DNA of 64,000 nucleotides, from NCBI GenBank assembly GCA_011800155.1, contig CM022373.1, positions 62,001-126,000 of the forward strand. The letters run 5' to 3'. The notes under the pieces were generated by a model. It did no database searches. It was given only the letters and a program-made list of their open reading frames with translations, and was not told the DNA's origin. This document shows, piece after piece, positions 1 through 64,000 of this stretch. Position 1 is the stretch's first letter, and every line of letters starts with the position of its first letter. This DNA is from Flammulina velutipes. Its lineage: Eukaryota; Basidiomycota; Agaricomycetes; Agaricales; Physalacriaceae. The position numbers and the translations under genes are program-made.

Positions 1-261
1 AACGGCGGTGACGATTGAATATACAGGTGCGCGGCGAAATAGTTGAAGATTTATATATACGACTCGGGTGCATGGAACGGACCAGGAGGTGAACGAACAA
101 ACTCGGAAACGGGAGGCCCGCACGAAAGGAACGAAGGATCTGTCACTGGATAGAAATTAAAAAGACAATATATAGACGACGGAGAGGAGGAAGGAGGAAG
201 GTATGGGTGTGAAGAATGATTAGGAGAGTAGCTCCAGCTTTGTTACAATGGTATGATAGTA

Positions 262-294
262 CATCAGCGGGGAGTCAAACCCCAGGCGCGGTCA
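262..294 (-). pseudogene. tRNA-Gly 3'-half relic
   Basis: On the minus strand this matches the T-arm and 3' acceptor of the tRNA-Gly at 749-833 (same gcggggagtc core) with a few substitutions. The anticodon half and 5' acceptor are missing. It is read as a decayed tRNA copy, not a functional gene. Confidence 0.6.
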
Positions 295-469
295 AAATAT
301 CCACGCTATCTACCCCACTGTGGGAACAGAGCTCGAGCGTAATTGAGCAGGGCGGCGGCGAACAGAACTGGTGTACGTACAGGGCCACCCGGAAGAGTTC
401 AGTTTCTCATTTATTGAATCGTGCGATGTGGATTTACATATCGGGATCGAAGAAAATACAGCTTGGGCT

Positions 470-535
470 GCGCAGCGGGGAGTCGAACCTCATGGATGTC
501 ATTTCGAACATGTGAAGGCCGTATGTTGTATTCCA
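470..535 (-). pseudogene. Decayed tRNA-Gly copy
   Basis: On the minus strand the T-loop, the stretch around aaggccg and the ATGTT of the D-arm can be lined up with the intact tRNA-Gly at 749-833. The acceptor and T-stems no longer pair and the CCC anticodon is lost. Both relics lie in the same orientation upstream of the intact gene, suggesting an old local array. Confidence 0.6.
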
Positions 536-748
536 AAAACTCGAAGTGGAGATCTACAACAACAGAGCGGTGAAACTTCCGGGAGGAGAATTGGCGTACG
601 GACCTCACATTAGTACGGGATGGTTGTGATTTGTGTTTCAAAAGCTACAAGTGGAGATTGGTGTGAGTGGAAGGAGGAGTGAGGGCACGGCGGAGAGAAG
701 AAAGAGACGAGGGCGGCGAAGAAAAATATGAATGAATGGAAATATGTA

Positions 749-833
749 TGCATCAGCGGGGAGTCGAACCCCGAGCGCGGTCATTGTCTGTGAGAAATGG
801 GAAGGCCGCATGTTACCGCTACACCACTGATGC
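749..833 (-). tRNA. tRNA-Gly(CCC) with 14-nt intron
   Basis: The 85-nt gene has a 7-bp acceptor stem (GCATCAG/CTGATGC), discriminator A, a D-arm of the GTGTAGCGGTAAC type and a T-arm with loop TTCGACT. The anticodon loop reads TTCCCA before a 14-nt intron at the usual place after position 37, so the anticodon is CCC. The mature length is 71 nt. One C-A mismatch sits in the anticodon stem, and the copy at 10180 has the same mismatch. Confidence 0.85.
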
Positions 834-903
834 TTATGTAGAGAATAGAATGAGATCGTGTGAAAGAGATAGTGATGCGCGCGAGGACTGGAGGACCACC
901 CGC

Positions 904-977
904 GGCCGACTAGCTCAGCTGGTTAGAGCGTCGTGCTAATAACGCGAAGGTCTTGGGTTCGATCCCCACGTTGGCCA
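904..977 (+). tRNA. tRNA-Ile(AAU)
   Basis: A 74-nt intronless cloverleaf: acceptor GGCCGAC pairs with GTTGGCC including one wobble, discriminator A, T-loop TTCGATC. The anticodon loop GCTAATAAC gives AAU, decoding isoleucine. The gene at 15439-15512 on the other strand appears identical. Confidence 0.93.
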
Positions 978-1103
978 ATAGAACATGCCGGTATCCAAAT
1001 TTTGCCTCGGAGGTCAGATCACGCTCTGACACGTCCGTGGGAACGCACGTGCCACGTCAGTCCATCTGTCCGATCATCTTGCTTTCAAGTTCTTCCATCT
1101 ACC

Positions 1104-2044
1104 ATGCATACACTCATCCTCCCATTACTCCTGCTCCCACTCGTATCATGCGGACTCTTCCCGCCTTCTGGGCCCGTGAAGCCTCTGACGGCGACGACGT
1201 TCAAAAAAGCGATGCGGGCGAACGAGACGTCGCTGGTAGCGTTCGTGGCCCCCTGGTGCGGCCACTGCCAACGCATGACCCCCGAGCTGACCAAAGCCGC
1301 CACGGGCCTCTCCCCCCTCATCCCCGTCTACGCAGTCGACTGCGACGACGAAGGAAACAAACGCCTATGCGCCGAACAAGGCGTGCAGGGGTTCCCGACT
1401 GTGAAGGTATTCCCGCGCGGCAAGGCGCTGCCTCCGATCACGTACGACAGCGGGGAACGCACGGCGGGGAAGTTGGCCAAGTTTGCGAAGCTGCGGGTTC
1501 CGAATAAGGTCCGCAAGCTTAAGGGTTTGCCTGAGGAGGCGGGAGGGCAGGTGGTGTTGAAGGAGAAGAAGGTGCAGGCGGTGTTGGTGACGGCGGCGAG
1601 TACGACCAAGGTGCCGCTCCTCTGGAAGGTCCTGGCCAACGCCTTTGGGGACGAGCTGTCGTTTGGGGTGTTCAAGGGCGCGCAGGAGGAGGGCAGCGAG
1701 GTGCGGCTGTATCTCCCTGGGGAGACCCGGCATGTCGTGTATCCTGGTACGTCCCCCTCTGGCTCTGCCGCCATTGATTAATGACGTGTGTGTTTGCAGG
1801 CGAAACGAAGCTGGAGCCGCTCTCGGCGTTCTTCAAGTCTCTCATCGACGACCCAACCGTTCTCCTCGATCTATTCCCCGCTCCCTCAGAGGAGTCTACG
1901 TCTGTACCTCCCTCCGAAGAGTCCGCACCCGTCGAATCGACACCTTCGGACGAGCCCACGCCCTCGGAAGAGCCGATACCCGCCGCCTCGACGGCCTCGG
2001 AAGACGCGATACCGTCGCCCTCTGACGCTCACGACGAGCTATAA
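1104..2044 (+). CDS. ER-retained thioredoxin-domain (PDI-like) protein
   Basis: Two exons (1104-1746, 1800-2044; 53-nt GT..AG intron) encode about 295 residues. The N terminus is a hydrophobic signal peptide (MHTLILPLLLLPLVSCG). One thioredoxin domain follows with the redox motif APWCGHC near residue 50 and the cis-Pro loop GFPTVKVF. The C-terminal tail is acidic and Ser/Pro-rich and ends in HDEL, the fungal ER-retrieval signal. It is therefore inferred to be a lumenal thiol oxidoreductase of the PDI/MPD1 type helping disulfide formation. The ATG chosen is the one that starts the signal peptide; the frame is open further upstream but runs through the tRNA-Ile gene. Decayed copies of its 3' end lie at 2150-2370 and 9880-9990. 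Confidence 0.9.
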
Positions 2045-2149
2045 CATATCCTGTATTTACTTTTGCTTGGAATACAACTCCTTCCACCCATCACTTGCTC
2101 GTATATGCGTGCAATCTTGCGATCCATGTCTCTCCCGTAGGGTGTATGT

Positions 2150-2370
2150 GTGTATTGTATTGCACGTCATCTCATCTTCCGCTTTGCAGAAACCACTGCG
2201 TTCGTAGAGTTGGGGAAGCCTAAAACACTGCCTCTGCATCTCTCTTCCTCGACGACGCGAGCATCTACAGTATTCCCCGCGCCTGCTACGTCCTCCACCG
2301 CCGAACCCACACGACGCACATATCGTATATTTACTTCTCCTTGGAATACAACGCCTTCCATCCACCCATC
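2150..2370 (+). pseudogene. Decayed copy of the PDI-like gene 3' end
   Basis: The stretch begins with a pyrimidine run and tttgcag, like the intron end of the upstream gene, followed by an exon-2-like segment and then a near copy of its 3' UTR (…TTGGAATACAACGCCTTCCA against …TTGGAATACAACTCCTTCCA at 2067-2086). The frame is lost and there is no HDEL. It looks like an old partial tandem duplication. Confidence 0.5.
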
Positions 2371-2606
2371 TGCTTCTTACGTACCTAAATCTTTCCCGCT
2401 ATATATCAGCACCGCGGCTTCCGACACCTTTGCGCGTTCCCTTTCACTAAGGTCCTCCACTTGGATCGGACCGATCAAAGTCTCACGCTGCTTCTCTTCA
2501 CTTCCTGTGTTCTCAAGGCTCAGTTGGGATAATGGTTTTTCCAAGCTGTTGACAGAATGGGTTAACTCACTCTTTCCCATGCCATGTGACTCTACTTTTG
2601 GTCAAC
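2371..2606. other. Flank between PDI relic and Ngaro element
   Basis: I recognise no gene or structure in this 236-nt stretch. It is the left flank of the retrotransposon. Confidence 0.4.
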
Positions 2607-2822
2607 TGCTAGCTAGCTCTGGCGAGGAACGAGCCAGTCTAGCGCTAGATAAGTTAGAGTAGAATAAAACATGTACTTGAGCCAACTGACCTCAATGTCG
2701 GATGCCAGAATTCGACCACGTGAACTCCTTCAAGCCGGATCAGTTGGCGTTGGACGCGCCATCGCTCCTTGCTCCGCGCATTCATCTTCACTCAACTCTG
2801 TTGCTCTTCGTTTCGCGTTTTG
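2607..2822 (+). repeat. Ngaro left split repeat A1
   Basis: This 216-nt block starts tgctagctag and ends cgcgttttg. It recurs, apparently without change, at 8352-8567 and 8922-9137. It immediately precedes ORF1 and probably contains the promoter and transcript start. Confidence 0.93.
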
Positions 2823-2849
2823 AACTTCCTAAATCCTCAAGCTGCTTCG

Positions 2850-4298
2850 ATGTCTTTACTCCCCAACGCTCGCATTATTGGTCCCATCCCGGACTCGTTC
2901 GATTTCGCGGCGAGACTTGTCGAACCACCCGCTCTCAACATTTTGGCCCTCGGCCTCATCACCAGAAACAAGGAGAATGTCATCCTCGAGCTACGGAACG
3001 AAGCCAGCATCTCCCAGACGGTCAAATGCCAACTGGCGACACCTCGCGCGCCAACGGACGACGTTGGCCCCGCCTTGCATGCATTCTACGCGTATACGAC
3101 GGCGGAGCTGGATGCTATGGTAGCAGATGAGCAATACATCACGGCCTGTGGCCCCATTCCTTTCTGGCTCCGTTCTGAAATTTCAGCAGCCAGAACCAAA
3201 CGCGATGCAGAGAAGGAAGAGAAGAGAGAGGAGCGGTTAAAGAAGAAGGACCAGAGGGAGGATGGTCAGATACTCAAGCACTCAATGGGACCCGCTGCGA
3301 CAGCCGAGTTCGACATGTTTGGCAACGCGACAGCACCTATTCCCGACGCATATATGGCCGCTCTGAAGGCACGACAGATTCCTCCCATTCACTTCTGGAC
3401 GAACGAACACATTGCTGAGGTCTTTCGCAATCCGGCTATCCTCTCAATCAAGGACTACAAACCTCAACGCACATCGAAGGATTCAGACCCGAGGACAGTG
3501 TCCGTCGTCGACATCGAGAAGATGGTCAAGAAATGGGGCTCTGATGAGTTACACACATGTCTGTCGACATACTCTGACTATCTCGAAGCTCTCAGCAACA
3601 TCCTTCGCGCTCTTAAGCACATCTGCATTCCAGCCGACCCCTCCGTGCCAGGCTCATTCTGCATAGCCGATGAATTCGAGACGCACATCAAGTTCATGGC
3701 GACATTCCCTGATCCTGCTATTTCTTACCCTCTCTGGTACCCTTGGGAGCGCTCGCAGGCTACGCGGATTCTAGTCTGCTCTGAACGATTCAATTTAGGT
3801 TTCTATCAATCTGAATCCTCCTTCTACCGAGGCATGTACCGTTTCGACGGACTGGCCTCCATGATCTCCAAACGTCCTGCCCCTTCCTCGTATTCCCAGA
3901 ACGACTCTCGTCAGGCAAAGCAGCAGCGTACACAATATCAGCAAGCTCCTAATTCCTTTCGCAACGACGCTTCGAGTTCCTTTCGAGGCGACACAACACG
4001 CTCGTCGACACCCTCGTGCCTCGTATGTGGCGGGCCTCACGTTGTCCGACAGCATCCGTCAACCAGCACCGCCTTCGCCGACGGGAAGCCATACTTCAGC
4101 GCGTTCAGACATGGATCACTCTGGATTGCTCGTGTCTCAGGAAACGGCGGCGACTCGCGAAAAATTTGTGTCTATTTCAACTTCGCTGGAAAAGGATGCA
4201 CGACGAATCACTCCCAAGCCGAGTACCTTCACGTCTGCTCTCTCTGTGGTTCCAAAGAGCATGGCGCGTTTGCCTGCATCGCGCATAAGCCAAACTGA
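2850..4298 (+). CDS. Ngaro ORF1 (Gag-like, zinc knuckle)
   Basis: The protein is about 482 residues from the first ATG after the A1 repeat. The middle is basic and charged (a KREERLKKKDQRE-type run near residue 130). The C-terminal third has Cys/His motifs: CLVCGGPH, a C..C..H-rich segment, and a terminal CSLCGSKEHGAFAC that fits the CX2CX4HX4C zinc knuckle of Gag nucleic-acid-binding domains. It is inferred to package element RNA. Its end overlaps the RT frame by about 270 nt in the +1 frame, so the RT is probably made by frameshifting, reinitiation or splicing. Confidence 0.8.
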   Translation: MSLLPNARIIGPIPDSFDFAARLVEPPALNILALGLITRNKENVILELRNEASISQTVKCQLATPRAPTDDVGPALHAFYAYTTAELDAMVADEQYITACGPIPFWLRSEISAARTKRDAEKEEKREERLKKKDQREDGQILKHSMGPAATAEFDMFGNATAPIPDAYMAALKARQIPPIHFWTNEHIAEVFRNPAILSIKDYKPQRTSKDSDPRTVSVVDIEKMVKKWGSDELHTCLSTYSDYLEALSNILRALKHICIPADPSVPGSFCIADEFETHIKFMATFPDPAISYPLWYPWERSQATRILVCSERFNLGFYQSESSFYRGMYRFDGLASMISKRPAPSSYSQNDSRQAKQQRTQYQQAPNSFRNDASSSFRGDTTRSSTPSCLVCGGPHVVRQHPSTSTAFADGKPYFSAFRHGSLWIARVSGNGGDSRKICVYFNFAGKGCTTNHSQAEYLHVCSLCGSKEHGAFACIAHKPN

Positions 4299-6210
4299 TT
4301 CTTTGCCGCCTTTGCTACCACACCCTATCTTCGAGCGGACACCTCTCATCTATCCCGACCTCTCGCACACTATTCACCTACGCCCTCGCTCTGCAAATTG
4401 CTCTGATTCCGACGCTTCCATCTACAGCAGAATCATTACTCCGTACCACCCAATCGCATTCGCACATGCACTTAATAAACATCACATTACCCATGAATTC
4501 CCGTCCCTCATCAAGAACCTTCAGCATGGTTTCCCCATTGGCGAGATGCCTCTTCTTCTGTCAACTATCATTATTCGCAATCATCCGTCGGTGGCAGAGC
4601 ACCCGGACGCGGTTCAGGATTACATCACGACCGAGTTGGGCATGGACCGTATGTCAGGCCCTTTCACGCAACAGGAGACAGAGCGCATCCTGCGCGGTCC
4701 ATTTATGTCGTCGCCCTTAATTGTGGCGATCCAGGACCAAGGTCCGGACTTACCTGTAAAGAAGCGAGTATGCCGAAATCTGTCTAAGGGTGACAAGACT
4801 TCGGGAACTGGATCAGTGAATAGTTTCGTGGAGAAAGATCTTTTTCCGACTCATTTTGACATGGCGACACGCGTGGCAGAAGTGGTGAGCTATTCCACCT
4901 TTTTGTTCCTCCTTTACCGTCATTTAGCGTCACGATTTCACGCATTTTCACGCTCTCACGCTTCATGTTGTCTTGTTCAAGTTTCAAGTTATGCTCATGT
5001 TCATGTTCAGATTGCTTCTGCTCCCGAGGGGACACAAGCTTGTGCTTTTGATATCGAAGCGTTTCATCGCACCTGCCCTGTGCACCCCGCCCACAAACCC
5101 TATCTGGTGGTCGAATTTCAAGGCCATTTTTATATCGATCATGTTCACCCTTTCGGACTCGCCACCGCAAGCAGCAACTCGGGCCAAATTGCAAACGCGT
5201 TGGTTCGCATTTGGGATTTGGAGTGGAAAGGTGCCGGACTGGTGTTGAAATACGAAGACGACATGTCGAACCTTCGTTTCCCTTTGACTTCCACCAACGA
5301 CGACACTCACTCTTTCCTTTTCTCACGCGATGAATCGGTGGAGCTAGTCCAGGAGCTCGGCACTCCCTGGCATCCACGAAAATGCGGCCGAGAGTTCCTG
5401 GAGATGATGGTCTTCATTGGCTTCCTATGGGATATTCGACGTAGGCGCGTCTCTTTGCCGGAGCCCAAGCGACGAAAGTTCTTGGCACGGGTTACAGGCC
5501 TTTTGGAGAAGAAGGGTTCGCACATTCCTCTTCTTGACCTTCAGAAGGTTCATGGCTCCCTCGTCCACGTCGCCTTTATCTACCGACATGGCACATCCCA
5601 CCTACCGGCCTTTTCTAACGCGATCGCAGCCTACCCAAACAACTTCGCGACTCGCCATCTCTCAGGCAAGGTTGTCAAGGCCCTTCAATGGTGGCAGAAA
5701 GAGCTCAGCGAGCCATCGTTCTTTTGCCAACTCAAGCCGCTCCCGCCGCTGGAGGATCTCAAAATTTATGTGGACGCCTCAACATCGTGGGGTATTGGCA
5801 TCACCCTCGGTACTTCATGGTACGCCTTCAAGCTTCGAGATGGATGGAAGTACGCAGCCGATTCACCGCGTGATATCTGCTGGCTCGAGGCGGTTGCACT
5901 AGAGCTCCTGCTCTATTTCCTGGAGCAACATGGTTTCCACGACCGTCATCTTCTCATCCACTCCGACAATAACGGCGCCATCGGCGCTCACTCCAAAGGT
6001 CGCAGCTCTCATGACGAAATCAACCTGTGTGTGCGGCGCACACAAACGGTTGAGCTCACGCACTCTATCACTCCTTCCTTCGTCTACATCGCGTCAGCGC
6101 TCAACCCAGCGGACGCACTATCGCGAGGTGTTCTCCCTTCATCCACCTCACGACTCACTCGTTCATTCAATTTACCGCGGGACCTCGAAGGTGCCCTGCT
6201 TGATGCATAG
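4027..6210 (+). CDS. Ngaro reverse transcriptase / RNase H
   Basis: The open frame is 727 codons; the true start is unclear because the first ~90 codons overlap ORF1. RT motif A is AFDIEAFHRT, motif B region HPFGLATASSNSGQ, and the catalytic YxDD is KYEDDM. RNase H follows with its acidic residues in VDAST, EAVALELL, HSDNNGA and NPADALSRG. All catalytic positions are present. A GT..AG segment at 4885-5010 interrupts the RT just before motif A without breaking the frame (see separate entry). The product would copy element RNA into DNA; the downstream recombinase, rather than an integrase, would insert it. Confidence 0.9.
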   Translation: MAGLTLSDSIRQPAPPSPTGSHTSARSDMDHSGLLVSQETAATREKFVSISTSLEKDARRITPKPSTFTSALSVVPKSMARLPASRISQTDSLPPLLPHPIFERTPLIYPDLSHTIHLRPRSANCSDSDASIYSRIITPYHPIAFAHALNKHHITHEFPSLIKNLQHGFPIGEMPLLLSTIIIRNHPSVAEHPDAVQDYITTELGMDRMSGPFTQQETERILRGPFMSSPLIVAIQDQGPDLPVKKRVCRNLSKGDKTSGTGSVNSFVEKDLFPTHFDMATRVAEVVSYSTFLFLLYRHLASRFHAFSRSHASCCLVQVSSYAHVHVQIASAPEGTQACAFDIEAFHRTCPVHPAHKPYLVVEFQGHFYIDHVHPFGLATASSNSGQIANALVRIWDLEWKGAGLVLKYEDDMSNLRFPLTSTNDDTHSFLFSRDESVELVQELGTPWHPRKCGREFLEMMVFIGFLWDIRRRRVSLPEPKRRKFLARVTGLLEKKGSHIPLLDLQKVHGSLVHVAFIYRHGTSHLPAFSNAIAAYPNNFATRHLSGKVVKALQWWQKELSEPSFFCQLKPLPPLEDLKIYVDASTSWGIGITLGTSWYAFKLRDGWKYAADSPRDICWLEAVALELLLYFLEQHGFHDRHLLIHSDNNGAIGAHSKGRSSHDEINLCVRRTQTVELTHSITPSFVYIASALNPADALSRGVLPSSTSRLTRSFNLPRDLEGALLDA
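4885..5010 (+). other. Putative in-frame intron in the RT gene
   Basis: The 126-nt segment begins gtgagc and ends gttcag, is phase 0 and a multiple of three, and has no stop codon. Its translation is a hydrophobic and Ser/His-rich stretch with no place in the RT fold. Removing it joins ATRVAEV directly to IASAPEG…AFDIEAF, the expected spacing before motif A. Spliceosomal introns are known in DIRS-like and Penelope-like retroelements. Confidence 0.65.
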
Positions 6211-6455
6211 ACGCCATGCTCCCAATACCCCGCCTCGTAGGTCTCTTCTTTGTCGCAACCTGTTCCTTTGCTAACCTGCTCTAGTTTCATGTTCGTTTAA
6301 TGCTTCCCAATGCTTTCATGTAACCTTATTGTGCTTTCACGTAGTTAATGCTTTGTACTTATGCTCACGGACACGGAATAAAATATGCTCCCGTTTATTG
6401 GTTGATTGATGTCAATCCCTGATTTGCGATCACCTGCACCTCACGTCCTACCATC

Positions 6456-7931
6456 ATGTCACTGGCATTGTCCACTCCTACCAGTGGCAGATTCATACAG
6501 TCTCCGCAGGGCGTCCCCTCAATGAATGCTACACGTTTTATATTGCCCTCTTTGACTCCTGTGAGCGCCCTCTCAACGCGCTTTGTTTCGGCGCCAGTGG
6601 TCTCACCTCGCACCCTGCCAGAGCAGAGCTCTTCACGTTCCTTTGTCTCAAATCCAACTCCCTTGTCCATACTCCACCCAACCTCACTCGTGCCACCTTC
6701 AGATGTTGAATCACGACTGGTCGACACACGTCTAGCAGCTTCACGTTGTCTACGCGGGATCAGAGCACGGAAATCGAAGGACGGCTGCAGCATTACCTCC
6801 AGCCCATATCGCCCTCATGTTCCAGCAGACAGACGTCTATTCTTATGGACGACACCTTATTCTCGCGTCTCTCAACAGCGCACAGACGATGACATCCCCC
6901 TCCATCTTCATTCTCTAGCCCTCTCCAAGGTCGCGAACTCAGTGGTCGAAAATACGCGAGGTGTTTATGGTGCGGGCCTGCTTCGCTTCACGCAGTTCTG
7001 CGATTTTCACTCTATCCCGGAGTCTAAGCGCATGCCGGCCCCCGCTGTTCTACTGGCAGCTTTCGCTGCATCAGCGTGTGGTACGGGTTCGGCGGCACGC
7101 CTCAAGAACTGGATGGCGGGTTTGGCATTCTGGCACAAGGTGAACTGTGCACCATGGCACGGAAAGGACGAATGGGTTCCACTCATCTTGCGGGCTTCAA
7201 TCAAGGAGGGACACTCTTTCCGTCGTCCTCCTCGCGGACCAGTGACACTCGAGCATCTTCGAGCACTTCGGGAGCGGATTGATATCACGACTCCTCGAGG
7301 GGCGGCCATATGGGCAGCAGCACTGGCGGCTTTCTGGGGTTGTAGGCGTCTTGGCGAACTGCTCATTCGCTCTCTCGCCACCTTCAATCCCGCGCATGAT
7401 GTTACACGAAGTACATCCATTACCATCACGGAGACTGCAGGTCGCCTCGTTATTTCAATCTTCCTCCCATGGACCAAGACGACAGGCTCGCAGGGTGGAC
7501 GTCTGATCCTCACGCAGACAGGTGACGACCTCTGTCCAGTGGCGGCGTTCAAGAATCATTTGAATGTTAATGGCTCTCCCCCTCCACGGACACCTCTCTT
7601 TGCATTTCGCAATGGCACCACATGGTCTCACCTCACCAAGACAGACTTCCTGACATCGACAATCAAGATCTTCCAGACTGCCGGACTACAGCATGTCTTT
7701 GGGCACAGCTATCGAATCGGCGGCTCGGTACACCTCCTATCCACAGGTGTGGAGTCCGAGGTGGTCATGAAGCTTGGGGGCTGGTCGTCGATGTGTTTCC
7801 TCATTTATTGGCGTCGTCTGGAGAAGATCATACCTACCGCGCTGGTCAAAGCTTGGGCCTCACGTATTTCATCGTTCATATCATCGCACAACTTAGCTAG
7901 TGACTTGGAAGACTTTGAAAGCCTTATTTGA
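6456..7931 (+). CDS. Ngaro tyrosine recombinase
   Basis: The 491-residue protein has a variable N-terminal ~130 residues, a core-binding region, and a catalytic domain with the R-H-R-(H/W)-Y set: first Arg in FWGCRRLGELL, H-x-x-R in GHSYRIGG, Trp in LGGWSS and the nucleophile Tyr in FLIYWRRL. This is the YR fold of DIRS/Ngaro elements. It would integrate the circular or linear cDNA through the split repeats. It lies 245 nt after the RT stop in the same orientation and ends 104 nt before repeat B1. Confidence 0.9.
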   Translation: MSLALSTPTSGRFIQSPQGVPSMNATRFILPSLTPVSALSTRFVSAPVVSPRTLPEQSSSRSFVSNPTPLSILHPTSLVPPSDVESRLVDTRLAASRCLRGIRARKSKDGCSITSSPYRPHVPADRRLFLWTTPYSRVSQQRTDDDIPLHLHSLALSKVANSVVENTRGVYGAGLLRFTQFCDFHSIPESKRMPAPAVLLAAFAASACGTGSAARLKNWMAGLAFWHKVNCAPWHGKDEWVPLILRASIKEGHSFRRPPRGPVTLEHLRALRERIDITTPRGAAIWAAALAAFWGCRRLGELLIRSLATFNPAHDVTRSTSITITETAGRLVISIFLPWTKTTGSQGGRLILTQTGDDLCPVAAFKNHLNVNGSPPPRTPLFAFRNGTTWSHLTKTDFLTSTIKIFQTAGLQHVFGHSYRIGGSVHLLSTGVESEVVMKLGGWSSMCFLIYWRRLEKIIPTALVKAWASRISSFISSHNLASDLEDFESLI

Positions 7932-8035
7932 TGATTAATCAGTCTTGCATCCTCCGCAGCTTTCCCTGTGTGAGGTTCCGGCCTTCCTGATTGTGTCCGG
8001 ACGCGAGCTTTGGCTCTGGGGAGCGCTGCTCCGGT

Positions 8036-9491
8036 GTGGTTGTGCCTGACCCAATCAGTGGTCCTTCCCTTTTTCAGGTGCAGCACCGTGTCGTGTATGA
8101 GCTTCCGGCCCCAGGCGTTGTTCCATTTTCGTTCGTGCTTCCCACCCGTTGTGTGGCGCACCCAACGCTTGACTTATTTCCCCTGGCCGGCGGCTCTCCA
8201 CCCGCAACCCCCTTTTCTCAGTTGTCATCACAGAAGGTCTACTCAAATTTACAATCCATTCATTCATGTATAGCAGTCCTCAGAATACAATTGTAGTTTG
8301 TATTCCTCTGATTTCGAGTCCACAAGTACGGTGTGATCGTAGCTAACTTATTGCTAGCTAGCTCTGGCGAGGAACGAGCCAGTCTAGCGCTAGATAAGTT
8401 AGAGTAGAATAAAACATGTACTTGAGCCAACTGACCTCAATGTCGGATGCCAGAATTCGACCACGTGAACTCCTTCAAGCCGGATCAGTTGGCGTTGGAC
8501 GCGCCATCGCTCCTTGCTCCGCGCATTCATCTTCACTCAACTCTGTTGCTCTTCGTTTCGCGTTTTGCCCACCCTCCTCTTCCCTCGATTCCGCGCTTTC
8601 ACGCGGTGGTTGTGCCTGACCCAATCAGTGGTCCTTCCCTTTTTCAGGTGCAGCACCGTGTCGTGTATGAGCTTCCGGCCCCAGGCGTTGTTCCATTTTC
8701 GTTCGTGCTTCCCACCCGTTGTGTGGCGCACCCAACGCTTGACTTATTTCCCCTGGCCGGCGGCTCTCCACCCGCAACCCCCTTTTCTCAGTTGTCATCA
8801 CAGAAGGTCTACTCAAATTTACAATCCATTCATTCATGTATAGCAGTCCTCAGAATACAATTGTAGTTTGTATTCCTCTGATTTCGAGTCCACAAGTACG
8901 GTGTGATCGTAGCTAACTTATTGCTAGCTAGCTCTGGCGAGGAACGAGCCAGTCTAGCGCTAGATAAGTTAGAGTAGAATAAAACATGTACTTGAGCCAA
9001 CTGACCTCAATGTCGGATGCCAGAATTCGACCACGTGAACTCCTTCAAGCCGGATCAGTTGGCGTTGGACGCGCCATCGCTCCTTGCTCCGCGCATTCAT
9101 CTTCACTCAACTCTGTTGCTCTTCGTTTCGCGTTTTGCCCACCCTCCTCTTCCCTCGATTCCGCGCTTTCACGCGGTGGTTGTGCCTGACCCAATCAGTG
9201 GTCCTTCCCTTTTTCAGGTGCAGCACCGTGTCGTGTATGAGCTTCCGGCCCCAGGCGTTGTTCCATTTTCGTTCGTGCTTCCCACCCGTTGTGTGGCGCA
9301 CCCAACGCTTGACTTATTTCCCCTGGCCGGCGGCTCTCCACCCGCAACCCCCTTTTCTCAGTTGTCATCACAGAAGGTCTACTCAAATTTACAATCCATT
9401 CATTCATGTATAGCAGTCCTCAGAATACAATTGTAGTTTGTATTCCTCTGATTTCGAGTCCACAAGTACGGTGTGATCGTAGCTAACTTAT
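8036..9491 (+). repeat. Ngaro right repeats B1-A2-B2-A3-B3
   Basis: B (316 nt, starts gtggttgtgcc, ends ctaacttat) lies at 8036-8351, 8606-8921 and 9176-9491. A (216 nt) lies at 8352-8567 and 8922-9137. A 38-nt linker follows each A (8568-8605, 9138-9175) and is absent from A1 and B1. The period is exactly 570 nt and the copies look identical, so the extra unit is recent. Short open frames inside it repeat with the unit and are not genes. Confidence 0.95.
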
Positions 9492-9879
9492 CACCTCGTT
9501 CGTCTCTGCGCCGAAAAATAAATTGCTACCAAGTAAGTATTTTTGTCAGAAACTCCCGTCCCCTGGTCCTTGTCGCCAGGACCGCTCGCATCATATCCGC
9601 TTCCGAGCTCCGAGGCAGATACGGACTTCACCAAGGACGACGAGAACACGCTGGCCTCCGCGTCTTTGCCTGTACGCGCTCTGTCCATCCATTCTGCAGT
9701 GTTTCCCGAGTCCCTCTTTCCAATCCATAACGTTCATTCTTCGGGGTGCCCGTCGCACGACTGTCTCCTCCTTTCCGTCCTTATGAGGTTTTCCCCCTTA
9801 TGAGGTTTTCGCCCTACGCACCAGTTAGTGCTGGGGATCGAACCCGGGTGTATCATACAACGTACCATACCATCGATAC
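9492..9879. other. Right flank of the Ngaro element
   Basis: I recognise no gene. Around 9835-9855 there is a T-arm-like string (ctggggatcgaacccggg on the complementary sense) with no convincing cloverleaf around it. Confidence 0.4.
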
Positions 9880-9990
9880 GACGACCATCTGGATGAGGGC
9901 CATGGTACTCACCTGGTGCGTCGTCCTCTGGCTTTGCCGATAACGTGCAGACGAAACGAAGCTCTCTGTGTCATCTGCTCTTCTCTTCGA
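9880..9990 (+). pseudogene. Fragment of the PDI-like gene (exon-intron junction)
   Basis: The segment around 9915-9960 can be lined up with 1742-1815 of the PDI-like gene across the exon 1 end, intron and exon 2 start: cctggtgcgtcgtcctctgg against cctggtacgtccccctctgg, then a shared gctttgccg/gctctgccg block, then tgcag followed by cgaaacgaagct. The intron is shorter and the reading frame is gone. It is a second relic of this gene, on the far side of the Ngaro element. Confidence 0.55.
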
Positions 9991-10179
9991 ATCCAGCTTC
10001 CCTCGTCCGTCCACCCGCCTTCCACTCACAGGCTCAATACTCGAAAAACAGAAACCCCGTTGACCTGTTCGAATCTTTTTACTTTCAAAATCGATTGCTA
10101 TATACACCTTCCCCACCTATTATATGCCAGCGTTGAGATCCCACTAGTACGTGTCTACGTTCGTTCCGTGAACACTCAA

Positions 10180-10272
10180 GCATCAATGGTGTAGCGGTAA
10201 CATGCGGCCTTCCCATTCCACGTTTCTATTGAGCATATGACCGCGCTCGGGGTTCGACTCCCCGTTGATGCA
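10180..10272 (+). tRNA. tRNA-Gly(CCC) with 22-nt intron
   Basis: Acceptor GCATCAA pairs with TTGATGC, discriminator A, T-loop TTCGACT. The anticodon loop TTCCCA is followed by a 22-nt intron; mature length is 71 nt. Apart from the acceptor pair and the intron it matches the copy at 749-833, including the C-A mismatch in the anticodon stem. The differing introns suggest drift since duplication while the mature sequence is held. Confidence 0.85.
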
Positions 10273-10744
10273 TAATGCGTCGTACGTTGATTTTTTCCAA
10301 TCTTCCTGATCTGATATCGCTACGATTTTTTGAATCAAACCACCACCCACGCCAGTGTCCGGCATTTTACACTTCCACCGTACAAAATGTCTTCCCTTGA
10401 CGTTACAAAATCCGGCTAACCTCTTTCTCGTTTCTCCCGATACCCATGTATCGAACATGCTCTTATTACATTCTACGACTCGACTCACAGTGCAGGCGAG
10501 ACAGCATAATTTATATATGAACCAAATCGTGTTCCATCCACGCATTTTGAGTAGTCCGACTACAGCAACTCGAAAGTCTTGTATTCAGAATCAGAGCATC
10601 CGGTCATCCTCTCCCCCGTGCATGGGGATGGGAGAGACCTTGCTCACCCTAAGTTCTCCACACAGCAAAAGATCCAACCCCGCAGCGGTTAGGGTTGATG
10701 GTCAAAATCATTGACATCGTCGTACAAATCCATATGGTACTTAT
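10273..10744. other. Intergenic, nothing recognised
   Basis: No open frame with a recognisable product and no clear repeat structure is seen between the tRNA-Gly and the NACHT relic. Confidence 0.4.
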
Positions 10745-12464
10745 GGGATGTCAACTAGGTAGGATACCCAGCGTACCGCTACGATTCCGGTAGCTGAACG
10801 CCAACCAGGATGACATCTTGGACTGTTCCTCGGCCAAAACGGGGTCCTTCCAGGTAACTGCGCATGATATGCAGGCAGACGCGGAGGATGATCGGAGAGC
10901 GTTGTATCGGCCAATCGAACCGTTATCCATGCCCGTTCGTCAACACCCATCAGGTCGTAGAAAGATTGGTGGTACCAGTAGATGCAGCCGTCATCGCGCG
11001 ATATATAGAGAAAGGAATGTAGACCATCGACGACGTGTCGCGCCAGCCTGTTCGACGAGCTCTTCAAATTGAGGGTTTTGACGAAGGGCTGGAAGTCCCT
11101 TCCTCAAGAACGTTCGAACATCCGCCTGGACGTCCTTGGTATCGACCTCGTGGAGATAGCACACAGCGTCCGACGCGAAACCATCGCATTGTGCGACGTC
11201 TGGACGGCTGGTCACAAGGAACTTGAGTCCGGGTAACCCCCCTCTCTGGACGACATCCAGGAGCACTCGTAGCTCGTCCAACGCATCGAAAACGACAAGT
11301 CGGGGCGGGAGGTCGCTCGTCTATTGATTTGATCCATGGATCCACCAACAGCTCTTGCATATGCCTGTCGACCGCGTCGAAATCAGGAGCCCGCGCAAAC
11401 GGCGGGCGAGCTGGTGGGGATGATGGTGTTTCCGCCGTCGAGCAGAAGAAGGATGCGAGAAGGATGTTATCGACGAGTGTATGCGATTGTGGACTTTCCT
11501 GTTCCTACTAGGCCGTTTAACCAGTATATGGGTGCCACGCTGGAGTTGTCTTGTGTATGGTATGGGCTGCGCGAGTTCCCGGTGTACACTGAGCGTAGAG
11601 TCAACGTCGGCGTTGTCGAGAGCGGGGCCATGTGGAAAGGTGCAGCTGCTGGATGGATGCTGTCGTTTGCCTCTCAATGTGCAGAGAGATGTCAATCTGG
11701 AAACCAGGCAATGTATCAGTCGCAGAAACTTGGAACGGGAGTTGTAGATATACGTACATGGAAATCCTTTGCGCATGAACGAAGATTTCCTTCAACATCT
11801 TCGTCGCTCTCCCAAATCCGTCGTAAGAGAGACCGAGTCAGCAGCCCGACGAGTTCATTCCCAATTATAATGAGGATTCTGCATCGATCACTCAGTGACC
11901 ATTTACTTCGAAAACATAAAGCGCGTACCTACTGAACCTTTCAGTCCGCTCTTCCGCAACACGTTTGAGCAAAGCAGCGTCGATCATCTCGAGACGATGC
12001 TTTGTCCGATCCACAAGGTCGCGTACACCATCTTTGTTCGCGGCAACGGTCTGGGAAGATGTTAGCGCGGCATTCTGAGTTGTGTTGAAAGATGTACATC
12101 GATGATTGCGTTGAGGAGCGCTATAGGTGGTTTTGAACGGGGTGCCGTCAAGGAACTGTTCCAAGTTTCTGGAAACGAGCTGGACGTTTGCGCCGGCGTC
12201 GGGTTTATTACGACCTTGAAAAGAGAAGAGTTAGACAGTCTTTGTAGCCATCCGATACCCTGATCCTACCATTGCAGGCAAGGGCCCGCGTTCAGAGGAG
12301 AGGCGAGCGTCTTCTGAGACCAAGACCGGAAGGGATGGATGGATGGGTTACAGGGATATGGTGGCCAGTATCATCGTATACAGCGTCAGCGTTCTCGATA
12401 TCGCTCACAACTGTAGGAGATGCGGAACGACTGGAACGTTTCCTTGGAACTTCAAGTTGTGCAT
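10745..12464 (-). pseudogene. Decayed NACHT/STAND gene (copy N1)
   Basis: Read on the minus strand this aligns with the intact gene at 36576-39314, from its ATG (12464) through the N-terminal helical region (DLVDRTKHRLEMIDAALLK), the NACHT core (QELLVDPWIKSIDE) and the region near VDGLHSFLYISRDDG, ending abruptly at the equivalent of LVDIP. It carries several frameshifts, a deletion of roughly 330 nt after the EELVEQAG segment, and lacks the last ~120 codons. It is inverted relative to the other two copies and its 5' flank is also duplicated (13060-13770). No functional product is expected. Confidence 0.85.
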
Positions 12465-13059
12465 GGGAGATGTCGGGCTCGGAGATGAGAGGACGATAGT
12501 GATAGTACGGCGCGTGTGAACGTATACACCATCCAAACTGAGATAGTTGCATGTGACGCAGAGTCTTCTTTGCTGAATGATTCATGGAGTTCTTGTCTAA
12601 CGGTAGAGTATGAGGTTATGGAACGACGCGACTTGGTACTAAACGTACCTCAGAAGGTAGAAGGAGACCGGAAGGCTCGGAGACGCGGTACTACTTTCGT
12701 ACGACCCAAGGTTAGATACACGCAAACAATGGGGGTGTCAAAAGATGTATATTCAAGGATGACAAGAGTTAGGTTGACAGAGCAGAAATGAGGACGTGAT
12801 GGTAAGAAGGCAAGCCCAAAGCGGCAACTTGTACTCTTATCATCACCATCTCGGCCAACTGGTTCATTGTCCTGACACTCGGCCTTGAACGCATGCATAA
12901 TGGACGACGTCTACGCGTAAACGCGATACAAGAGGTCGTACTTAAGAGGCGACGTCTTCTGTACGACTCCAAGGCATATAGCGACAGTCCCGGTCTAGTG
13001 CGTATCCTTGTTGTCGTTCCGGAGTACCGACTGAAGATACACCTGCATTAGACTTGTCA

Positions 13060-13770
13060 CGTCAAAGCTAACGGCAGAGCCAACGTCGTGGACGCCTTCC
13101 CTGCAGCTCCGATACTAGCATCCCAACTTCCTTTTCTTCGCTTATATCCTCGTCCAGACCTCGCTCCATAAATTGGGTAATCGCAGATAGGGATCTCCTG
13201 GGTATCGAATTCCGTGACTCATCGTGGAGAGTTGGTGAGTGCCTATCCATCCCACCTGCTAGTTCCGACCGAAAGATGACAGTGTTCCTTCTCCAGCTCG
13301 TATACGATTCACCGTATCTCTAATCTATATACATGAAGGGCCCTCCTTCACATTCGTCAGTACCCTTTTGTCTGTACGACTCACAATTCCCGTCAATCTG
13401 AATGAAACGTCTTCGAATCCATGCAGAATCCAGATGGACGTAGTGGCGGCATGCATTCTCCCAGTCTAATTGCATATGTACCCAAAGGTTCAACGTCAGA
13501 TGGAATCAATTCTGTATCCAAGTCTACGGCACATCCAGGCTAGTCCTTCCCGGCACATCTCCGCGTACCCCTAGCCTACAATGCCGCCAGGGCAAAGTTT
13601 GTAGATACTAGGACGCTCGATACTCTCGCGAACAAGTATGTCTGTCTTTTCTTGAGCAGTATATGCACGGTGTTGACTTGGATAAACAGTACTGGTATGA
13701 ACGACCCGTTCGCAACGGTCTATGGTCTGGAGTATTAGTGAGTTATCTATCCCGAGTTAATGATCACCAT
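13060..13770 (-). repeat. Upstream repeat of NACHT genes, inverted copy
   Basis: On the minus strand this region matches 28430-29478 and 35856-36000, the region upstream of the intact NACHT gene. It holds the undisrupted version of the MULE insertion site: gatccctatctgcgattacc at about 13180-13200 on the complementary strand, where the other copy has 6.4 kb of transposon flanked by ctatctggga. No protein is recognised in it. Confidence 0.75.
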
Positions 13771-14090
13771 TGGGTGTAGCAAGGCTGCGCTTACCACGTC
13801 GACGATAGTTCCCATTCGGATGAACGTCATCTCGTTTGGAATATTCCCACTGGCATCCGAACTTCCTGCTCACCGTGGGCTCATCGACTCCGTCTGGACG
13901 GCTCGGAATATTCCGTACATGCAATGCTGGTGAGCTCTTCGCATATACGGCAACCGATGACTCAGACATGATTCTTCAAAAAGTTCGCACGGCAGGCACC
14001 GACTTACAAACCCATCTCGGTCGGGACAATGCCGCTCTCGTATAATAATAAAGGAACCCAAACGTTCGATATCCCACGCACAGAATCTCT
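13771..14090. other. Upstream region of the SDR gene
   Basis: The left part still shows weak similarity to the NACHT-linked repeat; the right part would contain the SDR promoter. No clear TATA box is seen. Confidence 0.35.
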
Positions 14091-15241
14091 ATGGCATCTA
14101 ACTACAACCTCCAATTGCAAGGTCAAGTCGCCCTCGTCACAGGCGGAGGAACTGGGATGTATGTCACTTTTTCTTTCTGCGATTCAGAGCCTCACTGACA
14201 TGGGTACTAGTGGTCTGATGATTGCACGATCATTCGCCCGCGGCGGTGCCAAAGTATACATCACCGGACGGCGCCTCAACGTCCTCAAGGACGCCATAGC
14301 CTCTTCTGGTACCGCAGCGGGATCTATCTTCCCGTACGTCCCGACCTATGCGCAGAGTATACTAACAAACATCACATCTATAGCCTCCAAGTCGACGCAG
14401 TAAACGAAGACGCCGTCAAAAACGCCGCGAAGCTCATCGAGGACACGGATGGGAAACTCGATGTTCTCGTTAACAAGTACGTCTCCCCTCCCCTCCCCTC
14501 CCCTCCCCCTCCTCCGATTTATTGATGAGGGAACAGCGCGGGTGTGAACGGCCCGATCCACGACATCGAGAAATTCATGGCTGAGAAGCTATCCAGCCCG
14601 GATCCCACGCGCATGGGGCCGGAGAGCGTGGAGGGGTGGGTCGATATGTTCAGGATCAACACCATCGCGCCCTTCTTCGTCATCCGCGCCTTTAAGGACC
14701 TCCTCGTCAGAGGCGCGGAGGCCCGTGGGGCGGGGGCCACGTCTAGCGTTATAAATATCTCGAGTACGCTGGGGAGTATGAGGTCTAGCGTTGGGAATAA
14801 TTCTGTGGGTCTATCCTTGCTTCTCATTCGTTAACGATGGGTTACTGATATTGAGGGGAATATATAGCTAGGGTACGGCCCGAGCAAAGCGGCGCTGGAA
14901 CAGCTCACGGTATCGCTGGCGACGCTGTTCGCGTCCTCTGGTGTCCCGATTCGCGTGAATGGGATCTCGCCTGGGGTGTTCCCGTCGGAGATTGCAGAGA
15001 ATGGGGGGTATTTGGAGGGGCTTGATACGATGGTTCCTCCGGGGTTTGTTAAGCCTATTCCGGCGGGGAGGGCTGGGAGGTGTGTTTTGTTTTTGTTCTT
15101 GGTGTTAGGGGTTTGGACTGACGGTGTTTTTGGTAAAGCGAGGCGGAGATGGGGGCTACGGCTGTGTATTTGGCGACGACGGGGTATACGAATGGGGTGA
15201 CTGTTAAGGTTGATGGGGGGATGTCGTTGGTTAATCCGTGA
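14091..15241 (+). CDS. Short-chain dehydrogenase/reductase
   Basis: Six exons (14091-14158, 14211-14333, 14384-14476, 14537-14804, 14868-15079, 15139-15241) join in frame to 288 residues. The Rossmann-fold cofactor motif TGGGTGIG is split by intron 1 near residue 20; NNAG follows near residue 95, the catalytic Ser region is NISST, and the active site is YGPSK (YxxxK). The C terminus has GYTNGVTVKVDGG, typical of classical SDRs. It is inferred to be an NAD(P)H-dependent oxidoreductase of unknown substrate, soluble, with no targeting signal. Intron 3 contains a short CCCCT repeat of no evident meaning. Confidence 0.93.
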
Positions 15242-15438
15242 TGGGTGGTAGGGATGTGAAGAAGCGAAGAGAGCGATAGTCTCAACAATATAAGTAACTC
15301 TGATATAATTTGAGGGCATTAGTTCCGTCGTGAGAGTTCAAACATGAATCAGTATTCTTATGGCAAACGGGAACTGAGTGGTTTGAGGGTTCAGGCTTGT
15401 TGAGCCATACAAAAAGTGAGCGTCCTGACGGAACAGAC
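15242..15438. other. Intergenic between SDR and tRNA-Ile
   Basis: 3' region of the SDR gene; nothing else recognised. Confidence 0.4.
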
Positions 15439-15512
15439 TGGCCAACGTGGGGATCGAACCCAAGACCTTCGCGTTATTAGCACGACGCTCTAACCAGCTG
15501 AGCTAGTCGGCC
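15439..15512 (-). tRNA. tRNA-Ile(AAU)
   Basis: A 74-nt intronless cloverleaf with anticodon AAU and discriminator A; its sequence appears identical to the gene at 904-977 on the opposite strand. Confidence 0.93.
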
Positions 15513-15616
15513 ATGCCAACGTTTTCCAGGCATCTGCTTTAATGTTTGATTGTGGCACAAGTCCTATTCAAAAGCTCATAAAGATACTAGTACTACACGA
15601 TTCCAATTGTTTCTGT

Positions 15617-16339
15617 TTACAAGGCAGCGAGGAGAGCATCTGCACCGGAGACAGTAACACCTGGACCGGGCTCCAACTATATGCTGTTGAGAAAAGGGAG
15701 GGAGAGGAAATGGGAGGAAAGTGAACGCACCTCGACGTACTTGACGACGAGATCATCGAGGATCAAGCCGTAGCGGCCGGTGCGGGTGCCAAAGTTGATG
15801 TGGGAGAGGTCGACGGAGAGGCCGAGGGAGGCGGACCAGGTGGCGTTGGGATCAGAGAGGAAAACGATCTTAGTCGGCCGTTAGGAGAGAAAGCAAACGG
15901 GGAAGAGGGAAGGAGACGTACCTTGTCCTTGACGCCCTCGAACCTAGCCCAGCCAGAGAGGACGAACGCATCGTTGGCGGCGATGAGGACGATGGCGTCT
16001 ACACCTTTGGCTTTGAACTCGTCGTATTTGGCGAGGTAGGGCGGGAGGTGGTTTTGGTGGCATGTAGGCTGCGATGCGGGGTAAGACGACTCGTAGGTCG
16101 ATAGATGGAGGGACGTACGGTGAATGCACCGGGGACAGAGAAGATGACTACTTTCTTGCCCTTCCAGTCGTTCGTGGACAGCTTGATGGCTGCTTCGGAT
16201 TAGCTGGGCGCATACAGCGGTGGGAAGGATTGGACGTACGGACTCCGCAGGCGGTGTGGTCATCGAGCTCGGGTGCGTAGGGAATGTAGGTAAAGGTGCC
16301 TTCAGGGATCGTGTCGCCGACTTTAATTGAGGGGGCCAT
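15617..16339 (-). CDS. Prx5/Ahp1-type peroxiredoxin
   Basis: Five exons (16339-16240, 16189-16119, 16068-15922, 15868-15731, 15676-15617) give 171 residues, the usual length of fungal Prx5 proteins. The peroxidatic site is VPGAFTPTCH with Cys60; a second Cys lies at position 31 (HTACGVP), as in fungal allergen-type Prx5 enzymes, and may take part in the catalytic cycle. Downstream motifs NDAFVLSGWA, FLSDPNA and GTRTGRYG are all present. It reduces hydrogen peroxide and alkyl hydroperoxides with thioredoxin- or glutathione-type donors. There is no signal peptide, so it is likely cytosolic. The gene lies between tRNA-Ile and tRNA-Ser and appears intact. Confidence 0.94.
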
Positions 16340-16647
16340 GTTGGGTGATGATGGGAAGACGCAAAGGAACGACGCGTATTTAAAGGCTTATCGATGACGG
16401 CATCATCGTGATTAGATCTCCGAGGTCGTGACCATTCTTACTGAGCTATCACGCAATCCACGTTTGCTCGCAAATCCCATCACGCGTTTCGCTGTACCGT
16501 GTGGGTCTCTGCGTGCAGCGGCTGGCTTCTTTCATTGATAGTGACAGTGACATTGACGGACGCCGGCGGCGTCATGCCATCCTTTCACCAACACCATTGC
16601 ATTCATTACCTTGTAGTGCCAAAAAAGAGTACTCCTACCCGGGAAGC

Positions 16648-16740
16648 CGACGCCAGCAGGGTTCGAACCTGCGCCCTCAAAGAGGAACAGATAATGAAAC
16701 AAGTTCAAATCTGTCGCCGTAACCACTTGGCTATAGCGCC
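16648..16740 (-). tRNA. tRNA-Ser(UGA) with 11-nt intron
   Basis: The 93-nt gene has acceptor GGCGCTA pairing with TGGCGTC through two wobbles, discriminator G, a long variable arm (TTCCTCTTTGAGG) and T-loop TTCGAAC. The anticodon stem ACAGA/TCTGT encloses TTTGAA, an 11-nt intron and A, giving anticodon UGA. The long variable arm confirms serine. Confidence 0.92.
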
Positions 16741-17015
16741 TTACCAGTCATGCTCTCTGGATAATCCAATACTCGCGCAATAAATTTTCGTTTCTCCATC
16801 TTAGACTTCTTCATAAGGGAATGATTCTTGTCGATATCAAACTCAAAGGTACGTTATTCCTCGAAAACTCAAAGGGGACAAAGAACATGCGTCATGAACA
16901 ACGGACGCGCACACGTGACCTCGATCCCTTATAAGTCGGCCACCCAACTCACAAAGGCTATCTTGAATCACCTCCACCACCACCGCCACCACTGCATCCC
17001 CAAATCCAAACTAAT
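16741..17015. other. Promoter region of the 17016 gene
   Basis: A cccttataagtc string at 16926-16937 could be a TATA element about 85 nt before the start codon. Nothing else is recognised. Confidence 0.35.
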
Positions 17016-18843
17016 ATGGGCCAACTCTTCCAAACGATCAACATCGACCAAGCTCTCTACGCTAAGAAGAGCTTCTTCGGCGCTACATTAGGATGGGGAA
17101 AGCTAGGAGAATGGTTCTTCGGGGACGACAGCGAGCGTCTCATAACCATTCTCGCACTTCCCAAGGTCAAAATCCCAGACGACCCCCTGGAAGGACAGTA
17201 TTTCACATCAGTGAACAGGTACGTCCTCCCCCAACATCTTACAACTCCGGGATACCCATTCATATACAGAACCGGCATACACACCCTCCCGCGCGAAATC
17301 CAGCAGCAAATCTTCGATGAACTAGAGGACTTTAGCGACGTCTTCTGTTTCTGCATGACGTCGCGTTACATGTGGACCGTCGGCATTCGTACCCTGCGCA
17401 GGCTCTACACTCCCTGGGCTTTACGTGAGATTGGCTCATGGGCAGGCCACCGCCTCATCATCCCCGGAGACTACTCAAACGACTACCCCGCAGGCCTGCT
17501 CACCGACTCCGAATTAGCCACCCTCAGTAATATCAAATGCCACCCAGATGACACCGATTTCTACCGTCGCCTCCTAAACCTGGCAGACGCCATCCCCATC
17601 GATGATGATCCCAAGCGAAATCTGGAAATGAGGCTGGCGGAACAGAAAGCTGGGAAATGGCGGAGTCGGGTCCCACCCCCCGCGTGGATGGGGAAGTTCC
17701 GAGCTTGGACTGAAGTCGTTGATCCCTACTCGGATTCGTTCGAGCGCATCCACGAATCTGTCTTGCGGAACTTGACGACGAAGGAGTATGTGCGTCGCGA
17801 TGCCCTCAGGCTCCCTGCGGGATACACTGTTCGGTGGAACACCAACCCAGTTAGTCTGGGGCATGCTGTGATGTCGCGCATCGTATGGTCTGCCGATCCT
17901 AGTGTATCTATTGGCCTCTCGGATGAGTTAGTCGTTGTAAATTGCTAATTCCTCGGTACCAATGTCACGTTGCGTTCAAATTTAGGATATCGACAAGTTG
18001 GAGTATGGAATGGGACTGCGCAGAGGGGGGATTGCGGACTATTTTCAGAGTCCAAGTCTTCTATTGGATGGTAAGAGACGGTATCACGGTACGTCGTGTA
18101 TACTAACACTTCGTAGTACACGAAGACATGGCGAAATTGATGCGAAGCTATAAATGGGCCCTACTTCCCACCGTAGAAGTCCTACAAACCATCATTGATC
18201 TCTTCCTCTTTAATTTTAACCAGCTCCCGAGTGGGCGGCGCCACTTCACGCAGGTACGCGCTATTCAATATGATGGCCAGGACCTAAATGACGGATGGTA
18301 CAGGACCTCCCAGAACGAGAATACGAATACCTCCTCCTCCCTCCCCTCGAACTTACCATCGGGGCTCTCATACCCTTCTACCTCAACGGCACCCCCATCA
18401 AAAACCCCCGTCGTCCCCTCCGCATAAAATCCCATATCCACCCATGTTTCGTCCTACCCTCCCTAATCCACCACGAACTCTTCCCGCGAAACGAGAAACT
18501 CTCGCCGAACCCCCTAACACGCACCGTGGAGGATGCGTTGACGTCGTATTGCTGCATCACGCACCAGCCGGTTTATCTATCTTGGCTTGGACCAAGAGAG
18601 ACGTGGAGTGGGTTTCGGAGGAACTTTCTTTTGGCTGTTGAGGACCCGCGGGGAGTTGATGGGGGTGCGCCACGGTATGTTATTCCGGAAAGAAAAGGGA
18701 AGGCCCTGGTGAGAGGTCGGAGGTCGAAGAGGGGGAGGGTTCGATCTGGTGGGAAGAAGTCGACGCGCCTTTCTGGCTTAGAGGTTAGGAAAGGGAATGT
18801 GAGGGGATTGGGACGGCGCGGAGAAGGACGTGGAAGCTCGTAA
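17016..18843 (+). CDS. Possible fusion: MGQLF-family protein + repeat-family C terminus
   Basis: Five exons (17016-17218, 17270-17936, 17986-18070, 18117-18253, 18304-18843) join in frame to 543 residues. Residues 1-290 resemble an Agaricomycete hypothetical family starting MGQLFQTINID, with an F-box-like HTLPREIQQQIFDELEDFSDVFCF segment near residues 70-95. Exons 3-5 are a member of the family also present at 48878, 58022 and 59428 (LEYGMG, WALLP, RRHFTQ, HPCFV, SWLGPRETW), with the same 85 and 137-nt exons but without their 84-nt first exon. The junction intron (gtaaat…gctaatt…tttag) is phase 0. If it is not spliced, the first protein stops at 17948 (293 residues). No function is assigned; a basic, Arg-rich tail ends the protein. 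Confidence 0.6.
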
Positions 18844-19891
18844 GATAGGAATGTCAACGAGACATAATATTCGTTCTCGATGATAGCGGGAATGGTAGTA
18901 TCCTATTTCTACTTCTTACCAAGGCGTTGGTTATGACGAACTAAGTTATTCTCGTCGTAGCATTGCGCTTCGTACCCGCTTCTCCCCAGTTCAAAGGTTT
19001 GTCAATATGGAATCTGGATGGCGGGATGATAGACCGTGGGAATGTGACGTCGATCATCGAGCACGTTTCTGTTTTTGATGATTTTGACCTCCAACTAGCA
19101 ATGCATATACTCGTCTTGCTCTCCTCTACGATTTGTCCTTAGTCCAGAAACTCTGACGAAGACTCCGTTTCAACTAACAAGGCCGTCCTATGCATCACTG
19201 CTGAGCCATAAGCCTTGGAAGGCAACACAAGGTCGGGGTGGACAATGGGAGGATAAAGAGAAGGTAGTTTAGGCGCGTCGACTCGTGGCGACCATGGCGA
19301 TGATGCTTGTGCGTCGATTCTTTTTGTTGAATTCTTTTGATGAGGCTAACGTGTTTGCAGGCGGTCTGAACGTTTCGTATAGTCTCAATGAAAGCATTCG
19401 ATAGAAGCCTACACATGGTATTTATTTCTTCGTGCTGGAACAAAAGCAATTCATTGTTCCTTCTGGTCCTTTGACGCTTCGAATGATACACATGCCACTG
19501 GAATGCATGCAAATTGCGCTAAAAACATCGCCTTTCCCGTCGTCTATGCTCTGGTGTACAAGAAAAGAAACGCGAGACTTTGGGCATGGTGGCAAAATGC
19601 TTAGACACCTACTTACATTTTATCCAGATAAGCGCCCATCAATGTTCTTCGCCATGAGGATGACACATGGTGGCTTTTTCGACAGGTATCCTGGAGCCTG
19701 TCCAAATTCACACTCGTTTTCTTACTTGGCTTGCGCTCTCATCATAGCTTCCCCCTCGATCTACTTGACGACCTTCAAGAAGAAGAAGAATTATCTGCCA
19801 TTTTCTCCCTTGTAGTTCTTCTACTGGAAATCGACACCTCCCCGACGACCCGAGTTCTTCGATCGTACTAGCCATTCAATTCGGCGAAGGC
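18844..19891. other. About 1 kb with no recognised gene
   Basis: Short open frames only; I see no domain, tRNA or repeat. It separates the fusion gene from the disrupted NACHT gene. Confidence 0.45.
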
Positions 19892-21576
19892 ATGTCTTGC
19901 GTGGCCTTAGCATGCGGCGCCATATTTCGCTTATGCTTTCGTCGGGGTCGGGATGCGAGCACTTCACGATCTCCCGTTCCCTCGGTTCGCCCGGGAAGGC
20001 ATACGGAGGGGAATCAGAAGAATGAAGTCGAGTCAAAAGACGACACTGTTCCCCCAGGTTCTTCTGGCACACAACCGGATCCAGCAGGTACCGGTGCTCG
20101 TACCCCTTCTGAGTCGAACCCAGCAGATATAGAAAATGGTGAGGATGAATTCCTCGGCGACGAATCGCGAATGCTAAAATCATCCGTTTCTTTCAAGGTC
20201 ATGATAGCACCCATGACGTCGCGAAGATTGCCTGGAATGGCTTCCAGCTTATTTCGAGAAATTTGGAATCGATCTTTGAAGGCACTCCGTTCGCTACACC
20301 CCTTGCGGTACTCAATACCCTCATTAAGATCGGAAATGTATGACATAATATATCGAGTCTTGGGAGAAGTGCTGATCGCTTTATTTCAGTCTGTCGTCAC
20401 AAACAAGGCTGAAATGGGCGACCTTGTTGACCGGACGAAGAAACGTCTGGAGATGATCGATGCCGCGTTACTCAAGACTGGAGACGATATTGCTATAGAG
20501 CGGATGGAAAGGTTCGCTAGGTCCGTGTTTGATTGTGGTCTCCAAACATTTGCTTATAATGATAATAGAGCTCTGTTAAAGGAAACGGTCCAACTCAACG
20601 AAATGCGAAATCATTCAGTCGGAAGGCGGTTCTTGGAGAGCGATGAAGACGGACAGAAGGTCAAGGAAATATTTATACGGCTTGATGAATGCACCAAAGA
20701 CTTTCACGTGGGTAATTCTACGGCTTTCGTGAGCTGGCTACAACTGATGTACTTTCTCTCACAGATCGATATATGCATGAGTATCGAGAGACAAACAGCA
20801 GCCATCTTCGATTTCATTCAACGACTGCACCTTGTTACGTGGCCCCGCTCGCGACAAGCAATCTACAACACAGATGTTGACTCCATGCTTACCCGAATGC
20901 AGTGCGCGCAGGGAACTCGTACCAATATCATCGACGGCATCCTCAAGTGGGTAGCGGACAGCTCCAGCCCCTCCGTCTACTGGTTAAACGGCCTGGCGGA
21001 GACAGGAAAGTCCACAATCGCGTACACAATCTGCAAGCATGCCGAGGAGAAGGAAAATAACATCCTGGTGGCTTCCTTCTTCTGTTCCCGACAGATCGAA
21101 GATGCTCGAGATCGAAAGTACATCATTCCCACCATCGTCTACCAGCTTGCTCGTCGTTCCCGATCCTACTCCCAGTTCCTTCTCAAAGCAGATTTTGACG
21201 CGGTCGACTCATCGGAGAGGCAAATGTGGGAGCTGTTGGTGGGTCCCTGGGGGAAGTCGGCATCCGAGCGTTTGCTTGAATTTCCCCCTCGTCTTATTGT
21301 TGTTGATGCGTTAGACGAGTGTGAGGATGGCTCCGGGTTCTTGGGAGAGCTCCTGGATGTCATCCAGAAAGGGGAATTGCCAGGACTCAAGTTTCTTGTA
21401 GTCTGATAAAAGTTCCTGGATCAAAGCCGGACCTCAAATTTTCGTCACGTGTAGATCACGAATATGAACAAATTTCTAATTTAGCGTCGCGTCGCGTCGC
21501 CTAATTTGGATGATAGGAGCTTTAGGGGTTCGTAGCACAATGCAAATTCTCTTGCTTCCGTATCTTTCCTATTATC

Positions 21577-23856
21577 ATGTTACCAAATTCCTTTCAATTC
21601 TCGTCTCCTGAAGGACATAGAATCCTTCGAGAGATCAGAAGGAAATACTTGCCTTTTGACCCTCACGACTTCAGCCTCCATGTAGCGGCAAAGATACTGG
21701 ATCAGGATGATGTTCTTGTACGGACGGCATGCGGGTCTGGGAAGACAGGTACAATTGCACTCATAGCAGTGGCACTTGCCCAGCTAGTTCAGGATCCTAG
21801 CCTGGCGCCACAGTTTTCTGTCTGGTACGACAAAGACCCTGCTATCATTGTTATATGTCCGACAAATGCTTTGGAAATTGATATCGTGAGTGACTGTGAA
21901 TAATCACCACTATGTTCTAGCTCATACCAGATTTTGAAGGCAGCGAAGATGGCAGACATGAATATTTCTGCTGTTGCAGTCAATAAAGAGATTGTGGATC
22001 AGCATAATAACAACAAGACGGCACAGGCTTTCTGGGCCGATGTGAAAGCCAGTAGGATTGTTCTGATTTCGCCTGAAATGCTAGGGACCGACAGCGCTCG
22101 TGTCCATCTTGGTTTGGACAATCCCGACTCTGATTTCCAAGGGCGATGCACTCTCTTGGTCTGCGATGAGGCACATCTTGTGTACATCTGGGGACGCAGA
22201 TTCCGTGAAGCATACCGTCAAATCGGAAGCACACGTAACCGACTACGTCGTCGCGTACGATTGCTCCTACTCACCGCCACGTTACGCCCCAACGGCCCTC
22301 TGGAGTTTGTCCGACAATGCTTTGGCTTGAAGGAAGGGCGATACATAGATGTTCACTACTCCAATCTCCGCCCAGAAATCCGTACCAACACTGCCATCCT
22401 CCAATCCAATCTACAGACAGCATGGAACTTTCCTGAGCTACGCTGGGTTCTTGGTCTTCCTGCAATCACAATCATTTTTGTCCCACATCGCATAGGGGGT
22501 CTTCGACTTACTTTATACCTACGGCGCTGTAGACCTGACATCGCTCGGTCAGTGCGAAAGTGGGATGCACTCAATGACAAGACTTACGACGACGAGAGCC
22601 GGGAAATGGTGAAGCGACTGGATACGCGACGTGACAGCCTTGTCATTGTCGCGACAACAGTCCTCACAGTTGGAGTAGACATGGATGGAGTGGAGCGCGT
22701 CGTTAACCTGGAGCCTACAGATTTTGATGAGGAGCTTCAAAAGGAGGGACGTCTGCTTCGAAAGAAGAAGAATGCCACCGATACAGCTGAGGCGTACCTA
22801 TATGTCTACGAGAAGACGTTGGCTAATGCGCGTCTTGCCGTTCAGGCTGCAGAAGAAGCAGAGGAGGTGTTGCATACTGCGGAGGAACGAAGGAAGAGGT
22901 CGAAGACGAAGCATACCCGCTCTACCAGTGAAGGCGCAGATCCGAAGATGGACATTAGCTGGGCCCGGCGCCTACTTGCGACATGTTGAACCGTCGAGCA
23001 AGATAAACAGTATCACAACCCCCCGTACGGTGACCCCATCTGCACGTGTAGAACATGCACCGAGTCTTCGCCATCAACACACCCTCCTTGCCTTTGTGCT
23101 GCCTGTCGACCAGGAGAATCCCTTCGTGAACGTCTCACTCAACTCCAACAGTGTTTTCTCGAAACAGCTGGGGAAGCTGTCAAGACTCGAAAAGAGATGC
23201 CAATAGTACATGAAGGTCCCATCAATGTCGACGAGGCGTTGACACGCCAAAGCCAGGAGGTCATCGAATCATTTCTGCAGGACCTCGACAATGATCTCTT
23301 CGAACGAGGGGTCGCCAATCCCGGGGGACTCTTGCTTCCCGGAATGTTCATCACACGCCCCGTTATTGTGACGATCTTGGACGGTTTCATCAAAATCCAA
23401 AGTCGCCGGGATCTCGAGCAAATCCTCAGACACCATGAGCTAGAGGTGGAGTGGCTTGATGCGCTCTGGATCACAATCTCTCAGAAGATTGTACCTGCGA
23501 TCCTGGCTCGACACGATAAACGGCAGAAGGAAGGAACAGAGACGCAGAGAGCCAAGGAGTTGAGTCAGATGAAGGATAGTGATGTTGCCGACTTGGAGAA
23601 GCATACGCCGAAGTTAAAAGAGGAGGATGTGACAGAGGAAATGTCAAAGCGTGAGTTATATCTTGATCTGCTGTTCCATCGTCTGTGGGATAATCAGCTT
23701 CCAAAGCCATGGAGGATGAAAAAGAAGAGTGACTACCTACCTGTCCTCAAGGAGGCGGTGAAAAGGTTCAATGAAGGGGGCTTAAAAGTTGATGAGATTC
23801 GGGAACTCTTGAAAGAACGATCTAATACTTTTGTATCATCCGAACTCCCTTCCTAG
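21577..23856 (+). CDS. RecQ-like helicase with one in-frame TGA
   Basis: Two exons (21577-21885, 21931-23856) make a 745-codon frame. Helicase motifs: Walker A ACGSGKTG near residue 55, LISPEML, Walker B VCDEAHL near 180, LLLTATLRPNG, IVATTVLTVGVDMDGV, and the arginine-finger motif LQKEGRLLRKKK near 375. A Cys-rich segment (CTCRTC … CLCAAC) follows, then a helical C-terminal third. Codon 456 is TGA (22987-22989), after which the same frame stays open for 288 codons with family-like content, so this is best read as one nonsense mutation, splitting a ~744-residue protein. RecQ enzymes unwind DNA 3'-5'; here it probably serves the mobile element. Confidence 0.82.
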
Positions 23857-26599
23857 CTATCCTCTGTATCTGTCTCAAATCCATTTCGCTCGTGGTTAAA
23901 CATGGTCTCAGCCGGCGGCAAATCCTCGTCCTCGTCCTCGCCCCCTTCCGCTTCAAACATGGCAATAATCCTCTGGGCATCCATCTCAGGATTGAGCTGG
24001 GACGTCAGAATGTCGCCGTTGCGAATATCGTGGACGAACAAGGGACCTGATGGATTCCTGAACATCTCTTCCAGGTCAGTGTCACCGTTGTCATCGTCAT
24101 CAGCAGCGAGAGATGTCGAGTGGGTATGAGATGTCGATGAGCTGGAATCTATGTTATCGCGTAACATCATCATCCGACTCGTCCACTTCTGCAGCAGTCC
24201 GGCCTCTAATGCTTTGACTCCTGTTTGGTTCGAAAGTGTGCTGCTCAAGTTCTGCAACTGTCGGCAGCTTGGAGTTCTCATGCAACAGCTCAACGACATC
24301 GAAGACATCAGAGCAGTTGGACGTATCCAGTTGATGTTGGGCGGCGATCCGGGAGAGAAAAAGTCTGCGGGCACAATCAGATATTTATCATAACCATTCG
24401 CAAAGATAAAGTACCTCCAACAATCGAGCATCCTCATGTCAGCCGCGAAGTAGAGTAGCTCGCTTGCTTGATGATAGTTATATTTCCCCTGGTCCTTCGG
24501 AATCTTGCGGTTGATTTTGGACGCTGAATGTCCAAGTGTAGACGGATCCAAACTTGCGTAGTCGACAAGATGATGATCAATTATGCGCGAGTCGTTGGTC
24601 CAGAAGCCATGCCACCATGCAATGAGAGGATCGAGAAAGCGAAGACTATGAAATGGTGATGTATGGAGTTGTCGATGCTGCATGAGGCCTTGAACAAGCT
24701 GGTATGTAAATCCGTCCCCGCTAAGACCACACATGCGCTTGAGATAGCATTCACCAGTCTGTCCAGCGCTCTTGAAAAAGTCCAGAATTGCCGCTAGAAA
24801 CTCTGGCGCCTGTGTCTCACTCCCACTTACTGTGGGCAAGGTAAAGCATTCTGTAGCGACGTCTGGGAGTTTCTGCCGACGACCTTTGGTGTCGAGTAGA
24901 TCATTAGCGTACTGCTGTAGATGCCGAAGACGGGAAATGTAGCGTCCGAGAACCCAGAGCTACTGATACGCAAAAACACGTCGCTCGTGCTCCTGATCCA
25001 GAAGCTTCAGCAGCTGACACGTCGTGATCTTGTCCCGTTGGCACTGAGCACGCAGCTTCTGCTTGGTGTCATAATCGAAGACACTGGGATCGGCTGCTGA
25101 AAGTGGTGCTACCCACACCGTTCCCGCCATTCCAACGTTCATATGATTGTCACGTCCGAGACGATAGGTGCGTCGTCGAATGTAGTTCTGAACATTATCA
25201 ATGACAATCCAGAACCATCGACCTGGGTCCCGACAAACGTCCAGTGTCCGGATAGCTGCCTGTTGTGAAAGTCCATGGAGAAGTTTGAGGAGAGTGGGGT
25301 ATGATGGTGTATTGCCGACATGAGAATCATAGCGAAAACTCTCATACGATGCATTGGATATGAGGTTAAATAGACCTTCTAGCAAAGGACCCACTCGGGC
25401 ATGGGGCGACCGACTAAAGAGCAATTTGGATATAACAGTTGAGACGACCTAAACACGCCAATCAAACATTGAACCATACAAAATAAAGAGGCATATCTTA
25501 CATTCTCGATTGGTCGTTGTGAACGAATATCGTCTCCATTTTGATATAGATCTGGCGTAGCGATAGCTGCGAGCAGGCCCCAAAGCAGCCGCTGATGTGT
25601 GCGGTGGAGATCTAGGATGGTTTTGTGGGTCTGTCGTCCGAAATTATCCCAATCGACAACAGCAACATCACGTTTCGCAGGTCGTTTCTTGGTCGGAATA
25701 TGGACATGCAGTCCAGAACCAGGTTTGACGCCATGGCGAGCTTGAACTACCAGCTCCGACATGACAATCTGGACCGCAAATGAGGTGAGGGCGGGGCGGA
25801 CAGGCAGGATGGAAGTGTATGGGCGGTCAGAGAACGAGAACATCTCCGTGGATTTGCGGCTTTGGCTACCGTAGCGCGAGCGAATCCAGAGCTCAATAAT
25901 TTGGGCTACCGTATGACGTGAACCGCCACGAAGGAACTTCGATACAGTCGAGCCCCTGCGTTGGTAGCATGCATGCTCTTCTTCCTCCCATTTTCCCTTC
26001 TCTGCGCGCTTGGGCTCACGGAAGACTTCATAGAGGAATACCGCCAACGTCAGCTCCAGAGAGCGCGCATAGCTCAAGACCATTCCTAGTCTACGCTCGA
26101 GTGGGAGTGTGCTAGGATGTGGAGTAGAGGCCGGATCTGGGAAAGCTGTAGGTGTTGCGGATGTCGTAGCTGAAGTTGCGGGAGAGGATGAAGGAATTGA
26201 GGGGATGTATGATCTTGAATGGCCCGCCAATGGAGCCGGACGCAGTGTGTGAAGGACGGGAGGTTCGCGGGAGGTCACTGTAGGTGGCACATTTTCGCTT
26301 TGGGACCGGCACTTCCGCTTTACACCTCGCGGAGATGCAAGAGTAGGTGTGGATGGAACTGGGAATCCCAAGGAAAACAAAGGGGTGGAACGTGAAGTAG
26401 ACATTCGCTGGCGTTTGCGGTACGGAGCAGCAGGGGTGAGGTTGTCATTCCCAAGGAAAATATAAGCAGAAGACTCATTTGCACGCTCTTGCTGGGGGCT
26501 GGAGACCGGTAGATGGGGCAATGATGAGGAGGCAGTGGGTGTGTTATTGACAGGTTGTAGTATATATCTGGGTGCTGGAACGTCTTGGAATGAGTCCAT
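23853..26599 (-). CDS. DUF6589-like protein with one in-frame TAG
   Basis: Exon 1 is 26599-25502 and exon 2 25448-23853 (53-nt intron). The frame of 898 codons holds a low-complexity Ser/Pro-rich N-terminal ~150 residues, then a conserved body with WIVIDNVQNYIR…RLGRDNHMNVGMAGT and later DYASLDPSTLGHSASK and ADMRMLDCWRYF, which I recall as hallmarks of fungal DUF6589. The tail is acidic. TAG at 24962-24960 is codon 529; the next codons (LWVLGRY) continue the domain, so it is a nonsense change or readthrough. Function is unknown; its place in a mobile element suggests a transposition role. Family name from memory, not searched. Confidence 0.72.
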
Positions 26600-28000
26600 A
26601 GTGATCTTGCAAAGTTACCGCAGTAGAATAAAGGGATACACTTGCGAGAGTGAGAGCGACACGAATGTTAAGAGGCAAGAGAGAGTCGATCAACGTCGGA
26701 GCGTTCAACGGTGCCTCACGTGATTGCCCTTTGCCTTCAAAAGGGATAGCTTAATGGGGTAAAATTGAAGTCCCTGGTGCACGGCGTATCTTTTAGCAGA
26801 CTCTATATTAGCGAGTCCCGACGAGCTATAGAGTATGCCTTAGGGAGACTAAGTTTCTTGTGACAAGCCGACCGGACCCCAAGATAGTCAGCCAATGCAA
26901 AAGCTTTCCGGGGGGTAGTGTGTGCCATCTTCACGAGGTTGATATCGAGGAGGTCAAAGTGGATGTTCGAACGTACTTGACGAAGGAACTTTCCGCCCTC
27001 CACCAGACACATAAGCCTCAGTTCAAAGAACTCGTCGAGCAGGCTGGTGGTTTGTTTATCTATGCGGCTACCGCTGTTAGGCACATATCACTTGGCCACC
27101 TTTCAGAGAATGAACAGGCGGTGAAAATGGAAGAGTTGGTGAAAGCGGACCACGGAGGATCGAAGGGTGCTGCTAATCCATACTTGCTGGATTCTCTCTA
27201 CCGAGAGGTACTGAGAAAAGGTCTTCAGGTCTCCCATGGAGAAGCGATCTGGCGCCGACGCTTGTTGATCCTTCATACTATCCTTGGTGTATGGATGCCG
27301 ACGGGTTGTGTTGTCATTAGTGATCTGCTCTCTACCAGCGACACGGATATCGACAGCAATGTAGTCCAGCATGTTGTTGATGACTTGCATGCTGTTCTAT
27401 ATGTATCGGGCAGCGAGCAATCCATTTCCTGGCACCATAAGTCTTTCCTCGACTTCATGCAGGACCCGGAGTGTGCATGGCTTGATGTCACCGGCTCCTC
27501 AATACCTCTATCGTACAATCCTTCTTCTCAAAATATCGTCCTCTTCCGCGCCTACTAGCACATCATGCAAGCCTCCTTCAAGGGTCCGGTTTTGAGCCAG
27601 TCTCAGTTCACGTCATTCACTGTCATTATCGATCAATACTTGGATGACATCCATGACAAAACAGGAGAAACAACACCAGAAGCGGCGGCGGAAATGGCGG
27701 CGAAGGAGTTTGACAAGCTTCGGGCTGCTGTGTCAGAGTCATCTTGGAGGAAGCCAGATGGAAATCCGACATTGTCGCATTGTGTATTATGCTTCGAACT
27801 CTATATGGGCACACTCCCTTCCAATTCCGAGATCTATGGGTTATACCAGGATGTCTACGATTTCATGCATTCAACCAAATTTTTGTCCTATATTGACATT
27901 GCGCCTTCGACTGTCTACGGTTTTCATTTCTTGGGCCTGTTTGGATCGAGATTCCGTCGTTCGACTCTATACGACTCGACTGAATTATTACCGGGTGAGT

Positions 28001-28429
28001 TGGCCTACCATGGTAGGCAAGGATCATGTTGGTTGATTTGCATAGAAAAATCTGGGGAGTAGAAAAAGAGGTTAGATTTTGTAACGAACTCAGATATCTA
28101 AGGGAAACACATATAGTAGATAGCTCGTTTTGTACGGCGGCAGGTGATGATATCGGTTCTTCTGCTGATGCGGGCAGCGGGAATGCCAAATACTCGCTAG
28201 CAGGGTGTATGGATGGCGTAACCAGCAAGGGGTGGTGGTTTGATTCCAATATCGTAACAGTCAGGTATATATATCAGGAGGATCGATGTTGCATGGGCTT
28301 CGAAGATAGTGACGAGGAAGTCAACAGCAAGTTAAGACGGGAATGTCCCAAGATATGAACATCGACGCCGCGAGCGGCTCGAAGCTACACCCAATGGTCA
28401 GTTCATGTAATCGTTAACTCGGGATAATC
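28001..28429. other. Between NACHT relic N2 and the next upstream repeat
   Basis: No gene recognised. Parts show weak similarity to the inverse complement of 13780-13920. Confidence 0.35.
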
Positions 28430-29478
28430 ATGTAACTCACACTATTGCTCCAGACAATAGACTGCTGCTCGTACCGGCACTGTTTATTCAAGGCAACACC
28501 GGGCATGTGCTGCTCAAGAAAAGGGCAGACATACTTGTTCACGAGAGTATCGAACGTCCTATCTACAAAATTTGCTCTGGCGGCATTGTAGGCTCTATGT
28601 GGAGGTGTGCCCCGACCGAGGGGGACAGACTAACCTGGACACGAAGCGCTGTAGACTTGGAGATGGGAGGACTTCCTTCTGACGATGGACCTTTGGGAAT
28701 GCGATTAGGCTGAGAGAAGGAATGTCATCACTACGTCCATGGACGAAATACTTGATATTGCATGGATTCGAGGATGTGTCATTGAGATTGACGCTGTGAG
28801 TCGTACGGATAAGCGGGTATCGAGGAATGTGTAGGAGGGCCCTTCATGTATAGAGATTGGATGAATCATACACAGTACGATCTTTCGGTCAGAACTGGAT
28901 ACTAGCAGATGGGATGGATGGGAACTCATCAACCCTCCTGATGTGTCCTAAGTAGTCACCATAAACAACGACACGTTAAGGAATTCGGTATCCAGTAGCG
29001 GCCTATCCGTGAGTATAGAATCCCTTGAGCAAGGATATAGGCGAAAACAAGGAAGTTGGAAGGTGTCCAGGATGCTGTTGGTGCGTCTACGGCGCTGACT
29101 CTGACGTTAGATTTGACGTGACAAGTCTGCAGTCTATTGTCGTAGGTGTAAGTATCTTCAGTCAGTACTCCCGAACGACAACAAGTATACGCACCAGACC
29201 AGGACTGGGTATGCGTAGACTGAGCGAAGGTATGCCACTGCGCTACGCGCGTGTATGAGACACTGCATGGATTCGAAGACGCTTCATTGAGACCGTGAGT
29301 TGTACAGACAAGCGGTTACTGAGTAATGTATATGGCCTTCCACTGGCATGTATAGAGATTGGAGATACGATGAATCACATACGTGCTGGACAAGGAAAAC
29401 CGGTCAGAACTGGAAGGTGGGACAGATAGGCACTCACCAACTCTCCACGATGCGTCAAGGAATTTGGTACCCACTAGA
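28430..29478 (+). repeat. NACHT upstream repeat, two tandem ~510-bp units
   Basis: Unit 1 (about 28700-29180) and unit 2 (about 29250-29478, continuing after the MULE at 35866) share blocks such as catgtatagagattgg, cggtcagaactgga and, after the insertion, gagcaagg…ggcga. The left part (28430-28690) matches the complement of 13560-13790. The repeat precedes the intact NACHT gene and in inverted form its decayed copy N1, so it travelled with the gene during duplication. No coding function seen. Confidence 0.7.
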
Positions 29479-30033
29479 CTATCTGGGAGGGTTTATACCA
29501 CTCTATACACATTCATATTGCGCGTGCGCAAGCACACCCACACCGGGACGCTCACACCCACACCGGGACGCCCACACCCACACCTAAGTGCCCACACTCA
29601 CTCTAAGCGCCGCCATGTAGTCGAGTAAAATATTTATTTACTTACTTCTTCTGTATTTGCTTGTTTGCTGCAATCCTTCACTTGTCAACAAACCACCACG
29701 GCGTCGTTTGCTGCTAACATATCGATCCAGCATGCTGCCCCCCGAAATTGACAATGATACACTGCTCAACACACTTTCTCATCGAGACCTGATAGCATTT
29801 CGGAACTATGTACGTGATGCAGACTGTTCTGTCACGGATGGCTGGTGAAAACTGACACTATCCAGAATTTCTCGCCTCGTGAAATATCTGCAAACCCTCT
29901 CAAGTTTCTGGACAGTCTAGATTGGATAGATATTGAAGAGCTCCGTGCATTCTTGAAAACGCGCTGTGAGGCACCAAAGGGAATGGTAACAGAGCAGACC
30001 GCTAGTGACGCGCGTGTCAAACACGAGCCACCA

Positions 30034-31494
30034 CATCTGGAAAGGCCTTATTCTCTTATGTTAACTCAAGTTACACTCATACAAACTCTATAACTTAAGG
30101 TGGCTAAGTTATCTTGAGACAGATATGTTGCTCTAAGATACTCATATTCTAGAACATATCTTGAGATGCTTTTCAGTCAGAAAAAGATGACTGAAGTTGG
30201 ATAAAGTTGCTACAAGTTAAGTATTGTATACTTGTTATCTGAAGTTATACATAGTCAACTAGAGATAATTACACAGAACCTCGTAACTGTAAGTAACTCA
30301 AGTTGTCCAAAGTTGGAGCTGATATTGCAGTCAACTTTGGGTGTCTAAAGCTCAACCTGGTTATTCCTAAGTTGTCTAATAATTATCTACAAGCTTGGTG
30401 TGGGCATACTATAAACAAGAGAAACTAAAGAAATCCGAGTAAAATATGTATTTTGCCTATAACTTGTGGTGCGTCCCTGTGATTCCCATGATTATATAAG
30501 CGTTTTGTAGCTCTAATTCTACGCTTTCTGACAGTATATAATACTTGTACTTTCCAGTCAAGTATAGTAGTGCTATTGCTTGAACACAAGAAAGAGAGAA
30601 TTGATTGAATGGCTTATAGCCGGAGCTGCACCCCTTATTTTCCCACGGTTTTGGGCTCGTCTTGTAGCCTTAATTAAACGCTTTCCAACCATATATAGGT
30701 CTACTACACTCCATGCAAGTCCCAGAGAGTTATTGAGTGAACAGTGGTAAATCAAGAATCAAGAATTGATCAAGTCCAACAGGCAGGCAATTTAGGTCCG
30801 GACCTCCGGACCCAAACCCTCTGCCCTGGTCATGTGACTTCATGTTGGTATTTAAACCAGAGCTGAGCTCTGATCCCATCATTCCTCTCTTGACCTCCTT
30901 CCTCCATGTTCTCTCTTTAAATCTTCAAGTCTTGAATGTTCTCTTAGTATGTGGACTTGGTTCTTCTTCTCTTATGCTTGCTAATCACTGTCTCTTGTTC
31001 AAAGGTGCTCTCTTTTGACTGTGTTCACTGTTCTGGTATGTGTCTTGCTCTTTTGACTTGTATCTTTGACTAATCTGCTCTTTCTTTTAGTATTTCTTTT
31101 GAACTATTGTATATTAGCTATTTAATAGAGTATATTGTATCTGTTTATTGATAGTTGCAATGATAATTGACTGTTTTCTATCTAAATTGTGTGATATCTG
31201 ACTGAATTAGCTTTTAATCAAGATTATTATATTGATAGAATTAGACAGCTTCAAGTCAGACTCAAGTTAGTCTTAAGAAGACTTTTACATATCTTAAGCC
31301 ATGGTTAAACACAGCTCTTAGCTTATCTCAACTTAAGTGTAACTTACAAGTAATTTCAGTTACCTTATTCTAACTTATGATAAGTTGCGTGTTTAACCAT
31401 GGCTTAAGTTAGCTTTAATAACTTGATTAACCTTACTAACTTAAAAGCTTTAAGTTATGATAAGTTAGCCTAAGAGGAATAGCCCTTTCCAGAT
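30034..31494. mobile_element. AT-rich foldback insertion inside the MULE gene
   Basis: The ~1.46-kb segment begins CATCTGGAAAGG and ends with its exact complement CCTTTCCAGATG; the inverted similarity extends about 35 nt inward with mismatches (TATTCTCTTA against TATTCCTCTTA). The interior is AT-rich, has no gene-sized open frame, and is full of AACTT/AAGTT motifs. No target duplication could be fixed. It splits the N-terminal exon of the transposase. It is likely a non-autonomous DNA element, or a composite, since 30780-30900 (tatttaaacc…) looks promoter-like. Confidence 0.6.
31293..31408. repeat. Perfect 20-bp inverted repeat
   Basis: CTTAAGCCATGGTTAAACAC at 31293-31312 is matched by its exact complement at 31389-31408, with a 76-nt spacer. 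It lies near the right end of the foldback insertion and may be a small nested element or a hairpin. Confidence 0.85.
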
Positions 31495-34400
31495 GCATCT
31501 GTAACACGCGTCAAAATCGAGTCTGATACCTCAGTGACGATAGATTTGTCGATAGAAGCACCCAAGACGCGACTAAGCCAGGAAAATGGGCGCGAGGTGA
31601 TTGAGATTGTGTCTGACACCGAAGATGAGGAGAAGGCAAACGAAGATGAAGCAGCTGGTAGCTCAGACTGGGATGAACAGGCGCAAGGCACGTCATTGCT
31701 ATCATATACAATGATCATCGTGACACTCATGACCGCGTTAGAACTGCTTAATCCTCGCCGATCATCCTCGCCGGTGCATGAACTAGGGAACTCCTCTGAC
31801 GTTTCCGAGGATCATCTTAGTGATTCAGACTCAGTGTCGGATATTGACCTTGCGGATGAGTTAGTACTGATAGCCGGAAAGTGTATGAATCCCTTACCCA
31901 TTGCATTTTGTATCTGACAAAGTCCCCGTAGCGGTGTTCCAAGATTCTCAAACCAATTGGCTAGACAGTGAAATACAATCGGAGGCATGGGAGAGACGAG
32001 ACCACGAGCTGATCAAGATAACACGAGAATGTGCCGTTCAACGTATTGAACGAATTACGGGAGACAAGCTACCTCTGTACTTCCCGATACCATCTGTTCG
32101 CACTGGCTATCTTTTCGATTTCCGAGATCCGAAATTCGATGATATGCGACTCTCTACTGGTGAAATAGCGACACCGGAAAGCCTGCTTCGAGACTCAGTA
32201 AGGATTTTTAGAACCATATTTTCCTCACTTACACTCGTGCTTAGGATCATGATTCCTGGCACGGACAGAAAGGAACGAATGATTCCACTCCGGAGGCATG
32301 GACACGACTATTCGAGAGCCCTGATGAACCAAATGCGTGGGAACAGAACTTGAAAGCTGTAGATCGAAAGATACAGCTTCGGCGATGCCGTCAATCATGC
32401 AGCGGGGCATTCGCATGTGACAAGATTGACTCTAGTCTTATACCCACGGAGCGTCGTGAACTAGATCCGGAAGCGTTCCAAGCCCTTCTTTCAGCAGTTG
32501 CTGAATCTCGACTAAAGGAAGCCGATACACCTGAGAAGAATGCTGTTATGTGAGTAAGCAGAATTCTCAGTAAACGACTAAGCTCACAATGATACAGTTT
32601 TTGGAATATCATCACTGAGAATGTCTGTCCCGCTCGAACAACTGATGGTGTTCCCTGTGACGGAAATCCCAAGATGCAGGCTCTTAAGGTTAGCGTGCAA
32701 TGTCAACTGTTTGTTCAATGTAACTTACCGATCATCCAGGCGTCGCGGAATGGCAAGGCGCACTATATTGTGTGCTCTCGTTACGCGGATGACCTTTCCG
32801 ACAAGCACATGCATTGCTCTATTCCTGAAAAGGTTGATGAACATTTGCTTCGGGAGCTTTTCGAAGGCAAACCACTTGGCAATATGAAGAACAGTTCATG
32901 TAGCAAGATCATATCTGCGCGTGTCGGCGCGCGCATCCCTCACTGCAGTAAGTAAAATATGGCATCAGGATTTACAGCCGTAATCTGATCATTGAATTCA
33001 GACTATCCACACAATAATGATGGTCGCAAAAGCCAGATGATCAAGGTCTCGTGTTCGGCGTATCGGACAATCTTTGTCCCTGTATTAGCATCTACAGACC
33101 GACGCTATCGTCTGGCACTTGTTGTACCAGACATCTCAAAGGCTCATAGTCACCCCGTTCTACCGTTCACAAAACCCACGTTGCCAATGAAGGAACTGTT
33201 CCGGAGATGTGTCAAAGCAAATGGTGCCCTAATTAGTACCGTGCAGTCTATTGACCGAGGTACGTATCTGTTTTTGATCTTTCGGAACAGTTTGCTTGAG
33301 CACAATTCAGCGCCAGCGACACGTTTGGTCACCGAAGGAAAGGACATATCAGTTATTCATCCAGCGATGCAATCCAAACGTATACGCCGGAAGATACTGC
33401 ACGAAGAACGCTTGAAAGAGTCACCCGCTGGACTCGGCATTGAAGGTGCGTATTATTTCTATGTAAGTCAGTATTATGGTAGCCTAAGTACACATAACGA
33501 AGGTGTAATTGACATATATCGATCTGATTCTACAAAACCAAGTGACCAACGCTACATTCATGGAGTAATGACAGGACCCACAGGTGGCACCCTGATATTC
33601 ACGGCAGTGCCATACCTCCTCAATCTGGTTCACTCAGCTTTTGGACTTCATATTGATACGACCTTCAAACGTGTTCGTGGAACACTCAAAGAATGGACAA
33701 TGGTAATCTGGTATGCGCCAGCTGATCGCGGTAAGTCAGCCATTCAAGTTTCTATTCTGTATCCTAATCTAAGTGCTTTTGTTAGTCGTCACCATTGGAC
33801 GTGTTTACACGGACAAAGCTGACCATGAGCATTACAAGACACTGTTTGATCGTTTGCGCCAGTTGGTGCTTGATCTAACGGGAAAACCTTTGTTGTTCAA
33901 ACGGCTTAGTCCCGAAGGTACCCTTCGGTCTCTCAATGTTGATCTCGAGCTTGCACAAGTAATCGGTGCTTGTACTTCATTTCTGGAAACAAATGATCCA
34001 AAGCATAGTGGTATCACAACGACTGACCCGCTTGAGCTTGCGAAGTATATTGTACGCGGATGTCATACCCATGTAAAGCGGTAAGTACTAAGAGTAATCC
34101 TGGTAGTTGTACTCGTTTACTGAACAAGCTCATAGTGGGGTTCTCGATCTCAAAGGCTCCGTGAACAGTGATGAATTTCATCGTCTGATGGAGTTCCCGT
34201 ATCTCAAGAATGATGAAGAGCTTAATATGTTTCGAAAATTCATCAAGGATTTGAATGTGAATAAAGTCACCCGTAAGTAGAATCTACCTTCATGCAAGCT
34301 TACTAAATCTTTCGCGGAAGGCTGGTGGAAGCATAAAGAGGATAATTCGTGGATTCTGCCCGCAATCATTCTCAGTCAATCAAAAATGGATCCAGATGAC

Positions 34401-36575
34401 TGGAAGACCACTGATGCTACCACAAATATTGGAGAAGCACAACATTCATGGTCGGTAGATCAAACAGGACTGCAACTATCATTGGTATCTGCGATCAAAG
34501 AGTATGTTTGTGTGTGCAACTATTCCGCATCTTTCTTACCATAGACTTAGAGCTGAGCGCGTGGATATCCGGGTGGCTGAGGAGATTCGGATGTCACTCT
34601 CCACTGGTGTTCTTCGAAATGAGAATAACTCTGTCTACCATCGCATGGGAAAAGCAATTCGACGGACTGATGCTCGGGTTGAGAAAGGAAAGCAAGCCAA
34701 GGCTTTTGATGACAAGCAGGAGCACTTGCAGAAGGAGATCGATGATGCAGCACAGGAGAAAAAGGCCGCTGATGATAGACTGAAGAAGGCCAAAGCAGCC
34801 AAAGCCTCTCAGAAGATTCCGGGACGTCGTCAGTACAAAGCTGAGTCAAGTTCATCAGGCAGAGTAAAAGGCAAGGGTACCGGTCGCAAAGAGAGTAGGC
34901 CATTTTTTCATGGCCGAAACACAGTGTGCTAATCAATATCTACTACAGAGCAAATGCCTTCGAACCAAGAAATGCAGTGGAAACAAGTTCCCACGGATAA
35001 CGTGCCTAATATGGACAAAAACGCGAACACGAGTATTGAACGTGCTGATACTCTGCTCAGTCCACATCCTCCGATCTCGCATCTCTCTACAGCTACCACT
35101 GTGGTACCCTCTTTCGAAATCCCATCTGTGAATCGTGATATTCAGGGTATCGTGGGAGCCGACATCAGCAATACAGCGCTGATGAACCCAGAGTGGTACG
35201 AGTATCCTCACCAACAACTCGATCCCAGCACTAGCTTTGACTTCAGTTCTCCAACTGTCATGGATTCATCAAATTTGATGAATGACTGGAGCATGCTGGA
35301 TAACTTCCTAGCACTTCATATTCCTCCTGTTCCTTCTAGCACAGACATCACATTTTCTGCCGCAATGGGAGAGCCTCTTTCCCTGCCCGAAGCTCTGGCG
35401 GCCTCTGTGGATTTACCCAAGGTCTCGCCTCTCCCCAGCCCCCCAGGAAACGTGACATTCAATCCGCGGAGTGTTGTCAAGCCCAGTTCGAGAAAGCGAG
35501 CACGAGATCAACTGGATGAGAATCAGATTCTTCCGGACAGGTTGAGGGCACGGAAGTGCTCGCGTTCTAGTTGAAGTCGTTACAGAAGATATGTATTGTA
35601 GACTCCGTGCTGACTAATGTCAAGAACACCCCATATCGTGCGTAGCCAATTAGGGAAGCTCAGCAATGGCATGAACATAGCTTATATACATTTGGCATAT
35701 TCGAAAAATTATGAATAGGGACATTGCATAATGTTTAACGTTCACCTAAGTGTGGCGCTCTAAGGTCCGGAACGGACCGAGTGCGGGTGTGAGGGGCTGA
35801 GTGTGGGTGTGACAACGTCAGCCCAACGTGAATGTGTATATAGTGGTTAATGCTCCTATCTGGGATTACCGAGTCCCTGGAGCAAGGTCTGGATATAGGC
35901 GAAGAAAGGGAGGTTGGAAGGTCTCCAGGATGCTATCGGTGCATCCACGACGTTGGCTCTGCCGTTAGCTTTGACCTGACGAGTCTACGGTCTATTAATG
36001 TAGGTGTATCTTCAGTCGGTAGACCGGCCATGGCGTCGTACAGAAGACGTCGCATTTTGAGTGCGACCTCTTGTATCGTATTTACGCGTATACATCGTCC
36101 ATTCTACACGCGTTCAAGGCCAAGTGTCTGAACGGTGAGCTAGGATGACGAGACGGTGATGGTAAGAGTACAAGTTGCCACTTTTGGCTTGCCTTCTTAC
36201 CATCACGTCCTCATTTCTGTTCTGTCGACCTAACTCTTGTCATCCTTGAATATACATCTTTTGACACCCCCATTGTTGCGTGTATCTACTCTTCGGTCGT
36301 ACGAAAGTAGTATCGCGTCTCCGAGCCTTCCGGTCTCCTTCTACCGTGCCCCAGCCGTTGTTTCTTCTGAGGTACGTTTAGTACCAAGTCGCGTCGTTCC
36401 GTAACCTCATACGCTATCGCTAGACAAGAACTCCATGAATCATTCAGCAAAGAAGACTCTGCGTCACATGCAACACTAAGTACTATCTCAGTTTGGATGG
36501 TGTATACGTTCACACGCGTCGTACTTGCCCTGCATTATCGCTATCGTCCTCTCATCTCCGAGCCCCACATCTGCC

Positions 36576-39314
36576 ATGCACAACTTGAAGTTCCTCAGGA
36601 TTCCAAGGAAACATTCCAGTCGTTCCGGCGCATCTCCTACAGTTGGGAGCGATAGTCGGGACAACGAGGACGCTGACGCTCTATACGATGATACTGGCCA
36701 CCATATCCCTGTAATCCATCCAGTACTTCCGGTCGTAGTCTCGGAAGACGCTCGCCTCTCTTCTGAACACGGGCCCTTGCCTCCTGCATCGGCGAAGAAT
36801 GGTAAGATCAGGGTATTGGATGGCTACAAAGACTGGCTAACTCTTCTTCTTCCAAGGTCGTGATAAATCCAACGCTGGCGCAAACATCCAGCTAGCCTGG
36901 AATGGCTTCCGGCTCGTTTCCAGAAACTTGGAACAGTTCCTTGACGGCACCCCGTTCAAAACGCCTATAGCGCTCCTCAACGCAATCATCAATATCGGAG
37001 ATGTACATCTTCAAATGCAAGCCAGAACGCCCCGCTAACATCTTCCCAGACCGTCGCCGCGAACAAAGATGGTGTACGCGACCTTGTGGATCGGACAAAG
37101 CATCGTCTGGAGATGATCAACGCTGCTTTGCTCAAAACCGAAAACCGTGTTGCGGCTGAACGAATTGAAAGGTTCAGCAGGTACGTGCTTTATGTTTTCG
37201 ATGTAAATGGTCACTGAGTGATCGATGCAGAGTTCTCATTGTACATGCAAACGAACTCGTCGGGCTGCTAACTCGGTCTCTCTCAAGACGGATTTGGGAG
37301 AGCGACGAAGATGTCGAAAAAGTCAAGGAAATCTTCATTCATATCGATGAATGCGCAAAGGATTTCCATGTACGTATATATACAACTCTCGTTCCAAGTT
37401 TCTGCGACTGATATATTGCCTGGTTTCCAGATCGACATCTCTCTGCAAATTGAAAGGCAAACGACAGCCATCTTCGAATCCATCCGGCAGCTGCAGCTTT
37501 CCACATGGCCCCGTTCTCGACAAGCTGTCTACAACGCCGACATTGACTCTACTCTCACTCGTAGACAGTGTACGCCAGGAACTCGCACAGCTATCATTGA
37601 TACCATACTCGAATGGACAAAAGACAACTCCAGCGCACCCATATACTGGTTAAATGGCCTAGCAGGAACAGGAAAGTCCACAATCGCATACACAATCTGC
37701 AAACTCGTCGATAATCCCAAAGATAACATCCTTCTCGCATCCTTCTTCTGCTCCCGACAGATCGAAGATGCTCGACGGCGGAAACACATCATCCCCACCA
37801 TCGTATACCAGCTCGCGCGCCGTTCGCGCTCTTATGCCGGGCTCCTCATGGAAGCTGATTTTGACGCGGTCGACTCGTCAAAGAGGCATATGCAAGAGCT
37901 GTTGGTAGATCCATGGATCAAATCGATAGACGAGCGTCTGCCCGACCTCCCGCCCCGACTTGTCGTTATCGATGCGTTAGATGAGTGCGAGGAAGGCTAC
38001 GAGTTCTTGAGAGAGCTCCTGGATGTCGTTCAGAGAGGGGGGTTACCGGGACTCAAGTTCCTTGTGACCAGCCGTCCGGACCCAAAGATCGTCGCACAAT
38101 GCGATGGTTTCGCGCCGGACGCTGTGTGCTATCTCCACGAGGTCGATACCAAGGACGTCCAGGCGGATGTTCGAACGTTCCTGACGAAGGAACTTCCAGC
38201 CCTTCGTCAAAAGCCTCAATTCGAAGAGCTCGTCGAACAGGCTGGTGGTCTGTTCATCTATGCCGCTACTGCTGTCAGGTTCATACTGCCTGACAAACTC
38301 TCGGAGAAAGAGCAGGAGGCTCAGTTAAAGGTGTTGCTGAAAGCACAGCCCGTCCGTGGATCGAAGGACGCCAACCCATTCTTGCTGGATGATCTCTACC
38401 GTGGGGTCCTACGGGAAGGGCTTCTCATCTCTCACGGGGAGACGATCTGGCATCGCCGCTTGTCCATCCTTCATACTATCCTCCGCGTCGATGCACCAGT
38501 GACTTGTATGGTCATCAGCGGACTATTCTGCTTGAATGACACAGCGGATGTCGACGAAGAGATGGTGCGACACGTCGTCGATGGCTTACATTCCTTCCTC
38601 TATATATCGCGCGATGACGGCTGCATCTACTGGTACCACCAATCTTTCTACGACCTGATGAGCGATGACGAACGGGCTTGCATCACTTTGGATGATGGTT
38701 CGTCGTCTACGATTGGCCGATACAACGCTCCCACTCAGAGTCCAATCATCCTCCGCGCCTGCCTGCATATCATGCGCAGTTACCTGGAAGACCCCGTTTT
38801 GGCCGAGGAACAGTTCAAAATGTTCTCTCAAATCGTCGAGCAGTCATCCAGCCATGGCACGCCACTAGCCTGGTTGGCGTTCAACTTTCGCAAGCTACCG
38901 GAATCGCAGCGGTATGCGAACAATGTCCTGAAATACGCTTGCGAAAACTGGGTGTCCTATCTAGTTGACATCCCATACCACGCGGATTTGCACTTCGTGT
39001 ACAACGATGTCATCAACTTCGTGCATTCTCCCAAGGTGTTGTCCTATATCGACACCAACCCTGACCGGTCTATCGCCTGCGGCATGTTCGATGCAGTCAT
39101 GGGTTGGATCTGTTGGTTTCACCGCTGTGTGGAGAAGGGTGAGCATTTACATAGGAAGTTCTCTCCCATCCCATATTCTGCGCACATACCAGAAGGGGGA
39201 GAAGATGACCGGATGAAATCACATCAGCTCGATGCTCTGATTCTTCAACTCAAGACTTTCGACTCCACAGTCATTGCTTCGATAGCCTGTAGTTGGACAA
39301 CACGGAATGCGTAG
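36576..39314 (+). CDS. NACHT-domain STAND protein (intact copy N3)
   Basis: Five exons (36576-36801, 36857-37002, 37050-37180, 37231-37369, 37431-39314) join to 841 residues. The N-terminal ~200 residues are helical and include DLVDRTKHRLEMINAALLK and the segment EKVKEIFIHIDECAKDFH. The NACHT NTPase follows with Walker A GLAGTGKSTIA near residue 290, FFCSRQIEDA, and Walker B LVVIDALDEC near 385, then LKFLVTSRPDP and a winged-helix-like region (YRGVLREGL…). No WD40, ankyrin or TPR repeats are visible in the last ~250 residues. STAND proteins are signal-driven NTPase switches in fungal immunity-like and incompatibility systems; the specific role here is unknown. Two broken paralogs are in the window. 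Confidence 0.88.
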
Positions 39315-39789
39315 ATAGAACACAAGTTGTTCATACATACAAATTACTAGTAGTATACTACTCGTGGCTGTCTCGCATCCACGACATCTGAACTTCAAAA
39401 GATAAAGGTCGGTGTCCGAGTCGGCGAATCATAGAATGATAAGAGCATACTACTCCTGCGGTCTCATTGACATGGGTATCCTCAAAGGTGGGAACGTCAT
39501 CCTATCCATACGGAGAAACGATATGGTTGAGCGCACTCAGGTTTATGCAAATGTCATACTGCTGAGTGAAGGAGATATGAACGCTAGAGCCTCTCCCAGG
39601 CCAAGAGAGGCTCTTGAAAGACGTATCGAGGAGTGATATACACGCGCTCCAATGCGAACGACGTCGTATGAAGCGCTGCCTCGTCTGGATCCATCAGTCC
39701 ATCCCATTATGTATTAGGACTCAAGTCAGAATGCCCCAGGCCCAAGCAACTCCCACTCAGTACATTCAGCTAGGTTGGCACTCACAGGC
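39315..39789. other. Intergenic between NACHT N3 and dynamin relic
   Basis: 3' region of the NACHT gene; no gene or repeat recognised. Confidence 0.4.
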
Positions 39790-41770
39790 CTTCGGGATGC
39801 TTCCATGACTCCAGCACCGACGCTGGGTCCCTTTTTGGCAAGGACGGTCGAGTTAGATCCTGGTGTGCGTGAACGATAGTGTATTATTGAAACAGACCGG
39901 GTATCGGAGGCACCGTTCGTGCTTGTCGTATCCTGGGAAGATGCATCGTTGTCGTCTTCGTTTGATGACGTAATGCCATTGAAGGGCTCAGTGGATCAAG
40001 GCTGCAAGATGGTTAGCGAAGGCGCTCAATGTCACAAAAAATGACTTACTCGAGGCGCCTGCGGTCGTCGCTGGGGTTGACAATCCTGATACGAATGCTG
40101 GGTGCCTGGCGCTGATGTACGCTGCCTGGATCTGTATCAAGCTTTGCATGTACTCGGACGTTGGGTTCAAGCGTTCTCGTAGCAGCTCAGAGACGGTCTC
40201 GACGAGCTGGGCATGCAGCCGAGGGAAACGTTGGAGTTCCTACAATCTACCGTAAGTTGGCTTCCAAACAAGAAAAGAGATATTACTGACTAAGCTTGTG
40301 CAGTGATGACAGATCTTGACGAGCTCGAAGGCAATTTCTGAGACGAAGAGACTAGGCCGAGGGCCAGTAGAGTTTCGGATAGCTGTCCTGATATCCTGGT
40401 CAACCGGATTGCCCGTAGACTCGATAGACGAGAGCACAGTGCCGAAGATGTCGTTGAAAATGTAGTAGATGCGCGCGCCGCCGGAAATTTCCTTCGTAAA
40501 GATGTCGATGTTCGTCCCTCTATTGACGACACGAAGCCACGAGCGAACTGGGTCGTCAGGCGGAGGGCGAGGGCGCTCTTGTGGTTGGGATCGCCATAGA
40601 GAGCGGAGTCGCCAAAGGAGTTGAGTTCTTGCTGCGCTTGGCCCATGAGGGTGTTTAGCCGCGCCTTCATGTCTGGCAGCTTTTCTCGGATATGGTTGAG
40701 AACGACCTAGATGTAACTTGTTTAGCGAGATAAAAAAGAAAAGAAAGCGGGACGCACTTGATTGAGAGTTTTGGCGAGTTCCGTTCTTATGTGCGATATT
40801 CCTGTACGCTGCATGGGTCCAGAAGAATCCTGTCTCCTGGTCCACCGCCTCCTGCACGTTCTTCTCCGACTTGATGTCCTGCTGGCTACGGTTGACGACA
40901 CCAATGAAGCCAAACTTCAATGGATAGACCCGCCTGGTCAGCGTCTGTTCCGGCATACACGAGGTCGAGCTTGATGAGAATGCCAGTAGTACGTCGACCT
41001 TGGAAATTTATGCCGCGCGCGGGCTTTAGGGATACAGAGTTGGCGAGATCAACGTCCGCGGGGAGTGCGAGGACGACACTATTGGGATTGGAGATGTAGT
41101 CGAGGACGAAGGACCGAATTTGGCGTTCGATATCACTTGGCTGGTCGCCTACATGGATCTGTCTCTAGTAAGCATGTGTTGTTCTGCCTGAGAAGTCAAA
41201 AAGACGCACATCCACCAACGTCGGGTCCAGCACATTCGGGCCATATATTTTCCAGCTTGTTGACGCCGTTGTTCTGGCCCGGGACGCGAGAATCCTCTTG
41301 AAGATCTTCCTGCTGATTTTTCTGAAGTCCGTACAGTGTTTGTCGGTGCGCAAGAACTGGCCCTATTCCGTAGACGTCTGGGTCATATTAACCGGCGCAG
41401 GCGTGCGTGAGTGAGCAAGTGCATGTCGTGTTACAATTGCAGAGGCTTGAGGGAGAGCGTCGCGCGCCCACCCATCCTATGGAGACGTCAACTTTGAAGA
41501 CACTAGTTTCCTGGTAAAATCTGAATCGCGTCAGCTGGGAGCACTGCGTCACAGATAGATACGTACCGGGACGACGAGTGGGATGGCCAACCTCTCAATG
41601 GACAATTTCGGTGAAAGCATCCGTCTGGCCATGGAGGTCCAAGAGGAAAGTCCGGGCCATATCGGCCCGCAATTCCCTTCTCGACTCTTCAAGCTCAAGT
41701 TTGGACTCGCCGGGAAAGAAGTTTCGCCTCTGCACTGATAACCACTCCACATTAATTATACCACGCACAC
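39790..41770 (-). pseudogene. Decayed dynamin-like GTPase (copy 1)
   Basis: On the minus strand the dynamin order is visible: GVNKLENIWPECAGPDV, VGDQPSDIERQIRSFVLDYIS, then a GTP-base-binding motif altered to IKLDLVYAGTDAD, VYPLKFGFIGVVNRSQQDI (in another frame), AYRNIAHKNGT, LPDMKARLNTLMGQAQQEL, TNIDIFTKEISGGARIYYIF and ELQRFPRLHAQLVE. There are at least two frameshifts, internal stops and a deletion in the stalk region, and I could not find a clean P-loop. It is a relic of a Vps1/Dnm1/Mx-like membrane-remodelling GTPase. Confidence 0.82.
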
Positions 41771-41823
41771 TTTCGCTGCGAGAAGTAGGCCATAATAATT
41801 GCCACACGCCTGCCCGCTCGCTA

Positions 41824-43048
41824 CTATTCATTAGGGGGCTTATCATCGAGATCCCTCGTTTTGACCCCATCCTTAACCCTCCATCTAAGGCCTTCATCCT
41901 CATGAACACTTTCATCCTCGTAATAAAAGAGATCCAGTACATGCGCAGGAAGTTTCCGAAGTCTCTGATTCACGGACCGCCACATGCTTGCGCCACCTCC
42001 TTCTTCTCGAACGAACCGCTCACGGAATTCATTGCTCAGTGGCGTAGAGGCCCGATGCCAAAATTTTTCGTACCCATCGTGTCTGCCCAAGACCAAACGG
42101 ATGTCTTTGTGGAAATCCATCTGAGCGGCGCTACCGTTCCATCGTTCTTCAATGGGCTTATCGACCCTGTCTGAGGAAGCGAAACCCCAGTCTATAAGGA
42201 CTGGTGAATCCCCTGGAGAGCGTAGAATGATGTTTCCGAGGTGTATGTCGCCGTGAGTGACTCCGTAGCGGCGAAGCTTCCTGCCGAGAGCCAGGACTCG
42301 TTGGGAAATAACTTCTGCTTCCTCGACAGATATGTCGACCCCTACACGGATAGAGTCCATGACACGTCCAGGGATGTATTCGAGCAGCATCCCCTGGACA
42401 TTATCTATAGCTGGATGACTTTGCCCTGGCGACGGGGACATACGGATGAGGGCCTGTCCATAGAATTTTGGAACCAAGCCTAAATTCTGCGCCTCGGTAA
42501 GATGAGAGTAGGCGGTTGCCTCTCGTTTGTGGAACCAATTAAGATTCTTCCACCAGCAAAGCTCCCTGTGTACGAACGCGTCGGAATCTTCGTCGGGTTC
42601 AAGGTGGGAACCGTGAGTCTCAAAGTACTTGTGTACTTCCACTTGGAACTTGTGCTCTCCGTCCTCGGACCAAGGGGCGTCGCTATATTTGTAGCCAAAT
42701 CTTCTGTCGGCCAACTTGAGGATGAGCCTATTAGGGAGAAGGGCTGAGTTCCCAGGACCTATCTCCACAAGGAGTGTAACGGAGTTCGTGAACGGTTGAA
42801 AGGCCTTCAGTATTCGGGCCTCGACAACGGAACGACTGCTTGGTATAGACAAGCGTAAAGTTTGGTTTTGTGAATATGGTCCAGCTCTATTTCATGTACA
42901 GTGAGTTGACATGAAGTGTGGCGCTCCCACTGACCTGAACCAGGAACTTCCCTCTGTCTCTGCGTAATGGCTGAATTGACGTGCAATCGTCTGAGAAAGA
43001 TTGAGGAAACGAATGGAAGTACATGAAAAGACTCACTCTCAGCTTCAT
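41824..43048 (-). CDS. Kinase-like (APH/choline-kinase-fold) protein, paralog 1
   Basis: Three exons (43048-43037, 42990-42935, 42886-41824) join to 376 residues; the start is the 12-nt first exon (M-K-L-R). The kinase-like fold is shown by KLADRRFGYK, then LLEYIPGRVMDSI, the catalytic loop VTHGDIHLGNIIL (HxDxxxxN) and LIDWGFAS in the DFG position, as in APH-type and small fungal kinase families. The C-terminal ~80 residues are charged. The substrate (protein or small molecule) cannot be told. A close paralog is at 47340-48588 with the same exon plan, and each has a dynamin relic nearby. Confidence 0.72.
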
Positions 43049-43389
43049 GTTGTATTCGGTTTCGATGAGTGTAACGAAACGAGCTCCGGGAAAAGCCGGA
43101 ACCTGATCGTTGCGGGTTTATGAATGTTGGACGTTGGACGTTGAGCGCTGGAGCGTTGAGCACAGGCAATTCATTGTGTGTCCGTCTCAGCAGAACGTAG
43201 TGTATGTCTGCATTACGACAAAATATATTACATCGTCTAAGGGAGTTAACAATGTACTGTAAGAGGCTGCGAGGATGGAACCAATCCCCAGCGATCTATT
43301 CTCGACGAGGTAGGTCGAGTGTCGGAAGCACTCATCATGCGCATTGTATCTCCGAGAGTCTTCTTTGTTCGACGAAGGCTCGTCAACGA
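43049..43389. other. Upstream of the kinase-like gene
   Basis: Contains a short gttggacgttggacgttgag-type repeat at 43125-43150. No gene recognised. Confidence 0.4.
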
Positions 43390-44810
43390 AGGCGAGCAAT
43401 ATGCCAAAGAACGACGTACTCGATGTGCTTCATGTCTTTCCTATGGTACGACACCATTGCAAAGCTTCGAGTGTACTCGGCCGTTGAGTTCAGGTAACAT
43501 GGTACGGACGATGATACCAGGCGAAATGCCAGTAGAGTTTTAAATGGCCATCCTGACATGATAGTCGGCAAGATTTCTAGTAGATCGATAGACGAGGGCG
43601 TAGTGCCACGATGTCGTTGAAGACGCTGTAGATGCGCGCGTCGCTGATACGTTTCTTCGTGGAGATGTCGACATTGGTCCCTTCTATTTGACGATACAAA
43701 ATCGCGAGGGGTCGCCAAGCAGAGAACGAGGATGTTGTCTTTGCAATTGTTAAAGAGCGCCCAGCTACCAAAGGAATCAAGTTATTGGTCCATGGGGATG
43801 TTGGAACGATCTGGCAGTTTTCTAGGATATGGGGACGATGGAGCAGAGCCTGGACAAAACTTGGTTGAACGGCGGAATAGAGATGAAAAAGAAGGCAGGA
43901 CACACCTTGTCGATATATGTTCCTATGCGCACAGAAACAGTCTGTCTACTCGTAAGCGTTCTTCTCCTTGAGGCTGTCCTACCGGAATCCAGGTTGTCCG
44001 TACGCTGATGATGTCCAGCAAGTCGGTGTCACTGCCCATAAGGTCGAGCTTGTTCAGAATGTCGATATTGGTTCGTCCTTGGGTGCCCAGATTCCCAACT
44101 CTATACATGCTTGGGAGTTTCAAGCGTAGTAGAGATTGCGAGGACAGCGTCGTTGGAGATGTAGCCGACGACAAGGAATCGGATTTTGAGCTGGATATGG
44201 GATTGCGAATAGCCTGTGTTCAGTTAGCATACATTCTCTGCCTGACAAATAGCGACCGCGCACACCTGGCAGATCGTCCACCACACTGAAACTGGCAATC
44301 CTGAGATGCCCTTGTCCTGGCCTTCGACACGGAAGTCTCCTGCTAACTCCGTTCGCAAAATGAGTGTCGGTGCCTATCAGCTGGCCACACTTTCTGGAAA
44401 TTCCGGTGCATAATGGAAGAGATTCAGCTAGTCACATCCCACTAGTCTCTGGAGACATAAGCTTTGTGTCGACACCATAAAAGCGACGTACATCGTGACA
44501 CTCCAGGCCGATTGACTTCCAACGTCGACGAGCTGGAAGGATGGCATCACAGAGAAAGGCACACTACGACGAGTTGGGGTATATGCAGTCCTCGTTCTAA
44601 GCGTGTTGTCCTGCCCGCATCGCTGAAGCTGGTGAATATCCTTTGTGTGCGTTGGAAGGAAAGAGATTTGATCCGGGCCGAAACGGCCCTCGTACGAAAT
44701 TCAATGACATCTCTCCTCAAATCGAACTCTCATCGGGAAACAAGCCTCTACGCTTCTATTCATTCATCTTTGGAAATGATCACTGGCGATGGGCGAAAGG
44801 GAAATGTCCG
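43390..44810 (-). pseudogene. Decayed dynamin-like GTPase (copy 2)
   Basis: On the minus strand, fragments line up with copy 1: a ruined P-loop VDVGSQSAWSVTM (expected VGSQSxGKSS), TNIDILNKLDLMGSDTDLLDI and GTNVDISTKKRISDARIYSVFND. Frames are broken throughout and the stalk region is mostly missing. It is more decayed than copy 1. Confidence 0.7.
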
Positions 44811-44878
44811 GCTATGTCAGTATAAACGGCCTATCTATCGTAAGGAATAATTACGAATGTGTATTCAAAATGGATTTC

Positions 44879-44967
44879 GGGGAGGCCCCCGGTGGTGCGA
44901 GCGCGGCTCGCAAGCGGCTACGCCGCCGGGCTAACGCCCTATGAAGCGGCTGACGCCGCTTCGCACT
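44879..44967. other. GC-rich cluster of three hairpins
   Basis: Within AT-rich surroundings three near-adjacent palindromes occur: GCGAGC-GCG-GCTCGC (44897-44911), GCGGC-TAC-GCCGC (44914-44926) and GAAGCGGC-TGAC-GCCGCTTC (44943-44962). Such GC clusters with small loops are typical of fungal mitochondrial intergenic DNA, so a nuclear copy of mitochondrial DNA is possible. Confidence 0.6.
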
Positions 44968-45670
44968 ATAGTATAATATATAGAAAAGCAATTCATTCTA
45001 TAGCAGCGTAACCATACACTTGTAGCTGTATATTTCTATGCGCTCATTCCATCACGAATAATTGAAGACAACAAAGGAAGCAGCAATGTGGCGTAGTACC
45101 TAGATCACACATAGTTTGTATACAACGGTGGTTTCACTGCTAATGGAGAAGACGGGTTTCTGATCTAAACTAATAACAAGGCGAACTACAAATGGGATGG
45201 CCAATGCTACCTACTTTGAATTTTGAAAGGAACAGTAAAGCGGAATTACAGCGCGGAGGGACGGAGCGGTGCCGATGTTTGGCACTTGTTAGGATCCAAC
45301 GGAGTCGAAACGTGTCTTTGTTCTTGTTTGGCCAACCTCAACGGACCGGTCTCATGTTGCTAATTAATTGCTCGCTGCGCTCGCAATCAACTCCCTCGTT
45401 GGCTGACAGGATATCTGCCTATTAGACGTTCCTTCCTGGTGAAGAGGTCGATTTGCCTCATCAGTATTTGTACGTTCCGCCATCGGCTTCCTCGCCTTCC
45501 CAGTGCCATGGTTTAGCGATTCTATACATTCGGAGCGAGTGAGCCTATCTACATCAAGGTTCTAGGTGCTATTGACCACATAATCTCAGTCATAATCAGA
45601 GAAAGACGTTTTCTACCGGCATGGCCTAACCAGCTGATACCACGGAAAGAACTAAAGCCGCGGCCGGTGG
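44968..45670. other. Intergenic, nothing recognised
   Basis: AT-rich at first, then mixed. No gene-like frame or clear repeat seen up to the aldo-keto reductase promoter. Confidence 0.4.
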
Positions 45671-45678
45671 CATATAAG
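45671..45678 (+). promoter_or_regulatory. TATA-like box before the aldo-keto reductase
   Basis: catataag lies 39 nt before the ATG at 45717. Confidence 0.45.
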
Positions 45679-45716
45679 GTGGTTGCAGAAGGTAAAGTAT
45701 AGCTACAGCGAGCACC

Positions 45717-47313
45717 ATGGTTCGCACTCAGCCCACAACTATGAAATATGGTCAGTGCGAATTTCTCCTTCGCTCCTGCGTTAACATCCTGCTAGTCCGC
45801 CTCGGCAATTCTGGCCTAAAGGTGTCCAAGATCATCTTAGGATGCTTGTCCTACGGTGACCCGACGTCGCAGTCCTGGCTCTTGTCAGAGGAAGAAGGCA
45901 TCAAGCATATCAAAGCCGCATACGACGCCGGAATTAATGCCTTCGATACTGCTAACGTAAATGCGCTTTATACCTCGTATTTTCTCCATTATAGTTAACG
46001 TCTTCCTAGATCTACTCCAACGGATATTCCGAAGTCATTCTAGGCAAAGCTATCAAGACGCTAAACCTTCCCCGAGAAGAAATTGTAGTGATGACCAAGG
46101 TATAGGCCTGCCGAGCCAGGACGGTTGAACATAACTCAATCTTGATTATCCAGGTTTTCGGCGTCGTAGGGCCCAGTTATGGGGGGCCCCTCATCTTTGA
46201 TAGGGACAAGGCTGACCAGGAAGGCTTCGTCAATCAACATGGGTTAAGCCGCAAGGTCAGTAGCAGTTCACATGAACGTTCGCTCACCGAGATCAACTGC
46301 ATCGCTGCCAGCATATATTCGACTCTGTCAAAAAGAGCTTGGAAAGACTTCAGTTGGACTATATAGATGTGTTCCAGTGTCACAGATTTGACCCCACGAC
46401 GCCAATCCCCGAAATTGTGTGTTTCTTGTTTTCGAGTATCATGCGACTTACACCTATCTATCAGATGCATGCGCTTCATGACGTTGTCAAGGCTGGGTAT
46501 GCGCGTTACATCGGCATGTCTTCCTGTAAAGCCTACGAGTGTAAGCTTTACTCCCGACCTGCATCATGGTGTACTTCTGATTTACTCTTTATGCAGTCCA
46601 TTTGATGCAAGGTATGTTTCTCACTATGTTCAACGTGATATCAAATGCTCACCACATTCGTAGACTACGCCATCAAGCATAACTTGACTCCGTTCATCTC
46701 CATGCAGAACCACTACAATGCAATCTATCGGGAGGAAGAGCGCGAGGTGATGCCCGTGCTCAAACACTTTGGTGTCGGTTCAATCCCGTGGTCTCCTCTT
46801 GCCCGTGGCGCTCTCTGCCGCTCCGTCAGTGAACAATCCAGCAAAGGTAGCGGAAGAGTCTCTTCTGACAAGTAGTACGTGGATCCATTCCTCCCCGATA
46901 CCGAGCTTCCGCTCATGTTTTCCCACTCCTCACAAAGCATGAGCAGCACCATGTATTTCGACCTTGGCGCAGGGACCGAAGCTATCGTTAATCGGTATGA
47001 TATTCTTTTACTTGGAAGTCCTCTAGAGTCTAATGCTTTACGCAGCGTTGAATAAATCGCTAAGAAGCGTGGTATATCGATGGCACAGGTAGCTCTGGCA
47101 TGGTCTTTCGGCAAAGAGGGCGTATCAGCGCCTATTGTCGGTACCACGTCTCTTGAGAACCTGCGAGAATTGATCGGCAAGTCACCTGTCTTTCCAAGGT
47201 TTGAGTCGATTCTGACAGTTTTGTGTCATTTAGAGGGAGTCGATATAACTTTGACAGACGAGGAGATCAAGTATCTGGATGAACCCTACAAGCCTATGCC
47301 ATTGATTCACTGA
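45717..47313 (+). pseudogene. Aldo-keto reductase (AKR), probably broken
   Basis: The gene has at least nine exons, beginning 45717-45750, 45796-45956, 46010-46099 and 46154 onward, including a 15-nt microexon (46597-46611). AKR features are clear: GLKVSKIILGCLSYG, the catalytic set FDTAN, IYSNGYSE (Tyr), MTKVFG (Lys) and QCHRFDPTTP (His), then ISMQNHYN, SIPWSPLARG and the NADPH-binding PIVGTTSLENL. It is like fungal aryl-alcohol dehydrogenases of the AKR superfamily. Two stops, TAG at 46873-46875 and TAA at 47053-47055, fall where relatives have sense codons, and the end does not splice cleanly. A full protein is therefore unlikely unless there are unseen introns. Confidence 0.75.
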
Positions 47314-47339
47314 AAGGGATGTATTCCTATTATTACTCG

Positions 47340-48588
47340 CTACTCGAAGTCATCACTAGGGACCTCATCATCAACATCCTTTGTTTTGACCCCATCTTTC
47401 ACCTTCCATCGAAGGCCTTGATCCTCACGAATTCGTTCATCTTCGAAGTAAAAGAGTTCGCGTTCATGCGCCGGGAGTCTTCGAATAGACTTGTTCACAT
47501 CCCGCCACGCGTTCGCATCGCCACCTTTTTCTCGTGCAAACCTCTCGCGGACCTCGTTACTCAGTGGCGTGGAGGCCCGATGCCAGAAATTCTCGTATCC
47601 TTCATCGTCTCTGGTCAAGACAAAACGAATGTCCTTCCGAAAATCCATCCGAGCCCCAGAACAGTCCCATCGTTCCTCAATGGGCAGAGTGACATTATCC
47701 ACGGAAGCGAAACCCCAGTCTATCAGGACTGGGTCATCTCCTGGGGAGCGTAGAATGATATTTCCGAGGTGTATATCACTATGTGTGACTCCGTATCGTC
47801 GAAGTCTCCTGCCGAGCGCAATGACGCGCTGAGAGATGGCTTCTGCTTCCTCGACGGATATGTCCACCCCTACGCGAACAGAATCCATAACGCGTCCAGG
47901 GATGTATTCCAGCAGGATGCCATGGATGGTAGCCAGCGCCGGGTGACACTGTGCTGGACTCGACTCAGACATATGGATGCAAGTCTGTCCGTAGAATTTT
48001 GGAACCAAGCCAAGGTTCTGCGCCTCGGTGAGATGGGAGTAAGCGGTCGCCTCTTGTTTGTGGAACCTGTTGAGCTCATCCCACCATAAAAGCTCATTGT
48101 CAACGACCGAACTGGATGATGTGTCCAAGTTGACGTGGGAACCGTGGGTTTCGTAGTACTTGTTCAGTTCCACCTGAAACTTGTGCTCTCCGTCTTCAGT
48201 CCAGGGTATTTCTTTGAATCTGTAACCAAATCTTCGATCAGCTTGCTTCAGGACGACTTTACGAGGGAGGTTGCTCGAATTTGATCCGGTATCGACAAGA
48301 AGTGTCACTGAATTTGTGAATGGTTGGAATGCTTTGACGATTTTAGCGTCGACGAATGTGTTGCTTTCCGGCATGAACAAGCGCAGCACACGATTTAACG
48401 CGTACATTTGCGGTCTTTTCACGAGATTTATCAGTACTATTCTTATTGAACGCGTTGGTGTCACTTACTCCAACCAAGGGTTTCTCCCAGGCCCTACAAG
48501 CTGGCTGAAGCGACGGGCCGCTGTCTACAGGAGACTCAGTCAGTTGCCTGATGCAGTATCGAACGTTACAACGTACACGCAAGTTCAT
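47340..48588 (-). CDS. Kinase-like (APH/choline-kinase-fold) protein, paralog 2
   Basis: Three exons (48588-48579, 48520-48469, 48414-47340) join to 378 residues with the same phases as the paralog at 41824-43048. Key motifs are KQADRRFGYR, LLEYIPGRVMDSV, VTHSDIHLGNIIL (Ser where paralog 1 has Gly, catalytic Asp kept) and LIDWGFAS. The tail is charged and ends in DDFE. The first exon is only 10 nt, so the start rests on matching the paralog. It ends 26 nt from the converging aldo-keto reductase stop. About 290 nt of shared upstream DNA separates it from the divergent gene at 48878. Confidence 0.72.
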
Positions 48589-48877
48589 TTGTGCAGTACA
48601 GGCGGAATCAATACTTTAAAGTGGCAGTAGGAAAGTTGAAACCGATCCAACCCGGAAACCCGAGATAGTCCGGAACTTTTCCACGGTTCCTGTACACGCA
48701 CAATACCGTACAATTAGTCGAGACTCCGTCTACCGGGCGGGGTTCTATGTGCATTGTAAATAAATTACGCCACTGATTGAATAAGGTCACGAAATGCCGG
48801 CGAGTTGCCGAAAATCTGTCTAAAAAGGGACAACAAGGTTCTTGCTCTCCCACCACCACTGTCCATTGCGTAGAAAG

Positions 48878-49883
48878 ATGACTCCTGTATCTTTGCGGGA
48901 AATTTCCACGTGTTTAGATGCGCCTATCATAACGACTCAATTTATCCTCGACAACGATCCAGTGCGTTCACTTCATTAGTTCATTTGATCCTGGTAGAGT
49001 TGATATTGCACGACCAGCATATCGATCACTTAGAGTATGGAATGGGGATATGCAGAGGTGGGATATCGGAATATCGCGAGAGCTCGACTCTTATGGTGGA
49101 TGGTAAGATGTCGTTGGCCCGTTCAAATTCAATTGGCTCATCCCAACCGTTCTGTGACAGTGCATAATGATATGGAGCCATCCTTGCGACGCCGAAGATG
49201 GGCTCTCCTCCCTACTTTCGAAGCCTTTCGAGCTATTATACAGCTTTTTGTCTACAACTGCAATCACCTTCCCAGTGAACGCCGCCATTTCACAGAGGTT
49301 AGTGCAGTGAACAACATAATTTTAGAGTGTTAAATTCTTACAAATCCAATAGGATCTTCCAGAACAGGAATACAACTATCGACTACTTCCGGTCATCGAC
49401 GACGACGAAATGATTGCGCCCCTCTATCTCAACGGCGCACTTGTACAAAATCCCCGCCGCAATCTTCCTCATATCAGATCTTGCGTTCATCCATGCTTCG
49501 TCATACCCACGTTACTACGATACTTAGCGACTGGACGAAGCAATAAACTGTCACCCAACCCCCGAACTGAAGCGATAGATGCATTGATAGGTACATTTAA
49601 CTCCGTCACGCACCTGCCTTTCTACTTGTCCTGGCTGGGACCGCGTGAAACCTGGACGGGGTTCAACCGCAGTTTTATTTTGGCGAAACTTGACCCGCAT
49701 TCTGACCGCGCCGCGAGATTTGCAATGCCTCCTCTGCCAACGTCACCTACATGGACACGAAAAGGGAAGGGTGCCACTCGCCGGAAGTCATCGAGCGAGA
49801 GATCTCGCTCCTTGGCGAAGAAGTCAGTAACGACTACTTACCGTATATCTCCTATTTTTGCACCGTTGATTATTTTGAAATAA
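48878..49883 (+). CDS. Lineage-specific family protein, member b
   Basis: Exons 48878-48961, 49018-49102, 49161-49297 and 49353-49883 give 278 residues. Exon lengths 84/85/137 are identical to members at 58022 and 59428. Shared landmarks are VSLREISTCLDAP near the start, LEYGMGICRGGISEY, WALLPTFE, FVYNCNHLPSERRHFTE, DLPEQEYNY, VHPCFVIPTLLRY, KLSPNP, YLSWLGPRETW and a basic Ser/Arg-rich tail (SSERSRS). I do not recognise a known domain; there is no signal peptide or membrane segment. Conservation of the splice pattern implies it is a real gene. Confidence 0.8.
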
Positions 49884-50310
49884 CTCCTTTCTGACGGAGG
49901 AAACGATCCGGTAAAGCTGCTAGTTTATACAGAGCAGTAGTTTCTCTCGCGTTGAGCTCTGAATGACTCTCACGCGCCGAGGGGGAATGCAACGGTGGCT
50001 CAGATACTTGATTGGCGGCAGGTAGGAAGGTTTGTATCGGGTATCTAGGAAGAAGTTCTCGAATGGAATGAAGCTGGGATAGAACGCTTCGGTTCCGTGA
50101 TCTACGCGTGCGCCACACATGAATCTGGGCGGTTCCGATTTCCTGCGGCACTTCGGCCCGAGTCTCCGGATTACTCTTGTTCACTCACCTTCATGACTCC
50201 CCAGAATACAAGGGTCCTTGTATCTCTCACGACGTCCTTGTGCTGTAAATGATTGAAGACATCGCCATCCTTCTATAAGAACGCCCCCTCGCATATAAGC
50301 GACTACCATT
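49884..50310. other. Intergenic before the first BCS1-like gene
   Basis: A minus-strand open frame of about 100 codons (49870-50184) has no recognisable motif and is not called. A catataag string lies at 50291-50298, close to the BCS1 start codon. Confidence 0.4.
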
Positions 50311-52210
50311 ATGGATACTCTAAAGAACATGCTTACGCCCGTTGGTGTGCTTCCCGACACACTCGTACGTTCCATCACCTCATATATCTTCTTCTACTGA
50401 TATCGTAGCCAGAAACTTGTTGTACTGGGTGGGTCCGCCGAAGCCGTCCGCCGCGTGTCTTACAGCGCTTGGAGCGGATTCGTCGACTCTTTCTTCCTTA
50501 CGGCCCATTTCAACGAAGGCGATGACCCATATGAATGGCTGATGTGTTGGTTAAACACAGTGAGCTCTATCCCCTACTCTCCTTCACATTGCCTAACGGT
50601 TTACAGCAACCTGGCTGGGAACGCTCTCGTGAGCTGGACGTCGCCGGACGACCGGACGGACGAAAGAACGCTGGGAACAAGGAGGAAGACCATTTAAATG
50701 CAGTGGCATTCCAACCTAGCATGGGTGAGCACGTCCTTACCTATCAAGACGCCTCTTACGGATATGCAGGCACCATGAATACTCTCTACTACCGCGGTCA
50801 TTGGCTTCGCATCACTCGCGCTAAAGATAATCCCAGCAGGAGATACAGTCGGTCTTCACTCAAGATCAGGCATGTATCCTCTCCTCTTGCTCCTCCCGTT
50901 GAGCTGACTTTGATTGTCCAGTGTCGTTGCTCGAAACAACGATATCATCAAGAAACTCGTCCTCGAGGCGAAACGACTCCACCAGAGAGAAGCGGAGAAC
51001 CGCGTCAACATATACGTCCCGGAAGTGTACGCATTGTACCCTTCTCTAGCGCCCGCGCTGACCCTTATTGCAGTGAAGACGAGTCGTGGGTAGACTGGGA
51101 ACACAGTGACTCACGCAAGATTCGCCCTATGAGCTCCATCGTCCTACCTCCAGAAGTCAAGGATTCCCTTATCGCTGACTGTTTTGATTTTCTCAGTAGT
51201 GAGGCTTGGTACGTCCCTTTCACTCTCCCCCTCTCCTCGTTATCGACCTTTATTATCATAGGTACGCTGAACGTGGCATTCCTTTCCGTCGCGGTTACCT
51301 CTTGCACGGCGTCCCGGGCTCAGGCAAGACGTCCCTCATCAATGCACTCGCTGGTGCCCTCAATCTGGATATCTACGTCCTCAGTCTGAGCGGAAAGGAG
51401 ATGAGCGATACTATATTGTTGAAGCTTCTATCATGCGCACCGCCGAGGTTAGTCCCGTCTTTGATATGTGTACCATCTTCTGATTGTCACAGGTGCATCA
51501 TGCTGCTCGAAGATTTAGACGCTGCGTTCACGCAATCCACGATGCGGGAACAAAAGGAGAAGGATAAGGACGAGGATGAGGAAGAGGACGATTCCAATGG
51601 GAACGTCTCCCTCGCTGGATTGCTAAACGCCTTAGATGGCGTCGGCGCATCTGAAGGTCGACTTTTGTTTGCGACGACGAACCACATAGAGCGGTTAGAC
51701 CCTGCACTCAAGCGCCCGGGACGGATGGACGTACAGGTTCATTTTGGGTGGGCGACGCGGTGGCAGGCAGAGGGGATGTTCAAGAGATTCTTTGAGGGAA
51801 AGAACTGTGTCTTGTCTGGGGACGAGATGGGACCGTTGGCAAAGAGGTTTGCAGATGCGATTCCGGAGGACGAATTAAGCGTAAGTGGAACTGATAGAAA
51901 TCAATTCCCGCAGCTTATGAGTTCATTCTAGGTCGCGGCGTTGCAGGGTTATCTCTTGAAGAACAAGACTCGCCCGAGGGAGTGTGTGGAAGAGTTCGGA
52001 GTTTGGATTGTGGAAGAGCGGGAAAGACAGAAGTTGCGAAAAGCTGAGATGGAGAGGAAGGCAAAGGAGGACGAGGAGAAGAAAAAGCTCAAGAAAGAAG
52101 AGGACGCAAAGAAGAAGAAGGAAGCTGAAGCTGAGGAGAAGAAGAAGGAAGAGGAAGAGAAGAAGAAGGCTGTTGATTCCGATGCTGACTCGGATAGCGA
52201 AGCTGAGTAG
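50311..52210 (+). CDS. BCS1-like AAA ATPase, copy 1
   Basis: Eight exons (50311-50364, 50413-50559, 50607-50869, 50922-51026, 51074-51208, 51262-51447, 51493-51880, 51932-52210) join to 518 residues. The N-terminal half fits the BCS1 N domain (SAWSGFVDSFFLTAHF, YEWLMCWL, DSRKIRPMSSIVLPPEVK). The AAA domain has Walker A GVPGSGKTS near 250, Walker B MLLEDLDAAF near 300, GLLNALDGV, and TTNHIERLDPALKRPGR (sensor 1 and arginine finger). The tail is a long Lys/Glu coiled coil. BCS1 is a mitochondrial inner-membrane AAA machine that folds the Rieske protein; such fungal paralogs may have other clients. The third intron uses a GC donor (50870). Confidence 0.88.
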
Positions 52211-52505
52211 TTTTTGTAGTCTTTCCTAGATTTGTACTGTACTTATCTCCATTCAACACTGCTCTTACAACTACTTGGAAGACGTACCCTTGTACGTGTA
52301 CATGGTGTCAAGTTTACCTTAGAGGTTACCTTCGCCCATCTGGAATTGTGTAACCATCCTATGGATGACGCATCAGTGTATAGCGGTGTATTTATTCCGT
52401 TCGGGGAAGATTGTCGTCTTATTGCCTCCGAAATAAAAGGGCCGCGACACACCTCCGATCGCCTCTTCAACCATAACCACCACCATTGCCTCACTACTAT
52501 TACCA
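52211..52505. other. Intergenic, promoter of the proline-rich gene
   Basis: Nothing recognised. Confidence 0.35.
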
Positions 52506-53174
52506 ATGCCCGTCGTCGCCTATGATCCAAACCCTCGACAACATAGCTATCCTTACTACTGGGATCCCACTCCACCGAGGATATCCCCAACAACGCCGCC
52601 GCCACCAGTATCTCCGCCTCCGCCACCACACTCGGACGAGACATGCGATATGACGCCTCTATTACGCCCACACGCACAGACACCGTTCTCGACATCAAAT
52701 GCGCCATCCCTTCCGCCCAAAAAGCTCGTCAAACGCCCGCCAAGCCACATACGTACACGGACAATGTCCATGCTTCCAGAACAAATACCCAAAACGTCCC
52801 CGAATGTCCTTCGTAAATCAAACCGACGACGAAGTATATCCTGTTCTACGCCCTCCTCCAGCATTGCAGATGGGAAATACGTCAAGGTAGATCAAGCAGG
52901 TGGGGTCATCGACGCCAAAGAGGTGGACACGACAGTCGATGAAGACAATGGAGGTGACGCAGAACAAGGGCATGCGAGGAGGTCGACGGTTGACCCAGTG
53001 CGAGACAAGTCTACATCTTTGAGCTGGAAGAAAGAACCACGTAGCTCGATGACTAGTATAGCACCATATAGAACACGCGACGAGAGCCCAGCTGTCGCAG
53101 CGCTAGGCCATGTTCGCAGCTCGACTATTAGGCCGTCTACTGCCACAAAGCATGAGTATAGGGTGAGTTCCTAG
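52506..53174 (+). CDS. Hypothetical proline/serine-rich protein
   Basis: An open frame of 222 codons begins MPVVAYDPNPRQHSYPYYW. Residues 20-45 are proline-rich (PPPPVSPPPPPHSDE), followed by basic Ser-rich stretches and an Asp/Glu patch. It is predicted disordered and has no domain I know. The end overlaps a gtgagt at 53163, so a further exon is possible. It could be a real small gene or chance coding in C-rich DNA. Confidence 0.4.
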   Translation: MPVVAYDPNPRQHSYPYYWDPTPPRISPTTPPPPVSPPPPPHSDETCDMTPLLRPHAQTPFSTSNAPSLPPKKLVKRPPSHIRTRTMSMLPEQIPKTSPNVLRKSNRRRSISCSTPSSSIADGKYVKVDQAGGVIDAKEVDTTVDEDNGGDAEQGHARRSTVDPVRDKSTSLSWKKEPRSSMTSIAPYRTRDESPAVAALGHVRSSTIRPSTATKHEYRVSS

Positions 53175-53708
53175 CTGTTTCCGTGCGACCTAGATCTGAC
53201 GAATGCGAAGTCCGTATCAAGATTCCATGAGAGGTTCAGCATTCTATCTTCCGAGTCTGTGCGTAGTAGGAGCAGAAGATAGCGTTCGAAATTCTTAGAT
53301 TCGATGAAAAAGATATTGTGATCGCGAGTTATAGGCGCACTAGTCGTTTTTCGCGTTGATGAGTAGTGAAAGGAGAAGACAAGCGGGTAGAATCGGGCCG
53401 GCATCTAAAGAGGGAGATATTCCCACACCATTTCAGGCGCCACTTAATTCATACATAGATACCCTTACGGCGCCCCAGTCCGTACCACTCATCACAGAAT
53501 CGAGCATGTTAAACTCCAAGTTTCGTAGAGTGAAAGTGTTTATTTCTTACACAAGATATTGTGAAAACCATGAACTAGACGCTTATCTTTGAATTTTGTT
53601 GCATCAAAACTGTGCTAGTAAGCAACATGGCAGGCTTCAGATCCCGCGGTGTTCTTCGCTCGTGACTAACGAGCGCTGATAAGGATCTGAACATACATTA
53701 TAGTGCGC
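53175..53708. other. Intergenic, nothing recognised
   Basis: No gene-like frame or repeat is clear between the proline-rich frame and the AsaB-like gene. Confidence 0.4.
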
Positions 53709-54936
53709 ATGACCAATATTATCAAGACATCTCCCACCAGTACTACTATGCCCAACCTCAACTTTGTCTGCTCCCCGTCCTCACCTTCTGCGTTCCTATT
53801 TCCTTTTGTCACTCGCGTTCCTTCAGGAGAGACGCTCCATCTCCACGCTGTTGACGTGGAAATTAGTGATCTTCGCGCGCGAGAATCCAAGCCAGATCTC
53901 GAGGACGAAGGCTTTACGTGGGGAGCCGTCACGGTTCCTTTCTCTGGCTCGGATAGGTTTGCGGAAGAAACAGGCTGGGAAGACCTCTACGCTGAGGAGA
54001 TGTGCATGTACGTGTCCATATCTGTTTACTCAGCATGAACTAGAATTTCAATGTAGCCGGCTAAAGAACTACCTTGGTGTACGAGTGTGCAAGCCGTTCA
54101 ATTGCAATGTCCGGTATTGATATGCATCCTCGTCCTCTTTCCCTCAAATTGATATCCTCACAAAGACGACGAACAACTAATTCCCCACCTAATCTCACGC
54201 TCGACCAGCAAGCCGAAAACATTCTAGGGAAACAGCCTGCTACAGGCGTGCACGTCGATCTTAACAGAGACTGGGAGCGTATTGAACCTGTTCTAAAGTA
54301 CACCTTCGGGGAGGACTTCTCTTTATCGAAAGATGAAAGAATGGCCATCGTGTACGATACTCTTATTCCGGCATCATGAATTGGGAAATAACGTCCATCG
54401 CAATTGTAGGAATATATGGCGCCCGCAACACGGCCCGGTAAAAGATTCCCCACTTGCACTGTGCGAAGCACGGACTATGCACCCGGAGGATATGGTACGG
54501 ACCACTGATAGGGTATCTGCTTATATTTTATCGCCTCACTCATTTCTGACGAAGAACCAGTACGGCGGAGGCTATTTCTTTCAACACAACCGTACGCTCT
54601 CTTTTTTTCCCGTGTTGCGCAATATCTTCCTCTAATTAGCAATGCGCTAAAGCTCACATGAAATGGGTTTACCTCCAAGACCAGATGTCCGATGAGGTCT
54701 TAGTCTTCAGACAGTACGATAACAGTACGTGCTCGTGTCCTTTTCCGATCTCCTAATTGAGCGATTGATTAGCAATTGAGCCTGAACTGGGGAAGCCAGC
54801 ATGCACGCCACACGCATCTTGTAGATCTCCGTGTTCTGTTCTCTGTGTCTGTGTACTGATGATATTAGTCATAACAGATGAAGCTTGCGATCGCCTGCGA
54901 GAGAGCGTCGAGTTGCGCTGTGTCTTGCTTTATTGA
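53709..54936 (+). CDS. AsaB/CmcJ-like hydroxylase-family protein
   Basis: Exons 53709-54007, 54057-54113, 54166-54351, 54410-54512, 54561-54591, 54653-54724 and 54773-54936 join in frame to 303 residues; an optional 45-nt in-frame intron (54833-54877) would give 288. Family landmarks are LYAEEMC, TGVHVDLNRDW, MAIVNIWRPQHGPVKDSPLALC, MHPEDM, MKWVYLQDQMSDEVLVFRQYDN, CTPHASC and RESVELRCVLLY, matching the GA4-desaturase/AsaB/CmcJ family of fungal secondary-metabolism enzymes. HVD and the later TPH may be metal or substrate positions (inference). It is soluble, without signal peptide, and lies between two BCS1-like genes. Confidence 0.7.
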
Positions 54937-54989
54937 AGGTTCCGGTTTGAACATGACTATAAGCTTTAAGAAATAAGGTCGCCGGTTGT

Positions 54990-56914
54990 TTATGAAATGA
55001 TACATGTGTTGACGTCAACAACTTGTCCCTCTGCCTCACCCAACTTCTCTTCCTCTTCCTCTTCCTCTTCCTTTTCCTCTTCCGCCTCTTGATCTTGCTC
55101 TTGCTGTGAACACTTTGTTCTAGTTTGTTCCTTTATCCATGCTTCGACCCCTTCAACGCCGTCTGTAGGCCTATACTTCTTGCTAAGTAGATAACCTTGG
55201 AGAGCAGCCACCTAAATTTCCTCACTTATGGTCAACCACTCAAACAGATGACAATATGACTTACACTCAAGGTTCCTTCAGGGATCGCATTAGAGAACTG
55301 TGTCGCTAAAGCATCGACCTCATCGTCGTTCAAACCCGATGAGCCATCCGCATCATCCACTCCAAAATTAGTGAAGAACCGCTTGAAAAGCATTTCTGCC
55401 TGCCATTTCGTCGCATATCCAAAGCGAATATGAACATCCAATCGACCGGGGCGCAGCAAAGCAGGATCCAAACGCTCGATGTGGTTCGTGGACGCAAAGA
55501 AGAGACGTCCTTCGGCGGCGTTGATACCGTCAAGTGCGTTCAAGAGGCCGGCCAGAGTAACACTCGGAGCGTCCAACTTGCCACGGTCCTGTGACAGACT
55601 CGTGTGCTCTCGTGTCGAATCTTTGATGAACGCAGCGTCCATGTCTTCGAGGAGGATAATACATCTCCAGACCAGTCAACGGAAGAAGAACATATAGGAT
55701 ATTTGAACTTACCTGGACGGAGCGCGGGAAAGGATATCAATCAATGTCTGGTCGTTCATTCTCTTGCCGCTTAGGCTAAGATTATAGATATCCAGACCAA
55801 GCACACCAGCAAGAGCGTTGACTACGGAGGTTTTCCCGGCACCAGGGATTCCATGTAAAAGGTAGCCGCGACGATACGGGATACCACGTTGAGCATACCT
55901 TGGATGGTAAAGTTCAAAAGGGAAATCTCTCGCAGACAAGGAAGACGTCGTACCAAGTTTCGGATTTGAGAAAATCAACGCAATCGGCAACAAGCAGGTC
56001 CTTCACTTCTGGTGGTAATATCACGCTGTCCAAAGGGCGTATCTTGCGCGAATCAATATGTCGCCATCTCGTATCCTCACGGTAGGCAGATCTGTACATG
56101 AATGGTCAGCTCACTTAGTAATCTGATTTAAAAAGAAAACAATGCCCACATATCTGGAGCGTAGATATTGATGCGATCCCGACCACACTTCTCGTATAGT
56201 CGTCTCGCGTCGAGTATAAGTCTCTTGAGGATGTCATTGTTGGGAGAGAGCACACTGCCGCCACTGAATTGGAAAGACAGTTCCGAGTGAGTCTGTTAAA
56301 TTGCTGACCTGATCTTGATAGAGTTGCGTGTAGCTTTGTGGCTACCGTCAGCCTCGCGCTTTCTGGTTCGGGTGATGTAAAGCAAGTTGCCGCGATAGTA
56401 CACCCTGTTCGTGATACCTGTTCGTGGCCACACTAAGTCCTCTGTATCATGAAATCAATCCTCAAATATCTCACCGGTACTCGGTTGAAATGCAACGTCT
56501 CTCAGCTCGTCGCTCTCTAGTTCAGGTTCATCATTTCCGCTGGGAACCTTCAAGTTGAGACGGCGTGTGATATCCAATTCCCGGGAGCTTGCCCAAGCTG
56601 GTTGCTATTGAACGATAAAAGTTAGTCGCTGTCTTCGCAAAGTTGAGGGCAACGTACCGTGTCTAGCCAAGCCGCTACCCATTCATACGGAGGATCCCCA
56701 TCGTCGAAGTGAGCCGTGAGCAAGAACGAGTCAACAATTCCGGTCCATACACCAGAACAGAGGCGCCGAACAGCTTCAGCAGATCCGCCCAGCACGACGA
56801 GTTTCTATACTAGTCAGCAAGTACGAAGGCTTCGCATATAGGACATACGACAGTGTCCGGAATGACGCTAAGGCCAGTGCCTAAGGGAGATATGAGAGAG
56901 TTGAGAGTATCCAT
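54990..56914 (-). CDS. BCS1-like AAA ATPase, copy 2
   Basis: Nine exons (56914-56849, 56804-56658, 56604-56475, 56441-56309, 56263-56150, 56091-55954, 55898-55713, 55664-55265, 55211-54990) join to 511 residues. Exon 2 (147 nt) and the Walker A exon (186 nt) match copy 1 exactly, and its exons 3+4 (130+133) equal the single 263-nt exon of copy 1. Walker A is GIPGAGKTS, Walker B IILLEDMDAAF, followed by GLLNALDGI and STNHIERLDPALLRPGR. The acidic Glu-rich tail differs from the Lys/Glu tail of copy 1. It is presumed to be a mitochondrial inner-membrane or related AAA chaperone. Confidence 0.88.
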
Positions 56915-57161
56915 AGGAAGAGATTGAAGAAAATAATGGATCTTTCATTGGCACTGAACCAGCATTCTTATAGCGATAGTGTGAGAACATAGTCTCATAC
57001 AAAGGACAAGGGGCGTATCTGAGTAGAAGGCCTGCTCCATGGTAACCAGAGATGTGACAAAATTGTGGCGAGAGACCTTGTTCATTCCCAAAATATCGTG
57101 AAGGGAAAATGAACAAGAGGTGATCGGTTACGCGGGCCGACTTTCCGATCTTCGGTCCAGT

Positions 57162-57649
57162 AGGACCCCGGCATATACGGTAAGAGGTCCGATACAAAAA
57201 ACCTGTTTTAGAGCGATTTATGTCCTCGGAAGTCGATGAAATATGTACGAGTTTGACCTCGGGGCTGGTGTTTTTCAGCCAAAAATGTACTACTTTTGTA
57301 TCGGACCTCAGGCGCGACCAGCGCCGACCACGCTTGGTTTTCACGGACTTATGTGGTAATTTGTATCGAACCTTCGTTTTGACCACCATAGAGAGGGTTT
57401 TTGTCCTGTAACGGCTGGAAAAGGCCCAAAATCTTGTGCGCCACCTCGAAATGATGACTTTGGCAACCGAGAAATGTACAATTTGTATCGGACATTGGTA
57501 CCGGCGGCTCTTTTGTGTACGAGTTTTCCCTCGGACATACCCTTCAAAATGGGCGAAAATGTACTACTAAATATCGGACATCGAGGTCAAATATCGTCGA
57601 AAATGTACTACTTTTGTATCGGACCTCATACCGCATATGCCGGGGTCCT
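57162..57649. mobile_element. 488-bp MITE with 8-bp target duplication
   Basis: Ends are AGGACCCCGGCATAT and its exact complement ATATGCCGGGGTCCT, and the inverted similarity extends past 35 nt (…GAGGTCCGATACAAAA). It is flanked by GGTCCAGT at 57154-57161 and 57650-57657. Inside, tgtactacttttgtatcgga-type subterminal repeats occur at least four times. It has no gene, so it is a non-autonomous DNA transposon. The 8-bp duplication fits hAT, KDZ or P-like superfamilies; I cannot choose. Confidence 0.85.
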
Positions 57650-58021
57650 GGTCCAGTCAGCTCCCTGCTGATACATATGTTCCTATAGCTCAATATCTAT
57701 CTCTCTATGTAACGAATTCTCTGTAGTCAGCGTCAGCGGCACTAATAGGCCGTGCGTTTCTTGATTAGACGAACCTCAGGGTCTATATGCCCTCGCCACA
57801 ACATCTGCGCGAGCAGCCATGATGAAGCGGGGGAACTGAGCAGATGTGCAATTCGAAGGGCGGCCAGAGTTTATCATATTGAAGACCTATGATAACCAAT
57901 CAGGCGACAGCTGAGCGCTGAGCGCTGAACGTTGAACGACCATGTGACATTCATTCCTTCAACTTAGCGTGGGAACCGAAAATCGCGTTTGTCTCTTTTG
58001 TTTCTTACCACCACGTCGAAG
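57650..58021. other. Upstream of family member c
   Basis: No gene recognised. A short ctgagcgctgagcgctgaacg repeat lies at about 57912-57932. Confidence 0.4.
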
Positions 58022-59017
58022 ATGGTCTCCGCCTCTCTGCGGGGCATATCTACGTGTCTAAATGCACCTGTCATATCAACTCCATTTCTCCTCCACGATG
58101 AACCGGTATGACCATCCCATCAATTCATTGGATCTCGTGTTAATCTTCCGCCACCAGCGTGTTGATCAAGTAGAGTACGGGATGGGGATACGGAGAGGAG
58201 GAATATCAGAATATCATGGGAGTCCATCGCTCATGGTGGATGGTAAGACATCACTATTCAACTTTCACTGCTCAATCCTAACGTTTTGTGGTTACCTAGT
58301 ACATGAAGACATGGAGCCGTTCTTGCGTTCCCGGCAATGGGCTCTGCTTCCTAGTTTCGAAGTCTTTCGCACCATTGTCGAGCTCTTTGTCTACAACTTC
58401 AATCAAGTTCCCAGCGCACGTCGCCACTTCACAGAGGTCAGTATACCGAGCAACGCGTTTTGGAGGTGAGCTAAACCATGACTGATTTATAGGACCTACC
58501 AGAGCAAGACTATGACTATCAGTTCCTTCCTGTCGTTGACGACGACGACCGACTTCTGTCCTTCTACCTCAACGACACACTTGTGAAGCGTCCCAAGCGC
58601 AATGTTCTACACATCAAGTCTCGCGTTCATCCATGTTTCGTCATCCCCATACTCCTTTGCTATGCTTCCGGGCAACGAAGCGTGAAGCTCTCGTCAAACC
58701 CAGTCACGGAGGCGCTATATTCTTTGATTGACATATATTACGCCGTCACACGCCTGCCTGTCTACGTCTCCTGGCTGGGCCCCCGTAAAACATGGCCACA
58801 GTTCAGGCGTAACTTCCTTTTGGCCAAAAGAGACCCGCCTGCTGATCGCGCTCCGCGATATGCTATGCCTGTTCTACCAGACTCACCTACCTGGTCACGG
58901 AAAGGAAAGGACGCAGCTTCTCAGGAACCTTCAACCGAGAGATCTCGTTCTTCGGAGAAGAAGTCGGTACGCTTCACCGGGACGCGGACCAAGAAAGGAA
59001 ACAACGCCCGAGCCTGA
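58022..59017 (+). CDS. Lineage-specific family protein, member c
   Basis: Exons 58022-58105, 58158-58242, 58300-58436 and 58493-59017 give 276 residues. It has the family landmarks RGISTCLNAPVI, VEYGMGIRRGGISEY, WALLPSFE, FVYNFNQVPSARRHFTE, DLPEQDYDY, VHPCFVIP, YVSWLGPRKTW and a basic Ser-rich tail. It is closest to member b at 48878. No known domain, signal peptide or membrane segment is seen. It appears intact. Confidence 0.8.
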
Positions 59018-59427
59018 TGCCACTGGGATACCCACCAAAAGCACCATTAGTTCTCGATAATCTTTTGTGGACGAAAATTTCTCTCATCGTTATCATGTTT
59101 TCCTTACAATGCTGCCCTCATTACATTGTACATGTCATATTTATCATTTTTCGTCATGTACCCTGTGTGCATGTTTCTTGTCTCATGAAGCTGTCCGGCT
59201 AATTTGAAGGACAGGTCGCTCAGCCACATCATGATCTGACTAGAAGCCGTCCTAATAGAGGGGTTTGTGTTTGCTTAGGAAGCGCCAAGGACTAACGAGA
59301 TTCATCGAGTCGACGACAATTGACAATGTTCTGAAAGAAGAATAGGGTTGGGTTCGTTCACGAATCGCTTTGTCCAAAAGCGGTTATCATTGTTGACAAT
59401 CACACTCTTGTTCTTACCACCACCACG
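59018..59427. other. Intergenic between members c and d
   Basis: Nothing beyond the likely terminator of member c and promoter of member d. Confidence 0.35.
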
Positions 59428-61365
59428 ATGTCTCCCGTCTCTTTACACGAAATATCAACATGTCGAGATTAGAGCTTAAAAGTCCGGTCCGGTCCGGTCT
59501 TTTTATCTTAAAATTTGAGGACCGCAGACCGGCCGGTCCTCAGATTTTCTCAGATTTCAAGGACCGCAGACCGGGACCGGTCCTAAATCAGGACCGCTAG
59601 GACCGCAGTCCGGTTATAGCAGTTAGACCGGTCAGACCGTTCAACGGTCTGGACTGCAGTTCAACCGGTCAAACTGGTGCATTTCTGTCAAAAGACTCGT
59701 GTCTTTGCGAGTTTTTTGATTTTATTAAGTTTATATCAACATATTATCACTAATCTTCTTAATAAAAGGTCATTCTAATAATTAATTGCATGTTTTGAAA
59801 ATAGTTGAGTGAAGCGTGGGAACACAGAACTGGACCAACATCTTCCCACGGTAGGCCGTACTAGTATAATACTCATCCAGTAATTCAATAAGAACCAGTC
59901 TTCTATCATATATCTCACTATCTTGTCTATACCAGATACATCTAGAACAGTAGATGTATGCTAGAAAATTGTCAAATGTAAGAAATCTATTAATCAGCAC
60001 ATGTTACACTACTAGGTAGTAACTTTTGATATAGTAGGGCTGCATAAACCCTGTTGTAATATGTTCTATATGTCTATTATAGCTTTCTATTTCCATCATA
60101 ATCTCACTTAGGACCCAAAGCCCCAGCTTCTAGAGCATGAGTGTTGATTCTGTATCATATACTCTTCTGAACTGGTTCAGGACCGGTCCTAGCAGTCTTT
60201 TACCGGTCCTGTAAAATTCTCTCTTTTCCCAGGACTGCGGACCATGACTGGTTCGAACCGGTACCCGGTCCTTATATGGTCCGGTCTTTTTTGGGTCCGG
60301 TCCGGTCCAGTTCACCGGTCATTGGTGGTCCTGTGAACCGGACCTTGAAGCTCTAGTCGAGATGCCCGTGTCATCGCGACTCAATTCATTCTCGATAACC
60401 AGGGGGTATGTACATTCAGCGTTTCCAGTTATTCCCAGTGCTAATATTGCGCCACAAGAATATTGACAAATTAGAGTACGGAATGGGTCTACACCGCGGA
60501 GGAATATCAGATCATAAAACGAGTACGAGTCTTCTGGTGGATGGTAAGATATGGCCCTTTCACCACCTACCAGTATTGATGTGTGAATTGTCCAGTGTGC
60601 GAGGACATGGAACCATTATTGCGACGCTGGAAATGGGCTCTCCTTCCTAGCTTGGAAGTATTACAATCCGTTATTGATCTCTTCCTTTTCAATTTCAATC
60701 AGCTTCCAAATGAGCGGCGCCACTTCACTCAGGTTGGCGCGTTTATGCTTGGAACATTCGATACATGATATCTAACGCTGTCATAGGACCTTCCGGAACA
60801 GGAATACATATATCAACTACTACCTCCCGTGGAGGATGGAACATTTCTATCCATCTACCTCAACGGAACACCTGTGAAAAATCCACGCCGCCCTCTGTAT
60901 AGTATCAAATCTCGCGTCCACCCGTGCTTTGTCCTACGATCCCTACTGCGTTACAAACTTCTTGGAGCAACTGAGAAGCTCTCTCCAAACCCAATAACCC
61001 ACGCCATCGACGACTTGCTGTCTGCTTATTGCTGCATCACGCGCCAGTCTGTCTACCTATCGTGGCTCGGACCACCCAATACGTGGTCTCAATTTCGGCG
61101 GAGCTTTCTTTTGGCTCTAGAGGACCCACCTCCAGGTAGTGCGCCACGATATGTCATGCCTGCCACGGCGTCGTCGCGAAAGGGGAAGCGTACTAATGGT
61201 AAGAAGCCTTCGAGCGAGAGGTCTCGATCCTTGGTACAGAAGTCGGTGCACTTCCGAACTACTCAGGGAAAAAGGAGAGGCACCTCCTCCATGAAGGAGG
61301 AGGAAACAGTGCCCATGCCGGGAGCAATAGGAATGACAACGAGTCGTACTGCTCGTTCTCGATGA
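59428..61365 (+). pseudogene. Lineage-specific family protein, member d, exon 1 split by a MITE
   Basis: Exon 1 is 59428-59469 plus 60364-60405, which sum to 84 nt as in members b and c once the 886-nt insertion and one copy of its 8-bp duplication are discounted. Exons 60459-60543, 60596-60732 and 60787-61365 are intact (ancestral product ~294 residues). In its present form the reading frame meets TAG as the first codon of the insertion, after MSPVSLHEISTCRD. Landmarks LEYGMGLHRGGIS, WALLPSLE, FLFNFNQLPNERRHFTQ, VHPCFVL and YLSWLGP are kept, so the loss is recent. A shorter product from a downstream start cannot be excluded. Confidence 0.82.
59470..60355. mobile_element. 886-bp hAT-type MITE
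   Basis: The element starts TAGAGCTTAAAAGTCC and ends GGACCTTGAAGCTCTA, an imperfect inverted repe­at, and is flanked by the perfect 8-bp duplication GTCGAGAT (59462-59469, 60356-60363). An 8-bp duplication with TAGAG-type ends is the hAT signature. Many GGACCGG/CCGGTCC motifs crowd both ends, like hAT subterminal transposase-binding repeats, around an AT-rich middle with no transposase. It must be moved by an enzyme encoded elsewhere. Confidence 0.9.
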
Positions 61366-61951
61366 GCTTAATTTATATGAAAAGAATTTCTCTCTTTCTC
61401 TCAATCGCTATCGTGTTTTACTTACTATTTTACATCACACATGTTATATCTATCTACCAATGTCTCTTATACGTCTATATCCAGTGGCTATTCTCCTTCC
61501 CAGTCGATTGAAGGGCATCAATATCCTGTGCGCCACATCGCGATCGACAGACACGTGTTTGGGAATCAAATTAAAATTAGCTACGGTCTTTACGTGGGAT
61601 CCTTACCAGCTTCTGAGCGAGTCTTGTCGCCATATAGACCTCTCTGTTTCTACTCTTTTCTTTCTTGCTCAAACGCTCTTCTGGATTGCTTGAGGCTGTG
61701 TACCAGTAGACCACTGACATACACGACCAAACGATGACGCCCTATGTGCCTGACGCCTGTTTCCTTCCGCGCTCATTGACTTGGCACTCGCAACTTCATT
61801 TACTTCCTTCACGACACTGGATTCTCTACGTTCCCTTCACATTCATCTCTATTCCTCGGAAACTAGCAAGAGGACTCTACGACAAAAGGCGAGAATAAAA
61901 CAGCCTAGATCCTAATCACTGACTCGACCGCAAACGACTCGACACGTTACT
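61366..61951. other. Intergenic before the CaMK gene
   Basis: A 98-codon open frame at 61441 has no recognisable content and is not called. The rest is presumably the kinase promoter and 5' UTR. Confidence 0.4.
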
Positions 61952-63710
61952 ATGCTCTCATTCAAGAACGCGATATTGCCCCAGCCACCGAGCTTCGGGA
62001 AGAAGAGAAACTATGAGATATCGGAGCAGCTTGGAGAGGGAACTTTTGGCAAGGTTATGGTGCGCGTTGTGTCTTGGTCTTGGACAGAATCTTACAGTGT
62101 CTCAGCGCGCGACGTGGATTGTCCCACCAGAGCAAGCAGTAATCGCTGAGCGGGGCGCTGCTGCTGGGGATGCGCCAGCTGTCACTAAGAAACGTGAGTT
62201 CCTCTCCTACTCCACTTCCAACGCTGGGCTATGCTTCACCTTGGGCCAATGTCCGCTATATTCTCTACACGTAGTAACTGACAACCCCTTTGTTCAGCGT
62301 CCATACCGCATCGAGCGTCGTCATCGGCGTCGTCCTCGTCGTATGTTCCAATCCGCAAGCAGGTTGCGCTCAAGATGATACCCAAGAAAAAGGTCAAGGG
62401 CAACGAAGCCAGCGTCTGGGGCGAGATGGAGGTCCTGAAGGGATTGGACCATGATAACATCGTGAGTGAAACCTCCTTCTGCTGAGCTCTATTGACAGCT
62501 TCCAGGTCAAATTCTACGAATGGTTCGAATCCAGATCCAAATACTATCTCTCCTTCGAGCTTGCAACTGGGGGCGAGCTGTTCGAAAGAATAACGAAAAA
62601 GGGCAAATTCACCGAACAAGACGCAGTCGGTGTTGTCCGAAGCGTATTATCCGGAGTCAAATACCTTCACGAACACGACATCGTTCATCGTGACCTCAAG
62701 TATGTATATTAACGAACCGTCTTTGCTTTACTGACGACCGACACAGACCAGAAAACATCTTGTATCGAACACCCGATCCAGGTTCGGACATCGTTATCGC
62801 GGACTTTGGTATAGCCAAGCACCTCCACGGACCAGATGAGCAACTCACACAATTGGCTGGATCATTTGGCTATGTCGCGCCGGAAGTCTTGCTCAACGAA
62901 GGTCATGGCAAACCCGTCGACCTGTGGAGTACGGGCATCATCACCTACGTTCTGCTCTGCGGTTACTCTCCCTTCCGCTCCGAGGACGTAAAGACGCTCG
63001 TTCGCGAGACCAAAGCAGCCAAGGTCGAGTTCCACGAACGGTATTGGAAGAACGTCAGCGTGGAAGCCAAAACGTTCATTCTACACCTCTTGAACCCCGA
63101 TCCAGTCAAGCGACCTACTGCAGAGGAGGGGCTGAGGGATGCATGGCTCACGACCCACGAACCGTCCACTGAGCACGATTTGGCTGTGGGGCTCAGGGAG
63201 CACTTCGATCCAAGGAAGCGTTGGCGCAGTGCAATAAACAGCATGCGCGCTGTCGGGCGTCTTGGCAGCGGGCTGAGCGTCAAGAGGACGAGCAGCTCCG
63301 GAAGCTCGGCTGCTAGTGGGGGCTGGGCAGGCGACAGCAGTGATGATTCCGACGAGGCGGTGCCTGCCCAAGGTTTACCACAGGGAGGAGGAGGCGATGA
63401 ACACGACAATGTGCTTGTGGAGGATCATTCTGATGGTAAGCCTTTGGCCAGTCGACCGGAGCCTGAGCTCTTCTTGTCGCCGCAGATGTCTGAGGAGCCA
63501 ATATCGGTGTCGCCCTTGTCGTCGCCGGAACTGCCTCATCAACCGCCCAAGAAGCATTATCCGCGGCATCCTGATGTTGTTGAGGAGGATGATGATCCTG
63601 CGATGCCTGGGTCGTTTTACGCGTCTTCGTCTTCATCGGACGATGTGGGGCAGCATAAGGAGTCGTGGGGTAGTCTTTTCAGTAAATTGCGTATTGGGGG
63701 AAGGGCGTAA
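61952..63710 (+). CDS. Ca2+/calmodulin-dependent-type protein kinase
   Basis: Five exons (61952-62059, 62106-62193, 62298-62461, 62506-62699, 62747-63710) join to 505 residues. The kinase domain is complete: glycine loop GEGTFGKV near 30, VALKMIPKK (catalytic Lys), [44 protein letters not shown]. An insert of about 60 residues rich in Ala/Ser lies between the glycine loop and the lysine. The segment after the domain ([18 protein letters not shown]) is basic and amphipathic, as expected of the autoinhibitory/calmodulin-binding helix. The last ~180 residues are Ser/Asp-rich and disordered. It is a CMK1/CMK2-type cytosolic signalling kinase. Confidence 0.92.
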
Positions 63711-64000
63711 TGATTTTGGATAGATGGACGAGTGTATTTATTGGTTGTGGTATAGTCGCCTCTACTTATTGAGTGTGTGTACGGCTACCTTAGTACCTAT
63801 CTATCACTATATTCTCCCTTCTGTATCGTATGTATGGCACAATATGGTCGTTTACTACCTGTCTGAAGAAAATGTTGTTCACCAGTTGCTAGTGAGTGAG
63901 TGAGGTCATGCCACCATGAACCCATTTTTTCTTTCCTCCATCTTGTCTAGCTCTGATTTTACAGGCGGGAGCACTGGACCTTCGGAACGTTCCCGGTACA
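63711..64000. other. 3' flank of the kinase gene
   Basis: No further gene is seen before the window ends. Confidence 0.4.

What the first reader, a model, noticed from the sequence alone, without database searches (positions are those of the whole stretch)
21400..26850. A 5.45-kb mobile element made only of a RecQ-like helicase and a DUF6589-like gene
Seen: the segment interrupts a NACHT gene exactly between codons that are contiguous in the intact paralog (38050-38080), with a perfect 11-bp duplication AAGTTTCTTGT and AGTCT…AGACT tips. Known: no standard transposon class pairs RecQ with DUF6589, as far as I recall. Inference: DUF6589 may be an unrecognised transposase and RecQ an accessory, making this a new class of DNA transposon in Agaricomycetes.
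Basis: partly seen in the sequence, partly recalled or inferred. Interest (0 to 1): 0.88.

Follow-up and report, generated by a model that had tools for sequence, protein, structure and literature searches.

The report
Degraded AcademH-type helicase transposon in mushroom
A 5.45-kb jumping gene carrying a probable DNA-cutting enzyme and a DNA-unwinding enzyme has landed inside an immune-type fungal gene; it is real, but it fits a transposon group already described in fungi, and its enzyme domain had only been labelled 'function unknown'.

Summary
Window 21400-26850 is a DNA insertion in a NACHT gene, flanked by a perfect 11-bp repeat; a paralog of the gene aligns across the joined flanks. DUF6589 does look like a transposase: the AlphaFold model of an Armillaria homolog matches DDE/RNase H-fold enzymes (Hermes, P element, RAG1, Transib, Tn5) in all 50 rows shown by VIA-align, with candidate catalytic residues D194, D368 and E624. 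The 'new class' claim fails. DDE transposons with a RecQ helicase are in print as Academ/AcademH (9-10 bp duplications, low-copy in Basidiomycota) and KolobokH (Kolobok duplicates TTAA). In this genome an SF2 helicase lies beside DUF6589 at 6 of 10 loci, and a second element (L030) has 19-bp terminal inverted repeats and a 9-bp duplication. The window's repeat can equally be read as 9 bp with 6-bp tips. The window copy is probably dead: both genes carry an in-frame stop, and no C-terminal DUF6589 region with the expected glutamate was found. I file it as a probable, degraded AcademH member; direct comparison with a reference Academ transposase was not possible. The useful by-product is a likely function for DUF6589.

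The parts
21389..21399 (.). left target-site duplication AAGTTTCTTGT (maximal reading 11 bp; the 9-bp reading is 21390-21398)
21400..26850 (.). the inserted element, 5,451 bp, tips AGTCT...AGACT
21577..22986 (+). RecQ-family SF2 helicase gene, two ORF blocks (21577-21903 and 21934-22986, exon borders not tested); best PDB sequence matches WRN, RecQ5 and E. coli RecQ
22987..23853 (+). in-frame TGA at 22987-22989, then the same frame stays open to 23853 (cysteine-rich start; no Pfam family over its cut-off)
23853..26599 (-). DUF6589 (transposase) gene, convergent with the helicase gene; candidate D1 in ...IVIDNVQ... near 25197-25199, candidate D2 in ...SGDGFT... near 24714-24716; C-terminal region with the expected Glu not found
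   Evidence: positions of D1 and D2 counted by eye from the translations
24960..24962 (-). premature TAG in the DUF6589 gene; 7 of 9 relatives in A2 keep a sense codon at the matching place (the other two do not cover it; read by eye)
26806..26850 (+). 45-bp right terminus, matched at four further places in the genome (three of them over exactly these 45 bp); beyond AGACT the contexts differ
26851..26861 (.). right target-site duplication AAGTTTCTTGT
19892..21399 (+). 5' part of the interrupted NACHT/NPHP3_N gene
26851..27558 (+). 3' part of the interrupted NACHT gene, in frame with the 5' part when the flanks are joined

Best explanation
This is a degraded copy of a cut-and-paste DNA transposon of the AcademH type. 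DUF6589 is the C-terminal two thirds of a DDE transposase with an RNase H-like core and an all-helical insertion before the last catalytic helix. The transposase would bind the asymmetric ends (AGTCT.../...AGACT), cut the element out and join it to a staggered target cut, which host repair turns into a 9-11 bp duplication. The RecQ-type helicase on the opposite strand would help unwind ends or repair intermediates. Shown: insertion, duplication, uninterrupted paralog, gene pair, recurrence of the pair, one further element with TIRs and a 9-bp TSD, and the predicted DDE fold. Inferred: catalysis, the role of the helicase, and membership in Academ. The window copy is probably inactive; it may already have been moved in trans.
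Confidence: 0.8

Rival explanations
1. DUF6589 elements are a separate DDE transposon superfamily, not Academ, which acquired a RecQ helicase independently.
For: No paper in the held library contains the term DUF6589 and Pfam calls it a family of unknown function; fold matches spread over hAT, P, IS256, RAG/Transib and Tn5 without one clear closest; helicase and DUF6589 genes are convergent at four loci and divergent at two.
Against: Helicase, 9-bp TSD (L030), likely host group and low copy number all match what is printed for AcademH.
Confidence: 0.13
2. KolobokH: a Kolobok transposon with a RecQ helicase, reported only from fungi.
For: The same gene pairing is described for KolobokH (PMC9587614, passages).
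Against: Kolobok duplicates TTAA (PMC9587614, passage); here the duplications are AAGTTTCTTGT and GGGGAGGCC.
Confidence: 0.02
3. Helitron or other rolling-circle element carrying a helicase.
For: A helicase is present and the right end of the window copy can form a short hairpin (z -2.3).
Against: 9-11 bp duplications, TIRs in L030, no Helitron_like_N or PIF1 match in the element ORFs, DDE-like predicted fold; the hairpin is no better than shuffles in L035 and L037 and only slightly better in L038 (z -0.1, 0.1, -0.9).
Confidence: 0.01
4. Mutator-like (MULE) element with an unusual accessory gene.
For: MULEs make 9-11 bp duplications (recalled).
Against: No MULE transposase match in Pfam scans of the window ORFs or of two homologs and two L030 ORFs; no MULE sequence or structure was compared directly.
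Confidence: 0.03

Closest known systems
AcademH (Academ superfamily; Kojima 2020, Mob DNA 11:15, seen only as a citation; described in passages of PMC10045372, PMC10799480 and PMC3627910)
   Same: DDE-type transposase plus RecQ/SF2 helicase in one element; 9-10 bp duplication in print against 9 bp (L030) and 9-11 bp (window); low copy number in Basidiomycota
   Different: direct sequence relation of DUF6589 to the Academ transposase not tested; this copy is degraded and its inverted tips are very short
KolobokH (PMC9587614, passages)
   Same: fungal transposon pairing a DDE transposase with a RecQ helicase
   Different: Kolobok duplicates TTAA; here 9-11 bp
hAT / P element / RAG-Transib DDE enzymes (PDB 4d1q, 6p5a, 6xny, 6pqx)
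   Same: predicted RNase H core with a helical insertion before the last helix
   Different: 8-11% sequence identity in the structural alignments; [quoted passage not shown]

Membership tests
AcademH | encodes a RecQ/SF2 helicase besides the transposase | tested here: met
   (window, RecQ family); SF2 helicase at 6 of 10 DUF6589 loci
AcademH | 9-10 bp target-site duplication (PMC10045372) | tested here: met
   L030 9 bp; window 9 bp with 6-bp tips, or 11 bp maximal
AcademH | DDD/E transposase (RNase H fold, D-D-E) | tested here: met
   by predicted fold and conserved D194, D368, E624 in homolog P0002 only; catalysis not tested; in the window copy D1 and D2 are seen and the Glu is not
AcademH | transposase homologous to reference Academ transposases | not testable with these tools
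   no Academ reference sequence at hand; defining paper not held
AcademH | low-copy, found in Basidiomycota (PMC10799480) | tested here: met
   10 DUF6589 loci in 38.1 Mb, a lower bound by the tool's note; host unnamed, taken as an Agaricomycete from the names of the nearest homologs
KolobokH | TTAA target duplication | tested here: not met
Helitron | Helitron_like_N and PIF1 domains (PMC8290104); no target duplication (recalled) | tested here: not met
hAT, P, MuDR, Kolobok, Dada | C/DxxH motif between second D and last E (PMC9587614) | tested here: not met
   invariant residues are G400 and H403 (GxxH) in A1, read by eye; other spacings were not searched
Mutator/MULE | MULE transposase domain | tested here: inconclusive
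   no Pfam MULE match; no MULE sequence or structure was compared directly

The most novel reading that the evidence does not exclude
DUF6589 defines its own superfamily of DDE transposons in Agaricomycetes, unrelated to Academ, that repeatedly paired with RecQ-like helicases, so that helicase recruitment by cut-and-paste transposons happened independently at least three times (Academ, Kolobok and this one).
Probability: 0.13. Interest if true: 0.7.

Novelty: new member of a known kind. Interest (0 to 1): 0.35.

Why it matters
It gives a likely function (DDE transposase) to DUF6589, a Pfam family of unknown function with 632 matches in one profile search (120 listed, named ones as 'hypothetical', 'uncharacterized' or 'DUF6589 domain-containing'). 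In the Armillaria homolog modelled, the Pfam match starts 84 residues after the first candidate catalytic Asp, which may be why the DDE nature was missed. It would let fungal genome projects mask these genes as transposons, and it makes the role of a RecQ helicase in cut-and-paste transposition testable.

Tried and rejected
Long TIRs in the window element: none beyond 5-6 bp. Left end elsewhere in the genome: only the window copy matches, so the left terminus rests on the duplication and the paralog. Duplication searches at the other DUF6589 loci gave no convincing pair apart from L030; flanks held were short for L027, L028 and L034. The second script did not list L030, because it skips pairs whose bases just outside the tips also pair; and the printed flanks show it. 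The L035 scan had an off-by-a-few start and missed its own anchor; repeated it gives only matches inside the transposase gene (position 5994), so no left end. L028 has 97% identical 202-bp inverted repeats around the gene pair but no duplication. No helicase was found in the 16 kb held to the right of the L035 right end. A hairpin in the right end is not claimed. Animal DUF6589 members were looked for with a profile search: 632 matches, only the best 120 listed, which bear Agaricomycete names (as I know them; taxonomy not looked up) or none, so nothing can be said about animals. The choice of E624 rests on its place in the last long helix after the helical insertion and on where the aligned ranges end in Hermes, P and RAG1 (their Glu positions recalled); no residue-level superposition was available. 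The window copy's lack of this Glu is not yet a proven deletion: L035 keeps profile positions 584-660 that the window lacks, but its own match also ends before the E624 column (665). By eye a short further exon piece resembling P0110 follows in another frame in the window. Families absent are not taken as excluded.

Full report
Observation. The 11-bp word AAGTTTCTTGT occurs exactly twice in the window, at 21389-21399 and 26851-26861, and encloses 5,451 bp with tips AGTCT and AGACT. With the flanks joined, the NACHT reading frame runs open for 734 residues across the joint, and the paralog near 38.0-38.2 kb aligns with no gap at the joint. This is a true insertion. The same repeat can be split as a 9-bp duplication with 6-bp inverted tips (TAGTCT/AGACTA), so its real length lies between 9 and 11 bp.

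Content. Pfam finds DEAD and Helicase_C on the plus strand and DUF6589 on the minus strand, and no named transposase family, in the six element ORFs scanned. By sequence the helicase is closest to WRN, RecQ5 and E. coli RecQ among solved structures.

Recurrence. DUF6589 gives 20 matches in the 38.1-Mb genome, which I group by position into 10 loci (a lower bound). An SF2 helicase lies beside it at 6 of these 10 (window, L027, L028, L030, L031, L034); none was seen at L029, L032, L033 and L035 in the stretches held. Some of the neighbouring helicase pieces are below Pfam's curated cut-off one by one. A separate genome-wide list of 78 Helicase_C matches puts one within 5 kb of 4 of the 10 loci, chance about 3e-5; leaving out the window, which prompted the search, 3 of 9, about 6e-4. 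The two genes are convergent in the window, L030, L031 and L034 and divergent in L027 and L028. L030:1583-9138 is a further element holding both genes, with perfect 19-bp TIRs and the 9-bp duplication GGGGAGGCC. The right terminus of the window element recurs at four other places, in three contexts since L036 and L037 lie in one repeat. The queries ended at AGACT, so the boundary was checked on the flanks: the next 30 bases of the different contexts agree at only 6-9 positions.

State of the window copy. A TAG at 24960-24962 and a TGA at 22987-22989 interrupt the two genes. Seven of nine relatives in A2 keep the frame at the first place, the other two not covering it (by eye); the helicase frame stays open beyond the second, but no helicase relatives were checked there, so an unrecognised intron is possible. 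My DUF6589 profile (794 positions) matches the window only over 160-519, which includes the columns of D194 (237) and D368 (414) but not that of E624 (665). L035 keeps a stretch at 584-660 that the window lacks, and its match ends just short of 665. The copy is therefore probably non-autonomous or dead; longer relatives with an open frame exist in other fungi.

Comparison with the known. RecQ helicase in Academ was mentioned in 2013 (PMC3627910, passage). AcademH makes 9 or 10 bp duplications (PMC10045372, passage) and is low-copy in Basidiomycota (PMC10799480, passage). KolobokH also carries RecQ, but Kolobok duplicates TTAA (PMC9587614, passages). The element fits AcademH on the features I could test. 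I could not test direct homology to a reference Academ transposase, because the defining paper and sequences are not held. DUF6589 itself gave 0 papers in the held library, so I found no printed link between DUF6589 and Academ there; the library lacks most subscription papers and Kojima 2020.

Noticed in passing
L036 (C5:231000-240900), L037 (C3:3160000-3169900), L038 (C5:1741000-1750900): The 45-bp right terminus occurs alone, with the same left break (TATTAG) in two unrelated contexts; in L036/L037 the word AGTATTGTT stands on both sides of it. Possibly solo ends or mini-elements.
   Followed up: partly
C3:3158517-3166727 and C5 about 225511-237399: An about 8.2-kb repeat, 97.8-99.4% identical in its main pieces between two contigs, holds a decayed RecQ-like helicase and the 45-bp terminus; the C5 copy has an extra insert with 1.2-kb inverted repeats.
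   Followed up: partly
L028:130-331 and 6751-6951: About 202-bp inverted repeats, 97% identical, flank a divergent helicase/DUF6589 pair; no target duplication found.
   Followed up: partly
window 11.0-12.1 kb (-), 37.0-38.8 kb (+): Two further NACHT-type paralogs of the interrupted gene lie in the window.
   Followed up: no
L035 from about 8390 on: Repeats spaced about 310 bp lie beyond the closest relative of the window transposase (spacing read).
   Followed up: no
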